Positions 1 through 64,000 of a stretch of DNA of 64,000 bases are shown piece after piece. A program made the position numbers and the translations under genes. The stretch comes from Paramylibacter kogurei (GTDB taxonomy: Bacteria > Pseudomonadota > Alphaproteobacteria > Rhodobacterales > Rhodobacteraceae). The first letter of the stretch is position 1. Each line of letters opens with the position of its first letter. The stretch is taken from positions 1-64,000 of the forward strand of contig NZ_MDGM01000007.1 of assembly GCF_002742285.1 (NCBI RefSeq), written 5' to 3'. Under the pieces are notes generated by a model. It had not been told where the DNA came from, did no database searches, and saw only the letters and a program-made list of their open reading frames with translations.

Positions 1-1320
1 GTGGCGCGGGTAACGACGTGATCGATTCAACAGATGGCTCTGGCCCTGGTGTTCCTGATGGCACACCTGGTGAGGATCCAAATGATGATCTGGACACTGT
101 AACCGGTGGTCTGGGCGATGACAGCATCTTTACTGGTGATGACGCCGATAGCATTGATGGTGGTGCTGGCAATGACACGATTGATGGTGGCATCGATGAT
201 GACACGATCAGCGGTGGTGCTGGCAATGACAGCATCATTGGTGGCGACGGCAATGATGAAATCGACGGTGGTTTGGGCGACGATACAATCGATGCAGGCG
301 ATAGCCTGAACCCAGCGACCGATGATGTTGATGCGGACCCATCTGATGATCTGGACACTGTCTTTGGCGGTGACGGCAATGACACAATCACAACAGGTGA
401 CGACGCTGACACGGTTTATGGCGGCGACGGCAATGATGTGATCGATGCGGGCATTGATGACGACAGCGTTGAAGGCGGCGCAGGTGATGACAGCATCATC
501 GGTGGCCACGGCAATGACGTGATCGATGGCGGTCTGGGCGATGACACAATCGACGCAGGCGACAGCTTGAACCCAGCAACCGACGATGTTGATGCGGACC
601 CATCCGATGATCTGGACACTGTTATTGGTGGTGCCGGTAACGACACAATCACAACCGGTGATGATGCAGATAGCATTGATGGTGGCACAGGCAACGATGT
701 GATCGATGCGGGTATTGACGACGATATCGTGAATGCAGGCGACGGTGATGACAGCGTGATCGGTGGCCATGGTAATGACCTGATCGACGGTGGTGCTGGC
801 AACGATACAATCGATGCAGGCGACAGCTTGAACCCAGCCACAGATGATGTCGACGCGGACCCATCTGATGATCTGGACACTGTCTTTGGTGGCACAGGTG
901 ATGATAGCATCGCAACCGGTGATGATGCCGATACAATCGATGGCGGCACAGGTAATGACACCATTGATGGTGGCATTGATGACGATAGCATCGCTGGTGG
1001 CGACGGTGACGACAATATCATCGGCGGCCATGGTAATGACCTGATCGAAGGCGGCGCTGGTGATGACATCATCAATTCCACAGGACCAGAGGCATCCAAC
1101 CTACCCGACGCAACCGATCCAAATCCAAACGATGATCTGGACACAGTATTTGGCGGCGACGGCAACGATGTGATCTTTACCGGCGATGATGCAGATAGCA
1201 TCGATGGCGGTGCAGGCTCTGACACAATCGACGGTGGCATCGACAATGACACCATCGATGGCGGTGCTGGCAACGACAGCCTGATCGGTGGCGCTGGCGA
1301 AGACACAATCGACGGTGGCG
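1..1320 (+). repeat. Copy 1 of long in-frame direct duplication (period 1,917 bp)
   Basis: Bases 1-1320 recur at 1918-3237 in the same frame. By eye I count about 34 nucleotide differences, all at silent positions, so the encoded segment of about 435 residues is identical. The first amino-acid difference comes at GGDGSDT versus GGDGNDN. The unit may begin upstream of the window. Confidence 0.93.
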
Positions 1321-4295
1321 ATGGTTCCGATACAATCGATGGCGGCGAAGGTGCCGATGTCTTGTTCGGCGGTGGCAATGACGATGATATCGTTGTTGGC
1401 GCGGGCGACACGGCCTTTGGTGGCGACGGCGATGATGTGTTCATTTTGGACACAAGCGATGCGGTTGATGGATCAACATTCGATATCTTCGGTGGCGAAG
1501 GCGACGAAGATGGGGTTGATCCAACCAATGGTGGTGACGGCGATACGCTTGATCTGTCCAGCTTTGGTGTGACCTCTGCCGATGTTGTCTTGTCAAATGA
1601 TGATGATGCCAATGGCGGCTTCTCTGGTGTGGCAACGATCACTGATCCGGGCACTGGCGACGTTTACACGGTGAACTTTGATGCGATTGAAAACCTGATC
1701 CTGGCCCCCGACGGCACGGTACAGGGTACATCTGGCGATGATGTGATCGACAACACCTATGTTGATCCATTTGACGGCGAGCAAATCGACAATAACGATG
1801 GCACAGGCCCAACTGGCGACGAAGACATCGTCAATGCGGGTGACGGCGACGATAGCGTGCTGGCTGGCGATGAAAACGACACCATCTATGGTGGTGACGG
1901 CAATGATACGCTGGACGGTGGCGCGGGTAACGACGTGATCGATTCAACGGATGGCTCTGGCCCTGGTGTTCCTGATGGCACACCTGGAGAGGATCCAAAT
2001 GATGATCTGGATACCGTAACCGGTGGTCTGGGCGACGACAGCATCTTTACTGGTGATGACGCCGATAGCATTGATGGCGGTGCAGGCAATGACACGATTG
2101 ACGGTGGCATCGATGATGACACGATCAGCGGTGGTGCTGGCAATGACAGCATCATTGGTGGCGACGGCAATGATGAAATCGACGGTGGTTTGGGCGACGA
2201 TACAATCGATGCAGGCGATAGCCTGAACCCAGCGACCGATGATGTTGATGCGGACCCATCTGATGATCTGGACACTGTCTTTGGCGGTGACGGCAATGAC
2301 ACAATCACAACAGGTGACGACGCTGACACGGTTTATGGTGGCGATGGCAATGATGTGATCGATGCGGGCATTGATGACGACAGCGTTGAAGGCGGCGCAG
2401 GTGATGACAGCATCATCGGTGGCCACGGCAATGACGTGATCGATGGTGGTCTGGGCGATGATACCATCGACGCAGGCGATAGCTTGAACCCAGCAACCGA
2501 CGATGTTGATGCGGACCCATCTGATGATCTGGACACTGTTATTGGTGGTGCCGGTAACGACACAATCACAACGGGTGATGATGCAGATAGCATTGATGGT
2601 GGCACAGGCAACGATGTGATCGATGCGGGTATTGACGATGATATCGTGAATGCAGGCGACGGTGATGACAGCGTGATCGGTGGTCATGGTAATGACCTGA
2701 TCGACGGTGGTGCTGGCAACGATACAATCGATGCAGGCGACAGCTTGAACCCAGCCACAGATGATGTCGACGCGGACCCATCTGATGATCTGGACACTGT
2801 CTTTGGTGGCACAGGTGATGATAGCATCGCAACCGGTGATGATGCCGATACAATCGATGGCGGCACAGGCAATGACACCATTGATGGTGGCATTGATGAC
2901 GATAGCATCGCTGGTGGCGACGGTGACGACAATATCATCGGTGGCCATGGTAATGACCTGATCGAAGGCGGCGCTGGTGATGACATCATCAATTCCACAG
3001 GACCAGAGGCATCCAACCTGCCCGACGCAACCGATCCAAATCCAAATGATGATCTGGACACGGTGTTTGGCGGCGACGGCAACGATGTGATCTTTACCGG
3101 CGATGATGCAGATAGCATCGATGGTGGCGCAGGTTCCGACACAATCGACGGTGGCATCGACAATGACACAATCGACGGTGGTGCCGGCAACGACAGCCTG
3201 ATCGGCGGCGCTGGCGAAGACACAATCGACGGTGGCGATGGCAATGATAACATTGACGGCGGCAACGACAACGATGTGATCAATGGCGGCGACGGTGCGG
3301 ATACAATCACTGGTGATGATGGTGAAGACACCATCGACGCAGGCGGCGATGACGATACAATCGCAGTTGGCGGCGGTGACAGCGCAACAGGTAATGCTGG
3401 CGATGACATCTTTACCATTGATCCAAGCCAAACCGACAACACCCCTGGCGACGATGTAATCACCATCGTTGGCGGTGAAACAGGTGAAGAAGGTTCGGGC
3501 GATGGGCTGGACGGTGATACGACCAACGACAATGGCCTGAATGATCTGGGCACTGGCTCCGGTGATGTTCTTGATCTGCGTGATCTGTTCGCGGATGGCA
3601 CGTTGACCCCTGGTGATATCAATTATGCCGGTGGTGACAATGAAGCGGGTTCATTCACATTCGTGGATGACGAAGGCGACAATGTTACGGTCAACTTCTC
3701 TGAGATTGAGAACGTTCTGGTCTGTTTCGCACGCGGCACAATGATCCGTACAGAAACAGGCGAGAAAGCAATCGAAGATTTGGTTGCTGGTGATCGTGTC
3801 ATGACCCGTGACAACGGTGTTCAAGAGCTGCGCTGGATTGGATCACGCACAGTTTCCGCCACAGGAAACTTTGCTCCGATCATGATCAAAGCGGGTGCAA
3901 TGGGCAACGATCGCGATCTGATGGTATCACCACAGCACCGCATGTTGATTGAAGGTTGGAAGGCAGAAATGCTCTATGGTGAAGCAGAAGTATTGGCCGC
4001 GGCCAAACATCTGGTGAACGGTGATAGCATTTACGCGCAAGAAGGCGGTGAAGTGGAATATTTCCACATGCTGTTCGATCAACACGAGCTGGTGATCGCC
4101 AATGGCGCGGTATCAGAAAGCTTCCACCCTGGTGAATTGGGTATGGGTTCAATGGCCGAAGAGGCCCGCGAAGAAATATTCGCATTGTTCCCAGAGCTGC
4201 GCACAGACGCCGAAAACTATGGCCCATCTGCACGCAGCAGCCTGAAATCATACGAGGCACAAATCTTGGGTGAAAACCCAGATTTCCTAAAGTAA
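3..4295 (+). CDS. RTX calcium-binding repeat protein with C-terminal Hint domain (5' partial)
   Basis: This is the C-terminal part of a very large, probably secreted or surface RTX protein. The frame is open from base 3, so the real start lies upstream of the window; the GTG at 18 is internal. Nearly all of it is glycine-aspartate nonapeptide repeats (GGxGxDxUx), which in the family bind Ca2+ and fold as parallel beta-rolls after type I secretion. The repeats are organised in 87-residue units and a 639-residue super-repeat. Each super-repeat closes with a domain of the type GDxLDL...VNFxxIEN. The last 190 residues form a Hint_2-type (Hedgehog/intein) domain that begins CFARGTMI at base 3723 and contains SPQHRML. 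Such domains can catalyse self-processing at the Cys, but processing here is inference. A terminator follows. No secretion genes are in view. The family assignment is firm; the adhesion or matrix role is unproven. Confidence 0.9.
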   Translation, partial: GAGNDVIDSTDGSGPGVPDGTPGEDPNDDLDTVTGGLGDDSIFTGDDADSIDGGAGNDTIDGGIDDDTISGGAGNDSIIGGDGNDEIDGGLGDDTIDAGDSLNPATDDVDADPSDDLDTVFGGDGNDTITTGDDADTVYGGDGNDVIDAGIDDDSVEGGAGDDSIIGGHGNDVIDGGLGDDTIDAGDSLNPATDDVDADPSDDLDTVIGGAGNDTITTGDDADSIDGGTGNDVIDAGIDDDIVNAGDGDDSVIGGHGNDLIDGGAGNDTIDAGDSLNPATDDVDADPSDDLDTVFGGTGDDSIATGDDADTIDGGTGNDTIDGGIDDDSIAGGDGDDNIIGGHGNDLIEGGAGDDIINSTGPEASNLPDATDPNPNDDLDTVFGGDGNDVIFTGDDADSIDGGAGSDTIDGGIDNDTIDGGAGNDSLIGGAGEDTIDGGDGSDTIDGGEGADVLFGGGNDDDIVVGAGDTAFGGDGDDVFILDTSDAVDGSTFDIFGGEGDEDGVDPTNGGDGDTLDLSSFGVTSADVVLSNDDDANGGFSGVATITDPGTGDVYTVNFDAIENLILAPDGTVQGTSGDDVIDNTYVDPFDGEQIDNNDGTGPTGDEDIVNAGDGDDSVLAGDENDTIYGGDGNDTLDGGAGNDVIDSTDGSGPGVPDGTPGEDPNDDLDTVTGGLGDDSIFTGDDADSIDGGAGNDTIDGGIDDDTISGGAGNDSIIGGDGNDEIDGGLGDDTIDAGDSLNPATDDVDADPSDDLDTVFGGDGNDTITTGDDADTVYGGDGNDVIDAGIDDDSVEGGAGDDSIIGGHGNDVIDGGLGDDTIDAGDSLNPATDDVDADPSDDLDTVIGGAGNDTITTGDDADSIDGGTGNDVIDAGIDDDIVNAGDGDDSVIGGHGNDLIDGGAGNDTIDAGDSLNPATDDVDADPSDDLDTVFGGTGDDSIATGDDADTIDGGTGNDTIDGGIDDDSIAGGDGDDNIIGGHGNDLIEGGAGDDIINSTGPEASNLPDATDPNPNDDLDTVFGGDGNDVIFTGDDADSIDGGAGSDTIDGGIDNDTIDGGAGNDSLIGGAGEDTIDGGDGNDNIDGGNDNDVINGGDGADTITGDDGEDTIDAGGDDDTIAVGGGDSATGNAGDDIFTIDPSQTDNTPGDDVITIVGGETGEEGSGDGLDGDTTNDNGLNDLGTGSGDVLDLRDLFADGTLTPGDINYAGGDNEAGSFTFVDDEGDNVTVNFSEIENVLVCFARGTMIRTETGEKAIEDLVAGDRVMTRDNGVQELRWIGSRTVSATGNFAPIMIKAGAMGNDRDLMVSPQHRMLIEGWKAEMLYGEAEVLAAAKHLVNGDSIYAQEGGEVEYFHMLFDQHELVIANGAVSESFHPGELGMGSMAEEAREEIFALFPELRTDAENYGPSARSSLKSYEAQILGENPDFLK
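91..1138 (+). repeat. Tandem 261-bp (87-codon) units inside each duplication copy
   Basis: The landmark DDLDTV codons recur with TGGACAC at 91, 352, 613, 874 and 1138, giving spacings of 261, 261, 261 and 264 bp. They recur again at 2008, 2269, 2530, 2791 and 3055. Each unit is one spacer rich in Pro, Asp and Ser followed by about seven RTX nonapeptides. The middle three spacers in each copy share DAGDSLNPATDD; the first and last spacers differ. Confidence 0.85.
1918..3237 (+). repeat. Copy 2 of long in-frame direct duplication
   Basis: This is the second copy of the 1-1320 segment, offset by 1,917 bp (639 codons). The approximately 600 bp between the copies (1321-1917) encodes a divergent non-duplicated stretch with a GDTLDL domain. 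It is related to, but different from, the stretch at 3238-3720 that follows copy 2 and leads into the Hint domain. Confidence 0.93.
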
Positions 4296-4318
4296 GATTG
4301 GGTTAATAAAAATTATAA

Positions 4319-4347
4319 GGTCGCGATTAATTTCGCGGCCTTTTTTT
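4319..4347 (+). terminator. Rho-independent terminator after the RTX gene
   Basis: An 8-bp stem (GGTCGCGA pairing with TCGCGGCC, one G-U pair) with a short AT loop is followed by seven T. It lies 24 bp after the RTX stop codon. Confidence 0.85.
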
Positions 4348-4398
4348 ATGCGTTGTTGATGATTATGCATGCATGTAGGAAATCAAAGAAAGCGGCCA

Positions 4399-4863
4399 AT
4401 GAAAAAACTAAAATCTGCGCGACGATTTAGTGGCCCGACATTAATCGTTCCCTTGGCATTCATTACGTTTGGGTTGTTGAGCTATGCTTTGGGTTACGCT
4501 TTTTCGTTGCAACAGCGCAATTTTCGCGATGGCGCGATTGAACAACGCGTGCATGTGATGGAAATTGGGCGGCTCGCAACAGATAACAGCGCGGATATAA
4601 TCTATACCTTTGGAACCAAAAACAGCGAAGGCGAACCGGTTTTTTATGAAAATTCAGAATGGCCGACACGCCAAATTATTCACAATAAAGGTGATGTTGT
4701 GCCTGGATTATATAATCAACTTACGGGCCAAATTACGAGCATTGCGGTTTTTGAACGCCCGCAAGGGATGGTTTACATCCCCAAAATATTTGGCGGTTTT
4801 TTCATATTTGCGGGCGTATTGATCGGATATTTTTTCTGGCGTGACCCAGTGTATGAATATTAG
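4399..4863 (+). CDS. Small two-TM membrane protein, DUF3592-like
   Basis: The product is a 154-residue hypothetical membrane protein. It has a basic N-terminus, a transmembrane segment at about residues 13-33 and a second at about 128-148 (GGFFIFAGVLIGYFF). Between them is a domain of about 90 residues that probably faces the periplasm. The layout (helix, YxF-containing beta domain, GDVVPGLYN, helix) resembles DUF3592 proteins, but this rests on pattern only. The ATG at 4399 is preferred because it begins MKKLK before the first helix; an in-frame ATG 30 bp upstream has no better ribosome site. It ends 13 bp before the convergent DUF1150 gene. Its function is unknown. Confidence 0.7.
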   Translation: MKKLKSARRFSGPTLIVPLAFITFGLLSYALGYAFSLQQRNFRDGAIEQRVHVMEIGRLATDNSADIIYTFGTKNSEGEPVFYENSEWPTRQIIHNKGDVVPGLYNQLTGQITSIAVFERPQGMVYIPKIFGGFFIFAGVLIGYFFWRDPVYEY

Positions 4864-4876
4864 CGCCTATACGTGA

Positions 4877-5101
4877 TTAGTGCACGCTCACAGGTGTGAA
4901 TTCATATGTTCGTGCAACGGCAAATGCCGCACCGCGATCCGTGGCCAATGCAATACATTCGCCTGTTTCATCGTGAATGGCATATTTTGGTGCGTTTTCT
5001 TGTGTCCCTTCGAAAAATTCACGTGGAATTTCATCGGGATTGATGGCGCGCACATAAACCAGCCGCCCTGCATCCAGTGTTTCAGTTGCAAAATCGTCCA
5101 T
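4877..5101 (-). CDS. DUF1150 family protein
   Basis: The product is a 74-residue acidic protein with the DUF1150 pattern: an early RLVYVRAI stretch, then APKYAIHDETGECIALATDR. It lies directly downstream of hsp20 on the same strand with a 10-nt gap, the arrangement commonly seen in Rhodobacterales, so it is probably cotranscribed and heat inducible. I chose the ATG at 5101 (MDDFATETL); a longer frame would begin inside the hsp20 gene. The biochemical function is unknown. A role alongside the small heat-shock protein is inferred only from linkage. Confidence 0.85.
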   Translation of the reverse strand: MDDFATETLDAGRLVYVRAINPDEIPREFFEGTQENAPKYAIHDETGECIALATDRGAAFAVARTYEFTPVSVH

Positions 5102-5111
5102 CAGGTTCGCC

Positions 5112-5528
5112 CTATTTTTTGTGTTTAATTTCGATGGTTTGCACAACCGTATTTGGAATCGTGCGTTGCAGATCGACATGAAGCAATCCATTTTCCATGG
5201 ATGCGCCCGCGACCTCTACCCCATCGGCCAAGACAAAGCTACGCTGAAATTGGCGCGCAGCGATACCGCGATGCAGATAAACGCGGCCCTCTGAATCGTC
5301 TTCTTGGCGGCCACGGATCACCAGTTGGCTGTCTTCTAATGTGATCGACATATCCTGTTCACGAAACCCTGCAACCGCAAGTGTGATGCGATAAGATGTT
5401 TCAGAACTTTGTTCGATATTATACGGCGGGTAACCTTCGTTCCCCGATTTTGCGGATAATTCCACCAAACGATCCAACTGTTCAAACCCCAACAAAAACG
5501 GGTGTGACGCGAATGAAATTTTGCTCAT
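5112..5528 (-). CDS. Small heat-shock protein, Hsp20/alpha-crystallin family
   Basis: The product (138 residues) is an ATP-independent holdase that binds unfolding proteins in the cytoplasm and passes them to DnaK/ClpB. The alpha-crystallin domain spans about residues 35-130 (YRITLAVAGF, LVIRG, then IAARQFQRSFVL and the NGLLHVDL strand). The short tail carries an IEI motif of the I-x-I type that mediates oligomer contacts in the family. Its length and N-terminal sequence fit the IbpA-like class. An RpoH-like promoter lies about 60 bp upstream and DUF1150 follows, so heat-shock control is likely. Confidence 0.95.
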   Translation of the reverse strand: MSKISFASHPFLLGFEQLDRLVELSAKSGNEGYPPYNIEQSSETSYRITLAVAGFREQDMSITLEDSQLVIRGRQEDDSEGRVYLHRGIAARQFQRSFVLADGVEVAGASMENGLLHVDLQRTIPNTVVQTIEIKHKK

Positions 5529-5585
5529 GCGAAGCCCTTGTATAAGCGACTAATAATTCAGGCCCCAATTGGCGACCCAGTGTAT

Positions 5586-5615
5586 AATATGGGGAAAACC
5601 AAATAATTTCTCAAG
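5586..5615 (-). promoter_or_regulatory. RpoH (sigma-32)-like promoter of hsp20
   Basis: Reading the minus strand, CTTGAG (5615-5610) is separated by 15 nt from CCCCATATT (5594-5586). This is very close to the sigma-32 consensus CTTGAA and CCCCATnT with 13-17 nt spacing. Transcription would begin near 5578, leaving a leader of about 50 nt before the hsp20 ATG. Confidence 0.7.
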
Positions 5616-5629
5616 TAGTTTGAGAAATT
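5605..5629. promoter_or_regulatory. Perfect 10-bp inverted repeat overlapping the hsp20 -35 box
   Basis: AATTTCTCAA (5605-5614), a 5-nt spacer and TTGAGAAATT (5620-5629) form a perfect palindrome. It covers the -35 element of the RpoH-like promoter, so a repressor operator is possible. It lies between the divergent hsp20 and DUF465 genes. Confidence 0.5.
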
Positions 5630-5686
5630 CTTGTTTTAACTGTGTCAATTGCGGTATAGCGCAGGCTTAACCCATTCATCGCGAGA

Positions 5687-5914
5687 ATGCTTGTGGACGA
5701 TAAAAAACGAAAAATGGATCGTACCGCTGTGTTGCAGGTAGAATTGGCAACGATGCGTCAACAACACCGCGATTTGGATATGGCAATTGATGCCATTCAC
5801 GAAACCGCAAATCCCGATATGTTGACCTTGCAACGATTGAAACGGCAAAAATTGGCGATCAAAGATGAAATTTCACGTCTTGAGGACGAGATTACGCCGG
5901 ATATTATTGCCTAA
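5687..5914 (+). CDS. DUF465 (YdcH-like) family protein
   Basis: The product is a 75-residue, mostly helical protein with the DUF465/YdcH pattern: LATMRQQHRDLDMAIDAI, then LQRLKRQKLAIKDEISRLED, ending ITPDIIA. Both halves look like heptad coiled coil, and the family is expected to form a helical hairpin. The function is unknown. The ATG at 5687 gives the longest product. An in-frame ATG at 5714 (MDRTAV) would start close to the conserved region and is also possible. It is followed 47 bp later by purE and is divergent from hsp20. Confidence 0.8.
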   Translation: MLVDDKKRKMDRTAVLQVELATMRQQHRDLDMAIDAIHETANPDMLTLQRLKRQKLAIKDEISRLEDEITPDIIA

Positions 5915-5961
5915 GCGGGTAAAATTGGCTACATCCCGATTTTGCACAGCCAGATAGGGCA

Positions 5962-6456
5962 ATGAATATGAACACCATCAAAGTTGGCATCATCATGGGC
6001 AGCCAATCTGATTGGCCAACAATGAAATTGGCGGCGGATATTTTGGATGAATTGGGCGTAGCCTATGAAACGAAAATCGTCTCGGCACATCGCACACCTG
6101 ATCGTTTGTGGTCATATGGCAAAACGGCGGCGGAACGTGGATTACAGGTCATTATTGCTGGCGCTGGTGGGGCGGCACATTTGCCAGGAATGATGGCGTC
6201 AAAAACCCGTGTGCCAGTTTTGGGCGTTCCCATTCAAACCAAAGCGTTAAGCGGTGTTGATAGCCTTTATTCTATCGTGCAAATGCCCAAAGGTTTTCCC
6301 GTGGGCACAATGGCAATTGGTGCGGCGGGTGCTGCCAACGCAGGATTAATGGCCGCGGCAATCTTGGCCAATAGTGATGCGGATCTGGCGACCCGTTTGG
6401 ATGATTGGCGCGCGGCATTATCAAATTCAATTGCGGATGAACCAACAGATGACTAA
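5962..6456 (+). CDS. purE: 5-(carboxyamino)imidazole ribonucleotide mutase
   Basis: PurE (164 residues) converts N5-carboxyaminoimidazole ribonucleotide to 4-carboxy-AIR in purine synthesis. Class I signatures are present: [13 protein letters not shown] near the N-terminus (phosphate and active-site loop), [10 protein letters not shown] (catalytic His) and [13 protein letters not shown]. The length matches the family. The start at 5962 follows an AGGGC stretch; the ATG two codons later is also possible. The 3' end overlaps the start of purK by 8 nt, so the two are translationally coupled, consistent with sequential steps. Confidence 0.97.
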
Positions 6457-7522
6457 GCCACTAACGCAAGGCGCAACAATTGGCATTTTGGGTGGTGGGC
6501 AGCTTGGGCGTATGTTGTCCGTGGCGGCCTCGCGGCTGGGGTTTAAAACCCATATTTTTGAACCCGGTGCCAACCCACCCGCAGGCCATGTGGCGGATCA
6601 GGTCACAACTGCATCGTATGAGGATGAGGCTGCATTGCGCGGATTTGCCGATACTGTCGATGTGATTACGTTTGAATTTGAAAACATCCCCGCATCGGCG
6701 CTGGATATTTTGGAAACAATCCGACCAGTTTTACCTGCGCGAAACGCGCTTGCCACATCACAGGATCGCATCGTTGAAAAACAATTCCTCACCGACCTTG
6801 GATTGGACGTGGCGCCATTTGCCAATGTGGAAACGCCAGATGATCTGAACGCGGCGATTGAAACGGTTGGGGTGCCTTCCATTTTAAAAACGCGCCGTTT
6901 TGGATATGATGGCAAAGGTCAATCGCGTTTAAAATCCGTAGATCAGGCCGCAACGGCTTGGGCGGAATTGGGCAACACACCCTGTGTTCTGGAAGGTTTT
7001 GTTGATTTCAGCCACGAAGTGTCCGTGATCGGTGCACGTTCCCAATCTGGCGAAGTTGTCTGTTATGATCCCGGTGAAAATGTCCATCGCGATGGTATTT
7101 TGCATACCACCACCCTGCCTGCGAAATTGAATGTTTCCCAACGTATGGATGCGGTGATCCTGACCGGTAAAATCCTGAATGCATTAGAATATGTTGGCGT
7201 GATGGGTGTGGAATTGTTTGTCACCCCACAGGGATTGTTGGTGAACGAAATTGCCCCACGTGTGCATAATTCGGGTCACTGGACACAAAATGGCTGTGCC
7301 ATTGATCAATTCGAACAGCATATCCGTGCGGTTGCCGGCTGGCCATTGGGCGATGGGCAACGCCATTCAAACGTGGTGATGACCAACCTGATTGGGGATG
7401 AGGTTTTGAATGTTGCGGAATTGTCTAAAGATGCATCCGTTGGATTGCACCTTTATGGCAAGTCTGAACCCAAGGCGGGGCGCAAGATGGGCCACGTCAA
7501 TAAAATCAGTCCAAAATCTTAA
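6449..7522 (+). CDS. purK: 5-(carboxyamino)imidazole ribonucleotide synthase
   Basis: PurK (357 residues) uses ATP and bicarbonate to make N5-CAIR from AIR, the substrate of PurE. It shows an ATP-grasp fold. The N-terminal dinucleotide-like loop is [12 protein letters not shown], the glycine-rich ATP-binding segment is RFGYDGKGQ, and the Mg-binding C-terminal motif is [15 protein letters not shown] chose the ATG at 6449 (MTKPLTQG), which overlaps the purE stop; an in-frame ATG at 6437 would add four residues. No terminator is obvious between it and the convergent small gene. Confidence 0.97.
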
Positions 7523-7536
7523 GTCGTTATCGTATT

Positions 7537-7692
7537 TTACGAGCTTACCAATGGGACGCATTTTCCAAGCGCACCATCATAGGTTTGCCCAAGACCACAT
7601 TGTGACGATTGTTGTCCGTGATCACGGCACCCTTCGGCAATTGCGGGTAGTGCAGTAAAGGTTGCAACGACGATAAACAGAAACGTTTTCAT
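7537..7692 (-). CDS. Small secreted cysteine-containing protein
   Basis: The predicted product is 51 residues. It has a classical signal peptide (MKTFLFIVVATFTALPAIA, cleavage before EGC) and a mature part of only about 32 residues with three cysteines (GCRDHG, SQCGLG, GKCVP). The spacing C-x9-C-x12-C and the GxxYDxxxGKC end resemble small chitin-binding-like modules. I would not assign binding. A GAGGA ribosome site precedes the ATG at 7692. It lies 43 bp downstream of the lipase-like gene on the same strand and may be cotranscribed. Confidence 0.65.
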   Translation of the reverse strand: MKTFLFIVVATFTALPAIAEGCRDHGQQSSQCGLGQTYDGALGKCVPLVSS

Positions 7693-7735
7693 AGCATTCC
7701 TCTTTGTTGGTGTACAAAGGGTAACACAAAAACCG

Positions 7736-8443
7736 CTATTTTTCAACGTCGTGTTTAAATGCACCTGTGCGCAGGAACACCGCTACCTGTCGAAATACCG
7801 CGGGGCTATTCATCATGAATGTATGGGTGACGGGTAAAACGATGTGGTCTTTCATCCCTTCAACCTTGGTGCTTTCGACGGAAACCTTACCGTCATCTTT
7901 ACCATCAATAATCGCGGAAAAGATCGGCGAAATGCTCTGATCGCCTGCGATAATACCCAGTTCAAAATTCACAGGGCCAAGCTGATTTGGAATGCTGTTT
8001 TTACCGGTTCCAAGCTGGTTACCAGCAACCCCATTCCAAAATTCAAAACCGGGTAAACTGCCCAATTCATCAACCACTGCACTGCCTTTGTTTGGTGGCG
8101 ACAACATCACCACGCGCCCAAGGTTTTTGGGGCGGTTTTTGGTGTTTTCCAAATAATAACGCACCATGATGCCCCCCATCGAATGGGTCACAAAATGGAT
8201 TTTCGGGGCGTCACCGCAAGCTTTGATCGCCTTTGGCATGGTAAATCTGGTCAAGGCTTCGATCTTGGCCTTGGTTGAAGGGTAATCCACGTTCACCACA
8301 TCATATCCGATGCCATCAAGTGCGGTTTCCATCGCCAAAAACGAATTGGAGCTGCGCGCCAAGCCATGCATCAAAACCACACAATCAGCGGCGGCGCTGA
8401 TGGGCGCTAAAGTGATCGCAATTGCAAATAGATGACGTTTCAT
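7736..8443 (-). CDS. Exported alpha/beta-hydrolase, lipase-like esterase
   Basis: The product is 235 residues with a signal peptide (about residues 1-19, ending ISAAA). The mature protein starts with the strand [11 protein letters not shown] (oxyanion region HG). It has a nucleophile elbow THSMGG, with the catalytic Ser in the usual G/T-H-S-x-G context, then [12 protein letters not shown] late VTHTFMM gives the likely catalytic His and DGKDDGKVS a candidate Asp. The fold matches triacylglycerol lipase/esterase families such as EstA/PGAP1-like enzymes. It probably acts in the periplasm on acyl esters; the substrate is unknown. Confidence 0.85.
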
Positions 8444-8475
8444 GGCGATAATCTAGTATCGGATACTTTGAAATA

Positions 8476-9306
8476 CTAGCGCCCTGCCCAAATCGAAAGC
8501 GCAATACCGCCCAAAACCAATACTGACGCTACGGCAAATTGAATTGTGAACGGCTCGGATAAAAACACCATGCCGCCCAGCATCGCAATGATTGGCACGC
8601 TCAGCTGTGCAACCGCTGCAGTAATTGTTGTAATTTGAGGCAACACCGAAAACCACAACAGATAACCAAGCCCTGAAAAAATCGCACCTGACAGGATCGC
8701 CAAAAAAACCCCATAGGGTGTGATCAATTCACCAGCGCTAAACATCCAAACCACAAGAGCGATAGGAATTGTAAACAGAAAGCTTTGCGCAGCAGCCAGA
8801 TGTGCATTTCCCGCCCGTTGACCAACCAGCGTGTAAACACCCCATCCAAACGCCGCAAGCAACATGAAAAACGCGCCAAGCGGATCAATCACACTATTGG
8901 ACGGGTTCAACAAATAGGCCAAACCGATAAAACCGATAAAGGCACCCAGCCATTGCAACGGCATCGGGGTTTTGCCCAAAATCGCAGCGCCGATAAACAT
9001 GGTGAGCTGCACACCGCCAAATAGCAACAACGCCCCCAGTCCCGCATCAAGCGTCACATAGGCAAAAGAAAAACCAAGCGCATAGAGCGCCAACCCGAAC
9101 ACCGAAAGAATATTGGGGCGAAAGCTATGGCGCCCAACCTGTCCGCGCAGCGCCAAAATTCCCCACAAAATTCCAGCACCCGCAATTAGGCGGATCAAAG
9201 CAAAGCTAAACGGACCAATCTGTGGTTCCACAAGTGCCAATCGATTCAAAACAGAATTCGCGGCAAAAGCAATCATGGTAATGGAAATTAGGAAAAAAAT
9301 GCGCAT
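8476..9306 (-). CDS. EamA/DMT-family inner-membrane exporter
   Basis: The product (276 residues) is a drug/metabolite transporter with two EamA repeats and about ten hydrophobic segments. Typical features are FAANSVLNRLAL in helix 1 and the late GGMVFLSEPFTIQFAVASVLVLGG, which is the end of the second repeat. I use the ATG at 9306 (MRIFFLIS), which has an AGG 7 nt upstream. The longer frame opens with TTG at 9324 and has no ribosome site. The transported metabolite cannot be read from the sequence. A second, different EamA protein lies at 46815. Confidence 0.88.
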   Translation of the reverse strand: MRIFFLISITMIAFAANSVLNRLALVEPQIGPFSFALIRLIAGAGILWGILALRGQVGRHSFRPNILSVFGLALYALGFSFAYVTLDAGLGALLLFGGVQLTMFIGAAILGKTPMPLQWLGAFIGFIGLAYLLNPSNSVIDPLGAFFMLLAAFGWGVYTLVGQRAGNAHLAAAQSFLFTIPIALVVWMFSAGELITPYGVFLAILSGAIFSGLGYLLWFSVLPQITTITAAVAQLSVPIIAMLGGMVFLSEPFTIQFAVASVLVLGGIALSIWAGR

Positions 9307-9322
9307 GGCTTGCCTGTGGTTC

Positions 9323-9340
9323 AAGCAAGGCTACTTGCTT
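9323..9340. repeat. Perfect 7-bp inverted repeat upstream of the EamA gene
   Basis: AAGCAAG (9323-9329), the spacer GCTA and CTTGCTT (9334-9340) could form a small hairpin in the leader of the EamA transcript or serve as a protein site. Confidence 0.35.
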
Positions 9341-9456
9341 CTGGGATAGGTAACTTTGTTATTCTCAATTGCGATATACCCTTGTTTTTCCAATGCGGAA
9401 ATCACTTTGTCGGGAACAACGACGCGTTGCGCATTTTCAGGATACGTATATGCCAT
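9331..9456 (-). CDS. Possible 41-residue small ORF (weak)
   Basis: An open frame begins MAYTYPENAQRVVVPDK and ends KVTYPRSK. It has a protein-like composition and lies in the 290-bp gap between groEL and the EamA gene. Against it, the ATG directly abuts the T-run of the groEL terminator, so no ribosome site exists on a groESL transcript. It would have to be leaderless or a decayed remnant. No family is recognised. Confidence 0.27.
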   Translation of the reverse strand: MAYTYPENAQRVVVPDKVISALEKQGYIAIENNKVTYPRSK

Positions 9457-9485
9457 AAAAAAGGGCCGCCAAACGGCGACCCTTT
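9457..9485 (-). terminator. Rho-independent terminator of groESL
   Basis: On the minus strand GGGTCGCC pairs with GGCGGCCC (one U-G pair) around a GTTT loop and is followed by six T. It lies about 112 bp after the groEL stop. Confidence 0.85.
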
Positions 9486-9499
9486 GTAATTAGTAAGTT

Positions 9500-9595
9500 G
9501 GCAAAAGCCGACAGTTGTAAATCGTTTTAACCCCGATAGGGCCAAAGCCGACGATGCAGATCGTTTTGGCGCTAAAGCCAGCGCCAAAGCCGACT
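9500..9595 (-). repeat. Three degenerate GTCGGCTTTGGC repeats in the groEL 3' UTR
   Basis: On the groEL mRNA strand the motif GTCGGCTTT(T/G)GC occurs three times. The last two copies are each preceded by AAAACGAT(T/C)T and lie about 40 bp apart. They sit between the groEL stop codon and its terminator. Confidence 0.55.
9565..9588 (-). other. 9-bp hairpin just after the groEL stop
   Basis: TTTGGCGCT and AGCGCCAAA pair perfectly around a 6-nt loop, starting 9 nt past the TAG. There is no T-run, so it is more likely an mRNA-stabilising element than a terminator. Confidence 0.55.
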
Positions 9596-9596
9596 T

Positions 9597-11255
<1,659 letters not shown>

Positions 11256-11282
11256 CTAAATTCGTGTGATAATTTAACGGGA

Positions 11283-11567
11283 TTAAAGAATGCCGAAAAT
11301 GTCGGATTCTTTCATCATCAACAGCTCTTCGCCGTTGAGGGTCACTTCTGTGCCGTTCCATTTGCCGAACAATACTTTGTCGCCAACTTTTACAGCCATC
11401 GGGATCAAATCACCGTTTTCTTTGCGCAGGCCTTCGCCAACTGCAATGATTTCGCCTTCAGCAGGTTTTTCTTTTGCTGATTCTGGGATGATCAGACCGC
11501 CAGCGGTTTTTTCTTCGCCTTCAAGACGACGAACCAGAACACGGTCGTGCAAAGGTGTAAATGCCAT
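11283..11567 (-). CDS. groES: 10-kDa co-chaperonin GroES
   Basis: GroES (94 residues) is the heptameric lid of the GroEL chamber. The sequence begins [16 protein letters not shown], the conserved N-terminal strand. It includes the mobile loop region [19 protein letters not shown] with the GGLIIP contact motif, and ends SDIFGIL. It is the promoter-proximal gene of the groESL operon. Its start is about 45 bp from the CIRCE element, and a GGAGCA ribosome site precedes the ATG. Confidence 0.98.
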
Positions 11568-11611
11568 TCGGATTGCTCCTTAGAATGAATTCGGGTGGCT
11601 CCTCTCGAATG

Positions 11612-11638
11612 TTAGCACTCGCCACCGTTGAGTGATAA
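11612..11638. promoter_or_regulatory. CIRCE operator (HrcA binding site)
   Basis: TTAGCACTC, 9 nt, GAGTGATAA: this matches the consensus TTAGCACTC-N9-GAGTGCTAA with one mismatch. It lies between the groES start and the likely promoter, so HrcA repression of groESL is expected. No hrcA gene is in the window. Confidence 0.93.
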
Positions 11639-11646
11639 CAGCGGGA

Positions 11647-11674
11647 AACTTAGGGATATTCGCACCCGAGTCAA
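11647..11674 (-). promoter_or_regulatory. Likely groESL promoter
   Basis: On the minus strand TTGACT (11674-11669) and TAAGTT (11652-11647) are spaced by 16 nt. The start point would fall at the edge of the CIRCE element. The CTTG just at the -35 also partly fits the alphaproteobacterial RpoH pattern, so the sigma factor is uncertain. Confidence 0.5.
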
Positions 11675-11742
11675 GTGTCGTTTAAAATGATTTTTCTCAA
11701 CAGGCATAGCCATTTTAGAAATGACCTGCTAACTCAGCCCCC

Positions 11743-12627
11743 ATGATCCAAATTATCGAAAAACTTTCCGATGTTTCAGACCAATATGATGCAGTGTTCT
11801 GCGATCTTTGGGGCTGTTTGCACAACGGGATAACGCCCTTTCCCGCCGCCGTAAAGGCGTTAGAGGAATTTCGTGATGCGGGTAAAACCGTAATCTTGTT
11901 AACCAATTCACCGCGTCTTGGTTCATCTGTGGTGACACAGCTTGATGAAATGGGTGTCGCACCTGATTTATATCACGCTGTTGTTGCAAGCGGGGATGCC
12001 GCACGCGCCGCGATGATGTCGGGTGCATTTGGGCAAAGGGTATATCATATCGGCCCTGCACGAGATGAAGGTTTTTTTACCGGTGTTGATGTCGAAGATT
12101 TTTATCAAGGCAGCGATGTTGTTCGCGTCCCTCTTGAAGATGCCGAAGGCATTGTTTGTACAGGCCTGTTTCACGATGAAACCGAAACGCCCGATGATTA
12201 TCGCGCGATATTGCTAAACGCCAAGAACCGTGGGTTGGCATTGCTTTGCGCAAACCCTGATATCATCGTTGATCGTGGCGAGGATCGGATTTATTGCGCG
12301 GGCGCATTGGCACAGCTTTATACCGAAATGGGTGGTGAATCACATTATTTTGGCAAACCACACCCGCCGATTTATGCGCTTGCCCAACAACGGTTAACGG
12401 ATATCACCGGACGGATTATCGACCCTAAACGTATTTTGTGTATCGGCGATGGGATCAACACCGACATTCGTGGTGCCTTGGGCGAAGACATGGATAGCCT
12501 GTTTATAACCGGTGGGCTGGCTGCATCCGATACTGCCACCACAGATCAACCCGATGCGCAAAAGCTGGAAAAATTTCTGACAGATGCGCAGTTATCCCCA
12601 ACCTATAGCATTGGATACTTGCGCTAG
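11743..12627 (+). CDS. TIGR01459-family HAD class IIA hydrolase
   Basis: The product (294 residues) is a haloacid dehalogenase-type phosphatase, of the group found in Rhodobacterales as TIGR01459. Motif I is FCDLWGCLHNG near residue 20, with the nucleophile Asp. The usual second Asp (D+2) is Trp, as in other members of this group. LLTNSPR is motif II, FGKPHPPIY carries the motif III Lys, and CIGDGINTDIRGA is motif IV. A cap domain lies between motifs II and III, as in NagD-like enzymes. The substrate is unknown. It is 42 bp upstream of ribF on the same strand, so a link to flavin or nucleotide phosphate metabolism is possible but unproven. Confidence 0.85.
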   Translation: MIQIIEKLSDVSDQYDAVFCDLWGCLHNGITPFPAAVKALEEFRDAGKTVILLTNSPRLGSSVVTQLDEMGVAPDLYHAVVASGDAARAAMMSGAFGQRVYHIGPARDEGFFTGVDVEDFYQGSDVVRVPLEDAEGIVCTGLFHDETETPDDYRAILLNAKNRGLALLCANPDIIVDRGEDRIYCAGALAQLYTEMGGESHYFGKPHPPIYALAQQRLTDITGRIIDPKRILCIGDGINTDIRGALGEDMDSLFITGGLAASDTATTDQPDAQKLEKFLTDAQLSPTYSIGYLR

Positions 12628-12669
12628 CGCGGGTCATGTGCAAATCAATGCACAAATAGGACAGAATAA

Positions 12670-13620
12670 ATGCGTATCATCCAAGACTACACTTTCGTTG
12701 AGCCCGAAAACAAAGGTGCCGCCGTTGCCATTGGCAATTTTGACGGTGTGCATTTGGGGCATCAGGCTGTGGTTGATATCGCACGTGACATCGCACAAAA
12801 AGATGGCTGTCCGTTGGGGGTTTTAACATTCGAACCCCACCCACGTGAATTTTTTGCACCAGACGCACCACCATTTCGTTTGATGAGCGCCGAGGCAAAG
12901 GCCAGTCAACTTTCAAAAATCGGCGTTGATATATTGTATCAACTTGCGTTCAACACGGTTTTATCCGCCCTCACCGCGGAAGAATTCGCACGTGATGTCA
13001 TCAAGGATGGCCTTGGCCTCGCCCATGTGGTGGTTGGTGCTGATTTTTGCTTTGGCAAGGATCGTTCGGGCAATGCACAGGATTTGGTGGCGTTTGGTGA
13101 AAAATACGGCTTTGGCGTGACCATTGCCGAGTTGTTATCAGATCAGGACGAAGTCTTTTCATCCACTGCAATCCGCGAAGCATTGACCGATGGTCGCCCC
13201 GAAGATGCCGCAAAAATGCTGGGCCATTGGCATCGTATTGAAAGCGAAGTCATTCACGGCGAACAGCGTGGGCGCGAGCTTGGCTTTCCTACCGCCAATC
13301 TGTCCATTGATGGGCTTCACCCGCCAAAATATGGGGTTTATGCCACCGTTGTCGATATTTTGGATGGACCAAGCAAGGGGCGATATTATGGCGCGGCGTC
13401 CATTGGTGAGCGCCCAACATTTGGCGTATACAAAGCCAATCTAGAAGTTTTCATTTTCGATTTTTCCGCCGATATATATGGCTCTAGCCTTTCGGTCGCT
13501 TTGGTTGATTATCAGCGTCCAGAATTGAAATTTGATGATCTGGATGCATTGATCAAACAAATGGATGAAGATTGCGCACAAGCACGCGATACATTGCACA
13601 CCATGTATGCAGATCACTGA
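12670..13620 (+). CDS. ribF: Bifunctional riboflavin kinase / FAD synthetase
   Basis: RibF (316 residues) phosphorylates riboflavin to FMN and adenylates FMN to FAD. The N-terminal nucleotidyltransferase domain has AIGNFDGVHLGHQ (the HxGH-type motif) and FSSTAIREAL. The C-terminal flavokinase domain has GRELGFPTANLS and PKYGVYAT. AGGACAG before the ATG at 12670 is a fair ribosome site. The 3' end overlaps the convergent DUF2161 gene by 7 bp. No FMN riboswitch-like leader is seen upstream. Confidence 0.97.
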   Translation: MRIIQDYTFVEPENKGAAVAIGNFDGVHLGHQAVVDIARDIAQKDGCPLGVLTFEPHPREFFAPDAPPFRLMSAEAKASQLSKIGVDILYQLAFNTVLSALTAEEFARDVIKDGLGLAHVVVGADFCFGKDRSGNAQDLVAFGEKYGFGVTIAELLSDQDEVFSSTAIREALTDGRPEDAAKMLGHWHRIESEVIHGEQRGRELGFPTANLSIDGLHPPKYGVYATVVDILDGPSKGRYYGAASIGERPTFGVYKANLEVFIFDFSADIYGSSLSVALVDYQRPELKFDDLDALIKQMDEDCAQARDTLHTMYADH

Positions 13621-14300
13621 GCCTTTGTGTTAAATTTTTCAATCGCTGCTGCATATTCAACCAATGCCGCCTGCCCCGCATCAGTTAAATCATACACCCC
13701 GCGTTCAACGCGAAAAAACCAACCGTAATAGTTTGCCTGCAATATTGACGGCACCTTGGGTGCGTTCAATGCATTGCGCATATCTTTTGGTCGTGATGGG
13801 CCCGCATTTCCCAAAAATTGCGCAACGCGCAAGGCATCTTGGCGATAGGCAGTCATAATTTTGCGCCCCACCTGCCCGCCCGTATTTTGATCGCCGATAC
13901 GCGCATGAAATTCCTTTAACAACGCCGATGTGCGTTTTTTGAATTTTCGCGGGCGATATGGTGCGGGATCCGTATGAATTTGAACAAACCCATCAGTAAG
14001 GCGCACCGAAATTAACCCAAGCCCCAAACGGCGGCACAGCTTGGTTGCATCCTTCACCGCAGATAACCATCGCGCACCTTTGCCGACGGGACAGGCAACA
14101 TAAACGGTGTCACTAATCCCTTGGCGATCCACCCCTTGCAACAATAATGCCAGTGAAAGCGACAGTTTCAGTTCGACAATAACGGGTGGTTCATCATCGC
14201 GTATCGCTACGATATCACACCCCTTGACCTCTGCCTTTACTGTGTAACCCTGATCCTCCAAAAACTCTTTGATCGGAGAATAAAGCGCGGTTTCTTTCAT
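13614..14300 (-). CDS. DUF2161 family protein, PD-(D/E)XK nuclease-like
   Basis: The product (228 residues) has an N-terminal domain with a pattern like PD-(D/E)XK phosphodiesterases: GCDIVAIRDDEPPVIVELKLS, where the Asp and the ExK pair would bind metal. The C-terminal half is basic, then resembles a winged helix (PKDMRNALNAPKVPSILQANYYGWFFRVERGVYDLTDAG). It may act on DNA, but no substrate can be named. The gene is divergent from the YcgN-like gene (43 bp between starts) and convergent with ribF. Confidence 0.78.
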   Translation of the reverse strand: MKETALYSPIKEFLEDQGYTVKAEVKGCDIVAIRDDEPPVIVELKLSLSLALLLQGVDRQGISDTVYVACPVGKGARWLSAVKDATKLCRRLGLGLISVRLTDGFVQIHTDPAPYRPRKFKKRTSALLKEFHARIGDQNTGGQVGRKIMTAYRQDALRVAQFLGNAGPSRPKDMRNALNAPKVPSILQANYYGWFFRVERGVYDLTDAGQAALVEYAAAIEKFNTKAQ

Positions 14301-14342
14301 CTTTTGCTTTCAATTCGTCAATTTTCGCGCCAAGTAGAACCG

Positions 14343-14813
14343 ATGAGCAACGCGAAAACAACACCAGACTTGCGCCCAAAATTTTGGGAACGCTTTGACC
14401 TTGCGGATTTAACCAAACCCGAATGGGAAGCATTATGCGACGGTTGCGGTAAATGCTGTGTGATCAAGCTGGAAGACGACGACACTGGCGAATTGCATTA
14501 CACCGATGTCGCCTGTCGGTTATTCGATGTGGATACCTGCCGTTGCGGGAATTACGCATTGCGTAAACAAATGGTTTCTGGCTGTGTCGTGCTGACCCCT
14601 GAAAACATTGATCGCAATGGTTATTGGATGCCAAGCACCTGTGCCTATCGTTTACTAAACGAAGGTGACACTTTGCCAGACTGGCACCCGTTGATCACTG
14701 GAACACAACAAAGCGTTATAGATGCAAATATCAGTGTGGCGGGCAAGCTCGTTTCAGAATTTGATGTCGACGAGGATGATCTGGAAGATCACGTGATAGA
14801 AGGGTTTCAATAA
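14343..14813 (+). CDS. YcgN/UPF0260 family cysteine-cluster protein
   Basis: The product (156 residues) belongs to the UPF0260/YcgN group. The hallmark CDGCGKCCVIKLEDDDTGE is near residue 37, followed by YTDVACRLFDVDTCRCGNY and PSTCAYRLL. The many conserved cysteines suggest binding of zinc or an Fe-S centre, though no biochemical role is established. The ATG at 14343 (MSNAKTTP) is chosen; the longer frame lacks homology-like sequence. Its stop overlaps the start of the threonine aldolase gene (TAATG), so the two are coupled. Confidence 0.87.
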   Translation: MSNAKTTPDLRPKFWERFDLADLTKPEWEALCDGCGKCCVIKLEDDDTGELHYTDVACRLFDVDTCRCGNYALRKQMVSGCVVLTPENIDRNGYWMPSTCAYRLLNEGDTLPDWHPLITGTQQSVIDANISVAGKLVSEFDVDEDDLEDHVIEGFQ

Positions 14814-15865
14814 TGTTTTTTGCATCCGACAATGGTGGCCCTGCCGCACCACAAATCATTGACGCAATCGCCGCTGCAAACACAGGTTATGCCAGCGCGT
14901 ATGGCAATGATGATTTGATGGAAAGCGTCACTCAAAAAATTCGAACAATGTTCGAAGCCCCAGAGGCAAAGGTTTATTTGGTTGCCACGGGAACGGCGGC
15001 GAATGCGCTTGGATTGGCCACCCTTACCCAACCATGGCAAACGATATATTGCCACCGCGTGGCCCATATCGAAGAAGACGAATGTGGCGCACCTGAATTT
15101 TATACCAATGGCGCCAAATTGGGTTTGGTGAATGGTGTCGATGGGCGCATGGATCCCGCCGCATTGGAATCTGCAATCAATTACACCGCACGCGCTGGGG
15201 TTCACAACGTGCAAAAAGGGCCACTGTCGATTACCAATACCACTGAAACAGGCACGGTTTACACGCTGGATCATATCCGTGCATTGACCAAAATTGCCAA
15301 ATCCGCAGGGATTCCCGTGCATATGGATGGGGCCCGATTTGCCAATGCGCTGGTTTCACTGGGCTGTACCCCCGCCGAAATGACATGGAAATCTGGAATT
15401 GATGTGCTGAGCTTTGGCGGGACAAAAAACGGCTGTATCGGGGTTGAGGCCGTCGTGTTGTTCAACCCCGATCTTGCGTGGGAATTTGAACTTCGCCGCA
15501 AACGCGGTGGGCATTTGTTTTCTAAACACCGCTATTTATCTGCACAGATGGATGCGTATCTGACCAATGACTTGTGGTTAAAACTGGCGACACAAGCCAA
15601 CGATATGAGTGCGTATTTGGCGCAAGAGATCGCCAATATTGATGGCACATCATTTGTTCACCCGACAGAGGCCAATATGATTTTCGCATCATGGGATCGC
15701 GCGGGACATCGCCGGGCGCAAAATGCGGGTGCCTATTATTATTTCTGGCCGTCGGATCATTCACTGGATGGGGATGACGATGAAAAATTGGCCGCCCGAT
15801 TGGTGTGCAATTGGGCGACCACAAAAGATGACATTGATCAGTTAATTCATCACATCAAAGGTTAA
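14813..15865 (+). CDS. ltaE: Low-specificity L-threonine aldolase
   Basis: The product (350 residues) is a PLP-dependent enzyme of fold type I that cleaves L-threonine or allo-threonine to glycine and acetaldehyde. It begins FASDNGGPAAP, the family's N-terminal motif. It has TGTAANALGL, the His/Glu segment HRVAHIEEDECGAPEF and VHMDGARFANALV. The PLP Lys is K205 in SFGGTKNG. The length is normal. It is translated from an ATG overlapping the previous stop. The aldolase activity could extend to other beta-hydroxy amino acids. Confidence 0.92.
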   Translation: MFFASDNGGPAAPQIIDAIAAANTGYASAYGNDDLMESVTQKIRTMFEAPEAKVYLVATGTAANALGLATLTQPWQTIYCHRVAHIEEDECGAPEFYTNGAKLGLVNGVDGRMDPAALESAINYTARAGVHNVQKGPLSITNTTETGTVYTLDHIRALTKIAKSAGIPVHMDGARFANALVSLGCTPAEMTWKSGIDVLSFGGTKNGCIGVEAVVLFNPDLAWEFELRRKRGGHLFSKHRYLSAQMDAYLTNDLWLKLATQANDMSAYLAQEIANIDGTSFVHPTEANMIFASWDRAGHRRAQNAGAYYYFWPSDHSLDGDDDEKLAARLVCNWATTKDDIDQLIHHIKG

Positions 15866-15871
15866 TCGAGG

Positions 15872-16465
15872 TTATTTCCCCGCCAAATAATCATCCAGAT
15901 AGCTTAAGCGATCTTGTCCCCAAAACACTTGATCATCCACCAAATATGTTGGTGCGCCAAATACACCGCGTTGAACGGCCTCTTCTGTGTTGGATTCAAA
16001 AATTGTGGCGCCCGTTAACATGCCACTATCGGCCAATCCTTCGTCAAAACCATTTGCAGATAGACAGGCACGCACAACGTCGTCTTGGCTGATGTCTTTT
16101 TCTTCGGCCCAGCAGGCGCGCAATAAGCTTTGTACCAGTCCGCCAACATCGCCACCACCTGCTTCTTGGGCGGCGATAATTGCATAACATGATGGCGCTG
16201 GGTTTGTCGGCCAATGCGCCGGTTGAAAATTCATTTTCATATCCAGCTTTTTCGACACACGCACGAATTCTTGCATGCGATAATTTTTACGGCTTTCATG
16301 ACGCTGTGCGGGCGGTGTGCCACCAGTTTGTTCAAAAACGCTCATCAATGCCATCGGTTTATAGGTAATGGTTGCACCGTGTTTTTCTGCAATTTTTTCC
16401 AAGCCATCGCCTGCTAAATAGGCAAAAGGTGACAAGGTAAATGTGAAATAATCGATATGCGCCAT
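15872..16465 (-). CDS. DsbA-fold oxidoreductase / 2-hydroxychromene-2-carboxylate isomerase family
   Basis: The product (197 residues) has the thioredoxin-like DsbA fold of the HCCA isomerase/kappa-GST group. The N-terminus is IDYFTFTLSPFAYL, where the redox CxxC is replaced by a Ser-containing SPFAYL. This suggests a glutathione-dependent isomerase rather than a disulfide enzyme. FGAPTYLVDDQVFWGQDRL near the C-terminus has the cis-Pro and the FWGQDRL motif typical of the family. I take the ATG at 16465 (MAHIDYF); upstream codons in this frame lack a conserved look. The substrate is unknown. Confidence 0.85.
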   Translation of the reverse strand: MAHIDYFTFTLSPFAYLAGDGLEKIAEKHGATITYKPMALMSVFEQTGGTPPAQRHESRKNYRMQEFVRVSKKLDMKMNFQPAHWPTNPAPSCYAIIAAQEAGGGDVGGLVQSLLRACWAEEKDISQDDVVRACLSANGFDEGLADSGMLTGATIFESNTEEAVQRGVFGAPTYLVDDQVFWGQDRLSYLDDYLAGK

Positions 16466-16512
16466 GCTGGACTCCGTTTTTTGCATTCGTCGCACCGTAA
16501 CAAGCACCTTTG

Positions 16513-16531
16513 AACTAGGCAAAACCTAGTT
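16513..16531. promoter_or_regulatory. Perfect 7-bp inverted repeat between the DsbA-like gene and prs
   Basis: AACTAGG, the loop CAAAA and CCTAGTT lie in the 135-bp divergent intergenic region. This could be an operator acting on either gene, or a small hairpin. Confidence 0.4.
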
Positions 16532-16600
16532 TGAATGATATGCGACAGGCGACGTCACAAATGTGTCATCTTGCTGCTAAAAAACCTTGGGGAAACGAAC

Positions 16601-17617
16601 ATGGCGAGCCTTATTGATCCGAAACTGATCGCGGGGAATTCAAACAAAAAGCTGGCGAACGAAATTGCCAGACGAATGCCATTGCAAGACGGCAAACCAG
16701 TGTCATTGGTGGATACCCGCGTTGAACGATTTAACGACGGTGAGATTTTTGTTGAAGTATACGAAAACGTGCGCGGCGAAGACATGTTTTTGATCCAATC
16801 CACGTCTAATCCAGCGAATGATAACTTGATGGAATTGCTTATTATGGCCGACGCGTTGCGCCGTTCATCGGCCGCACGTATCACCGCCGTGATCCCCTAT
16901 TTTGGATACGCACGCCAAGATCGCCGCACCAAGGCGCGTACACCCATTTCCGCAAAATTGGTGGCGAACTTGATTGCGCGCGCCGGCATCGAACGTGTTT
17001 TGACGCTTGATTTGCACGCGGCACAAATTCAGGGCTTTTTCGATATTCCCGTGGATAATCTTTATGCCGCACCCGTTTTTGCGCTGGATGTTCAGCACCA
17101 CTTTGGTGATCTGTCCGATGTTACTGTGATTTCGCCTGATGTTGGCGGTGTGGCACGTGCACGTGAATTGGCCAAACGTATCGGTGCGCAATTGGCGATT
17201 GTTGACAAACGCCGCAACGCACCGGGTGAAGTTTCTGAAATGACAGTAATCGGTGATGTGACAGGACGAAAATGTATCATTGTCGATGACATATGCGATA
17301 CCGCAGGCACATTGTGCAAGGCCGCCGATACATTGTTAGAGGCAGGTGCCAGCGAAGTACATTCCTATATCACCCACGGCGTTTTATCTGGCCCTGCGAT
17401 TGAACGCATCACAAATTCCAGCATGAAACATCTGGTCATCACCGATTCCATCGAGCTAACTCCAGAAGCACGCAATTGCGAAAAAATCCGCGTTGTCCCG
17501 CTCGCGCCGATGTTATCCCAGGCGATCCTGAACATCGCGAACGGTACATCTGTGTCGTCACTGTTCGAAGAAGGTACGCTTGGTCCGATTTACGATCGGT
17601 ACTACCAAAACGGTTAA
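16601..17617 (+). CDS. prs: Ribose-phosphate pyrophosphokinase (PRPP synthase)
   Basis: Prs (338 residues) makes PRPP from ribose 5-phosphate and ATP for purine, pyrimidine, His, Trp and NAD synthesis. It has [14 protein letters not shown], the flexible-loop/ATP region [11 protein letters not shown], the [14 protein letters not shown] segment, and the PRPP loop [14 protein letters not shown]. The product is slightly longer than the usual 310-320 residues because of an N-terminal extension ([13 protein letters not shown]). The ATG at 16601 follows GGGGAAA; the longer frame starts in non-homologous sequence. It ends convergently, overlapping the H-type lectin gene by 4 bp. Confidence 0.97.
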
Positions 17618-17961
17618 ACGTCCCAATCAGCCTCGTCGCGCATTTCGCCAATCGCCATCCATGTGGCAGAGGCGCGCGCGATTTTGGTATCTGCCCAGGT
17701 GCGGATCAACAAAACAAATCCCGTTTCGGTGATACTACCGACTTGTAAATCCATGCGGTAATTGTGGTCGTGCTTAATATCGATCATTTTAAGGCTGGCG
17801 TGAACCGCGGGAATTGTTTTGAACGCATTTGAAAACTGAACTTTTACGAAACGTTCGCGCGTACCTTCGCCCGACCACATGGGGCCTTCGTCTTCGAAAT
17901 CCGAAAACAAATCGGCGACACCTTGATCAATTCCGACAATCGCTGAATTTAGTTTTTTCAT
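17614..17961 (-). CDS. H-type lectin domain protein
   Basis: The product (115 residues) looks like a single H-type lectin (H_lectin) domain. It has the strand pattern [27 protein letters not shown] followed by the W-containing end [27 protein letters not shown]. Eukaryotic relatives bind GalNAc-type sugars; bacterial ones are uncharacterised. There is no signal peptide. It lies just past the terminator of the F1 ATP synthase operon on the same strand and has its own AGGG ribosome site, so readthrough or a local promoter must supply expression. Confidence 0.75.
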
Positions 17962-17984
17962 ATTTATTACCCTTGATCAGAGAC

Positions 17985-18013
17985 AAAAAAAGGGCCCACA
18001 AAGGAGCCCTTTT
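17985..18013 (-). terminator. Rho-independent terminator of the F1 ATP synthase operon
   Basis: On the minus strand GGGCTC pairs with GGGCCC (one U-G pair) around CTTTGT, followed by seven T. It lies about 20 bp after the atpC stop. The flanking A4 on the 5' side lets the hairpin extend. Confidence 0.85.
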
Positions 18014-18031
18014 ATCATTACTTTGTGAATA

Positions 18032-18421
18032 TCAAATGATATCAAGCAGTGCTTTTGTATCTGCCACGCGTTTATTCGCCATGTCGATTTCTTCGCTTGG
18101 CGCTGTTTCAGCTGCGGCGGCAGCCTCTGCAACCAAACCGTCGATGATTTCACGTGTTACTTCGCCTTTTGGCATTGCATTTTCGGCCAAAACGGACGCT
18201 GCAGTACCAGAGATTTCAACAAAACCACCAGTCACAACATATTCTGTCACGTCATTGCCAGCCTTTACGCGCAACACGCCAGGGCGCAGCGTTGTCAGGA
18301 ATGGTGCATGATCAGCCATCGCAGTGAAATCGCCATCGGCGCCCGGAATTTGAATCTCGTTCGCGTCAAGTGACGCCAATTTGCGCTCTGGTGACACAAG
18401 GTCAAATTGAATAGTCGCCAT
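18032..18421 (-). CDS. atpC: ATP synthase F1 subunit epsilon
   Basis: The epsilon subunit (129 residues) is part of the rotary central stalk. It begins MATIQFDLVSPERKL, followed by the beta-sandwich segments IQIPGADGDFTAMADHAPFLTTLRPG and YVVTGGFVEI. The C-terminal helical hairpin is shorter than in E. coli. It is the last gene of atpHAGDC, separated from atpD by a 103-bp spacer with a small hairpin, which is unusually wide for this operon. Confidence 0.97.
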   Translation of the reverse strand: MATIQFDLVSPERKLASLDANEIQIPGADGDFTAMADHAPFLTTLRPGVLRVKAGNDVTEYVVTGGFVEISGTAASVLAENAMPKGEVTREIIDGLVAEAAAAAETAPSEEIDMANKRVADTKALLDII

Positions 18422-18488
18422 TTATCAGGCTCCTGTTGTTTTGCGATTTGTTCGGGTTCCCCCAAACCAATCACCAGAAATTAAGATG

Positions 18489-18518
18489 TTACACCCGATT
18501 GATGAAAACCGGGTGCAA
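18489..18518 (-). other. Small hairpin in the atpD-atpC spacer
   Basis: CACCCG and CGGGTG are separated by 12 nt, with two extra A-T pairs after a mismatch. It lies 6 bp past the atpD stop codon and has no T-run. Confidence 0.35.
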
Positions 18519-18524
18519 AATTCA

Positions 18525-19982
<1,458 letters not shown>

Positions 19983-20855
19983 TTACAGCGCTTCCGCGCC
20001 CGAGATAATCTCGATCAATTCGTTTGTAATCGCTGCTTGGCGTGAACGGTTGTACACGATTGTCAGCTTGTCGATCATTTCACCAGCGTTGCGCGTTGCG
20101 TTGTCCATTGCGGACATACGTGCACCCTGTTCTGATGCGCCATTTTCCAGCAATGCTGTGAAAACTTGTGTGCTCAACGCACGTGGCAACAGATCGGTAA
20201 GAATTTCTTCTTCGCTTGGTTCATATTCGTAAAACGGTGTTTCAGCGTTTTCATCAGCGTCGAATGAAGCAGGGATCAATTGTTGTGCTGTTGGCACTTG
20301 GTTGATCACTGATACAAACTTGTTAAAGAAAATCGTCGCCACATCGAATTCACCCGCATTAAAACGGTTTACGATATCAGTTGCGATTGTGTGTGCATTT
20401 ACATAGCCCACTTTTTTCACTTCTGACAGATCAACATGGTCGATCATTAAATCGCTGAAATCGCGTTTCATTTGCTCGCGGCCTTTTTTGCCGACGGTCA
20501 AAATTTTCACGGTTTTACCAACAGAAATAAGTTCTTCTGCCTTGGCGCGCGCCAATTTCACGATGGATGAGTTGAAACCACCACAAAGTCCACGTTCAGC
20601 GGTTGCAACCACCAAAAGATGTACTTTGTCATCACCAGAGCCAGCCAACAGTTTCGGCGCAGAGTCTGACCCCGCTGCCGCAGCTGACAAATTGGCCATC
20701 ACGGCATTCATGCGCTCTGCATAAGGGCGGCCAGCTTCGGCCGCCTCTTGTGCGCGACGCAATTTTGCCGCGGCAACCATCTGCATGGCCTTGGTGATCT
20801 TACGAGTGGACTTAACACTCTCGATCCGATTTTTTAGGTCCTTGAGGTTTGGCAT
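19983..20855 (-). CDS. atpG: ATP synthase F1 subunit gamma
   Basis: The gamma subunit (290 residues) is the rotating coiled-coil shaft. It begins [20 protein letters not shown] with [15 protein letters not shown], the N-terminal helix that enters the alpha3beta3 ring. It ends with the gamma signature in [27 protein letters not shown] is present in the Rossmann-like middle. The gene sits between atpA and atpD. Confidence 0.98.
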
Positions 20856-20886
20856 GCCAAACTCCTTGTTCTAAAAAGGCCTACAG

Positions 20887-22425
20887 TTACGCGAAGTCTT
20901 TTGCAAAAGACTCCACAACGGCTTTGATCCGGTCTTCGGCTTCGCCTTTGACTTTTGGATCTTCTTTTGTGATCCATTCCAACAGATCGGCGTGGTTGTT
21001 GCGCACATTGCTCAACAAGTCCGCTTCGAAACGACCAACGTCGCTCACTGCGATTTTGTCCAAATATCCTTTGGTACCTGCATAAATCACAACAACCTGT
21101 TCAGCTGTTGTCAGTGGTGAATACTGTGGCTGTTTCAACAATTCTGTCAAACGCGCACCGCGGTTCAACAACTGTTGAGTTGACGCATCAAGATCGGAAC
21201 CAAACTGTGCAAAGGCAGCCATCTCACGATAAGAAGCCAATTCCAATTTGATCGAACCCGCAACAGATTTCATCGCGTTTGTTTGCGCAGATGAACCCAC
21301 ACGAGAAACGGACAAACCAGTGTTCACCGCAGGGCGGATACCTTGGTTGAACAAATCGGTTTCCAAGAAGATCTGACCATCAGTAATTGAGATCACGTTG
21401 GTTGGAATAAACGCAGAAACGTCACCACCTTGAGTTTCAATGATCGGCAAAGCTGTCAATGAACCGTTACCAGCCGCATCGCCCAATTTCGCTGAACGCT
21501 CAAGCAAGCGAGAGTGAAGATAGAAAACGTCACCTGGGTACGCTTCACGTCCTGGTGGACGACGAAGCAACAATGACATCTGACGATAAGCAACCGCTTG
21601 TTTCGTCAAGTCATCATAGATCATCAAGCCGTGCATTCCGTTGTCACGGAAATATTCGCCCATAGATGTCGCCGCATATGGCGCCAAGAATTGCATCGGT
21701 GCCGGATCGGACGCAGTCGCCGCAACAACGATTGAATATTCAATCGCGCCAGACTCTTCCAATTTTTTCACCAACTGCGCAACGGTTGATCGTTTTTGAC
21801 CAATCGCAACATAGATACAGAACAATTTCTTGGTGTCATCTTTGCCAGCAGCATCGTTATATGCTTTTTGGTTCAAGATTGTGTCCAACGCCACAGCAGT
21901 TTTACCTGTTTGACGGTCACCAATGATCAATTCGCGCTGACCACGGCCAATTGGGATCAAAGCATCAACAGATTTGATACCAGTCGCCATTGGTTCGTGA
22001 ACAGATTTACGTGGGATAATGCCAGGCGCCTTAACGTCAGCGGTTGAACGCTTTTTCGTTTTGATCGGACCCTTGCCGTCGATTGGGTTACCCAAACCGT
22101 CTACAACGCGACCCAACAATTCTGGGCCAACTGGAACGTCCACAATCGCGTTTGTACGCTTAACTGTGTCGCCTTCTTTAATGTCACGGTCAGAACCGAA
22201 AATAACAACACCAACGTTGTCAGATTCAAGGTTCAAGGCCATCCCGCGGATACCACCTGGGAATTCAACCATTTCACCAGCTTGGACATTGTCCAAACCG
22301 TATACACGCGCGATACCGTCACCTACGGACAGAACGCGGCCTACTTCTGCGACTTCAGCCTCTTGACCAAAATTCTTGATCTGGTCCTTGAGGATCGCAG
22401 AGATTTCTGCAGCTTGGATACCCAT
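20887..22425 (-). CDS. atpA: ATP synthase F1 subunit alpha
   Basis: The alpha subunit (512 residues) holds the non-catalytic nucleotide sites. Walker A is GDRQTGKTA, the signature is [17 protein letters not shown], and the N-terminus [19 protein letters not shown] is typical. The start codon overlaps the atpH stop (TAATG), so translation is coupled. It is 31 bp upstream of atpG. Confidence 0.99.
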
Positions 22426-22985
22426 TATCCGACCTCTTTCATTACATTTTGAAGATTGGAGAGTTTCGACTTGATCGAGCTATCAATCATTTTCGAACCC
22501 ACTTTAACGATCAACCCACCGATAAGGCTTTCATCGACGGTTGCATTGATATTTACATCCTTACCAACAGTCGCTTTTAGCGTCTTGGCAAGTTTGTCTG
22601 ATTGCGCCTTGGTCAGCGCCTTGGCGGATGTTACATCAGCTGTAACTTCGCCTTTTTCGTCTGCGATCATTGCTTTTACAGCCTTAACCAATGCAGGAAC
22701 CACAAACAGGCGACGTTTTTGTGCCATCAAGGCCAACGTATTACCCACCAATGGTGATAATTTCATTTTCTTTGCCAGCGCTGCGATAGCCTGTGCCTGA
22801 TCTTCGCGCGAATAGATCGGCGAATTGATCAAGTCTGTCAGATCTGCACTCTCTGTTAATGCAGCAGACAAGCTATCCAAGTCTTTTTCAACAGCGGGCA
22901 GTTTTTTGGCGTCTCTTGCCAATTCGAATAGTGCCGTCGCATAGCGCGCGGCCACCCCCGAAGATGTAGAAGCTGTTTCGGACAC
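22425..22985 (-). CDS. atpH: ATP synthase F1 subunit delta (OSCP)
   Basis: The delta subunit (186 residues) links F1 to the peripheral stalk. It has [13 protein letters not shown] near the N-terminus and the C-terminal signature [20 protein letters not shown] followed by [13 protein letters not shown]. The start is GTG (22985) with a strong GGAAGG ribosome site. It is the first gene of the F1 operon; the F0 genes are elsewhere, as is usual in alphaproteobacteria. Confidence 0.97.
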
Positions 22986-23044
22986 GTGTTCCCTTCCGAT
23001 TATGCCTAGGTGGAGCCATTTGCATGACCCATATCAACTGCGCG

Positions 23045-23072
23045 GGTGATAACAAACCAATGTGCGTTGCGC
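23045..23072 (-). promoter_or_regulatory. Candidate promoter of the atpHAGDC operon
   Basis: On the minus strand TTGCGC (23072-23067) and TTATCA (23050-23045) are spaced by 16 nt, about 60 bp upstream of the atpH start. The match is only partial. The 259-bp gap 22986-23244 shows no other gene. Confidence 0.3.
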
Positions 23073-23244
23073 AATACGCTTAACTATTCCGTTGAATAAC
23101 TGATTTTTGTGGAAATTCAGTCGGTTAAGAACAAGTTGCGACAATCTGCGCACCAAATTGTAAAAAAATCTACGCAGAATCGAAGGATTTTCAGGATTCT
23201 TGCTCTTTGATTTGAATCTGTTCACCACGAATATGAATATTCTT

Positions 23245-25272
23245 CTAGTTCGCTTGCGCTGATTTCTGATCAACAATGGCGCGCACAAGTCCCGGTATGA
23301 TTTCAGACACCCCGTAAACTGACAGATGATTATGATCAGCATATAACGGACGCCCATCTTTTATAACCAAACACTCGCCATCGTTTGCGCACAGTTGTTC
23401 CATCGGATTTACCAGCGTTGCCTTACCACTTGCTGCTTTGATCAACATGTCATTTGTCGGATCGATCAAATCTTTAAAATTGGAAACTGGATATCCCAAT
23501 TCATCTATTTCTTTGCCTGAATTCCATAAACTACGCGCAGCAAATCTGGGGATATCAAACCACGGGCTGGGCGTTGGCTGTACCAAAACAACATGTTTAC
23601 CTGCTTGTTTCAGGTCGGATATTAATTGTGATAACTCTTGAACAATCGCAATTTGTCGTTGCTCGTCGGACATATCGGGTTGACCAGATATTGGGAACAA
23701 GAACTGTTCGTTTTTGTGAAAGTGTCCGTTAGGTGCCACGACCTCTTTGTTAACAAAATAGTATTCCCAAACAGCATGTATGACTACGACATCATAGTCG
23801 TTCGATTTGGCGATAAAATCGCGCACCCTATGCGCATAATCGCTGCATGCTAGTGCGCGTTTTTGAGCGTTTGATTGCACATTTGGGATCGAAGTACATC
23901 CTGATAAAGTAAATTCTTGTATGCTCAGGCCACTTGATTGCAACGCTTCGCCCAGCGCGTTCGCAAGAGTCCCTGCATGACTATCGCCTAATAATGCGAC
24001 TCTTGGAAAATTGTGATCCCCGTGGATGCATGTCTGCGAGGCCAAGTCACGTGTCCAAGATTCCGGACGCGATGGAAGGCATTTTTCGTATGTCGGGCTG
24101 AGCAGCCCCTTTTCATCCAATATTTCAAGCGCCGCTTGCGGGAGCCGTGATGGAAATCCTTTGGTGACATGTCCAGCAACGCTAAAAAGCAAAATTATCG
24201 CAGCTTGCCCAATAAGCAAAGTCGAAACCTTGCGTGTGTTCAATCCACCTTTGCGAAACGGTGTTTCAATCCAACGCCAACTTAACCACGCAAGACCTAA
24301 TATCACTGCTGTAAGCAAGAGCATGGCCCAAATAGATTGTGGTTGCCGCCCCATGGTTGCGAAATAGGCAAGGACAGGTTGATGCCACAAATATGCAGAA
24401 TAGCTGATTAATCCGATCAATATCATTGGCGGAAAAGTTAACACTTTGTTGGCAATCGATTTCCCACCCCCGAAGAAAAGCAACAGTGCCGTACCAAAAA
24501 TGGGTGGAATTGTCCAAACGCTTGGCCACACGACGTGCTGTGGCGTCCAAATGAGGCTGGCGACCAAAACAATCAAACCAAATGTGGCTAAGTATGACGA
24601 AACAACACTGTTTGTTTGCCAACGGCTATCACGGGCGGCAATACATGCCAAAATGACACCAACCAATAATTCCCAAGCGCGCGTGTGAATTAAATAAAAC
24701 GCCGCATCGGGTTGGTCTTCATTGGTTACGATCATGACCACAAAACTAACAAAGGCAAGCAACACCAAAACTGGTAATAGAAATTTCCGAGCAAACGCCC
24801 AGATCAAACTTAGCAGCAGCGGAAATATCAAATAAAACTGTTCTTCAATTCCCAAACTCCACGTATGAATTAGTGGGTCCTCAGTCGCCGCTGGGTTAAA
24901 GTAATCTAGAACGTTGAAATACCAAATATTTGACACCGACAATATTGCAGACAATGCCGCACCGCCGAAGTACCGCAATTCATTTGGCATGGAAAAAAAC
25001 CATCCAATCCCAAATGAAGTAATAATAACAGCAAACAGTGCAGGTAGAATGCGGCGTGCGCGACGTGCATAAAACGCTCGGTACGAAAAATTCCCTGTTT
25101 GTTTTTCTCTTAATAATATCCCACCAATTAAGAACCCCGAAATCGTGAAAAAAACATCTACACCTGCGTAGCCAGCTTGGATGTGATGGAACCCAATGTG
25201 GTAAAAGATGACGCTCATTACTGCGATCGCACGCAATCCATCAATGTCGTTGCGATATTCTAACTTCGCCAT
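23245..25272 (-). CDS. Acyltransferase-3 / SGNH fused membrane O-acyltransferase (OafA-like)
   Basis: The product is 675 residues. The N-terminal half (about 1-375) is an acyltransferase-3 domain of about ten membrane helices, starting YRNDIDGLRAIAVMSVIFYH with the catalytic-type His, then GYAGVDVFFTISGFLI and RARRILPAL. The C-terminal part (about 425-665) is an SGNH hydrolase-like domain with ALLGDSHAGTLANAL (Ser) and YADHNHLSVYG (Asp-His pair). Such proteins O-acetylate surface polysaccharides, with acyl groups passed across the inner membrane. The exact glycan target is unknown. It is downstream of a methyltransferase on the same strand. Confidence 0.92.
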   Translation of the reverse strand: MAKLEYRNDIDGLRAIAVMSVIFYHIGFHHIQAGYAGVDVFFTISGFLIGGILLREKQTGNFSYRAFYARRARRILPALFAVIITSFGIGWFFSMPNELRYFGGAALSAILSVSNIWYFNVLDYFNPAATEDPLIHTWSLGIEEQFYLIFPLLLSLIWAFARKFLLPVLVLLAFVSFVVMIVTNEDQPDAAFYLIHTRAWELLVGVILACIAARDSRWQTNSVVSSYLATFGLIVLVASLIWTPQHVVWPSVWTIPPIFGTALLLFFGGGKSIANKVLTFPPMILIGLISYSAYLWHQPVLAYFATMGRQPQSIWAMLLLTAVILGLAWLSWRWIETPFRKGGLNTRKVSTLLIGQAAIILLFSVAGHVTKGFPSRLPQAALEILDEKGLLSPTYEKCLPSRPESWTRDLASQTCIHGDHNFPRVALLGDSHAGTLANALGEALQSSGLSIQEFTLSGCTSIPNVQSNAQKRALACSDYAHRVRDFIAKSNDYDVVVIHAVWEYYFVNKEVVAPNGHFHKNEQFLFPISGQPDMSDEQRQIAIVQELSQLISDLKQAGKHVVLVQPTPSPWFDIPRFAARSLWNSGKEIDELGYPVSNFKDLIDPTNDMLIKAASGKATLVNPMEQLCANDGECLVIKDGRPLYADHNHLSVYGVSEIIPGLVRAIVDQKSAQAN

Positions 25273-25344
25273 TTAGCCAACCTTTACTCGACTTTTTCAA
25301 ACAAATTACTGTTTGAATAATAATCGTTTCCAATAACTGTTTAC

Positions 25345-26118
25345 CTAATATTCGTCGATGGATAATTTGCCCGATGCGGGCTTGTTTGCAGGCTTCGCAA
25401 TCCCTTCCAGTGCTTCTAGTGGTTTGCGCACGGCCTCGCCCAACCCTGATTTTGGGCGGGCATAAACTTGTTTTGTTGCTTCGACCATGACGACCCCCGC
25501 AACCAGCGGCACGATACTGCGCAATCCGAACCCTTCCCAGAAACGTGCCATGCGCAACCAAAACGGTTTTTCGCTTGGTGTAAAAAACAGTGCTGAAAAA
25601 TGGCGTTCAGGGACGAAATTATGTTGGCGCAGCTGATTATCCAATTGCGTCACGCTATAGGGTCGTCCAAATCCAAAAGGTGTCTTGTCCGATCGCGCCC
25701 ACAGGCCCGATCGATTTGGAACAATAAACATCACCTGTCCACCTGGCCCTAATACGCGCCAAATTTCATCCAGTAGTTCCCCAGCGTTGTCACAGGTTTC
25801 CAACCCGTGCAACACAACCAACTTATCCACCTTGCCCGTGGCAATCGGCCATGCGGTTTCTTCAACCAAAACGGAATGGTTCGGCTCTCCTTCTGGCCAA
25901 GGCATGACGCCTTGCTGGCCGGGCATCAAACACATCACACGGCGAGAATTTGCAATGAACGGACGTAATAGTGGCGCGGCAAAGCCAAATCCAACCACGG
26001 TTTGCCCCTTGGTATCACCCCAATGTTTGATCAATTGCACACGCAACGCTCGTTGAACAATGCGCCCTAATTTGGTGCGGTAATAAAACCCGCGCAGATC
26101 AACCACATCTAAATGCAT
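25345..26118 (-). CDS. Class I SAM-dependent methyltransferase-like protein
   Basis: The product (257 residues) has a Rossmann-type methyltransferase pattern. A glycine-poor motif I region is [15 protein letters not shown], an acidic motif follows in [39 protein letters not shown] (motif IV and post-motif, Methyltransf_11-like). The C-terminus is basic and probably disordered. The substrate is unknown. It is divergent from gloB, a neighbourhood seen in other Rhodobacterales, with 63 bp between the starts. Confidence 0.8.
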
Positions 26119-26181
26119 TGCATCGCCTTGAAAATTTCGTTTAGTTTGAAATTCAACCTATACATATTTTTCGGAAATACC

Positions 26182-26949
26182 ATGCCACTTGATATTGTCA
26201 CAATCCCTTGCCTTGCCGATAATTATGCATATTTGTTGCATTGCCGCGAAACGGGTCAGGTGGCCGTCGTTGATGTGCCAGAAGCCGCGCCAATTCTGGC
26301 CGCGCTCAAGGAACGCGATTGGCCGCTTCATATGATATTGGTCACGCATCACCATTCCGATCATATCCAAGGTGTGGATGAGCTTCGTGAAAAAACTGGG
26401 GCGGTGGTTTTAGGGGCCAAGGCCGATGAACACCGCCTGCCAAAATTGGACGTGGCTTTTAACGAGGATGATTCATTTGCTGTCGGAAGTGAAATCGGAG
26501 AAGTGATTGATGTTTCAGGCCATACCGTTGGACATATTGCATTTCATTTTCCAAACGCGGATATCGTATTTAGCGCAGATAGTTTGATGGCATTGGGATG
26601 CGGACGCATATTTGAAGGTACGCAACCAATGATGTGGAAATCGTTGCAAAAATTCATGGAAATGCGCCCTGAAACGCTGGTGTATTCTGGCCATGAATAT
26701 ACCGCCAGCAATGCCAAATTCGCACTAACCATTGAACCCGATAACCAAGCCTTACAAAAACGCGCAGCAGATATTGACGCGACACGTGCGGCGGGCGGTT
26801 TCACCGTTCCTGCCAGTATTGAATTGGAATTGGCAACAAATCCGTTTCTGCGTGCTGACCTGCCAGAGGTGAAAGAATTGCTAGGCATGGCTGATGCCAG
26901 CGACGCCGAAGTGTTTGGCGAAATTCGCACGCGAAAGGATAATTTTTAA
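26182..26949 (+). CDS. gloB: Hydroxyacylglutathione hydrolase (glyoxalase II)
   Basis: GloB (255 residues) hydrolyses S-lactoylglutathione to D-lactate and glutathione, the second step of methylglyoxal detoxification. The metallo-beta-lactamase motif is THHHSDHIQG, with SGHTVGHIAFHF, FSADSLMALGCGRIFEG and VYSGHEYTASNAKFAL supplying further metal and glutathione ligands. The ATG at 26182 (MPLDIVTIPCLADNY) starts the conserved fold; the longer frame is not conserved. The stop overlaps the start of the next gene (TAATG). Confidence 0.95.
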   Translation: MPLDIVTIPCLADNYAYLLHCRETGQVAVVDVPEAAPILAALKERDWPLHMILVTHHHSDHIQGVDELREKTGAVVLGAKADEHRLPKLDVAFNEDDSFAVGSEIGEVIDVSGHTVGHIAFHFPNADIVFSADSLMALGCGRIFEGTQPMMWKSLQKFMEMRPETLVYSGHEYTASNAKFALTIEPDNQALQKRAADIDATRAAGGFTVPASIELELATNPFLRADLPEVKELLGMADASDAEVFGEIRTRKDNF

Positions 26950-27722
26950 TGGCTTTAGCGGATTGGTTCAAAGACACAGAACAAACGCCCGCACGTGCTG
27001 GGACGATGCAGGTGGGCTGGATGCTAACCAATCCAACATCTGGTGTGGTATTTTATCCACCAGAACGGGTGCGATCGCCCGAAATGAATAAACAACACGC
27101 AAAATCCGCGTCACGTTGCCCTGCGATCATCAATATGGAAAGCCGCTATTTTCTGATCCGCGTGCCGTTTGATATGCATCTGCGACTGACCCGCGATAAA
27201 GATGGCAAAGTGGGGCTGCGCAACATGGCCAGTGACGCCAGCCCTGTTCGCCCCAAGTTTCTGAGCAAACATCTGTCGGTGACTGCAGAAAAGGAATGGC
27301 GTTACAAGGATCGCCCCACAATACAAGTATCGCTTCCGTATTTATTCATCGCTGATGAACCAACATATATGACGCAACTTGATGCGTTTATGCATTATCG
27401 CAAATCCCCCCTGCCCGGCACGATTTTTGGTGGGCGGTTTCCAATCCACGTTTGGCCCCGCCCATTGATGTGGGCTTTTGAATGGCACGATGTGCAACAG
27501 GATCTGGTATTAAAGCGTGGCGATCCGTGGTTTTGCGTACAATTTGAAACGACCCCCCAAGAACGCCCCGTATCCATGATCGAGGCAGAGGAAACTCCCG
27601 CTTTAAAAGAATACCTTGAACATATCTCGGCGGCGGTCAATTATGTGAACCAGACCTTTTCACTTTTCAAGCAGGCCGAGAAATCACGGCCCAAAGTTCT
27701 TTTGTCTCCAAAAAAGCGATAA
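26949..27722 (+). CDS. Conserved hypothetical protein downstream of gloB
   Basis: The product (257 residues) is a soluble, non-membrane protein of unknown family. It is rich in aromatic and basic residues. Segments include GWMLTNPTSGVVFYPPERV, FDMHLRLTRDKDGKVGLRNM and PTYMTQLDAFMHYR. It ends in a basic tail (RPKVLLSPKKR). No catalytic motif or signal peptide is seen. The start overlaps the gloB stop, so translation is coupled, and a terminator follows immediately. I recognise no family; an alphaproteobacterial conserved gene is likely. Confidence 0.75.
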   Translation: MALADWFKDTEQTPARAGTMQVGWMLTNPTSGVVFYPPERVRSPEMNKQHAKSASRCPAIINMESRYFLIRVPFDMHLRLTRDKDGKVGLRNMASDASPVRPKFLSKHLSVTAEKEWRYKDRPTIQVSLPYLFIADEPTYMTQLDAFMHYRKSPLPGTIFGGRFPIHVWPRPLMWAFEWHDVQQDLVLKRGDPWFCVQFETTPQERPVSMIEAEETPALKEYLEHISAAVNYVNQTFSLFKQAEKSRPKVLLSPKKR

Positions 27723-27757
27723 CCATCACAAATTTACTTTTTTGTGATTGGTTTTTG
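27722..27757 (+). terminator. Rho-independent terminator after gloB operon
   Basis: AACC+ATCACAAA pairs with TTTGTGAT+(T bulge)+GGTT across an 8-nt loop, followed by a T-run. The hairpin starts at the stop codon of the preceding gene. Confidence 0.75.
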
Positions 27758-27890
27758 CAATTTTGTGACGAGAAAGTACATTTTTGCACTTGAAGCTCGG
27801 TGAAAATGCGCAAAACTATAGTTCAATGGGTGCTCTGACATTTTTTGACCCACTGGTTAAACAGACGACCCAAACAGAAAGGTGCAGTCC

Positions 27891-30212
27891 ATGCCTTCAT
27901 TTTCGAGCAGTCTAGAAATCGCAATCCACACATCTTTGGGTTACGCAAATCAACGCAAACATGAATTGGCCACGCTCGAGCATCTGTTGCTCGCGTTGAT
28001 CGACGAAGACGAAGCCGCGCGCGTGATGCGTGCCTGTGGTGTTGATCTGGAAGGATTGCGCAAAAAATTGATCCTATTTTTAGATACTGAATTGGATTCA
28101 CTTGTGAATGATGCCGAAGGGCTAGAGGCAACACCAACCACCAGTTTTCAACGCGTAATTCAACGCGCCGCTATTCATGTGCAAAGCTCTGGTCGCCAAG
28201 AGGTGACAGGCGCAAATGTGATTGTTGCTATTTTCGCCGAACGCGAAAGCCATGCGGCATATTTCCTGCAAGAACAGGATATGACCCGATATGATGCGGT
28301 CAACTTCATTTCACATGGTGTTGCCAAGGATGGCACATATTCCGAACCGCGCCCGCTGACAGGTGCAGAAGAGTTCGATGATATGGACGCAGGCGTGACC
28401 GAAGGTGAAAAAGCTGAATCAGCGCTTGATAAATATTGTGAAAATCTGAATGTCCGCGCACAAGCTGGCGAAATTGATCCACTCATCGGGCGTGATCACG
28501 AGGTGGAACGCTGTATTCAGGTTTTGTGCCGTCGTCGCAAAAACAATCCATTGTTGGTTGGCGATCCTGGTGTTGGTAAAACTGCCATCGCCGAAGGGCT
28601 GGCCGTGCGCATCGTTGCGGGTGAAACCACAGAAGTATTGTCAGAAACCACAATCTATTCTTTGGATATGGGCGCATTGTTGGCCGGCACACGTTACCGT
28701 GGTGATTTCGAAGAACGGCTCAAGGCGGTTATGACCGAACTGGAAGAACACCCTGATGCAGTGCTGTTCATCGACGAAATTCACACGGTGATTGGCGCAG
28801 GTGCAACAAGTGGTGGCGCAATGGACGCATCCAACTTGTTAAAACCCGCTTTGCAGGGTGGCAAGTTACGCTGCATGGGATCGACAACTTACAAGGAATT
28901 CCGTCAACATTTTGAAAAGGATCGCGCGTTGTCACGTCGTTTCCAAAAGATTGATGTGGTAGAACCCAGCGTGGAAGATGCGATTAAAATCCTCAAAGGT
29001 TTGAAACCTCATTTTGAAGACCATCACGATGTGAAATACACAATGGATGCCTTAAAAACGTCTGTGGAACTGTCTGCGCGTTACATTCATGATCGTAAGT
29101 TGCCCGACAAAGCGATTGATGTGATCGACGAAGCGGGTGCCGCGCAACGTCTTTTGCCTGCAAGCAAGCGACGTAAAACAATCGGAACCACGGAAATTGA
29201 AAATGTGGTTGCAAAAATTGCGCGTATCCCTGCGAAAAATGTATCCAAAGACGATGTAACATTGTTACGCGATCTAGAGGCATCATTGAAACGCGTTGTA
29301 TTTGGCCAAGATACCGCGATCGAGGCATTATCCTCTGCCATCAAATTGGCGCGTGCGGGTTTGCGTGAACCTGAAAAACCAATTGGGAATTATTTGTTCG
29401 CAGGTCCAACAGGCGTTGGTAAAACCGAAGTGGCAAAACAGCTTGCTGATACGCTTGGTGTTGAATTGCTGCGGTTTGATATGTCCGAATACATGGAAAA
29501 ACACGCGGTGAGCCGCCTGATCGGGGCGCCTCCTGGATACGTTGGATTTGATCAGGGTGGCATGCTCACCGACGGTGTCGATCAAAACCCACATTGTGTG
29601 TTGCTGCTGGATGAAATGGAAAAAGCGCATCCAGACGTTTACAACATCCTGTTGCAAGTTATGGATCACGGCAAATTAACCGATCACAACGGGCGAACTA
29701 CGGATTTTCGCAATGTCATTATCATTATGACGTCCAACGCGGGCGCATCTGAACAAGCGAAAGAGGCTATCGGTTTCACCCGTGATCGTCGCGAAGGCGA
29801 GGACACTGCTGCAATTGAGCGGACATTCACACCAGAATTCCGCAACCGGTTAGATGCGGTTATCAGCTTTGGTGCATTGTCCAAAGACGTGATTTTGAAA
29901 GTGGTTGATAAGTTTGTGCTGCAACTCGAAGCGCAATTGATGGATCGCAATGTAACGTTTGAATTAACCACCGCCGCTGCGGAATGGCTGGCAGACAAAG
30001 GGTACGATGATCGCATGGGCGCACGTCCATTGGCGCGGGTCATCCAAGAGAACCTCAAAAAACCGCTGGCCGAAGAATTGCTGTTTGGCAAACTTGCCAA
30101 AGGCGGCTTGGTCAAAGTTGGATTGAAAAATGGCAAATTGGATTTAAAATTGGTTGCGCCAGAGGCACCCAAAATATCAAATAAAAAGCCGCCACTGCTC
30201 ACCGCGGATTAA
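27891..30212 (+). CDS. clpA: ATP-dependent Clp protease ATP-binding subunit ClpA
   Basis: ClpA (773 residues) unfolds substrates and feeds them to the ClpP peptidase. The N-domain spans about residues 1-145 ([19 protein letters not shown]...[10 protein letters not shown]). AAA module D1 has Walker [10 protein letters not shown] and [16 protein letters not shown]2 has GPTGVGKTE and [13 protein letters not shown]. An IGF tripeptide in [10 protein letters not shown] is the ClpP-binding loop. I start at the ATG at 27891 (MPSFSSSLE). No clpS adaptor gene lies directly upstream, where it is often found; a terminator and 168 bp of non-coding DNA are there instead. Confidence 0.97.
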
Positions 30213-30237
30213 GGCAGCCAAAATTTTCTAAAATGTG

Positions 30238-30269
30238 AACCCGCGATCATATCCTTTTCGCGGGTTTTT
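30238..30269 (+). terminator. Rho-independent terminator of clpA
   Basis: A perfect 9-bp stem (AACCCGCGA with TCGCGGGTT) around an 11-nt loop runs into a T5 tract. It lies 26 bp after the clpA stop. Confidence 0.9.
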
Positions 30270-30395
30270 CATTGCTGATATTCCCTTTTACATTTCCTTC
30301 CAGCCCATCCAATGCGCTTTGTCGGCTTTCCATTTTTGATGGCTTGTGCAATTCCGAGAAAAGCGTAATCTGACGTTACGTAATGGGGTGCAAAA

Positions 30396-31631
30396 ATGGA
30401 CTGGCTGAAACTTAGGCTGTTTCGATGGCTTGAGCTGGGGACCGAAGGTTATGCGGTACATACACGCCGCAGATTGATCGTAATAAATGTGTTGATTACG
30501 TTCGTTTCTGCGCTCTCAATCTTTTACGCAATTTTCTTTGCCATTTATGATATCAATACGTTCAAGCTCCCCATCATTTTCATGATTGTTATGGGTGCGT
30601 TGTTCTTGCGCACACCAATGTTGCACAATCAGGGGCGATACTATGGCGATTTGTATAATCTGAGCGTCTGGCTGATCTATGGCGGTATTCTGGTACATAT
30701 ATTTGGATCGGATTCCGGCATTCACTATTTCTTTCTTGGTGGCGCAGCGGGTGCGATCCTTATCTTTAATCTAAGCCGGAACGGCGTATCTGTTTTTTCG
30801 TTTTTCTCACAAATGATGATCTTTTTCTACGCCGAGGTGTATCGCATCCCACCACGTGATGCATATGCGTTGCCACAGAATTTTGAATACACGATGTTTG
30901 TGCTTAACATATTGTTTTTGCTGCTATTTCATTATTGTTTGATCAGCTATGCGGTTTATCTTTCAAAGACGGCGGAAACGTCGCTTACCAAAGAATGTGA
31001 GTATTCTGATCGTTTGTTGGAAAATATGATGCCGCGATTGATTTCAAATACGTTGAAAAGTGATCCGTGCAAAACAATTGCGAAACGGCACAACGATGCG
31101 ACAATAATTTTTGCTAAAATTGCGGGTTTTGAACAAGTTTACGAAACCAAAAGCCCCAAAGAATCCGTCGAGCTTTTGACACGCATATTTTCCGAATTTG
31201 ATCATTTGGCGCAGGAACATGGTTTGGAAAAAATCAAAACCGATGGATCAATCTTTATGGCGGCGGCTGGCTTTCCTGAGCCAACAAAAAAACACGCTGA
31301 AAACGTTGCTCTTGTAGCGCTAGAAATGCGCAAGGTCATCGCAAAATACGCTCAACAAGCAGATGTGGATATTACATTGCAGTGCGGCATTCATTCTGGG
31401 CCCGTGGTGGCCGGTGTAATCGGCACGCAAAAACCATTCTACGATGTTTGGGGGGATACGGTGAACCTTGCCGCGCGCCTGGAAACAAATGCCAAGCCAA
31501 ATCATATCCAAATTTCTGATTCTACCAAGCAACTCCTGACAGGTGATTTTCAGTTTCAAAAACGCGGGCGCATAGCGTTAAAGGGAAAGGGAAAGGTTGA
31601 AATTTGGTATATCCTAGATCGGATATCTTAA
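30396..31631 (+). CDS. Degenerate class III nucleotidyl cyclase with six-helix membrane domain
   Basis: The product (411 residues) has a basic N-terminus (LFRWLELGTEGY), about six membrane helices (about residues 25-195), a linker (EYSDRLLENMMPRLI) and a class III cyclase homology domain (about 230-405). Both metal-binding aspartates are lost: FAKIAGF has K241 and KTDGSIF has S285. The adenine-contact Lys K281, Asp D350 and the transition-state pair N357/R361 (VNLAARLE) are kept. This is the complement supplied by the C2 half of mammalian adenylyl cyclases, whose matching motif is KTIGSTY. Alone it is probably inactive. It is followed by an intact paralogue with which it aligns without gaps. 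A regulatory or heterodimeric role is inference. Confidence 0.88.
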   Translation: MDWLKLRLFRWLELGTEGYAVHTRRRLIVINVLITFVSALSIFYAIFFAIYDINTFKLPIIFMIVMGALFLRTPMLHNQGRYYGDLYNLSVWLIYGGILVHIFGSDSGIHYFFLGGAAGAILIFNLSRNGVSVFSFFSQMMIFFYAEVYRIPPRDAYALPQNFEYTMFVLNILFLLLFHYCLISYAVYLSKTAETSLTKECEYSDRLLENMMPRLISNTLKSDPCKTIAKRHNDATIIFAKIAGFEQVYETKSPKESVELLTRIFSEFDHLAQEHGLEKIKTDGSIFMAAAGFPEPTKKHAENVALVALEMRKVIAKYAQQADVDITLQCGIHSGPVVAGVIGTQKPFYDVWGDTVNLAARLETNAKPNHIQISDSTKQLLTGDFQFQKRGRIALKGKGKVEIWYILDRIS

Positions 31632-31742
31632 TTATGCCCAATATTATAACAGCCAACCCAACCCTTGATTGAATTACGACCTTTTCCCTCTTGTAAGAAC
31701 TGTTTCTTTACCTAATGTATGGCAAAGTTAAGGGGAAATATC

Positions 31743-32975
31743 TTGGAAAAGCTTAAGGCTCGTTTTTTCAAATGGTTTGAAATCGGTACCGAAGGGTATG
31801 ATATCGGTACACGCAGACGGTTGATTGTCACAAATGTGCTCATCACAGTGATCGCCGTACTGTCGGTTCTATACGCGGTCATTTTCTTTCTGTTTGATCC
31901 GGTCGAATATATTATTCCCGTATTGATGATGTTTTCGGTTGCAGGTCTGTTTCTGTTTACACCGTTTTTTCACAAACTTAACCCCTATGTCGGAAGTGTT
32001 TATAACCTGTCGATTTGGTTAATCTATGGGATGACGTTGGTTTACATTTTTGGCTCTGACTCTGGCATTCACTATTTCTTCTTGGGCGGCGCTACAGGTG
32101 CGATCCTTATCTACAACGTTAGCGCCAATCCAATTTCGATTTTTTCAATTATCGTACAAACATCCATTTTCCTATCTGCCGAATTTTTCTGGCCGCAATC
32201 AGCACATTGGTTGGAATTACCACAAATTCACCAATCCATTCTGGCCTTTGTCAATATTGTTTCAGTTCTTATGTTGCAGTTTTGTTTGGTCAGTTATGCC
32301 TTTTATCAAGCGCACACCGCAGAAGCATTGCTTGAAAAAGAATACCAATATTCCGAACAATTGCTTGCCAATATGATGCCAACATCCATCGCGGCACAAT
32401 TGAAACGCGAGCCCGAAAAAACCATTGCGGATGGGCATGAACAAGCAACAATCTTGTTTGCGGATATTGTCGGATTTACTGAGCGCGCATCAAACCAACC
32501 CCCGGAAAAGGTAGTTGCGTTTTTAAACGAACTTTTCACCAAATTTGACGCGCTTGCGACCAAACATGGATTGGAAAAAATCAAAACCCTTGGTGATGCA
32601 TTCATGGTCGCCGGCGGTATGCCATCTGCGCAGGATGATCATTGTGAACGCGTCGCTGATATGGCGCTGGAAATGCTCGATATTGCCAAAAGCATGCCAG
32701 AAAATTTCGGGAAAAAGGTTCAGTTGCGCATCGGTATTCATTCGGGTCCCGTGGTTGCAGGTGTGATTGGAACCAAAAAGCCATTTTACGATGTTTGGGG
32801 CGACACTGTGAATTTGGCGGCCCGTTTGGAAACCAATGGCCATATCAACCGTATTCAGGTCACCACATCCACCAAAGAGCTTCTTGAACATGCATTCACA
32901 TTTGAATTGCGTGGACAGGTTGAAATCAAAGGCAAGGGCAAGATCGACGTGTGGTATCTGATCGGTCGCAAATAG
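31743..32975 (+). CDS. Membrane class III adenylate cyclase (intact paralogue)
   Basis: The product (410 residues from TTG) has the same architecture as the gene before it: six membrane helices, a linker (QYSEQLLANMMPTSIA) and a cyclase domain. The catalytic set is complete: D241 in FADIVGFT, D285 in KTLGDAF, the adenine-contact K281 and D350, and N357/R361 in YDVWGDTVNLAARLE. It should make cAMP. I choose the TTG at 31743 because AAGGGG lies 7 nt upstream and this start makes the two paralogues align residue for residue; an ATG at 31719 has no ribosome site. The 111-bp spacer after the first copy shows no terminator, so cotranscription is likely. Confidence 0.9.
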   Translation: MEKLKARFFKWFEIGTEGYDIGTRRRLIVTNVLITVIAVLSVLYAVIFFLFDPVEYIIPVLMMFSVAGLFLFTPFFHKLNPYVGSVYNLSIWLIYGMTLVYIFGSDSGIHYFFLGGATGAILIYNVSANPISIFSIIVQTSIFLSAEFFWPQSAHWLELPQIHQSILAFVNIVSVLMLQFCLVSYAFYQAHTAEALLEKEYQYSEQLLANMMPTSIAAQLKREPEKTIADGHEQATILFADIVGFTERASNQPPEKVVAFLNELFTKFDALATKHGLEKIKTLGDAFMVAGGMPSAQDDHCERVADMALEMLDIAKSMPENFGKKVQLRIGIHSGPVVAGVIGTKKPFYDVWGDTVNLAARLETNGHINRIQVTTSTKELLEHAFTFELRGQVEIKGKGKIDVWYLIGRK

Positions 32976-32978
32976 TCG

Positions 32979-34517
32979 TTACTTTTCTGTGAATTTCAAT
33001 TCAATCCGTCGGTTTAATGCATACGCATTTGCATTTCTCGCTGGATCTATGGGTTGAAATTCCCCAAATCCATTTGCCGCTAATCGATTAGCGGGAATCC
33101 CTAACGGGTTGATCAAGTATTTCACAACTGAAAGTGCGCGTGCTTGGCTAAGCTCCCAATTGTCTTTGAATTGCCCGTTGCCCGAAATCGGGATGACATC
33201 TGTATGTCCATCAACGCGCAAAATCCAATCGATTTCGCTTGGAATTTCATCGGCGATTTCGCTCAAGATACCTGCCACTTTTTGCAATTCTTGCTGACCA
33301 CCAGCGCCCAAATCGGCAGATCCGACATCGAACAACACTTCTGATGAGAAAACAAATCGATCACCGACCATGCGCACGCCTTCTTGGCCTTCTAACAAAT
33401 CACGCACGCGGCCAAAAAACTCTGATCTAAATTTTTCCAAATCTTTGGCTTCGGCTTCCAGACGTTCGCGCTCTTTCTTTTCCAATGCTGCCAGTTTTTT
33501 CTGTTCCGCTGCGGTGCGCGCTAATGCGGCATTCAGATTGCTACCAAGTGTTTGGATTTGCACCTGCGCTTCGATATCTTTGGCCTGTGCATCATCAAGC
33601 AAGGCTTGCAGTTGGTTCAACTGTTGGCGCAATTCAAGCGTTTGTTGATTAAGCAATGCCAGCTCTCTTTGCCCTTCTGCATTGATCTCTTTTTGTGTGG
33701 CAAGCAAGCTGTTCGCCTGCGCCAACAATGCAGCTTGTTTTTGTTTTTCGCTTAATGTTTGGCCAGCTGCGTTTTCCAACTCTTCTTGTGCGGCTTTGGC
33801 TGCGGCAAGCAAGGTTAAGGATTCCTCTGCCTCTTTGCGTTTTGCTTCAAGTGCAAGCGTCATCGCACTTAACTCTGCATCACTTTCGCTCAATCGTTTG
33901 CGCAATGCTTCAGCGGCGGCCATTTCGGTCAATTTGTCTTTCTCTGCCTCTGACAAGGCGGTTGCTTGATTTTCGGATTTCTCGTTTAAATCAGCTATCA
34001 ACGCTTCCATTGCGTCGCGCTTGGCGGCTGCTAAACGCGCCTCTTCTGCGGATTTGTCCAATTCACTGCGTGCCTGCGCAAGCGCCAATTGAACCGCTTC
34101 CTTTTCGCTGATTTCTGTGGCGTTTTGTGCAGCCAGTTGTTGATTATCCAATTCCAATTGGCTTTTCTGGGCAAGCAATCCTGCCACCTGTTGTTCAAAA
34201 CTTGCAACCTGACCTTCTAGATTATCAATGGTATCCTCAGCGCTACGAAGCGAATTTTGAAACGCATTTACGCTGCCTTGTAGGCGCAATGATTTTTGCT
34301 CTTCCAATCCCAATGCCGTGGCGAGCCCAGCAATCTGGGCATTCAGGCTATCCAATTCTTCGCCCTGCCCTGTGATTGTTTCGCGCAGCACAAATTGAAC
34401 GATCATAAAAATCGACAAAACAAATGTTAAAACCAACAATAATGCGGTCATGGCATCGACAAAGCCTGGCCAGATATTGGCGTTAAATCGATTTGCTGTG
34501 CGTCGGGACAGGGCCAT
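32979..34517 (-). CDS. MotB/OmpA-like peptidoglycan-binding protein with long coiled coil
   Basis: The product is 512 residues. A short basic start is followed by ANIWPGFVDAMTALLLVLTFVLSIF, a MotB/ExbD-type plug and single membrane helix (about residues 15-43) with the Asp of FVDAMTAL. A very long coiled coil follows (about 55-360, Ala/Glu/Gln/Leu heptads). Then comes an OmpA-like peptidoglycan domain (about 375-510) with the signature VDGHTDVIPISGNGQFKDNWELSQARA. It is 5 bp downstream of a MotA-like gene. Together they look like an ion-driven stator that reaches through the periplasm. The function is unknown; it is not flagellar, since no flagellar genes are near. Confidence 0.88.
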   Translation of the reverse strand: MALSRRTANRFNANIWPGFVDAMTALLLVLTFVLSIFMIVQFVLRETITGQGEELDSLNAQIAGLATALGLEEQKSLRLQGSVNAFQNSLRSAEDTIDNLEGQVASFEQQVAGLLAQKSQLELDNQQLAAQNATEISEKEAVQLALAQARSELDKSAEEARLAAAKRDAMEALIADLNEKSENQATALSEAEKDKLTEMAAAEALRKRLSESDAELSAMTLALEAKRKEAEESLTLLAAAKAAQEELENAAGQTLSEKQKQAALLAQANSLLATQKEINAEGQRELALLNQQTLELRQQLNQLQALLDDAQAKDIEAQVQIQTLGSNLNAALARTAAEQKKLAALEKKERERLEAEAKDLEKFRSEFFGRVRDLLEGQEGVRMVGDRFVFSSEVLFDVGSADLGAGGQQELQKVAGILSEIADEIPSEIDWILRVDGHTDVIPISGNGQFKDNWELSQARALSVVKYLINPLGIPANRLAANGFGEFQPIDPARNANAYALNRRIELKFTEK

Positions 34518-34522
34518 AGCGG

Positions 34523-35659
34523 TTATCGTTTACCCAACTGTGCAATGTTTTTATTCAAAAGGCTCAGGTCGCTTCGCAATTCGGATAAACCTTGGGCACG
34601 CCCTGCGGCCATTTCCTCGAGCATACGGGATAATTGACCGTCCATGCTGCGCAATCGCATTCGCGTTTCGGCGTCTAAAATGCCATCACCTTCGGCTTGC
34701 ATTCGCGCGATTGCATCAACGATTTGCGATTGTCCACGGGCAATTTCCGATAATGATTGCGCATTGTTTGATTGGGCAAGGTTGGCATGTTCGATCATCT
34801 GTTCAACGGCATTTGCCATCTGATCCATACGACCGGCCGTTTGTGCCAAAATTACTTGCAACCCTTCCATTTGAATACTGGCACTTTCAAACAGGCCCGC
34901 GGACATGATTGCGTCGCCACCATCACTGGTAGAGCCAAGTTTGGTGATGGACGAAAGCCATTCTTCTAGTTCACCATAAAATCGATTTTGACCGCGCCCA
35001 GAAAACAGATCAAGCAATCCAACAATCAATGAACCTGCCAAACCCAAAAGCGATGATCCAAACGCGGTGCCCATTCCACCCAACTGCGCCTCAAGCCCCG
35101 TCATCAGATTGTCAAACACACCCATCGCTGAATCGCCCTCTTGCGGGGCGAGCGATCGGATCGTGTCCACCACCGCAGGAATGGTCGTGGCAAGCCCGTA
35201 AAACGTGCCCAAAAGCCCAAGAAAAATCAGTAAGTTAATGATATATCGGGTTATTTCACGCCCTTCATCCAATCGCGTGGCGACAGAATCCAAGATTGAA
35301 CGTGTGGACGTTGACGTTAACGCAAACCGCGCAGCACGTTCGGATAACATCGCCGCCAATGATGCCAGAATATTTGGCGCCTTCACAAAATCATGGCCCG
35401 GACGATCAAATGCAAAACCTTCGATCCAGTTAACCGATTTTATCAATGTGAATACCTGCCAAAAGCACGAAATCAAGCCTGCAAGAAACACCAAGATAAT
35501 AACGCCATTTAAATATGGGGACGCCAAGAAAATTGGTGAAACTGCGGGATATGCGAAATAAGTGCCAACGGAAACCAACCCAACCAAAATCATCATTGTG
35601 ATGATTTGGTTCACGGGTTGCGTGAATCGCACATGTATTTGCCTGTCTAAACTTGTCAT
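34523..35659 (-). CDS. MotA/TolQ/ExbB-like proton channel family protein
   Basis: The product is 378 residues. Two helices lie near the N-terminus (about 18-40 and 48-70). A third and fourth are in the channel domain (IINLLIFLGLLGTFYGLATTI and GMGTAFGSSLLGLAGSLIVGLLDLF), matching the MotA_ExbB core with its conserved GLLGTF and GLAGSL. The C-terminal 130 residues are a cytoplasmic helical tail (IEHANLAQSNNAQSL...). It pairs with the downstream OmpA-like protein. The two resemble the ZorA/ZorB stator of Zorya in layout, but no ZorC/D/E gene is present. Confidence 0.87.
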   Translation of the reverse strand: MTSLDRQIHVRFTQPVNQIITMMILVGLVSVGTYFAYPAVSPIFLASPYLNGVIILVFLAGLISCFWQVFTLIKSVNWIEGFAFDRPGHDFVKAPNILASLAAMLSERAARFALTSTSTRSILDSVATRLDEGREITRYIINLLIFLGLLGTFYGLATTIPAVVDTIRSLAPQEGDSAMGVFDNLMTGLEAQLGGMGTAFGSSLLGLAGSLIVGLLDLFSGRGQNRFYGELEEWLSSITKLGSTSDGGDAIMSAGLFESASIQMEGLQVILAQTAGRMDQMANAVEQMIEHANLAQSNNAQSLSEIARGQSQIVDAIARMQAEGDGILDAETRMRLRSMDGQLSRMLEEMAAGRAQGLSELRSDLSLLNKNIAQLGKR

Positions 35660-35822
35660 TTTTAACTTTTCGCTCGTTTTATCGTGTGTAGCCTAACGCG
35701 AAGTTCGATTCATTCCAAACAGTAAGTTTTGGACATATTCACGCCCCATTCATGGTGAATTCAGTTGTAAATCACACTAAAAATACCCACATAGGTAGAA
35801 ACAATTAACAAAAGGAATAGCT

Positions 35823-36761
35823 ATGGAATTTTTCGGTCCCTCAACAATTGCGATCCTCGTTTTCGCAATCATATTGGTATATTTGTCAGTCAAAGTCGTA
35901 TCACAAGGCGAGCAATGGACCGTTGAACGTTTCGGTCGTTACACGCGAACACTTACACCTGGCTTGGCTTTCTTGATCCCATTCATCGACAAAGTCGGTG
36001 CAAAAATCAATATGATGGAAACTGTTTTGGATATTGATAGCCAAGAGGTTATCACCAAAGACAACGCAATGGTTATGACCGATGCGGTTACATTTTACCA
36101 AGTGATTGACGCTGCAAGTGCCGCATACGAGGTGCGCGATTTACAACGTGCCCTGTCCAATTTGACCATGACCAACATTCGTGCGGTGATTGGTAATATG
36201 GATCTGGACGAAAGCCTATCAAACCGTGATTTCATCAATTCCAAATTGCTCAGCGTGATTGACGAAGCAGCAACACCTTGGGGTATCAAGGTAACGCGCG
36301 TTGAAATCAAAGATTTGGCTCCCCCACCAGACATTAACGAAGCGATGGCACGCCAAATGAAGGCGGAACGTGGTAAGCGTGCGGATATTTTGACCGCTGA
36401 AGGTCACAAACAATCTGCAATTCTAAAAGCCGAAGGTGAAAAAGAAGCGCAAGTGCGCGAGGCAGAAGGCCGCCGCGAAGCAGCATTCCTTGACGCCGAA
36501 GCACGCGAACGCGCAGCCGAGGCCGAAGCAAAAGCAACCGCAATGGTTTCAGAGGCGATTGCCAAAGGTGACATTCAGGCCGTGAACTATTTTGTGGCGC
36601 AAAAATATACAGAAGCGTTACGTGATATCGCGGCAGGCCCAAGCTCGAAAACGGTTATGATCCCGCTAGAGGCTGCGAACCTATTGGGTAGCATTGGCGG
36701 CATCGCCGACATCGCCAAGGCTGTATCGGGTGATGATGGTCCACTCAAGCTGAATAAATAA
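35823..36761 (+). CDS. SPFH/Band 7 domain protein (stomatin/QmcA-like)
   Basis: The product (312 residues) has an N-terminal membrane anchor (IAILVFAIILVYLSVKVV) and a Band 7 domain (VERFGRYTRTLTPGLAFLIPF, then LDIDSQEVITKDNAMVMTDAV). A long helical region rich in KAEGEKEAQVREAEG repeats and a C-terminal hydrophobic stretch follow. It matches the bacterial paraslipin/QmcA group. These proteins form large membrane cages or microdomains and may modulate FtsH-type proteolysis. AAGGAA precedes the ATG. It is 17 bp upstream of nfeD, the standard SPFH partner. Confidence 0.93.
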   Translation: MEFFGPSTIAILVFAIILVYLSVKVVSQGEQWTVERFGRYTRTLTPGLAFLIPFIDKVGAKINMMETVLDIDSQEVITKDNAMVMTDAVTFYQVIDAASAAYEVRDLQRALSNLTMTNIRAVIGNMDLDESLSNRDFINSKLLSVIDEAATPWGIKVTRVEIKDLAPPPDINEAMARQMKAERGKRADILTAEGHKQSAILKAEGEKEAQVREAEGRREAAFLDAEARERAAEAEAKATAMVSEAIAKGDIQAVNYFVAQKYTEALRDIAAGPSSKTVMIPLEAANLLGSIGGIADIAKAVSGDDGPLKLNK

Positions 36762-36778
36762 AGAAAGGACAGATTTAC

Positions 36779-37258
36779 ATGGAAATGTTTTCTCAAAGTT
36801 TCGGATTCCTTGAAGGAATGTCACCTTGGTGGTGGGTTGCCTTGGCCTTTGGCTTGGCAGCTTTGGAAATGGCGACTTTCTCATTTTTCTTAATCTGGCC
36901 TGCTTTGGCAGCACTGTGCATGGCCGCATTGACGGCGGCCAGCCCAACGTTATCTGCGGGTGTTCAGGTGATTACCTTTTCCGCGATATCCATCGCACTA
37001 ACCTATATCGGACGCTTGTTATTCCTGAAATACGGTGATGGCGGCGGCGAAGGTGATGCAACACTGAATCAACGCGGCGCTCGTTTTATCGGACGTGTTG
37101 GTAAGGTATTGGAATTTGCCAACGGCGAAGGTGTGATCGAATTAGAAGGCATGCGCTGGCGCGCAAAATGGGCCGATGGGCAAACCAGCAAAGTTGGAAA
37201 TTCGGCACGTGTCACACAAGCCAACGGCATGGTATTGGATGTCGAAGCAGTAGATTAA
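36779..37258 (+). CDS. NfeD family membrane protein
   Basis: The product (159 residues) is a short-form NfeD. Two to three membrane helices lie in the first 85 residues (WWWVALAFGLAALEMATFSFF and the following segments). A C-terminal OB-fold-like domain (GARFIGRVGKVLEFANGEGVIELEGMRWRAKW) follows. NfeD proteins accompany SPFH proteins and are thought to act with them in membrane organisation. The 3' end overlaps the convergent ChaC-like gene by 4 bp. Confidence 0.9.
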   Translation: MEMFSQSFGFLEGMSPWWWVALAFGLAALEMATFSFFLIWPALAALCMAALTAASPTLSAGVQVITFSAISIALTYIGRLLFLKYGDGGGEGDATLNQRGARFIGRVGKVLEFANGEGVIELEGMRWRAKWADGQTSKVGNSARVTQANGMVLDVEAVD

Positions 37259-37791
37259 CCCGCCAGTTGCTTCACCCGTTGGGTTAACCAATCAAGCTCT
37301 GGGTCATGCAGACCCAGAGCATTCAAACAATCAGTCGTATTATATAAATACTCTGTATTCGGGCCGCGCCCCCCAACAGCCGTTGAAATCATTTGCGCCT
37401 GTTCTTCCAATTCCAAATGGCAATATTGCACGTGATGAGGATCAATCACATATGTAAGTGCCAAAACCTCGCCGCCCTCTTGAAATTTTATCGGCAGAAT
37501 TTTTTCAACATAAGCAGATGAAATCAATTCTCGTTCACGCAGATAGGTAATGGTTTGATCGGCATGTTCTCGGGCGACATTGAACGCAACACCCTGACAA
37601 TGCGCACCATCTTGTTCATCAAGCGCCAATACCAAACCATTATGATCTTGCGTCCCGCGATGATGAATGGATCGCATACAAAAGCTACGCATATATCCAT
37701 CAAGTGTTGCGATTTTTTGAGTGGCGACCTTGAAACCAGGGTTCCATATCAAAGACCCGTAGCCAAACACCCAAAGATCATTCGTATTCAT
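37255..37791 (-). CDS. Gamma-glutamylcyclotransferase, ChaC-like
   Basis: The product (178 residues) resembles the ChaC/GGCT family, which releases 5-oxoproline from glutathione or gamma-glutamyl peptides. The substrate loop is VFGYGSLIWNPGF near the N-terminus. Later motifs are RSFCMRSIHHRGTQ and REHADQTITYLRERELISSAY, which holds the catalytic Glu region. I use the ATG at 37791; an upstream GTG at 37815 is possible. Its product would be a substrate for an oxoprolinase, and one is encoded at 58.4-62 kb, though the two are far apart. Confidence 0.9.
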   Translation of the reverse strand: MNTNDLWVFGYGSLIWNPGFKVATQKIATLDGYMRSFCMRSIHHRGTQDHNGLVLALDEQDGAHCQGVAFNVAREHADQTITYLRERELISSAYVEKILPIKFQEGGEVLALTYVIDPHHVQYCHLELEEQAQMISTAVGGRGPNTEYLYNTTDCLNALGLHDPELDWLTQRVKQLAG

Positions 37792-37854
37792 CAGTCTTGG
37801 TTCCCGTTTGAACACGCGTTATAGAGACGCCAAAGAATTTAGGAAATAACAAAT

Positions 37855-38868
37855 ATGCGTATCCTTGTCATTGCTATACTCGTCGCTGCTTTGGGTTGGG
37901 CGGCCTATTGGTTTATCGGGTCTAGCGCCCAAGAAAGATCAGTGAAAAATTGGCTAGGACAACAACAAAATGCAGGCTGGGTTGCAGATACCAGCAATGT
38001 GAATGTACGTGGTTTTCCAAATCGGTTTGATACAATTATTTCGGATCTAAATATTGCGGACCCCAATTCAGGTTGGGCGTGGTCAGCACCCCAAATGCAA
38101 TTTTTGATGCTCAGCTATAAGCCAAATCACATCATCGCTCAGTGGCCGCAAACGCAAACCGTTTCAACACCAAACCAAAATATCACAGTGAATAGCGATG
38201 AAATCAGCGCAAGCTTGGTATTTCGTGCAAATACTGCATTGGCGTTGGATCGATTCACCGCAAGTTTGGACAATGTAAAACTGAACAGCAATCAGGGCTG
38301 GGATAGCCAAATTCAATCGGCGATCTTGGCGACGCGGCGCACAGATGCCTCCGAATTTTCATATGACATCGCATTCGATGCACTTGGTTTTACACCCGCC
38401 AGCGAAATCAAAGCACAGTTTGATAAATCGGGCGTGTTACCAGCAACCTTTGAAACCTTCAGCATCAGCACAACAGCGCATTACGATGCGCAATGGGATC
38501 GGTTAAGTGTTGAGGGAAACTTACCAGAACTAACCAAGCTGGATATCAATGAAGCCAACGCGATTTGGGGCGGTCTGGAGGTTCAGGCCAAAGGATCAGT
38601 TACGCTCGATAATCAGGGCTATCCGACGGGTAAGCTTACAGTACGTGCGAAAAACTGGAAAGATATGATCAAATTGGCCCAAGAAAATGGTGCAATTGAT
38701 GCTGGTTTGGCGCGTAAATTGGAAACCGGTATGGGGCTTATCGCCATGCTTTCGGGCAATCAAAATACGCTGGATGTTCCGCTGTCATTTGCCAATCGCA
38801 TCACAAGTATCGGCCCCATCCCCGTTGGGCCTGCGCCACAAATTCGCTCACCTCGGGTGCAAAATTAA
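37855..38868 (+). CDS. DUF2125 family protein
   Basis: The product (337 residues) has an N-terminal signal or anchor helix (MRILVIAILVAALGWAAYWFIG). A mostly beta-strand periplasmic domain follows, with the DUF2125 features NVRGFPNRFDTIISDLNIADP near residue 50 and a closing segment FANRITSIGPIPVGPAPQI. The fold resembles AsmA-like or lipid-chaperone domains, but that is only by impression. The function is unknown. It ends 4 bp into the convergent extensin gene. Confidence 0.85.
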   Translation: MRILVIAILVAALGWAAYWFIGSSAQERSVKNWLGQQQNAGWVADTSNVNVRGFPNRFDTIISDLNIADPNSGWAWSAPQMQFLMLSYKPNHIIAQWPQTQTVSTPNQNITVNSDEISASLVFRANTALALDRFTASLDNVKLNSNQGWDSQIQSAILATRRTDASEFSYDIAFDALGFTPASEIKAQFDKSGVLPATFETFSISTTAHYDAQWDRLSVEGNLPELTKLDINEANAIWGGLEVQAKGSVTLDNQGYPTGKLTVRAKNWKDMIKLAQENGAIDAGLARKLETGMGLIAMLSGNQNTLDVPLSFANRITSIGPIPVGPAPQIRSPRVQN

Positions 38869-39452
38869 CGGCAATACGGCCCGCTGCGATAACGTGCAGT
38901 ATCAAAATGAAAATGATCGCGATGATACACGTCTGAATTGGGGCCAAGTACCGTACCAAAAATTCCACAGGCATTCGCATGAACCCTTTTCAACGGCTTG
39001 CGATATTTGCCTTTGCCCCAATCATTCAAAACCGAAACGTGTTCACCGTTTTTTAGGGTGAAACCAGCGATATCGATGGCATGACCCAATGAATGTTCGG
39101 ACATTTTCGCACCTGGTTTATTGTTGCGAGTTCGACATGAATAGCTGGCAACCACCTGTAATTGGGCCAGTTTACCTTTGCGTTTAAACGCAGGTTTTGC
39201 TGATTTTTTAACCCAAGCTTTCAACGCCTTTGCTGTTGTGCAATCAATCAGTGCTGGTGTTGAAAGTGCTACATCATCAACGCTTGTCACACGCACGGGG
39301 CTGACGATTCCACAGCCGCTATTTTTTGACATGATGGGGGCCGCAATTTCACCGCGTATTTTGCGATCGCCACAGATTTTTGCATCTTGTGCAATTGTTG
39401 GAAATGCAACGAAACTTGCAATTACAGCGATTGTTATTCGATCAATCATCAT
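38865..39452 (-). CDS. Extensin-like protein (peptidoglycan-related peptidase fold)
   Basis: The product (195 residues) has a signal peptide (about 1-20, FPTIAQ cleavage) and a C-terminal extensin-like domain. The zinc-ligand-like pattern is SEHSLGHAIDIAGF and HRDHFHFDTA, as in D-Ala-D-Ala-type MepA/VanY-fold enzymes. The family is called extensin-like in bacteria, and a cell-wall role is likely. Cysteines (ICGDR, SGCGIV, SCRT, ACGIF, PYCR) suggest disulfides. It starts inside the tyrC stop (ATGATGATTGA), so it is translationally coupled to it. Confidence 0.87.
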   Translation of the reverse strand: MMIDRITIAVIASFVAFPTIAQDAKICGDRKIRGEIAAPIMSKNSGCGIVSPVRVTSVDDVALSTPALIDCTTAKALKAWVKKSAKPAFKRKGKLAQLQVVASYSCRTRNNKPGAKMSEHSLGHAIDIAGFTLKNGEHVSVLNDWGKGKYRKPLKRVHANACGIFGTVLGPNSDVYHRDHFHFDTARYRSGPYCR

Positions 39453-40365
39453 GGGGCATGTTCCGTCCAAAGTTTGGCACATCCATATCTTGACCCGCAT
39501 CCAGAATACCGCGACGTATTGCACGTGTTCGGGTAAAATAGTCGTGCAATTGTTCACCATCACCGCGGCGAATGGCGCGTTGTAAATCAAACAGCTCTTC
39601 GGTGAAGCGGCCCAAAATTTCTAATGTGGCCTCTTTGTTATTCAAAAATACATCGCGCCACATTGTCGGATCAGATGCCGCGATCCGTGTGAAATCGCGA
39701 AACCCAGCAGCGGAATAATTTACAACTTCTTCGTCGGTAACGCGCCCTAAATCATCGGCGACGCCAACCATTGTATATGCAATCAAATGTGGCACATGTG
39801 ATGTGACAGCAAGTACCAAATCATGATGCGCTGGATCCATCGTTTCCACATTTGCACCAAGCGCGCGCCAAAATGATTTTAAATCTGAAACCTCTTTCAC
39901 ATGCGGCATGCCGTTTGGTGTCAAAATGCACCAACGGTTATCAAATAATTCAGCAAATCCAGATCGCGGCCCCGATTGTTCGGTCCCCGCCAACGGGTGC
40001 GCTGGAATAAATGACACATCTTCTGGTAAATTTGGGGCGACAGCGTTGATCACAGATTCTTTAACCGATCCGACATCGGATATTGTTGCACCTGATTTCA
40101 GGTTTGGTGCGATTTCGATTGCCACATCCGCCATCGCACCGACAGGTACGCATAATACAACCAAATCAGCGTCAACCACCGCCTTTGCGGCGCTGTCTTC
40201 TACACGATCACAAAATCCAATTTCCAATGCGATATCGCGGGTTTCTTTGGAACGGGCGTATCCGATGACTTCGCCCGCAACGCCTGCGCGTTTCATCGCA
40301 TGCCCCATGGATGACGCTATCAAACCTAAACCGATAAGTGCAACTTTTTCGTAAATCACTGTCAT
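39442..40365 (-). CDS. tyrC: Prephenate/arogenate dehydrogenase (cyclohexadienyl dehydrogenase)
   Basis: The product (307 residues) makes tyrosine from prephenate or arogenate. The NAD(P) loop is [17 protein letters not shown]. The family motif [12 protein letters not shown] and [18 protein letters not shown] (active-site His region) are present. The C-terminal helical domain carries [23 protein letters not shown]. The start overlaps the hisC stop (ATGA), so the two are coupled; coupling with an aminotransferase suits the aromatic pathway. Whether it prefers prephenate or arogenate is not visible. Confidence 0.93.
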
Positions 40366-41453
40366 TTTGATCGCCCTTGTTTAAAGGCAATCAAAACGCT
40401 TGCCACGCGTTTGCAATCAACGCCTTTGCCGATGGTAATACGCAAACAATCCGGCAGGTTATAACCTTTGACCGCACGCACCAACAAACCGTTTTGTTGT
40501 AATGCTTCGTTTGCACTGTCGGCCTCGGCTTCATCAGCAAAACGCACGAGGATAAAGTTTGCAAATGATACATCAGACGACATACCTGCATTTGCAAGTT
40601 CATCCGCCAACCAATCACGCCATTTGGCATTTTCTGTGCGACAGTTATTAACATATTCCTGATCGTTCATCGCTGCTAACCCCGCGGTCAGCGCCGCAGA
40701 ATTCACGTTGAACGGACCACGCAGTCGTCCCAAAATATCAATGATATTTTGTGGGGCATATGCCCAACCCAAACGCAACCCGCCAAGCCCGTAAATTTTG
40801 GAAAATGTGCGGGTCATGATGATATTGTCGCGTTGATCAATCAACGATGCACCACCATCAAACCCATCAACAAATTCTGCATATGCGCCATCCAGAACAA
40901 GCAAAGTTTGCGATGGCAAACCATCGGCCAGACGTTCAACCTCTGCCGCATCAATCATTGTGCCCGTGGGATTATTCGGATTGGCAATAAACACCAATTT
41001 GGTGTTTTCATTGCACGCAGCCAAGATCGCATCAACATCGGTGGTGCGGTTGGTTTCTGACACGACAACAGGTGTGGCCCCCGCCGCCAATGTGCAAACC
41101 TTGTACATCAAAAAACCATGTTCGGTGAATACCACCTCGTCGCCCTCCCCCGCAAACGCTTGGGTTAAGAATGTGATGATTTCATCTGAACCATTGCCGC
41201 AAATAATACGCTTTGCATCCAGCCCGTGCACATGCGCAATCGCATCACGCAAATTCGAATGATCGGATGAGGGATAGATATTAAGATATTTTGACTCTTC
41301 GCGATACGCAGCAATCGCCTTGGGGCTTGGCCCCAATGGGTTTTCGTTTGAGCTAAGCTTAACCACGTTTTCAACGCCATCAAGATGCCCCTTGCCACCG
41401 ACATACAGTTCAATATCCATGATGCCCGGGCGCGGTATAATTTTCGAAGTCAT
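40362..41453 (-). CDS. hisC: Histidinol-phosphate / aromatic aminotransferase
   Basis: HisC (363 residues) is a PLP aminotransferase of histidine synthesis that often also serves tyrosine and phenylalanine synthesis. It has [17 protein letters not shown] near the N-terminus, the [11 protein letters not shown] segment, and the PLP Lys in [31 protein letters not shown] contains the C-terminal Arg. I start at the ATG at 41453 ([14 protein letters not shown]). The cotranscribed tyrC suggests a role in tyrosine formation too. Confidence 0.93.
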
Positions 41454-41508
41454 AGTAATATCCACTTGATTGTCATGCCTTTTAACGCGGTGCTGATGCT
41501 TTTGCCAG

Positions 41509-43752
41509 TTAGTAAAAGCTCTGCGGATCAATATCGATATTCATACGAACATTATTGGGCAGGCGAACGGCATTGCGCCACGCGGCCAATGCGGGTTGCA
41601 ACATCACGCCCTTTGGTGCCTTGACCAACAAGCGAATACGGTGTTTGCCACGTACCCGTGCAATTGGTGCTGGGGCTGGTCCATAAACCTCTGCCCCGAT
41701 TTGGCGCAACCCGTTTGATGTGCGCACCAATTGTTGCGCGACGTTTGATACCACGGACAATTCAGGCCCCGTAATCACAATTCCTGCCATGCGCCCATAT
41801 GGCGGTACGCCTGCCTGTTCGCGTGATAATGCTTCGGCTTGCCAAAACTGATCTTCCTCACCAGCGATAATCGCCTTGATCACAGGGTGTTCTGGTTGAT
41901 GAGTTTGCAAGTAGGCCACACCTTTTTTCTCGGCACGTCCTGCGCGACCTGCGACTTGCCGGATCAATTGGAATGTACGTTCCGCAGCGCGTAGATCACC
42001 ACCTTGTAGTCCCAAATCACAATCGATCACGCCAACACAGGTAAGTAGTGGAAAGTTGTGCCCCTTGGCCACCAATTGCGTGCCGATGATGATATCAGCG
42101 TCGCCATTGGCAATTTCGGCAATCCGCGATTTTAATGCACGCGCTGATAATGACATATCGGATGACAAAACAGAAATACGCGCATCGGGAAAACGATCGG
42201 CGGCCTCTTCTGCTAGGCGTTCTACACCTGGGCCCACGGCGGCCATGCGCCCATCGACACCACAAGATGGGCATTTATCTGGGATTGGTTTTGTTTCCCC
42301 ACATTGATGGCACATCAGATGGGCGTGAAAACGATGTTCCACCATGCGCGCATCACAATGGTCACACCCCACCTGTTCGCCACATGCACGACACACGGTC
42401 AGTGGGGCATATCCACGACGGTTCAAAAACAACAAAGATTGTTCACCAAGTTCAAGTCGCGATTTGACCTGTTCCACAAGCGTTGATGAAATCCAGCGCC
42501 CAGTTTCCAATGCATCCTCGCGCAGATCAATCGCGCACATATCGGGCAATTCTGCCGCACCAAAACGTTTTTCCAGATCAATGCGCGTATATTTTCCAGC
42601 CTTCGCATTAACCCATGTTTCCAATGATGGTGTTGCAGATGCCAACACCACGGATGCACCACAAATTGATGCGCGCATCACTGCCATGTCACGCGCGGAA
42701 TAAAACACGCCATCCTCTTGTTTATAGGATGTGTCGTGTTCTTCATCGACAATGATCAGGCCGAGATTTTGAAACGGAAGATACAGCGATGATCGTGCGC
42801 CAACGACCACCTGCGCATCGCCCTGCCCAACCATACGCCAACAGCGACGGCGTTCTGTCATGGTCACACCCGAATGCCATTCGGCGGGGCGCCGGCCGAA
42901 CCGCGTTTCAAATCGATCCAAAAATTCAACGGTCAACGCAATTTCGGGCAGCAATACCAAGGCTTGTCGCCCTTGGCGTAAACATTCTGCAACTGCTTCT
43001 AGATAGACTTCGGTTTTGCCTGATCCGGTGACGCCTTTTAACAGTGTGGTTTGGTATTCACTTGTTTGCAAATGTGCTTGTAATTGACTTGCCGCTGTTG
43101 CCTGTGATGGCGTCAACGTTTTGCTGGGCAAAGATGGATCAAGCTTTGCATATGGCACATCGCGTGGCGTTTCCAATTCAACGATGACACCTTGTTTCAC
43201 CAAGCCCTTGATCACCGATGGTGTCACGCCCGCCATTTGTGCCAATTCACCTGGCATGAAATGTTGGCCTTCTTGATCTTCTAGAACGGCCAAAACCTTC
43301 TCGCGTGCGGGTGTCAGGCGATCAGGTTCGCCGGAACCGAGTGCAACGACCCGTTGCATGCTGGGTGGATTTGTCAAACCCGGCGCACGCGTGGCAAGAC
43401 GCAACATCGCCGTCATCGGGGTGAGCGTGTAATCCGCCACCTTTTGCAAGAAAACTTGCATTTCCTCGCGCATAGGTGCCACTTCCAGAACATTTGAAAT
43501 CTTGCGAATTTTTGCGGGGTCAAATTTGCCCTCGCCCGTGCCCCAAACAACACCCAGCACCTTGCGCGGGCCAAGCGGCACTTCGACGTATGCGCCCTGC
43601 ATGACGCCACCCTCTGGTGCTTTGTAATCCAAAAACCGATCAAGTGGTTGCGCCGTTAACACCGCGACCAGCTCTCCTTGGGCATAGAAATCACGTGTTT
43701 GGCCTGTTTCGTTCAATCTGGTATTTCCTAACGGGGTTTCATCATATAACAT
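41509..43752 (-). CDS. priA: Primosomal protein N' (replication restart helicase PriA)
   Basis: PriA (747 residues) reloads replisomes at stalled forks. The N-terminal 3' DNA-binding domain comes first, then Walker [15 protein letters not shown], the DEEH box, and a zinc-binding insertion with eight Cys ([17 protein letters not shown] and [19 protein letters not shown]). The helicase C motifs are [12 protein letters not shown] and [13 protein letters not shown]. The first ATG giving a normal N-terminus is at 43752 (MLYDETPLG); the longer frame would leave only 11 bp to the divergent aldolase gene. A 55-bp gap separates it from hisC. Confidence 0.96.
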
Positions 43753-43796
43753 TCGCGTCGAGTGGACATCAAACCACATAACCACGAGGAAATACT

Positions 43797-44450
43797 ATGA
43801 AATTTTTTGCAGATACAGCAGTTGTTGAAGAGATTGCTGAATTGAACGAACTAGGGATCGTGGATGGTGTCACAACGAACCCATCTTTGATCTTGAAATC
43901 TGGTCGCGACATTTTGGAAGTCACCAAAGAAATCTGCGATTTGGTTGATGGCCCAGTAAGCGCCGAGGTTGTTGCAACAACCGCCGATGAAATGATTGCC
44001 GAAGGTCGTAAATTGGCCAAAATCGCAGATAATATCGCGGTTAAGGTTCCATTGACATGGGATGGGCTAAAGGCCTGTAAAACGTTGTCTTCAGAGGGCA
44101 ACATGGTCAACGTGACCTTGTGTTTTTCTGCCAACCAAGCATTGATCGCCGCCAAGGCAGGCGCCACATTTATTTCGCCATTCATTGGTCGTCTTGATGA
44201 TATCAATCTGGATGGTTTGGATTTGATCGCGGACATTCGCACAATCTACGACAACTACAATTTCAAAACTGAAATTTTGGCCGCATCTATTCGCACCGTG
44301 AACCACGTAAGCGAATGTGCACGCATTGGCGCAGATGTCATGACTGCGCCACCATCTGTTATTAAAAAGTTGGCATCACACCCACTGACAGATAACGGTT
44401 TGGAAGCGTTCATGAAAGACTGGGCAAAAACTGGTCAAAACATCCTATAA
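43797..44450 (+). CDS. Transaldolase-like fructose-6-phosphate aldolase
   Basis: The product (217 residues) belongs to the short transaldolase/FSA group. It begins [13 protein letters not shown] and has [10 protein letters not shown]. The Schiff-base Lys is K83 in [44 protein letters not shown] and [14 protein letters not shown] follow. Automated annotation often calls it 'fructose-6-phosphate aldolase'; TalC-type transaldolase activity is equally possible. The GAGGAA ribosome site is good. It is divergent from priA. Confidence 0.93.
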
Positions 44451-44461
44451 GGGCTTTGCGC

Positions 44462-45181
44462 ATGACTTCTGAGGTATCAATTTCCGATCTTCGCGAAACC
44501 ATTCTGCGTGATCCCAATGCGATCCTAAATGACCGAGAGGTCATGCGCGCGCTCGTTTCGGCCGATGATGCGGCCAAGGGTGATAATATTGTTGATCTCA
44601 AAACCGCTGTTGTTCAACGCTTGGAAGAGCGTCTTGATCAATTGGAAGGGCATCACAAAACCATCCTTTCCGCAGCTTACGATAATATCGCATCCACAAA
44701 CCATTTGCATCGTGCAGTGCTGGCCGCACTGGAACCAAACAGCTTTGCTGAATTTTTGGATTTTTTGGATGGTGGTCTGGCGGATGTGTTGAATGTGACC
44801 ATGGCCAAGCTTTGCATGGAAACTGCGCATGTCACCGAACGCGATATTCCAGCGCTTCGCGAAGAATTTGGCAAAGGTGTTGTTTTCCTGCGCGAAGGCG
44901 AGGTAGATCATTACATCACGCTGGGGCGCGAGGTTGAACCACGTCTGATCACATTGCGCCAAATCAAACGTGGTATTACCAAAATTCATGATGAACATGC
45001 CGATCACATTCGATCCGAAGCATTGTTAAAATTGGATTTGGGCACGGGAAATCGTGTTGGCCTGTTGGCATTATCATCCCGTGATACCGATCAATTTTCA
45101 CCTGCGATGGGCACTGATTTATTGGTGTTTTTTGGCGGAGTGTTTGAGCGGATCATTCAACGCTGGCTTGCGCATGAATGA
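44462..45181 (+). CDS. DUF484 family protein
   Basis: The product (239 residues) has the DUF484 layout: an N-terminal helix-turn region (ISDLRETILRDPNAILNDREVMRAL), a coiled-coil stretch (VVQRLEERLDQLEGHHKTIL) and a GAF-like domain ending NRVGLLALSSRDTDQFSPAMGTDLLVFFGGVFERII. The F-x-P-x-MGT-x-L-L-xFLGxVx pattern is typical. The function is unknown. Its stop overlaps the xerC start by 8 nt; the DUF484-xerC pair is a common arrangement. Confidence 0.88.
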   Translation: MTSEVSISDLRETILRDPNAILNDREVMRALVSADDAAKGDNIVDLKTAVVQRLEERLDQLEGHHKTILSAAYDNIASTNHLHRAVLAALEPNSFAEFLDFLDGGLADVLNVTMAKLCMETAHVTERDIPALREEFGKGVVFLREGEVDHYITLGREVEPRLITLRQIKRGITKIHDEHADHIRSEALLKLDLGTGNRVGLLALSSRDTDQFSPAMGTDLLVFFGGVFERIIQRWLAHE

Positions 45182-46094
45182 ACGATCTGGCGCGTATGAT
45201 TTGATGGAACGCTGGTTAACCAGCATGACCGCATTGCGCGGAACAGCCGAAAAAACCATACACGCCTATCGCAATGACGTTTCTTCCTTTTTGGGATTTC
45301 TGACGAATTACAAAGGCGCGCAAACATCACAAGCGATGTTAGCGGATGTGAACACACGCGATATGCGTGCATGGTTATCATTCGAACGCCAGCGTGATTT
45401 ATCGCCCCGTTCCATGGCGCGTGCCCTGTCCGCGGTTAAAAGTTTTTATGGCTGGTTGAGCGAAACCACTGGTATGAATGTTACCGCCGTACTTGCCACG
45501 CGTGCACCAAAATTTAAAAAACCACTCCCCCGCCCTGTGGAACGTACTGCTGCAAAACAACTGATCGACACCGTTGAAATTCAATCGATGGACGGATGGA
45601 TTGGCGCACGTGATGTGGCCGTTGTTACGTTGTTATACGGCTGTGGCTTGCGCATATCAGAGGCATTGAGTTTACAATTCAAAGATGCGCCATTGCCTGA
45701 TGTTCTTAAAATCCGCGGTAAGGGTGGCAAGGAACGTGTTGTGCCTGTGTTACCTGTCGCACGTAACGCCGTGCAAACATATGTTAACATGTGCCCTCAT
45801 GCCCAAAACCCAAACGATGCGCTATTCCTTGGTAAACGCGGTGGGCCATTAAACCCACGCCTGATCCAAAAGGTTGTGGAACAGGCTCGAATGCAGCTTG
45901 GATTGCCTGCAAGTGCCACACCACACGCGCTTCGCCATTCATTCGCTACACATCTGTTAGAGGCAGGTGGAGATCTGCGCGCCATTCAGGAATTGCTGGG
46001 TCATGCATCGCTTTCAACCACGCAAGCATATACATCCGTTGATCAAGCGCGCCTTATGGAAGTTTATCGCAAGAGCCACCCAAAAGGCGCCTAA
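45174..46094 (+). CDS. xerC: Tyrosine recombinase XerC
   Basis: XerC (306 residues) acts with XerD at dif to resolve chromosome dimers. The N-terminal SAM-like domain includes LTSMTALRGTAEKTIHAYRNDVSSF. The catalytic domain has Arg in LLYGCGLRISEALSL, Lys in KIRGKGGKERVVP, HALRHSFATHLL (His and Arg) and LGHASLSTTQAYTSVD (His and the Tyr nucleophile). The ATG at 45174 overlaps the DUF484 stop. The length and coupling fit the chromosomal XerC rather than a phage integrase. Confidence 0.93.
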   Translation: MNERSGAYDLMERWLTSMTALRGTAEKTIHAYRNDVSSFLGFLTNYKGAQTSQAMLADVNTRDMRAWLSFERQRDLSPRSMARALSAVKSFYGWLSETTGMNVTAVLATRAPKFKKPLPRPVERTAAKQLIDTVEIQSMDGWIGARDVAVVTLLYGCGLRISEALSLQFKDAPLPDVLKIRGKGGKERVVPVLPVARNAVQTYVNMCPHAQNPNDALFLGKRGGPLNPRLIQKVVEQARMQLGLPASATPHALRHSFATHLLEAGGDLRAIQELLGHASLSTTQAYTSVDQARLMEVYRKSHPKGA

Positions 46095-46132
46095 TTGGTT
46101 GTAAATCCAAACCAATCAGATAAGACAGATAT

Positions 46133-46828
46133 ATGACATTACGTATCAAAGCGCTCTGCGTACATTATTTAACCGCATCTGGTGCCGTGTTCGCAATGCT
46201 TGCGATATTGGCCGCCGTCAATCTAAAATGGGATTTGATGTTCCTTTGGCTCGTGGTGGCATTTATCGTTGACGGTATCGACGGCCCACTTGCGCGTAAA
46301 TACGATGTGAAAAAGAACGCATCCGAATATGACGGCGTTTTGTTGGATCTGATTATTGATTATCTCACATATGTATTTATCCCAGCATTCGCATTGTTCG
46401 AAAAAGGTTTGTTAAACGGCTGGTCAGGTTGGGTTTGCATCATTGTCATTGCCTTTACTTCCGCACTTTATTTTGCCGATACACGCATGAAGACAAAAGA
46501 CAATAGCTTTGCCGGTTTTCCAGGATGCTGGAACATGTTCGTGTTGGTGATGTTTGCGACAGAACCACCATGGCAAATCATTTTGGTTCTAACGGTCATT
46601 TTGGCAGCGAGCCAATTCACACCATTAAAATTTATCCACCCTGTGCGCACCGAACGTTGGCGCAAGCTCAGTTTGCCAATTGCCGGATTGTGGACAGTGA
46701 TGGCAGGCATCGCCGCATGGGAAAATTTCCATGCCGGCCCGATTGTGACCGGGGTATTGGTTATCACCAGCATATATTTGTTGTTGGTTGGGATTGTTCA
46801 ACAAATAATCCCTGCTAAATCCGCGTAA
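46133..46828 (+). CDS. pcs: Phosphatidylcholine synthase
   Basis: Pcs (231 residues) condenses CDP-diacylglycerol with choline to give phosphatidylcholine and CMP in the inner membrane. It has the CDP-alcohol transferase pattern IVDGIDGPLARKYDVKK followed by EYDGVLLDLIIDYLTY, the variant spacing characteristic of Pcs, and about six to eight membrane helices. It ends 14 bp into the convergent EamA gene. It indicates that the organism makes PC through the choline route. Confidence 0.92.
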   Translation: MTLRIKALCVHYLTASGAVFAMLAILAAVNLKWDLMFLWLVVAFIVDGIDGPLARKYDVKKNASEYDGVLLDLIIDYLTYVFIPAFALFEKGLLNGWSGWVCIIVIAFTSALYFADTRMKTKDNSFAGFPGCWNMFVLVMFATEPPWQIILVLTVILAASQFTPLKFIHPVRTERWRKLSLPIAGLWTVMAGIAAWENFHAGPIVTGVLVITSIYLLLVGIVQQIIPAKSA

Positions 46829-47651
46829 CGATCACACCCAACATAATGACAAGGGCCGCAATCATCTTGCCCTTGTCGATCTTTTCGCCCATCACCAAGA
46901 AACCTATCAGTATTGCAAACATCACGGAAGTTTCGCGCAATCCAGTGACCAATGCGATGGGTGCAACCGTCATCGCCCAAACCGCAATCCAATACGCCCC
47001 AACAGACATCGCACCCGCCGCAAGCCCCAAACCCAGCGTTTTTGGATTACTTGGGATCACCCCCAAACCACGCCGCCAAATACCCCAAACCGTGAATATA
47101 ATCGCATCAAAAAAGAACAGCCAACCAACGTAACCAGACACATCCCCCGACAATCGCGCACCCATTCCATCAGACAACGAATACCCCGCTGTACCAATTG
47201 CGGAACCCAGCGCGAACGGTAGCAATGCACGTGATTCACCCATGGTGAACACACCGCGTGCCAACAACAAAATACCGCAGCCCACCAACAATACGCCTAC
47301 GAACTGAATTGGTTGAATGTCATCTGGTAAAATGAAAAAGCCGATGACCAAAACGATCATTGGTGCAAGCCCACGCGCAATGGGATAAACCCGCGATAGA
47401 TCCCCGCGCTCATACGCCGCGGTAAGGCAGAATTTGTAAATCAGATGAAACAGCACCGATATTGCCAGCAATCCCCAAGCTGCCTTTGCCGGTGGTGAAA
47501 ATTGCCAAATCATAGCAAGCCCAATCAGTCCATGCGCAATCGACAGCAACACCATGCCTTGTAATTTATCCGCGCCGAATTTGACGGCACCGTTCCATGC
47601 AGCATGCAGGAATGCGGCAAAAATCACGGCCAAAAATACACTAATGCTCAC
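46815..47651 (-). CDS. EamA/DMT-family transporter
   Basis: The product (278 residues) is a ten-helix DMT transporter with two EamA repeats. Typical stretches are FLHAAWNGAVKFGADKLQGM, YPIARGLAPMIVLVIGF and the late MFAILIGFLVMGEKIDKGKMI. The start is GTG at 47651 with an AAAGGGAATG ribosome site. The end is convergent with pcs. It is not closely similar to the other EamA protein at 8.5 kb. The substrate is unknown. Confidence 0.87.
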   Translation of the reverse strand: MSISVFLAVIFAAFLHAAWNGAVKFGADKLQGMVLLSIAHGLIGLAMIWQFSPPAKAAWGLLAISVLFHLIYKFCLTAAYERGDLSRVYPIARGLAPMIVLVIGFFILPDDIQPIQFVGVLLVGCGILLLARGVFTMGESRALLPFALGSAIGTAGYSLSDGMGARLSGDVSGYVGWLFFFDAIIFTVWGIWRRGLGVIPSNPKTLGLGLAAGAMSVGAYWIAVWAMTVAPIALVTGLRETSVMFAILIGFLVMGEKIDKGKMIAALVIMLGVIVTRI

Positions 47652-47741
47652 AACATTCCCTTTACAGTTCGTCGCATGACAATAGTTTGGAATTTTAGGA
47701 ATGAAAGTTGTTTCGCAAGAGTTGGTGAAATCAATTGAAAA

Positions 47742-48197
47742 CTAAATCAATAATCCTGCTGCACCTTCAAAGTGGAGCAATTTCACCTTTGTTTCCACGC
47801 CCCCATTTCCCGAATACCCACCCAGGCTATTGGCGCCTAACACACGATGGCACGGGATGATTATTGGGATCGGGTTCGCGCCACATGCCTGTCCGATTGC
47901 CTGTGCGGGTGCATCAAGTGCGGTTGCGATATCGCCATATGTCACGGTTCCACCCTTGGGGATCTTTAACATTTGGCGAAAGACCAATTGTTGAAACATG
48001 CTTCCTTCTGGGTTTAATGGCAGATCAAAATCATCGCGTTCATTGTTGAAAAACTGTTCCAATTGAAACAATGCGGATTTGATCAATGTGGTGCGAACCC
48101 CGCTGTTTTCGCCACCCCAATTCAGTTGGGTAATTGCACCGTCTTGTTCAACGACTGATACAAAACCAACAGGGGTTTTTGTGACACCACAATTCAT
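47742..48197 (-). CDS. ogt: Methylated-DNA--protein-cysteine methyltransferase
   Basis: The product (151 residues) repairs O6-methylguanine by irreversible transfer to its active-site Cys in IIIPCHRVLGANSLGGYSGNGG. The helix-turn-helix segment GTVTYGDIATALDAPAQAIGQACGANP is present, and the N-terminal domain is short, as in Ogt. It lies about 100 bp downstream of ileS on the same strand, with a strong inverted repeat in between. Confidence 0.94.
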   Translation of the reverse strand: MNCGVTKTPVGFVSVVEQDGAITQLNWGGENSGVRTTLIKSALFQLEQFFNNERDDFDLPLNPEGSMFQQLVFRQMLKIPKGGTVTYGDIATALDAPAQAIGQACGANPIPIIIPCHRVLGANSLGGYSGNGGVETKVKLLHFEGAAGLLI

Positions 48198-48261
48198 TCA
48201 CAGCCTCTTTAAATCACTGAAATGATACTGCGCGAATGCGCCTTATGTTGTCTATGATATT

Positions 48262-48288
48262 CTTTGGGCGCTGGTGTTGCGCCCAAAG
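48262..48288. terminator. Strong perfect inverted repeat between ileS and ogt
   Basis: CTTTGGGCGC, a 7-nt loop and GCGCCCAAAG form a 10-bp perfect stem, 10 bp after the ileS stop codon. Neither side has a good T-run (AATATC on the minus strand), so it may be a weak or Rho-aided terminator or an mRNA 3'-end protector. Confidence 0.55.
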
Positions 48289-48297
48289 ATATTATTA

Positions 48298-51201
48298 TCA
48301 GCCTAAAGCATCGTTACAACGTGCACAGGTGCTCGCATGTTTGTGCGTGCCAACATCTGGTAGTGTTTTCCAACACCGCCCACATTTATCACCCGATGCT
48401 TTTGCAAAAACAACGGCAACGCCTTCGACTTCGTCCAATGTGAACGCACCATTTGGTGGGGTATCGCCGCTGATCGTGATACCGGATGTAATGCACACAT
48501 CAGCAAAATCGATGTTTTCCAAATATCCGCGCACTGTGGCATCGGCCACATAAACGGTTGGTGCCGCCTCAAGGCTGGCGCCAATATTTTTGGCTGTGCG
48601 CTCAACTTCGATTGCACCGGTGACAACACGGCGCACACGACGAATTGCTGACCATTTTGCATCCAGATCAGGATTCAACCATGACTTTGGCGTATCAACG
48701 AAATCTTCTAGATGCACAGATGCGCCATCGCCATCCATACGTTCCAGCCAGACATCTTCCATTGTGAAACACAACATTGGTGCTAACCATTTTGTCAAAC
48801 GGTGGAACAGGATATCCAGAACCGTACGCGCCGATCGGCGTGCGATACTGTCATCACCATCGCAATACAAAACATCCTTGCGTACATCGAAATATACAGA
48901 TGACAAATCAACGGTGCAGAACTGAAATAACTGTTGGAACACGCCTTGGAAATCATAGGCGGCATAACCATCGCGCACCACATCATCCAATTCAGCAAGG
49001 CGATGCAGAACCCATTGTTCCAGCTCTGGCATATCGGATGGTTCAACCTTTTCCGCATCAGTGAAACCGTTCAGGTTCCCCAAGATAAAGCGCATTGAGT
49101 TGCGTAAACGGCGATAGCTGTCTGCAACACCTTTGAGGATTTCTGGCCCGATGCGCAAATCGGCGGTGTAATCGGCCTGTGCCACCCACAGACGCAAAAT
49201 ATCCGCACCATATTGTTTGATTACTTGTTCTGGTGCGATGGTATTGCCAACGGATTTAGACATTTTCATGCCCTTTTCATCCAGCGTGAATCCATGCGTT
49301 AACACGGCCTTATAAGGTGCACGACCATTGGTACCACATGATTGCAACATGGACGAATGGAACCAACCGCGGTGTTGATCTGTACCTTCAAGATAGAGAT
49401 CCGCAATGCCATCCTCTGGCCCATCATCGCGATCACGCATAACGAACGCATGGGTCGAGCCACTGTCAAACCATACATCCAAAACATCGAATACCTGATC
49501 CCAATCATCTGGATTGTAATCATTGCCAAGGAAACGTTCCTTTGCACCATCCGCAAACCAGCAATCCGCACTTTCATCCTCAAACGCAGCAACGATACGT
49601 GCGTTCACCGCATCATCGCGCAAAACGAAATCAGGATCAGTTGGCAATGCGTCTTTCTTGGTGAAACAGGTCAGCGGAACACCCCATGCGCGTTGGCGCG
49701 ACATCACCCAATCGGGGCGTGCCTCGATCATGGAATACAAACGGTTGCGCCCCGTTTGTGGTGTCCATTTCACGTTGTCAATTTCGGTCAATGCGCGTTC
49801 GCGGATCGTTTTTCCAAACGTGTCATTGCCACCAATTTCTTTGTCGATTGCAGTGAACCATTGGGGCGTGTTTCGAAAAATGATCGGCGCTTTGGAACGC
49901 CACGAATGGGGGTAGCTGTGTGTGACACGCCCACGTGCGATGATGCCGCCAACCTCGACCAGCTTTGCGATTACGGCGTTATTGGCCTTACCCTCTTTGC
50001 CCTTGCGATCAAACACTTCGAGTCCAGCAAAGAATGGCACATGTGGCAAGAATTCGGATGCTTCGCCAACATTGTGGGTCATGCGATCCAACCAGTTGCG
50101 TTTCATGAATACTTCGTAATCGTCTGCACCGTGGCTGGGCGCGGTGTGTACGAAACCTGTACCCGCCTCGTTGGTGACGTGATCACCGTGCAACATTGGC
50201 ACCTCGTAATCCCAATACCCGTCACCCCCATCAGCACCCGCCAACGGATGCGCACAGGTCATTGATGCCAGTTCATCCGAACTCACATCGCGGATATATT
50301 TAAACCCGCTTTCTTCGACATTGGCCGCACCAAACGCTGCAAGCGCAAGCGTGTGTTCCATGATGTAACGCTCGCCGATTGCGGCCCAATTACCGTCATG
50401 AGCTTCGCTCACTTCATAAAGCGCATATTTCAAACCTTCATTGAAACAGATCGCTTTGTTTGACGGGATCGTCCACGGTGTGGTTGTCCAGATCACCACA
50501 CGCGCCGCTGACAAATCATCGGCAACGGGCGATGTGATTTTAAACGGCACCCAGATCGTGTGCGATTTGTGATCGTGATATTCAATCTCGGCCTCGGCCA
50601 GTGCGGTTTTTTCCACAGGCGACCACATCACAGGTTTTGAACCTTGATACAATGCACCGTTCATCACAAATTTCATGAATTCATCCGCGATCACGGCCTC
50701 TGCATGATAATTCATTGTCAGGTATGGGTTGTCCCATTTGCCCGTGATGCCCAAGCGTTTGAATTCATCACGTTGAATATCGATCCAACCTTCGGCAAAT
50801 TTGCGGCATTCTTGGCGCAATTCCACAACGGGCACGTCATCTTTGTTTTTGCCTTTTTTGCGGTATTGTTCCTCGATTTTCCATTCAATCGGCAAACCAT
50901 GACAATCCCAACCTGGGACATAACGGCTATCTTTGCCCAGCATTTGCTGGCTGCGCACGATAAAGTCTTTGAGGATTTTATTCAGCGCGTGACCGATATG
51001 CAGATGCCCGTTCGCGTAAGGCGGACCATCGTGCAAAACAAAACTTTCGCGACCCGTTTTTTCACGCAAGCGATCATAGATTCCGATATCTTCCCAACGT
51101 TGCAACCATTCTGGTTCGCGTTTTGGCAACCCCGCACGCATCGGAAAATCGGTTACCGGCAGGTTTAATGTATCTTTGTATTCAGGTGTGTCAGCGCACA
51201 T
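48298..51201 (-). CDS. ileS: Isoleucyl-tRNA synthetase
   Basis: IleRS (967 residues) charges tRNA-Ile and edits valine. The class I motifs are GPPYANGHLHIGHALNKILK and KMSKSVGN in EKGMKMSKSVGNT. The editing domain lies between them. The C-terminal zinc ribbon is CGRCWKTLPDVG and CARCNDALG. I use the ATG at 51201 (MCADTPEYKDTLNLP), preceded by GGAAATG; a longer in-frame ATG at 51255 is less likely. A structured hairpin lies in the leader. Confidence 0.98.
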   Translation of the reverse strand: MCADTPEYKDTLNLPVTDFPMRAGLPKREPEWLQRWEDIGIYDRLREKTGRESFVLHDGPPYANGHLHIGHALNKILKDFIVRSQQMLGKDSRYVPGWDCHGLPIEWKIEEQYRKKGKNKDDVPVVELRQECRKFAEGWIDIQRDEFKRLGITGKWDNPYLTMNYHAEAVIADEFMKFVMNGALYQGSKPVMWSPVEKTALAEAEIEYHDHKSHTIWVPFKITSPVADDLSAARVVIWTTTPWTIPSNKAICFNEGLKYALYEVSEAHDGNWAAIGERYIMEHTLALAAFGAANVEESGFKYIRDVSSDELASMTCAHPLAGADGGDGYWDYEVPMLHGDHVTNEAGTGFVHTAPSHGADDYEVFMKRNWLDRMTHNVGEASEFLPHVPFFAGLEVFDRKGKEGKANNAVIAKLVEVGGIIARGRVTHSYPHSWRSKAPIIFRNTPQWFTAIDKEIGGNDTFGKTIRERALTEIDNVKWTPQTGRNRLYSMIEARPDWVMSRQRAWGVPLTCFTKKDALPTDPDFVLRDDAVNARIVAAFEDESADCWFADGAKERFLGNDYNPDDWDQVFDVLDVWFDSGSTHAFVMRDRDDGPEDGIADLYLEGTDQHRGWFHSSMLQSCGTNGRAPYKAVLTHGFTLDEKGMKMSKSVGNTIAPEQVIKQYGADILRLWVAQADYTADLRIGPEILKGVADSYRRLRNSMRFILGNLNGFTDAEKVEPSDMPELEQWVLHRLAELDDVVRDGYAAYDFQGVFQQLFQFCTVDLSSVYFDVRKDVLYCDGDDSIARRSARTVLDILFHRLTKWLAPMLCFTMEDVWLERMDGDGASVHLEDFVDTPKSWLNPDLDAKWSAIRRVRRVVTGAIEVERTAKNIGASLEAAPTVYVADATVRGYLENIDFADVCITSGITISGDTPPNGAFTLDEVEGVAVVFAKASGDKCGRCWKTLPDVGTHKHASTCARCNDALG

Positions 51202-51264
51202 ATCATTTCCAGTCTTGGAGAATTCTGTAAGGGAAAGTGCGGCGCGGTATTCCATACGCCTTAT

Positions 51265-51293
51265 CCCGGCGGTTCTGAGTTCAGAGCGCCGGG
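51265..51293 (-). other. Hairpin upstream of ileS (leader or intergenic)
   Basis: On the minus strand CCCGGCG pairs with CGCCGGG. Inside it, TCTGA and TCAGA pair around a 2-4-nt loop, with a small internal bulge. It is about 64 bp upstream of the ileS ATG and about 110 bp after the DUF2269 stop, with no T-run. It may be an ileS leader structure or a terminator of the gene before. Confidence 0.5.
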
Positions 51294-51403
51294 CAAATAA
51301 TTCGTATAATAATCGCGAATAATCGTTCCATGCCTTGGCTTATAGAATGCAACCAACCAGAGGTAAAGCCGTCACATCATCGAATTGAGATGACTGTTAT
51401 TCA

Positions 51404-51883
51404 TCAAAAAAGCTGTAGGTCCGGGCGTACAAGCATCAACCAAATGATAACCAACATCGCACCAAATGCAGGGAATCCAGCAATAAACCACAACCGAAAC
51501 AGCCGATAATATTCATGCGTTAATCCAATATTTTTATAAACAGATTCTCTTGCGAAATTTCGCAATTGAATTTGAATCCAAACCACCGGAAGCCAAAAAA
51601 TCCCCACGAATATATATAAAAAAATCGACAACAACAGCCAACCTTCGTTGAGAAACCATCCGGTTTCTTTGGCAAGTAAGTAACCGCTTATGGGTTGTAC
51701 AATTGCAGCCGTTGCTGTGAAAATTGTATCTGCAATCACAACGATTGCCGCTGTATGTGCTATAAGTTTTGCATCATGCGTGCGGTGTGCCATCAACATG
51801 AAGAAGGCAATTCCTGCACCAGTTCCCATCAAAGTTATCGCACCCAATACATGGATGAAGCGCAGGATCATCGCATAGTCCAT
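51404..51883 (-). CDS. DUF2269 family membrane protein
   Basis: The product (159 residues) has four membrane helices and begins MILRFIHVLGAITLMGTGAGIAFFML, with His residues in helix 1. Other segments are HTAAIVVIADTIFTATAAIVQPISGY and LLSIFLYIFVGIFWLPVVWIQI. The DUF2269 family is related to small predicted integral-membrane proteins; no cofactor can be asserted. It is coupled to the SDR-DoxX gene by a TAATG overlap. I choose the ATG at 51883. Confidence 0.83.
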   Translation of the reverse strand: MDYAMILRFIHVLGAITLMGTGAGIAFFMLMAHRTHDAKLIAHTAAIVVIADTIFTATAAIVQPISGYLLAKETGWFLNEGWLLLSIFLYIFVGIFWLPVVWIQIQLRNFARESVYKNIGLTHEYYRLFRLWFIAGFPAFGAMLVIIWLMLVRPDLQLF

Positions 51884-53172
51884 TAGCGTTCCTCCAACAT
51901 AACGCGAACAATCATCGCCAAAACAATACTTGGGAGAACTTTGATCATTGGGCCAAGGGGATCTAACCACAAATGAGGTACGAAAATCGTTGTTGCCACG
52001 AGGTAAAACAAAGACAAGCAAACCATTCCAACACATGCTAATTTTGCAAACCGTCGAATCAATATTCCCGCCCCAAGCGCAATATCAAATATCGCCCAAA
52101 AGATAACGCTCGCACGCGCGAACCAACCTGTCCAACCAATATCCGTTAAAACGATCGCTGCTTGCTCTAAGCGCAGCATTCCTATGACACCAGAAATAAG
52201 CCAAAAAATGCTCAAGATCGCAACTGCGACTGGCATTAATATTGCCATTCGTGCAGCAAGCCTATCTTCGCTATATGCAGGGATTTCACCCAAAGTTTCG
52301 CGAAGTGATCTTGATTGAACCCCTTGAATATTGTGCGGCGTTGCAATGATCCCTTGTGATAAAACTTGAATTGCAGTGCTACGCAGCGGTGATCGCCACC
52401 CCAATCGGCTTAATGTATCTGCACCTTTCGCAACCCAAGATATGGCGCGGCTAGGAAGGTTCATCGTTAAAATTGCTGGCTTCAATCCAAGCCAAGCACG
52501 ATGTTGCACTACAATATCTGCCAAAGTAAGCTTTTCATGCGCTACCAGATCGACTACCTGATTGGCTTGAACTTTTTCTTCCAACACGTGAATAACAAAT
52601 TGCGATATATCGCGTACATTTGTTATTTGAATTCGGCTATCAGCCAATGCCATTGGCTGAACCCAAGGAACGCTCGCTAACATACGGATCAGTTGCGTGC
52701 CACCAAAAGCCGACTTAGCGATTACCAACCCAGGGCGTATAATCCAGTATCGTGTCGCTGATTGTTGAATAGCTATGTCGCCGCGCGCCTTGCTACGCAT
52801 AAATTCCGTTGTTGCATCCAAATTTGCTCCAACAGCTGAAATTTGTATTAATCCAATGTCCATTTTTGCACAGACATCGGCCAAAGCCGTGATTGATTTC
52901 GCATGAATTAAATCTAAATCGGTGCTCGCTCCGTCCTGCAATGCACCCGCGCAATTCACTACATGCGTTATATCTTGGAGATATGTTTGCCAATCATCCG
53001 CTGTCAACAATTCTTGCAAATCACCAAAACGCCATTGAGCATATGGCAAAACACGATTTGCACTGAATTCATTCCTTCCAAAACCGATAGCCTGATACCC
53101 TGCACTAACAATCGCACGAAACACTTCTGCACCAATCAATCCATACGCTCCAAGAACCAGTACCTTTGTCAT
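51883..53172 (-). CDS. NAD(P)-binding SDR fused to DoxX-like membrane domain
   Basis: The product is 429 residues. The N-terminal part (about 1-285) is an atypical SDR/NAD(P)-binding domain of the NmrA/NDUFA9-like kind: VLVLGAYGLIGAEVFRAIV (GxxGxxG-like), VVNCAGALQDGAS and IQISAVGANLDAT. It lacks a clear YxxxK catalytic pair. The C-terminal part (about 305-425) has four membrane helices with the DoxX-like pattern (FWLISGVIGML, ASVIFWAIFDIALGAGILIRR). Such fusions are known in proteobacteria. The ATG at 53172 overlaps the YcjF-like stop (ATGA). The electron or quinone partner is unknown. Confidence 0.85.
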   Translation of the reverse strand: MTKVLVLGAYGLIGAEVFRAIVSAGYQAIGFGRNEFSANRVLPYAQWRFGDLQELLTADDWQTYLQDITHVVNCAGALQDGASTDLDLIHAKSITALADVCAKMDIGLIQISAVGANLDATTEFMRSKARGDIAIQQSATRYWIIRPGLVIAKSAFGGTQLIRMLASVPWVQPMALADSRIQITNVRDISQFVIHVLEEKVQANQVVDLVAHEKLTLADIVVQHRAWLGLKPAILTMNLPSRAISWVAKGADTLSRLGWRSPLRSTAIQVLSQGIIATPHNIQGVQSRSLRETLGEIPAYSEDRLAARMAILMPVAVAILSIFWLISGVIGMLRLEQAAIVLTDIGWTGWFARASVIFWAIFDIALGAGILIRRFAKLACVGMVCLSLFYLVATTIFVPHLWLDPLGPMIKVLPSIVLAMIVRVMLEER

Positions 53173-54209
53173 CGTGTGGCACCAAAAAACCCTGTCAGCG
53201 CATTTTTCATCAATGCCGTAACAGTTGGACGTTTGAGCGCAACAAATGGCATTGGGCGGCAAACTTCCATCGCGGCGATGCCAACGCGGGCGGTCAGCGC
53301 ACCATTCACAACACCCTCGCCAAATCGGCGTGACAGCTTGGACAAAACACCACCACCTGCGATAGAGCCTATCATATCATCCCCAATCGCAACAGCACCT
53401 GTTGCAACCAAATGTGTGGCAACCGCCTTCATCAAACGCCATGCGCCAAATGTACCGGTTCGGCCCCCATAAACTTGCGCGATACGTCGGATCATACGCA
53501 CATTTGCAGTGAGCGCGATAACAACATCCGCCAGTGCAAGAGGTATCATTGCGGTTGCTGTTGCCACTTGACGAGCGGCGGATTCGATTTCTTTTTGTGC
53601 AAGTTGATCCAACGGAAGCAACAATGTATTTTCAGCAAAATGCATTTGTGATGCGGTGTCGAATTGATCATCTGAATGTTCGCGATATTCCACCAGCGCC
53701 CAGCGAATTTCATCGCGCCCTTTCAAAAGCGTCACGATTTTTTCACTGTGTTTTTTCGCGGCCGCAAGATCGCCTTGTGCATATATTTGTTCGCTTTTCT
53801 CCCGCAAATCATCGATTTTACGTAAACGTGCCATTGCGCCTAATTCACGCAAAACAACCAAAACACAGGCCAAAATCATGGCCGCGATCAACCCTAACGC
53901 AATACGTCCAAGCCAAATATTGCGCGCCATTAAATTGGATGTGAAATCCCAAAATGCAATCGATATAACCAAACCAAGCAAAGTAAACGCCGCCCAGCCG
54001 AAAAAACGCAACAATCGTGATGGTCGACTTGTCGCGATTTGCGTAACTGCTTGCATCGCATCCCCGCTTATCGGTGCATCAATGATGGCGGGGGCGTCGG
54101 CGGGGGACATTGGGGCATCGCGTGTCACCGCTTTTGTTTTAGGCGTGGCACGCTTTGATTTCTTAGGGGCATCATCCAATTCGATGACAATCGGTTGTTT
54201 CTTACTCAT
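53169..54209 (-). CDS. TIGR01620 / YcjF (DUF697) family membrane protein
   Basis: The product (346 residues) has a disordered basic N-terminus (MSKKQPIVIELDDAPKKSK), two membrane helices (FGWAAFTLLGLVISIAFWDF and the next segment IALGLIAAMILACVLVVL), a coiled-coil region and a C-terminal DUF697 domain with GRTGTFGAWRLMKAVATHLVATG. YcjF partners YcjX, encoded just upstream with a 4-nt overlap. A role in envelope stress is known for the E. coli locus but not defined biochemically. Confidence 0.9.
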   Translation of the reverse strand: MSKKQPIVIELDDAPKKSKRATPKTKAVTRDAPMSPADAPAIIDAPISGDAMQAVTQIATSRPSRLLRFFGWAAFTLLGLVISIAFWDFTSNLMARNIWLGRIALGLIAAMILACVLVVLRELGAMARLRKIDDLREKSEQIYAQGDLAAAKKHSEKIVTLLKGRDEIRWALVEYREHSDDQFDTASQMHFAENTLLLPLDQLAQKEIESAARQVATATAMIPLALADVVIALTANVRMIRRIAQVYGGRTGTFGAWRLMKAVATHLVATGAVAIGDDMIGSIAGGGVLSKLSRRFGEGVVNGALTARVGIAAMEVCRPMPFVALKRPTVTALMKNALTGFFGATR

Positions 54210-55627
54210 ATCAAACGATCCCCGACTAAAAATTCCGCTGCCTTATCCAGACGAATATGGGGTGGTCCATCGCCCGCTTTTAACGTTATATCCGCAGGTG
54301 CAAATCGCATAATTGCATAGTCATTATCCAGCCAATCGGTGGCACCTTGTTTTGCAATAGAAACAATGTCCATTGGATCTTCGGGCAATTCACCGGGATA
54401 CATCACCGCTTGTTTTCCGGTGTCTAATAATGTGCCACGCACACAATCCAGTGTTTCGCCATCATGTTGAATGGTTTCTTCAACCGTTGTGCGCAAACTG
54501 GCAATTGCCATTGCAGCGGTGTTCACCGATTTAATCTCTGCGCGATCTTTGGCATCGCGCAACAATGCCTGCATGATATTGCTCAGCGCGTTATGTTGTT
54601 TGTGATGCAAGTGATCGGCCTTGGTCGCGGCAAACAGAATTTTCTCGACCTTTTTGCCAAACAATGGCGCAAACAATCCATTTTGCCCTAGACGATAACA
54701 TGACAGGATATCCACCATTGCATTGCGCAAATCATTCACCGCCTGCGGCCCTGAATGGATTGCGCCCAATGCATCCACCAACACAACTTGGCGATCGATG
54801 CGGGCAAAGTGATCTTTGAAAAAGGGGCGTATGATTTTGGTTTTATATGCCTCAAAACGACGCGCAAATTCGCGATAAAGTGACCCGCGTTTTCCCGTTC
54901 CAATTGGCAATGGAGCGAATGTTAAAACCGGTGATCCCTGCAAATCACCTGGCATCAAAAAACGTCCTGGTGCACATGCTGAAAATCCTGCTTCGCGACT
55001 TGTTATCAAATAGCTTGTAAAACTCTTGGCCAGTTTTTGCGCCACGGTTTCGTCAAGCCGCGCATCCACATCAACATCTTTCATTTGCGCAAACCAATTC
55101 GCGGCAAGTTCAGCGCGTTTTCCCATGTTGGCCAGTGCGATGGCCTGTGCCGACCATTGCGCAAAATCTTGATCAAGAAGCGGCAAATCAAGCAGCCATT
55201 CACCGGGGTAATCAACAATATCGATATGCACTGTGCGTGGGCTGCGAAGACCTGAAATTATTCCCGATGGTTGCACGCGCAAAGACAGACGCAATTGACT
55301 AATCGAACGTGTGGATTTGGGCCAGTGTGGGTTTTTACCCGTCATCGCCGCCAAATGCGTTTCATAATCAAAACGTGGGATCGTATCATCAGGTTGAGGT
55401 TGCAAAAATGCGGCGATAATTTTTCCCTGCGCAGCGGCACCAAATTGTGGCATCCGCCCGCGATCCAACAAATTGGCAACCAGTGATGTGATAAACACTG
55501 TTTTCCCTGATCGCGACAAACCGGTTACGCCAAGACGAATAACCGGTTCGAAAAGCGTTTCATTCACCCCATCCGCCGCCGTTTCCGCCATGCGCGTAAT
55601 ATTATCAACGATATTTCCAATGACCAA
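54206..55627 (-). CDS. YcjX/DUF463 family P-loop ATPase/GTPase
   Basis: The product (473 residues) is a P-loop NTPase with Walker A in GVTGLSRSGKTVFITSLVANLL, a DYPGEWLLDLPLL switch-like motif and VLVDALGAIHSGPQAVNDL. It is a YcjX homologue, a dynamin-/GTPase-like family of unknown substrate. The start is TTG at 55627, supported by AAAGGAA 8 nt upstream; the next ATG at 55591 lacks such a site. It is the first gene of a four-gene chain with 4-nt overlaps. It is divergent from truA. Confidence 0.9.
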   Translation of the reverse strand: MVIGNIVDNITRMAETAADGVNETLFEPVIRLGVTGLSRSGKTVFITSLVANLLDRGRMPQFGAAAQGKIIAAFLQPQPDDTIPRFDYETHLAAMTGKNPHWPKSTRSISQLRLSLRVQPSGIISGLRSPRTVHIDIVDYPGEWLLDLPLLDQDFAQWSAQAIALANMGKRAELAANWFAQMKDVDVDARLDETVAQKLAKSFTSYLITSREAGFSACAPGRFLMPGDLQGSPVLTFAPLPIGTGKRGSLYREFARRFEAYKTKIIRPFFKDHFARIDRQVVLVDALGAIHSGPQAVNDLRNAMVDILSCYRLGQNGLFAPLFGKKVEKILFAATKADHLHHKQHNALSNIMQALLRDAKDRAEIKSVNTAAMAIASLRTTVEETIQHDGETLDCVRGTLLDTGKQAVMYPGELPEDPMDIVSIAKQGATDWLDNDYAIMRFAPADITLKAGDGPPHIRLDKAAEFLVGDRLI

Positions 55628-55725
55628 AATTCAGGTTCCTTTGTATCTTGATTTATATCTAGTGTTCATGATCGCTTTTTCATAGGGGTATTGGCATTCG
55701 CGCAATTGCATTGTATCGCGGGGGC

Positions 55726-56493
55726 ATGCCCAGATATGCCTTGAAAATTGAATACCACGGTGCACCGTTTGTTGGCTGGCAACGCCAGAAACAACATTTA
55801 GGTGTGCAACAAGTTATTGAGGAAGCCTTGCAAAAATTGGAACCCGATTGCGGCCCAATTTATGGCGCGGGGCGCACCGATGCGGGTGTTCATGCATCTG
55901 GTCAGGTGGCACATGTTGACCTGACAAAAAAGTGGGATGCGTTTCGTTTGTCAGAGGCATTGAATTACCACCTAAAACCAAATCCAATTGCGATTACAAA
56001 TTGTGCAGCGGTTGACGACGAATTTCACGCACGGTTTAGCGCGATTGAACGGCGCTATCTGTTTCGCATCGTTGCACGTCGCGCACCCACGGTGTTTGAT
56101 GCTGGATTGGTATGGCAAGTGAATAACCCACTTGATGCGGATGCGATGCAAAAGGGTGCAAATCATTTGATCGGGCAACATGATTTTACAACGTTTCGAT
56201 CGGTGATGTGCCAAGCGCAAAGCCCCGTTAAAACGTTAGATCAATTGGATATCCAAGAAATCCAGCTTGATGGTGCAATTGAATATCGCTTTCATGTTCG
56301 TGCGCGCAGCTTTTTGCATAATCAAGTGCGCAGCTTTGTCGGAACATTGGAACGCGTGGGCGCTGGATCGTGGCACCCTGACGATGTGAAATCCGCTCTT
56401 AATGCCGCGGATCGCGCGGCCTGTGGCCCTGTTAGCCCACCACAGGGATTGTATCTGGCAGAAGTAGGATACCCCACGCCACCCTTTGGTTAA
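55726..56493 (+). CDS. truA: tRNA pseudouridine(38-40) synthase
   Basis: TruA (255 residues) modifies positions 38-40 of tRNA anticodon stems. It begins [21 protein letters not shown], with the catalytic Asp in [18 protein letters not shown]. The motifs [27 protein letters not shown] and [18 protein letters not shown] are present. The upstream frame opens only with TTG, so the ATG at 55726 is chosen. The 3' end overlaps the convergent SulP gene by 4 bp. Confidence 0.97.
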
Positions 56494-58253
56494 CGATCTG
56501 TTTCCAATTCCGTATCGCGCAGACGATCGCATTCGCGAAACACATCGCGAATACAAGCCTTGCAAACCCGCAAATTAAAATCACGCATAGCGTCAGCTAC
56601 GGCCTCGCCCTTGGAATGGAACAGATTTTTTGCACCCAATTCATCAATCACATGCAAGCGTTCCAAACTGTCAATCAAGGTTTGCACATTGGCAACGATG
56701 CGAAATGATCCACCCACAGATTTGATTTCACGAATGATGCTGATCAACAAATCTGCACCGGCCAAATCCACCTTGGCACCCCCCTTGAGGTACAGCACCA
56801 TATTGATCTGGCGCGGATTGCGACGGCGAATACGTTTCAAACGTTTTTCAACATGTTCCACAGAACCAAAATAAAGCGGGCCATCAATGCTTAGGCTGAC
56901 CAATTGTGGGCATTGTTCCAAATCATTTTTCACGGCATCGCGAAATTTGCGATCACCATTTGCCGCAACCATCGGTGCCGTGATTGTTAAATCGGGACGC
57001 GCTGATTCATAGACAAATACTGCCAATGACGCGATCACACCAACGTAGATCGCAAAATCCAGTTCAATCAACAATCCCGCACCAAGTGTGAGTAACAAGA
57101 TCACTGTTTCCGCGCTTTTGGTTTCGATAATGTGTTTGATTTCATGCACGTCAATCAATTTCCACGCCACAAACAGGATCAAACCCGCCATCGCTGGGGT
57201 TGGAATAAACGCAACCAATTGGGCGGTGAACAATAAGATAAGTAACAAAAACACGCTGGCAAACACGCCCGACAACGGCGTCATCGCGCCAGCAGTTGCA
57301 TTAACCCCACTTCGGGTGAATGAACCCGATCCCGCGTAACATTGAAAAAATCCGCCAATAAAATTGGACATGCCCTGACCAATCATTTCTTGGTTGGCAT
57401 CAAAATTTTCTTTGCGCCGCACCGCAAATGCGCGACCAATTGAAATCGCTTCAAGCAAGCCAACCAATGCAATCGCGGCCGCACCTGGTGCCAAAACACC
57501 AATTTCTCCAATGACGCTGGTGGGTGGGTTCAGGCTTGGTACAATCGCAGGCAGCGCCCCAATCATATGAACGCCATGCGCCGCTGCATCCAGTGCATAG
57601 GCTGCAAATGATCCCGCCAATAATGCAATCAAAAAACCCGGTAGTTTAGGCGCGATTTTTTGGGACAAGATCGCAATCGTCAAAGTTCCCAACGAAATCA
57701 GCACCGCATAAGAATTGATCGTCCCAATATTTTCAAACAACCGATAAATGCGTTCTACAACATTGCCACCGCGCTCGACATGTACACCAAATGCCCCTGC
57801 AAGTTGGCTTACCCCGATTAACAGTGCGGCGGCGGCGGTGAACGCTGTCATCACCGAATGGGACACAAACGAAACCAACCCACCAAGCCGTCCAATACCC
57901 CCCGCAATTTGAAACAACCCAACAAGGATGGTCATCATCAATGCCAGTTCGATGTACCGCGCGGAACCTGGCGCTGCGATATCGCTGATCGTTGCGAACA
58001 GAACCGCAGAAATTGCCGTGGTTGGCCCTGAAATCATCACCATGGATGATCCAAACATGGCTGCAACCACTGCAGTTATCATGGCCGTGTACAACCCATA
58101 TTCCGCTGGCAATCCAGCAATGGTGGCAAATGCAACACCTTGGGGCAAAACAATCGCGGCATTGGTAAAGCCAGCAAATGCATCTGCGCGCAGGGTTGCA
58201 CCAGTCACTTGGCCAAGCCATTGACGTGCGGGAAACGGATCGGGGTATCGCAT
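56490..58253 (-). CDS. SulP family sulfate/anion transporter with STAS domain
   Basis: The product (587 residues) has 10-14 membrane helices with the SulP signature ([33 protein letters not shown]). The conserved [25 protein letters not shown] core and a C-terminal STAS domain ([20 protein letters not shown], ...[19 protein letters not shown]) are present. It probably takes up sulfate, bicarbonate or other anions. A short C-terminal extension carries three Cys ([18 protein letters not shown]), an uncommon feature. The ATG at 58253 is chosen; the longer frame opens with TTG. Confidence 0.93.
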
Positions 58254-58363
58254 GGAACATACCAATCATATAGCAATAGGGGTTTTTTACGCCCTTACGC
58301 CCATGCGATAAAAATTACCACCCCAAGGTTGGATCAAAAGTAATATTCAATCTAAAACAATGG

Positions 58364-61300
58364 CTAAGGCAATTTTCCAAAGCCACCGCCACCGGGTGTT
58401 TTCATCTCAAACATGTCGCCAGAATTCAATTGCGCGATATCGTTGCCTTGTAATTCTTCGACTTCACCCGATGATCGAATCACACGGTTTTCGCCAATCC
58501 CACCGTTTTGCCCGCCATGTGCACCAAACGGTTGTTCAATGCGATGTGAACACAACGTGGTGACAGTTACATCGTCCAAGAAACGCAATCGCCGCGTTAG
58601 ACCATTACCGCCATGCCAACGCCCATCACCACCAGAATTTTTGCGAATGGAAAATTCTTCGACGCGAACGGGGAACCGTGTTTCCAGTACCTCTGGATCG
58701 GTCATCAAGGTGTTGGTCATATGCGAATGCACCGCATCTGCACCATCAAACCCATTGCCAGCACCAGTGCCCCCCGCGATGGTTTCATAATTTTGAAATG
58801 CCTCATTTCCCCAGACAAAGTTGTTCATCGTTCCTTGGCTTCCCGCCAACACGCCAAGTGCACCATACATGCAATCGGCAATGGCTTGACTGACCTCTGT
58901 ATTCCCTGAAATCACGGCGGCGGGGGAAACGGGGTTAATCATAGAACCCGATGGCGCAATAATGTCGATGGGCTTCAAGCAACCCTCGTTCATTGGGATA
59001 TCTTTGCCGACCAATGTGCGAAAAACATATAAAACCACCGCATGACAAATAGACAAGGGCGCGTTGTAATTCCCGCTGTGTTGATCTGAAGTGCCGGTAA
59101 AATCGACGATTGCACGACCATTTTTTTGGTCAACTTTGATGGACACTTTTATATGCGCACCGTGATCCAGAGGATAGTCAAATGATCCGTCTTTCAATTC
59201 ACCAATGACGCGACGCACGGATGCTTCGGCGTTATTTTGCACGTGTTTCATGTAGGCCAACACCGTATCTACACCAAAGTTATCAATCATACGATAGACT
59301 TCGTTGATACCCGTGGTATTCGCCGCGATCTGCGCCTCTAGATCCGCAATGTTTTGATCGATGTTACGGCAAGGATAGCGCCCAGATGCCAGAACAGCGC
59401 GTGTTTCATCAATCAACATCCGCCCATTTTCAACCAGCTTAAAATTGTCGATCACGACACCTTCTTCTTCGATATGGGTGCTGTCAGGTGGCGCAGATCC
59501 TGGGGTTCGCCCACCAATATCGGCGTGATGCCCACGTGATCCAACGTAAAACAGAATGTCATCGCCACCGCGATTGAACACGGGCGTGATCACGGTGACA
59601 TCAGGCAAATGCGTGCCACCATTAAATGGCGCATTTAACATATAGCTATCGCCCGGTTTCATTTTGCCTGTGTTCAGACGAATAACTGTACGGACACTTT
59701 CCCCCATTGATCCCAAATGCACGGGGACGTGGGGCGCATTTGCCACCAGATCACCCGTTGCATCGAACAACGCACAGGAAAAATCTAACCGCTCGCGAAT
59801 ATTCACGGAATATGCTGTGTGCGCCAGTGTCGTTCCCATTTGTTCGGCGATGGACATAAACAGGTTATTAAATACCTCTAACATCACAGGATCAGCCGTG
59901 GTGCCAATGGCATGTTCACTTACGCGATCTTTGACGCGGGTGATAATTAAATTTCCCAGATCATCTTTTACGGCCTGCCAACCAGATACGATGAAATTTG
60001 TACCCGTTGGTTCGGTAATCACCGCAGGTCCAGATACCCGATCATCCTTTTGCAGAGCATTGCGATCAAACAGCGGTGCATCTTGTAATTTCTCATCACA
60101 AAACACGGGCACAAATTCAGGGTCTTGTGTGGATTTTGGTGTATCTTCGACCATTGCTTTGTCAGTCATTTCACCAATGGCTTCGACGGTGAGCATGTCA
60201 ATTTTGATCAATCGATCCGGTGAAATAAAACCAAACCGTGCGTTATGTGCATCCTCGAACGTCGATTGAATTTCATCACGTGAACCAAACGGAACTTGCA
60301 AGGTTTGATGTGATCCATCGTATCGCACATGACAGGTGTCTTGGGTGATAATCTGTTCCTCGGGCACACCTTGTTTCTGAATTTCGGCAACTGCATGATC
60401 TTTCAATGCAGCAATGCGTTTTACGGCGGTTGGCAATTCATCCAAGGATAAATCGGCCTGTTCTTCGTGCAATGCACGCACATCGGCAAGCCCCATGCCC
60501 AGCGCGGATAAAACCCCAGCAAACGGATGGATAAACACACGGCGAATACCCAATGCGTCGGCAACCAAACAGGCATGCTGCCCCCCTGCACCACCAAATG
60601 ACACAAGGGTATAGTCGGTCACATCATGGCCGCGTTCTACGCTGATTTTTTTCACCGCATGCGCCATATTTTCAATGGCGATTTTCAAGAAACCTTCGGC
60701 GGTTTCTTCGGGGGATTTTGGAGCCGATCCAGTATCGGCTGCAATTTCATTTGCCAATTGTTCAAATTTTTGACGAACGATTTTCGTATCCATCGCCTGA
60801 TCACCATTTGGACCAAAAACTTTGGGGAAATACGCGGGGTTCAAACGCCCCAGCAACACGTTACAATCCGTCACCGTCAGCGGGCCACCACGGCGATAAC
60901 ACGCAGGACCAGGGTTCGCACCCGCGGATTCTGGCCCCACCTGATACCGCCCATCACGCCATGCCAAAATGGAACCACCACCGGCCGCAACTGTATGAAT
61001 ATCCATCATCGGTGCGCGCATACGCACGCCCGCAACCTCTGTTTCAAATGATCGTTCCAAATCACCCGCATAATGGCAGACATCGGTGGATGTGCCGCCC
61101 ATGTCAAATCCGATAATTTTTTCAAACCCCGCATCGGCGGCCGTGGAAACCATGCCAATCACACCACCCGCAGGTCCTGATAAAATGGAATCTTTGCCTT
61201 GGAACAGGTTTGCTTGCGTTAATCCACCATCAGATTTCATAAAAAACAGACGATCACAGCCACCGTTTTCCACATCCAACGCATCGGAAACTTGTTCGAC

Positions 61301-61978
61301 ATAACGCCGCAAAATTGGTGATAGATAGGCATCAACAACGGTTGTGTCACCGCGCCCAACAATCTTGATCAATTTCGATGTTTCATGGCTTGCTGATATT
61401 TGCGTAAACCCGATTTCGCGCGCCAATTTGGCAACGGCCAATTCATGATCTGGGTTGAGGTAACTGTGCATGAGAGCAATCGCAACACTGCGCAATCCTG
61501 CGTCATACTGGGCTTGTAAATCTGCACGAGCGCGATCCAAATTTAAGGGTGTTAAAACCTTGCCACTGGCATCCACTCGTTCTTCGACCTCGCAAACAGA
61601 TTTGTACAACAGCTCGGGTAATTGAATATGAAGATCAAACAAACGCGGGCGATTTTGATAGCCAATTCGCAACATGTCGCGAAACCCTGCGGTGATAAAC
61701 AAACACAAATCTTCACCGTCGCGTTCCAGCAATGCGTTGGTCGCAACTGTTGTACCCATCTTAACCGCACTAATCATTCCCTTTGGCATATCGTCTGCGG
61801 GCAGAAGCCTCAGCATATCGCGAATGCCCTGCACGGCAGCATCTTTATAAAGCTCGGGATTTTCAGACAGCAATTTGTGCGAAACCAGTTTCCCATCAGG
61901 CTTTCGCGCAACAATATCTGTGAAGGTACCACCACGATCGACCCAAAACTGCCATTTTGAATTTGCTGTACCAGACAT
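58364..61978 (-). CDS. Fused hydantoinase A/B-type 5-oxoprolinase
   Basis: The product is 1204 residues and joins a HyuA half and a HyuB half. HyuA (about 1-690) begins WQFWVDRGGTFTDIVARKPDG with the ATP-binding motif and includes FDMGGTSTDVCHYAG and SFGGAGGQHACLVADALG. HyuB (about 700-1204) has IRERLDFSCALFDATGDLVANAPHVPVHLGSMG, VGSRGHHADIGG and FAGGGGGFGKLP-like C-terminal glycines (MKTPGGGGFGKL). This is the eukaryote/bacterial OPLAH-like architecture that hydrolyses 5-oxoproline to glutamate with ATP; hydantoin or another lactam is also possible. It is divergent from a TRAP transporter, which may import its substrate. Confidence 0.93.
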   Translation of the reverse strand: MSGTANSKWQFWVDRGGTFTDIVARKPDGKLVSHKLLSENPELYKDAAVQGIRDMLRLLPADDMPKGMISAVKMGTTVATNALLERDGEDLCLFITAGFRDMLRIGYQNRPRLFDLHIQLPELLYKSVCEVEERVDASGKVLTPLNLDRARADLQAQYDAGLRSVAIALMHSYLNPDHELAVAKLAREIGFTQISASHETSKLIKIVGRGDTTVVDAYLSPILRRYVEQVSDALDVENGGCDRLFFMKSDGGLTQANLFQGKDSILSGPAGGVIGMVSTAADAGFEKIIGFDMGGTSTDVCHYAGDLERSFETEVAGVRMRAPMMDIHTVAAGGGSILAWRDGRYQVGPESAGANPGPACYRRGGPLTVTDCNVLLGRLNPAYFPKVFGPNGDQAMDTKIVRQKFEQLANEIAADTGSAPKSPEETAEGFLKIAIENMAHAVKKISVERGHDVTDYTLVSFGGAGGQHACLVADALGIRRVFIHPFAGVLSALGMGLADVRALHEEQADLSLDELPTAVKRIAALKDHAVAEIQKQGVPEEQIITQDTCHVRYDGSHQTLQVPFGSRDEIQSTFEDAHNARFGFISPDRLIKIDMLTVEAIGEMTDKAMVEDTPKSTQDPEFVPVFCDEKLQDAPLFDRNALQKDDRVSGPAVITEPTGTNFIVSGWQAVKDDLGNLIITRVKDRVSEHAIGTTADPVMLEVFNNLFMSIAEQMGTTLAHTAYSVNIRERLDFSCALFDATGDLVANAPHVPVHLGSMGESVRTVIRLNTGKMKPGDSYMLNAPFNGGTHLPDVTVITPVFNRGGDDILFYVGSRGHHADIGGRTPGSAPPDSTHIEEEGVVIDNFKLVENGRMLIDETRAVLASGRYPCRNIDQNIADLEAQIAANTTGINEVYRMIDNFGVDTVLAYMKHVQNNAEASVRRVIGELKDGSFDYPLDHGAHIKVSIKVDQKNGRAIVDFTGTSDQHSGNYNAPLSICHAVVLYVFRTLVGKDIPMNEGCLKPIDIIAPSGSMINPVSPAAVISGNTEVSQAIADCMYGALGVLAGSQGTMNNFVWGNEAFQNYETIAGGTGAGNGFDGADAVHSHMTNTLMTDPEVLETRFPVRVEEFSIRKNSGGDGRWHGGNGLTRRLRFLDDVTVTTLCSHRIEQPFGAHGGQNGGIGENRVIRSSGEVEELQGNDIAQLNSGDMFEMKTPGGGGFGKLP

Positions 61979-62032
61979 GTCATTTCCCCGAATCTAGAAA
62001 ATTGTTGATTTATTTTCATTACGCTGACAAAA

Positions 62033-62048
62033 TGACAACGTAATGTCA
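62033..62048. promoter_or_regulatory. Candidate operator palindrome between oxoprolinase and TRAP genes
   Basis: TGACA, 6 nt, TGTCA: an interrupted 5-bp palindrome with a CAACGTA direct repeat overlapping it. It lies in the 117-bp divergent gap, where a GntR- or IclR-type regulator could control both directions. No regulator gene is in the window. Confidence 0.4.
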
Positions 62049-62095
62049 ACGTAGAGATTCGCAAAAAGACGAAATCTTTCAAAAGGGAGCCTGAT

Positions 62096-63055
62096 ATGAA
62101 CAAGTTTACAATCGTTGCAGCCAGCGCTGTTTTCGCCATGCCAGCATTCGCAGAAGACTGGGATATGCCAACGCCATATGGCGATTCAACATTTCACACG
62201 CAAAACATTTCGCAATTTGCAAAAGACGTAAGTGCCGCCACAAATGGTGATCTGAACATCACCATCCATTCCGCCGGATCATTGTTTCCACATGGCGAAA
62301 TCAAAAACGCGGTGCGTTCACGCCAAGTACCACTGGGTGAATTTTTCCTCTCGACCCTGTCAAATGAAGATGCGGCATATGGCGTTGATAGCCAACCATT
62401 TGTGGCAACATCATATGAAGATGCGGCAAAACTATGGTCTGCGCAAAAACCAGTGATTACAGAGCTTTTGGCAGAACAAGGTTTGATGCCTTTGTTTTCC
62501 GTGCCATGGCCAGCACAAGGGCTTTACACAAAGAATGAAATCACGGCAGTTGAACAGCTAAACGGCCTGCGGTTTCGCGCATATAACGCTGCCCTCGAAG
62601 AATTCGCAGCCCTTGCAGGCGCCGCCCCAGTTCAAGTGGAAGCACCCGACATTCCACAAGCATTTAGCACAGGCCAAGTGGATGCGATGATCACATCACC
62701 ATCGACGGGCGCCAATTCCAAGGCGTGGGATTTTGTCAGCAACTATAACGCCATCGACGCATGGGTTCCAAAAAACATTGTTGTTGTAAACAAACGTATG
62801 TTTGATGGGTTGTCTGCCGAAACTCAACAAGCGGTGCTGGATGCAGCACAAGCCGCCGAAACACGCGGTTGGGAAATGTCCGCCGAAGAAGCAACTGCAA
62901 AAACGGCAGTTATGGCCGACAATGGCATGACAATTTCTACACCAACAGATGCATTGAAATCCGGCCTTCAGGCGATTGGTGCCACCATGTTGGAAACATG
63001 GAATGCTAAGGCATCAGATGCCGCAAAATCCATCATTGCGACATATAACCAATAA
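62096..63055 (+). CDS. TRAP transporter solute-binding protein (DctP family)
   Basis: The product (319 residues) is a periplasmic receptor with a signal peptide (MNKFTIVAASAVFAMPAFA, cleaved before EDW). The DctP fold is shown by the opening, HSAGSLFPHGEIKNAVRSRQVPLGE, LNGLRFRAYNAALEEFAAL and PSTGANSKAWDFVSNY, in which the Arg of LRFRAYN is the typical carboxylate ligand. The ligand is probably a carboxylated compound; the divergent oxoprolinase suggests 5-oxoproline or a related lactam. AAAGGGAG precedes the ATG. Confidence 0.92.
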   Translation: MNKFTIVAASAVFAMPAFAEDWDMPTPYGDSTFHTQNISQFAKDVSAATNGDLNITIHSAGSLFPHGEIKNAVRSRQVPLGEFFLSTLSNEDAAYGVDSQPFVATSYEDAAKLWSAQKPVITELLAEQGLMPLFSVPWPAQGLYTKNEITAVEQLNGLRFRAYNAALEEFAALAGAAPVQVEAPDIPQAFSTGQVDAMITSPSTGANSKAWDFVSNYNAIDAWVPKNIVVVNKRMFDGLSAETQQAVLDAAQAAETRGWEMSAEEATAKTAVMADNGMTISTPTDALKSGLQAIGATMLETWNAKASDAAKSIIATYNQ

Positions 63056-63061
63056 ACACTG

Positions 63062-63079
63062 CCGCCCCTTCGGGGGCGG
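63062..63079 (+). other. Very stable UUCG-tetraloop hairpin between dctP and dctQ
   Basis: CCGCCCC, the loop TTCG and GGGGCGG form a 7-bp GC-only stem, 7 nt after the dctP stop, followed only by TTAT. It resembles an intercistronic stability or partial terminator element that raises binding-protein expression over the permeases. Confidence 0.7.
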
Positions 63080-63096
63080 TTATCAAAGGGGATGAT

Positions 63097-63621
63097 ATGC
63101 GTAAATTTTTGGATGGTTTATACCATATTTCAGGTGCGATTGCTGGTGTATTGATATTGGCAATTTGCGTATTGATCAGTTGTCAAATTTTATTAAATGG
63201 CTTGGGTCGGATGTTTGGTCAAATCTTGCCAACAACAATACCGTCATATGCAGATTTTTCGGGCTATATGTTGGCAGCGTCATCATTCCTTGCCTTGGCG
63301 CATACGTTGCGCAGTGGCGGACATATTCGTGTGAACCTCATCATGCAAACGATGTCCAAAAATTTGCAAGTTTTGTTTGAAACTATCAGCCTGATCATTT
63401 CAATATCATTGGTGGGCTATGCCACATGGTTTATGGCCAAACTGGTCCAAGAAAGCATTCATTACGGCGATAAATCATCTGGTATTATCCCTATCCCACT
63501 TGGCATTCCACAAAGCGTGGTTTTGATTGGTCTGATCATTTTATTGATCGCGCTGATCGATACATTTGTTGAGCTTTTGCGCAAACGCGAGCCGATTTTA
63601 ACATCTGCGGACGAGGTGTAA
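63097..63621 (+). CDS. TRAP transporter small permease (DctQ family)
   Basis: The product (174 residues) has four membrane helices, including AIAGVLILAICVLISCQILLNG, ADFSGYMLAASSFLALAHTLR and IPLGIPQSVVLIGLIILLIAL. The DctQ features LRSGGHIRVNLI and IPLGIPQS are conserved. It forms the membrane complex with the large permease next to it. It lies 41 bp after the binding-protein gene, past the UUCG hairpin, with an AAGGGGATG ribosome site. Confidence 0.92.
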   Translation: MRKFLDGLYHISGAIAGVLILAICVLISCQILLNGLGRMFGQILPTTIPSYADFSGYMLAASSFLALAHTLRSGGHIRVNLIMQTMSKNLQVLFETISLIISISLVGYATWFMAKLVQESIHYGDKSSGIIPIPLGIPQSVVLIGLIILLIALIDTFVELLRKREPILTSADEV

Positions 63622-63622
63622 G

Positions 63623-64000
63623 ATGTCTGATCCAATTATCGCACTGACACTTCTTGGGTTATTGATTGGCCTTTTGGCAATGGGTGTTTGGGTGGCGGTG
63701 TCGCTTGCCATTGTCGGGCTGGTTGCCATCACATGTTTCTCCAATGCACCCTCTGGTTTGGTTTTGGCCACCACATTTTGGGGGCATAGCCATTCTTGGT
63801 CGCTGACCGCATTGCCATTATTCATCCTGATGGGTGAAATATTGCTCCGATCGCGGCTAAGCCAAGATATGTTTAGCGGGCTTGCCCCATGGCTTGGTGG
63901 GTTGCCGGGGCGATTGTTGCACGTCAACATTTTGGGTTGCGCAATTTTCGCCGCCGTATCGGGATCATCAGCTGCCACCGCCGCCACGATTGGGCGCATG
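63623..64000 (+). CDS. TRAP transporter large permease (DctM family), 3' truncated by window
   Basis: The start ATG is at 63623, 1 bp after the dctQ stop, and the frame is open to the window end (126 codons visible). The N-terminal helix (MSDPIIALTLLGLLIGLLAMG) and conserved DctM motifs LTALPLFILMGEILLRS and FAAVSGSSAATAATIGRM are seen. It is the transport channel subunit of the TRAP system, and the rest lies beyond the window. The DctP-Q-M order is complete as far as visible. Confidence 0.93.
   Translation, partial: MSDPIIALTLLGLLIGLLAMGVWVAVSLAIVGLVAITCFSNAPSGLVLATTFWGHSHSWSLTALPLFILMGEILLRSRLSQDMFSGLAPWLGGLPGRLLHVNILGCAIFAAVSGSSAATAATIGRM

Follow-up and report, generated by a model that had tools for sequence, protein, structure and literature searches.

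The window analysed here, a stretch of 64,000 nucleotides (positions 1 to 64,000 of contig NZ_MDGM01000007.1 of Paramylibacter kogurei), carries two cyclase-like genes with intact frames that lie head to tail on the forward strand, flanked by clpA upstream and by an OmpA-family gene downstream on the opposite strand. The first gene, copy 1 (30396-31631, 411 aa), encodes a homologue of MASE7-class III cyclases that is predicted to be inactive alone, and the second gene, copy 2 (31719-32975, 418 aa), encodes a MASE7-class III adenylyl cyclase that is catalytically complete, as judged from the open reading frames, the Pfam matches and the active-site residues. The two proteins share about 51% identity along their length. 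Both matched the Pfam families MASE7 (PF20967) and Guanylate_cyc (PF00211) far above the cut-off, with Guanylate_cyc scores of 188 bits for copy 1 and 210 bits for copy 2 against a cut-off of 21.9, and in both the MASE7 domain is N-terminal to the cyclase domain. The six-helix MASE7 membrane domain occupies 30444-30995 in copy 1 and 31797-32345 in copy 2, and the cyclase homology domain 31080-31613 and 32433-32963, respectively. AlphaFold models with a mean pLDDT of 82 for copy 1 and 81 for copy 2 displayed six membrane helices, a long TM6 leading into the helical element that transduces the signal, and the full cyclase fold in both proteins. Among solved structures, the copy 1 model was best matched by mycobacterial Rv1625c/Cya, followed by mammalian C1 and C2 domains and other class III cyclases. 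Open reading frames, Pfam and the models thus agree with the earlier note on this DNA, which had proposed two tandem paralogues with six helices and a class III cyclase domain each.

The active sites of class III cyclases arise between two chains, and in the C2 domain of mammalian adenylyl cyclases the adenine is contacted by Lys938 and Asp1018. C1 provides both metal aspartates and the triphosphate arginine (Arg484), and C2 provides the adenine-specifying and transition-state residues Asn1025, Arg1029 and Lys1065 (PMC4174876, PMC9223806). Residue alignment showed that copy 2 has the two metal aspartates D249 (32463-32465) and D293 (32595-32597) and the triphosphate arginine R337 (32727-32729), and that the C2-side residues K289, N365 and R369 are also present in it. 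In copy 1, the first metal aspartate (D396 of AC5-C1) is replaced by K241 (31116-31118), the second (D440) by S285 (31248-31250) and the triphosphate arginine (R484 of AC5-C1) by Q329 (31380-31382). By contrast, the C2 side of copy 1 was kept, with the adenine contacts K281 (31236-31238) and D350 (31443-31445), the ribose residue N357 (31464-31466), the transition-state residue R361 (31476-31478) and K396 (31581-31583), which we take to be the counterpart of Lys1065 of IIC2. The two metal aspartates therefore stand in the same chain in copy 2 but not in copy 1 and, because they are missing, copy 1 is a homologue rather than an autonomous member of the active class III enzymes. The six copy 1 residues named in the earlier note (K241, S285, K281, D350, N357 and R361) were found as given there; both metal aspartates that it had assigned to copy 2 exist as well, although in copy 2's own numbering, which is offset by 8, they are D249 and D293 and not D241 and D285. 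The change of R329 to Q, on the same face and in both species that carry the gene, is a further loss that had gone unmentioned. In Rv1625c, the first metal aspartate is salt-bridged to Arg344 (PMC4174876), and position 329 of copy 1 is taken here as corresponding to that arginine, so the joint loss of D241 and R329 fits the loss of one functional unit.

The second species is Amylibacter ulvae, whose copy 1 orthologue shows K241, A285 and Q329 at the C1-side positions and has kept the same five C2-side residues, and whose copy 2, like that of the window species, is catalytically complete by residue alignment. Because K241 recurs in A. ulvae, with A285 at the second site, the K241/S285 combination in copy 1 is not due to chance or sequencing error. 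Conservation in relatives had been suggested as a check; K241, N357 and R361 are indeed kept in A. ulvae, whereas S285 is not conserved to the letter. We then compared the pair with 20 intact cyclases from the genus and its nearest relatives, a set from which copy 2 was left out, and 56 cyclase-domain positions were invariant across these 20 sequences. Copy 1 differs in both species at five of the 56 (D241, N262, D285, Q297 and R329) and copy 2 at one (A301C). At position 241 copy 1 has K in both species against D in 20/20 relatives, and at position 329 it has Q in both against R in 20/20. All three C1-side catalytic side chains fall among the five changed positions (hypergeometric P 3.6e-4), while none of the five C2-side residues was changed (Fisher P 0.018 for the C1 versus the C2 side). 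Both aspartates had been named beforehand, therefore the independent addition to the earlier observation is R329. R361 is not fully invariant, being His in two single-copy relatives (L016 and L023) whose other catalytic residues are kept.

Comparison of the window species with A. ulvae gave dN/dS values of 0.04-0.05 for copy 1, about 0.03-0.04 for copy 2 and 0.01-0.07 for six neighbour genes, the exact values being rough because dS is near 1. Within copy 1, dN/dS was 0.084 for the cyclase domain (NG86 median; bootstrap 0.035-0.138) and 0.021 for the first 200 residues, which make up the membrane part. Neutral evolution of copy 1 is excluded. Pseudogenes would display a dN/dS near 1 or a broken frame, and copy 1 displays neither, its frame being intact in two species. 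The argument of the earlier note that copy 1 has not simply decayed, which had been based on the absence of stops and frameshifts and on the kept catalytic residues, is thus strengthened by a dN/dS of about 0.05. The cyclase domains of the two species are 83% identical in copy 1 and 96% in copy 2, and the membrane parts 95% in copy 1 (aa 1-200) and 94% in copy 2. The cyclase domain has evolved faster in copy 1 than in copy 2, and in copy 1 it is therefore less constrained than an active domain.

Most genus genomes with a full-length homologue have one complete MASE7 cyclase at the clpA-ompA locus (including L006-L008). The four pair sequences form one clade (support 97/94) in which the two copy 1 genes are sister to the two copy 2 genes, in a tree where copy 1 is one long branch open to attraction artefacts and where the pairing is not well resolved from the cyclase domain alone. 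Trees that put copy 1 outside the remaining cyclases of the genus were rejected (AU p 9e-7), as were trees that put it outside the remaining cyclases of the clpA locus (p 7e-4). The stem branch of copy 1 is about four times that of copy 2 (1.35 vs 0.33), with 1.82 vs 0.33 in the cyclase domain and 0.95 vs 0.35 in the membrane part, and the copy 1 tips are short (0.04 and 0.11). As reconstructed from these sequences, the pair is the product of a tandem duplication, after which copy 1 went through a burst of change and then came under renewed constraint.

We next consider how widespread such pairs are. No copy 1 orthologue beyond A. ulvae was found in a search of one genome per species, in 33 genus genomes or in 397 family genomes, and a pair of which one member lacks the metal ligands is proven in two species only, the window species and A. 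ulvae. In a further genome (G027), a cyclase fragment on the clpA side and another on the ompA side are each cut off by a contig end (L047 and L048); in the tree, the former falls with copy 1 (89/81) and the latter with copy 2 (76/81), with moderate support. This genome may hold a third, more divergent pair, and a single broken gene would look alike. Among the matches listed, the genus survey contained at least one further tandem cyclase pair (in G019), and the search of 296 order and 398 phylum genomes at least two others (in G858). All C1-side residues are present in both members of the G019 and G858 pairs, therefore asymmetry is not general among tandem cyclases. The G019 genes (4805-6193 and 6300-7622 of contig L049) form an independent tandem pair of related cyclases; each is catalytically complete, which makes the pair suitable as a symmetric control, and their contig has no match to clpA or ompA. 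The genome of the window species has two further class III cyclases (C13 and C2), which share 35-43% and 26-31% identity with the pair over the cyclase part only, and a MASE7 search of this genome found only copy 1 and copy 2.

According to a review of membrane adenylyl cyclases (PMC9552081), the class III cyclases of bacteria work as homodimers, and a bacterial form with a fused dimer is not known. In Rv1625c-type cyclases, the active sites lie at the dimer interface and the two chains make complementary contributions to them (PMC4174876, PMC9552081). Rv1625c/Cya (PDB 7yzi/7yzk), the best sequence match for both copies as well as the best fold match for copy 1, resembles the pair in its six membrane helices, the passage of TM6 into a helical domain, and its cyclase domain. 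It differs in being a symmetric homodimer with two active sites, encoded by one gene and with no metal-less partner. The pair is related by descent to the Rv1625c-type bacterial cyclases; in its manner of working, by analogy, it would be most like mammalian C1/C2. In the mammalian enzymes AC5, AC8 and AC9 (1CJK, 6R3Q), C2 resembles copy 1 in having neither metal aspartate but all of the Lys, Asp, Asn, Arg and Lys residues, and at the second aspartate position it has S (AC5, AC8) or A (AC9), the same letters as in copy 1 of the window species and A. ulvae. At the positions of Lys241 and Gln329 of copy 1, however, mammalian C2 carries Ser and a basic residue; the changes in copy 1 and C2 are therefore convergent in kind but not in detail. 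In addition, mammalian C1 and C2 are fused in one chain, whereas here there are two genes, each with a MASE7 membrane domain, and copy 2 has an intact Asn/Arg pair (N365 and R369), which in mammalian C1 domains is disrupted; copy 2 is therefore a complete enzyme rather than a C1. Accordingly, the asymmetric C1/C2-like pair proposed in the earlier note stands on one side only: copy 1 is C2-like, with losses confined to the metal/phosphate face, a complete C2 face, the same state in A. ulvae and evidence of purifying selection, but copy 2 is not C1-like. Two unequal cyclase subunits encoded by separate genes, as in the pair, are found in soluble guanylyl cyclase alpha/beta and in chytrid RGC/NeoR, both of which are eukaryotic and have other sensory domains. 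RGC1/2 and NeoR are obligate heterodimers (PMC7655827), and RGC1/2 retain every residue required for cyclisation (PMC8815786). A literature search that covered a minority of subscription journals returned no report of a bacterial heterodimeric class III cyclase or of a metal-less partner.

Because copy 1 has lost exactly the metal-holding residues and kept the other half of the active site, an unequal working pair is probable. The reading that we favour, with a probability of a little over one half (about 0.56), is that copy 1 is a maintained pseudoenzyme that would form a membrane heterodimer with copy 2 and have a C2-like role in a single productive site. In such a heterodimer, copy 2 would contribute D249 and D293 as metal ligands together with the C1-side arginine R337, and copy 1 would contribute K281, D350, N357, R361 and K396 for adenine, ribose and the transition state, as mammalian C2 does. 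At the opposite site, the Lys, Ser/Ala and Gln of copy 1 would face the intact adenine face of copy 2; this site would hold no catalytic metals and would be either silent or allosteric. The membrane domain of copy 1, distinct from that of copy 2 and highly conserved, would bring a second sensory input to the heterodimer. A dimer of copy 1 with copy 2 would thus contain one complete site, a copy 1 homodimer none and a copy 2 homodimer two. Copy 2 has lost nothing, so the specialisation would be on one side only and copy 2 would be able to homodimerise, so that two-site homodimers of copy 2 are probable as well. The sequences establish the anatomy of the pair, the recurrence of its pattern in two species, its duplication history and the purifying selection; dimerisation, single-site catalysis, cAMP as the product and the regulatory role we infer. 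The adjacency of the two genes on one strand, with no terminator-like site in between, their sister relationship and the cyclase fold kept in the models also speak for the heterodimer. Against it count the loss at Q329, which exceeds what mammalian C2 lost, the faster evolution of the copy 1 cyclase domain, the completeness of copy 2 and the restriction of the proven pair to two species.

Copy 1 could instead be a regulatory pseudoenzyme that lowers copy 2 output by pairing with it, or a homodimeric receptor, in either case with C2-side residues that serve nucleotide binding or fold stability. We regard such a damping or sensing role as unlikely but as deserving serious weight, since copy 2, with no catalytic residue lost, is complete on its own and independent of copy 1, the membrane domain is the most constrained part of copy 1 (dN/dS about 0.02) and its cyclase domain is freer, and the signal-transducing helix of copy 1 has changes common to both species (Q189L, E205D/N and A217S). 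However, binding or fold alone gives no reason for N357, R361 and K396 all to be kept in both species. The two copies might also work as separate homodimers that diverged mainly in the ligand sensed, or copy 1 might be partnered elsewhere, for which the other two class III cyclases of the genome would be candidates. This is improbable, as those two cyclases are far more distant, the MASE7 search of this genome found only copy 1 and copy 2, and adjacency and shared ancestry favour copy 2 as the partner.

The remaining explanations concern copy 1 by itself. A charged Lys fixed at position 241 in both species could suggest that copy 1 is an enzyme in its own right, using Lys241 in place of a metal or acting on a different substrate, but both metal ligands and Arg329 are gone and the class III two-metal mechanism requires the aspartates (PMC9223806), which makes this very improbable. 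Three lost catalytic residues and a long stem branch are what a decaying duplicate might have, and yet dN/dS is far below 1 at a dS of about 1 in both domains, copy 1 is intact in two species with no stops or frameshifts, and its catalytic losses all lie on one face of the active site; we therefore give decay scarcely any probability. The boldest reading of the pair, to which we give slightly less than an even chance, is that an asymmetric, C2-like membrane adenylyl cyclase encoded by two genes evolved independently in a bacterial lineage. Its dedicated metal-less subunit would complete one active site with the tandem paralogue and leave a regulatable non-catalytic second site, an analogue of an intermediate on the presumed path to the fused eukaryotic cyclases. 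The step from a symmetric homodimer to an asymmetric heterodimer would then be directly testable in bacteria, as single-copy relatives survive at the same locus, and two questions could be put to test: whether asymmetry preceded gene fusion, and what the second, non-catalytic site contributes.

The DNA around the two genes was inspected as well. The gap between copy 1 and copy 2 (31632-31718, forward strand) is 87 nt long; a scan of these 87 nt found no terminator-like site, and promoter scans gave no excess over shuffles. The stretches 5' of copy 1 (30335-30395) and 5' of copy 2 (31664-31718, the second half of the gap) are each nearly identical between the window species and A. ulvae, and may be separate promoters or a duplicated leader sequence. 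Within these conserved stretches, TTACNTAATG occurs near the start of both genes (at 30376 and 31708), and TTACNTAA occurs 4 times in the 64 kb, about the number expected by chance. On the other side of the pair, 32979-35659 encodes a protein of the OmpA family that has a long coiled coil, beside a membrane protein with no Pfam match; these two genes resemble a MotA/TolQ-like plus OmpA pair and lie beside the cyclase in many genus genomes with a readable flank.
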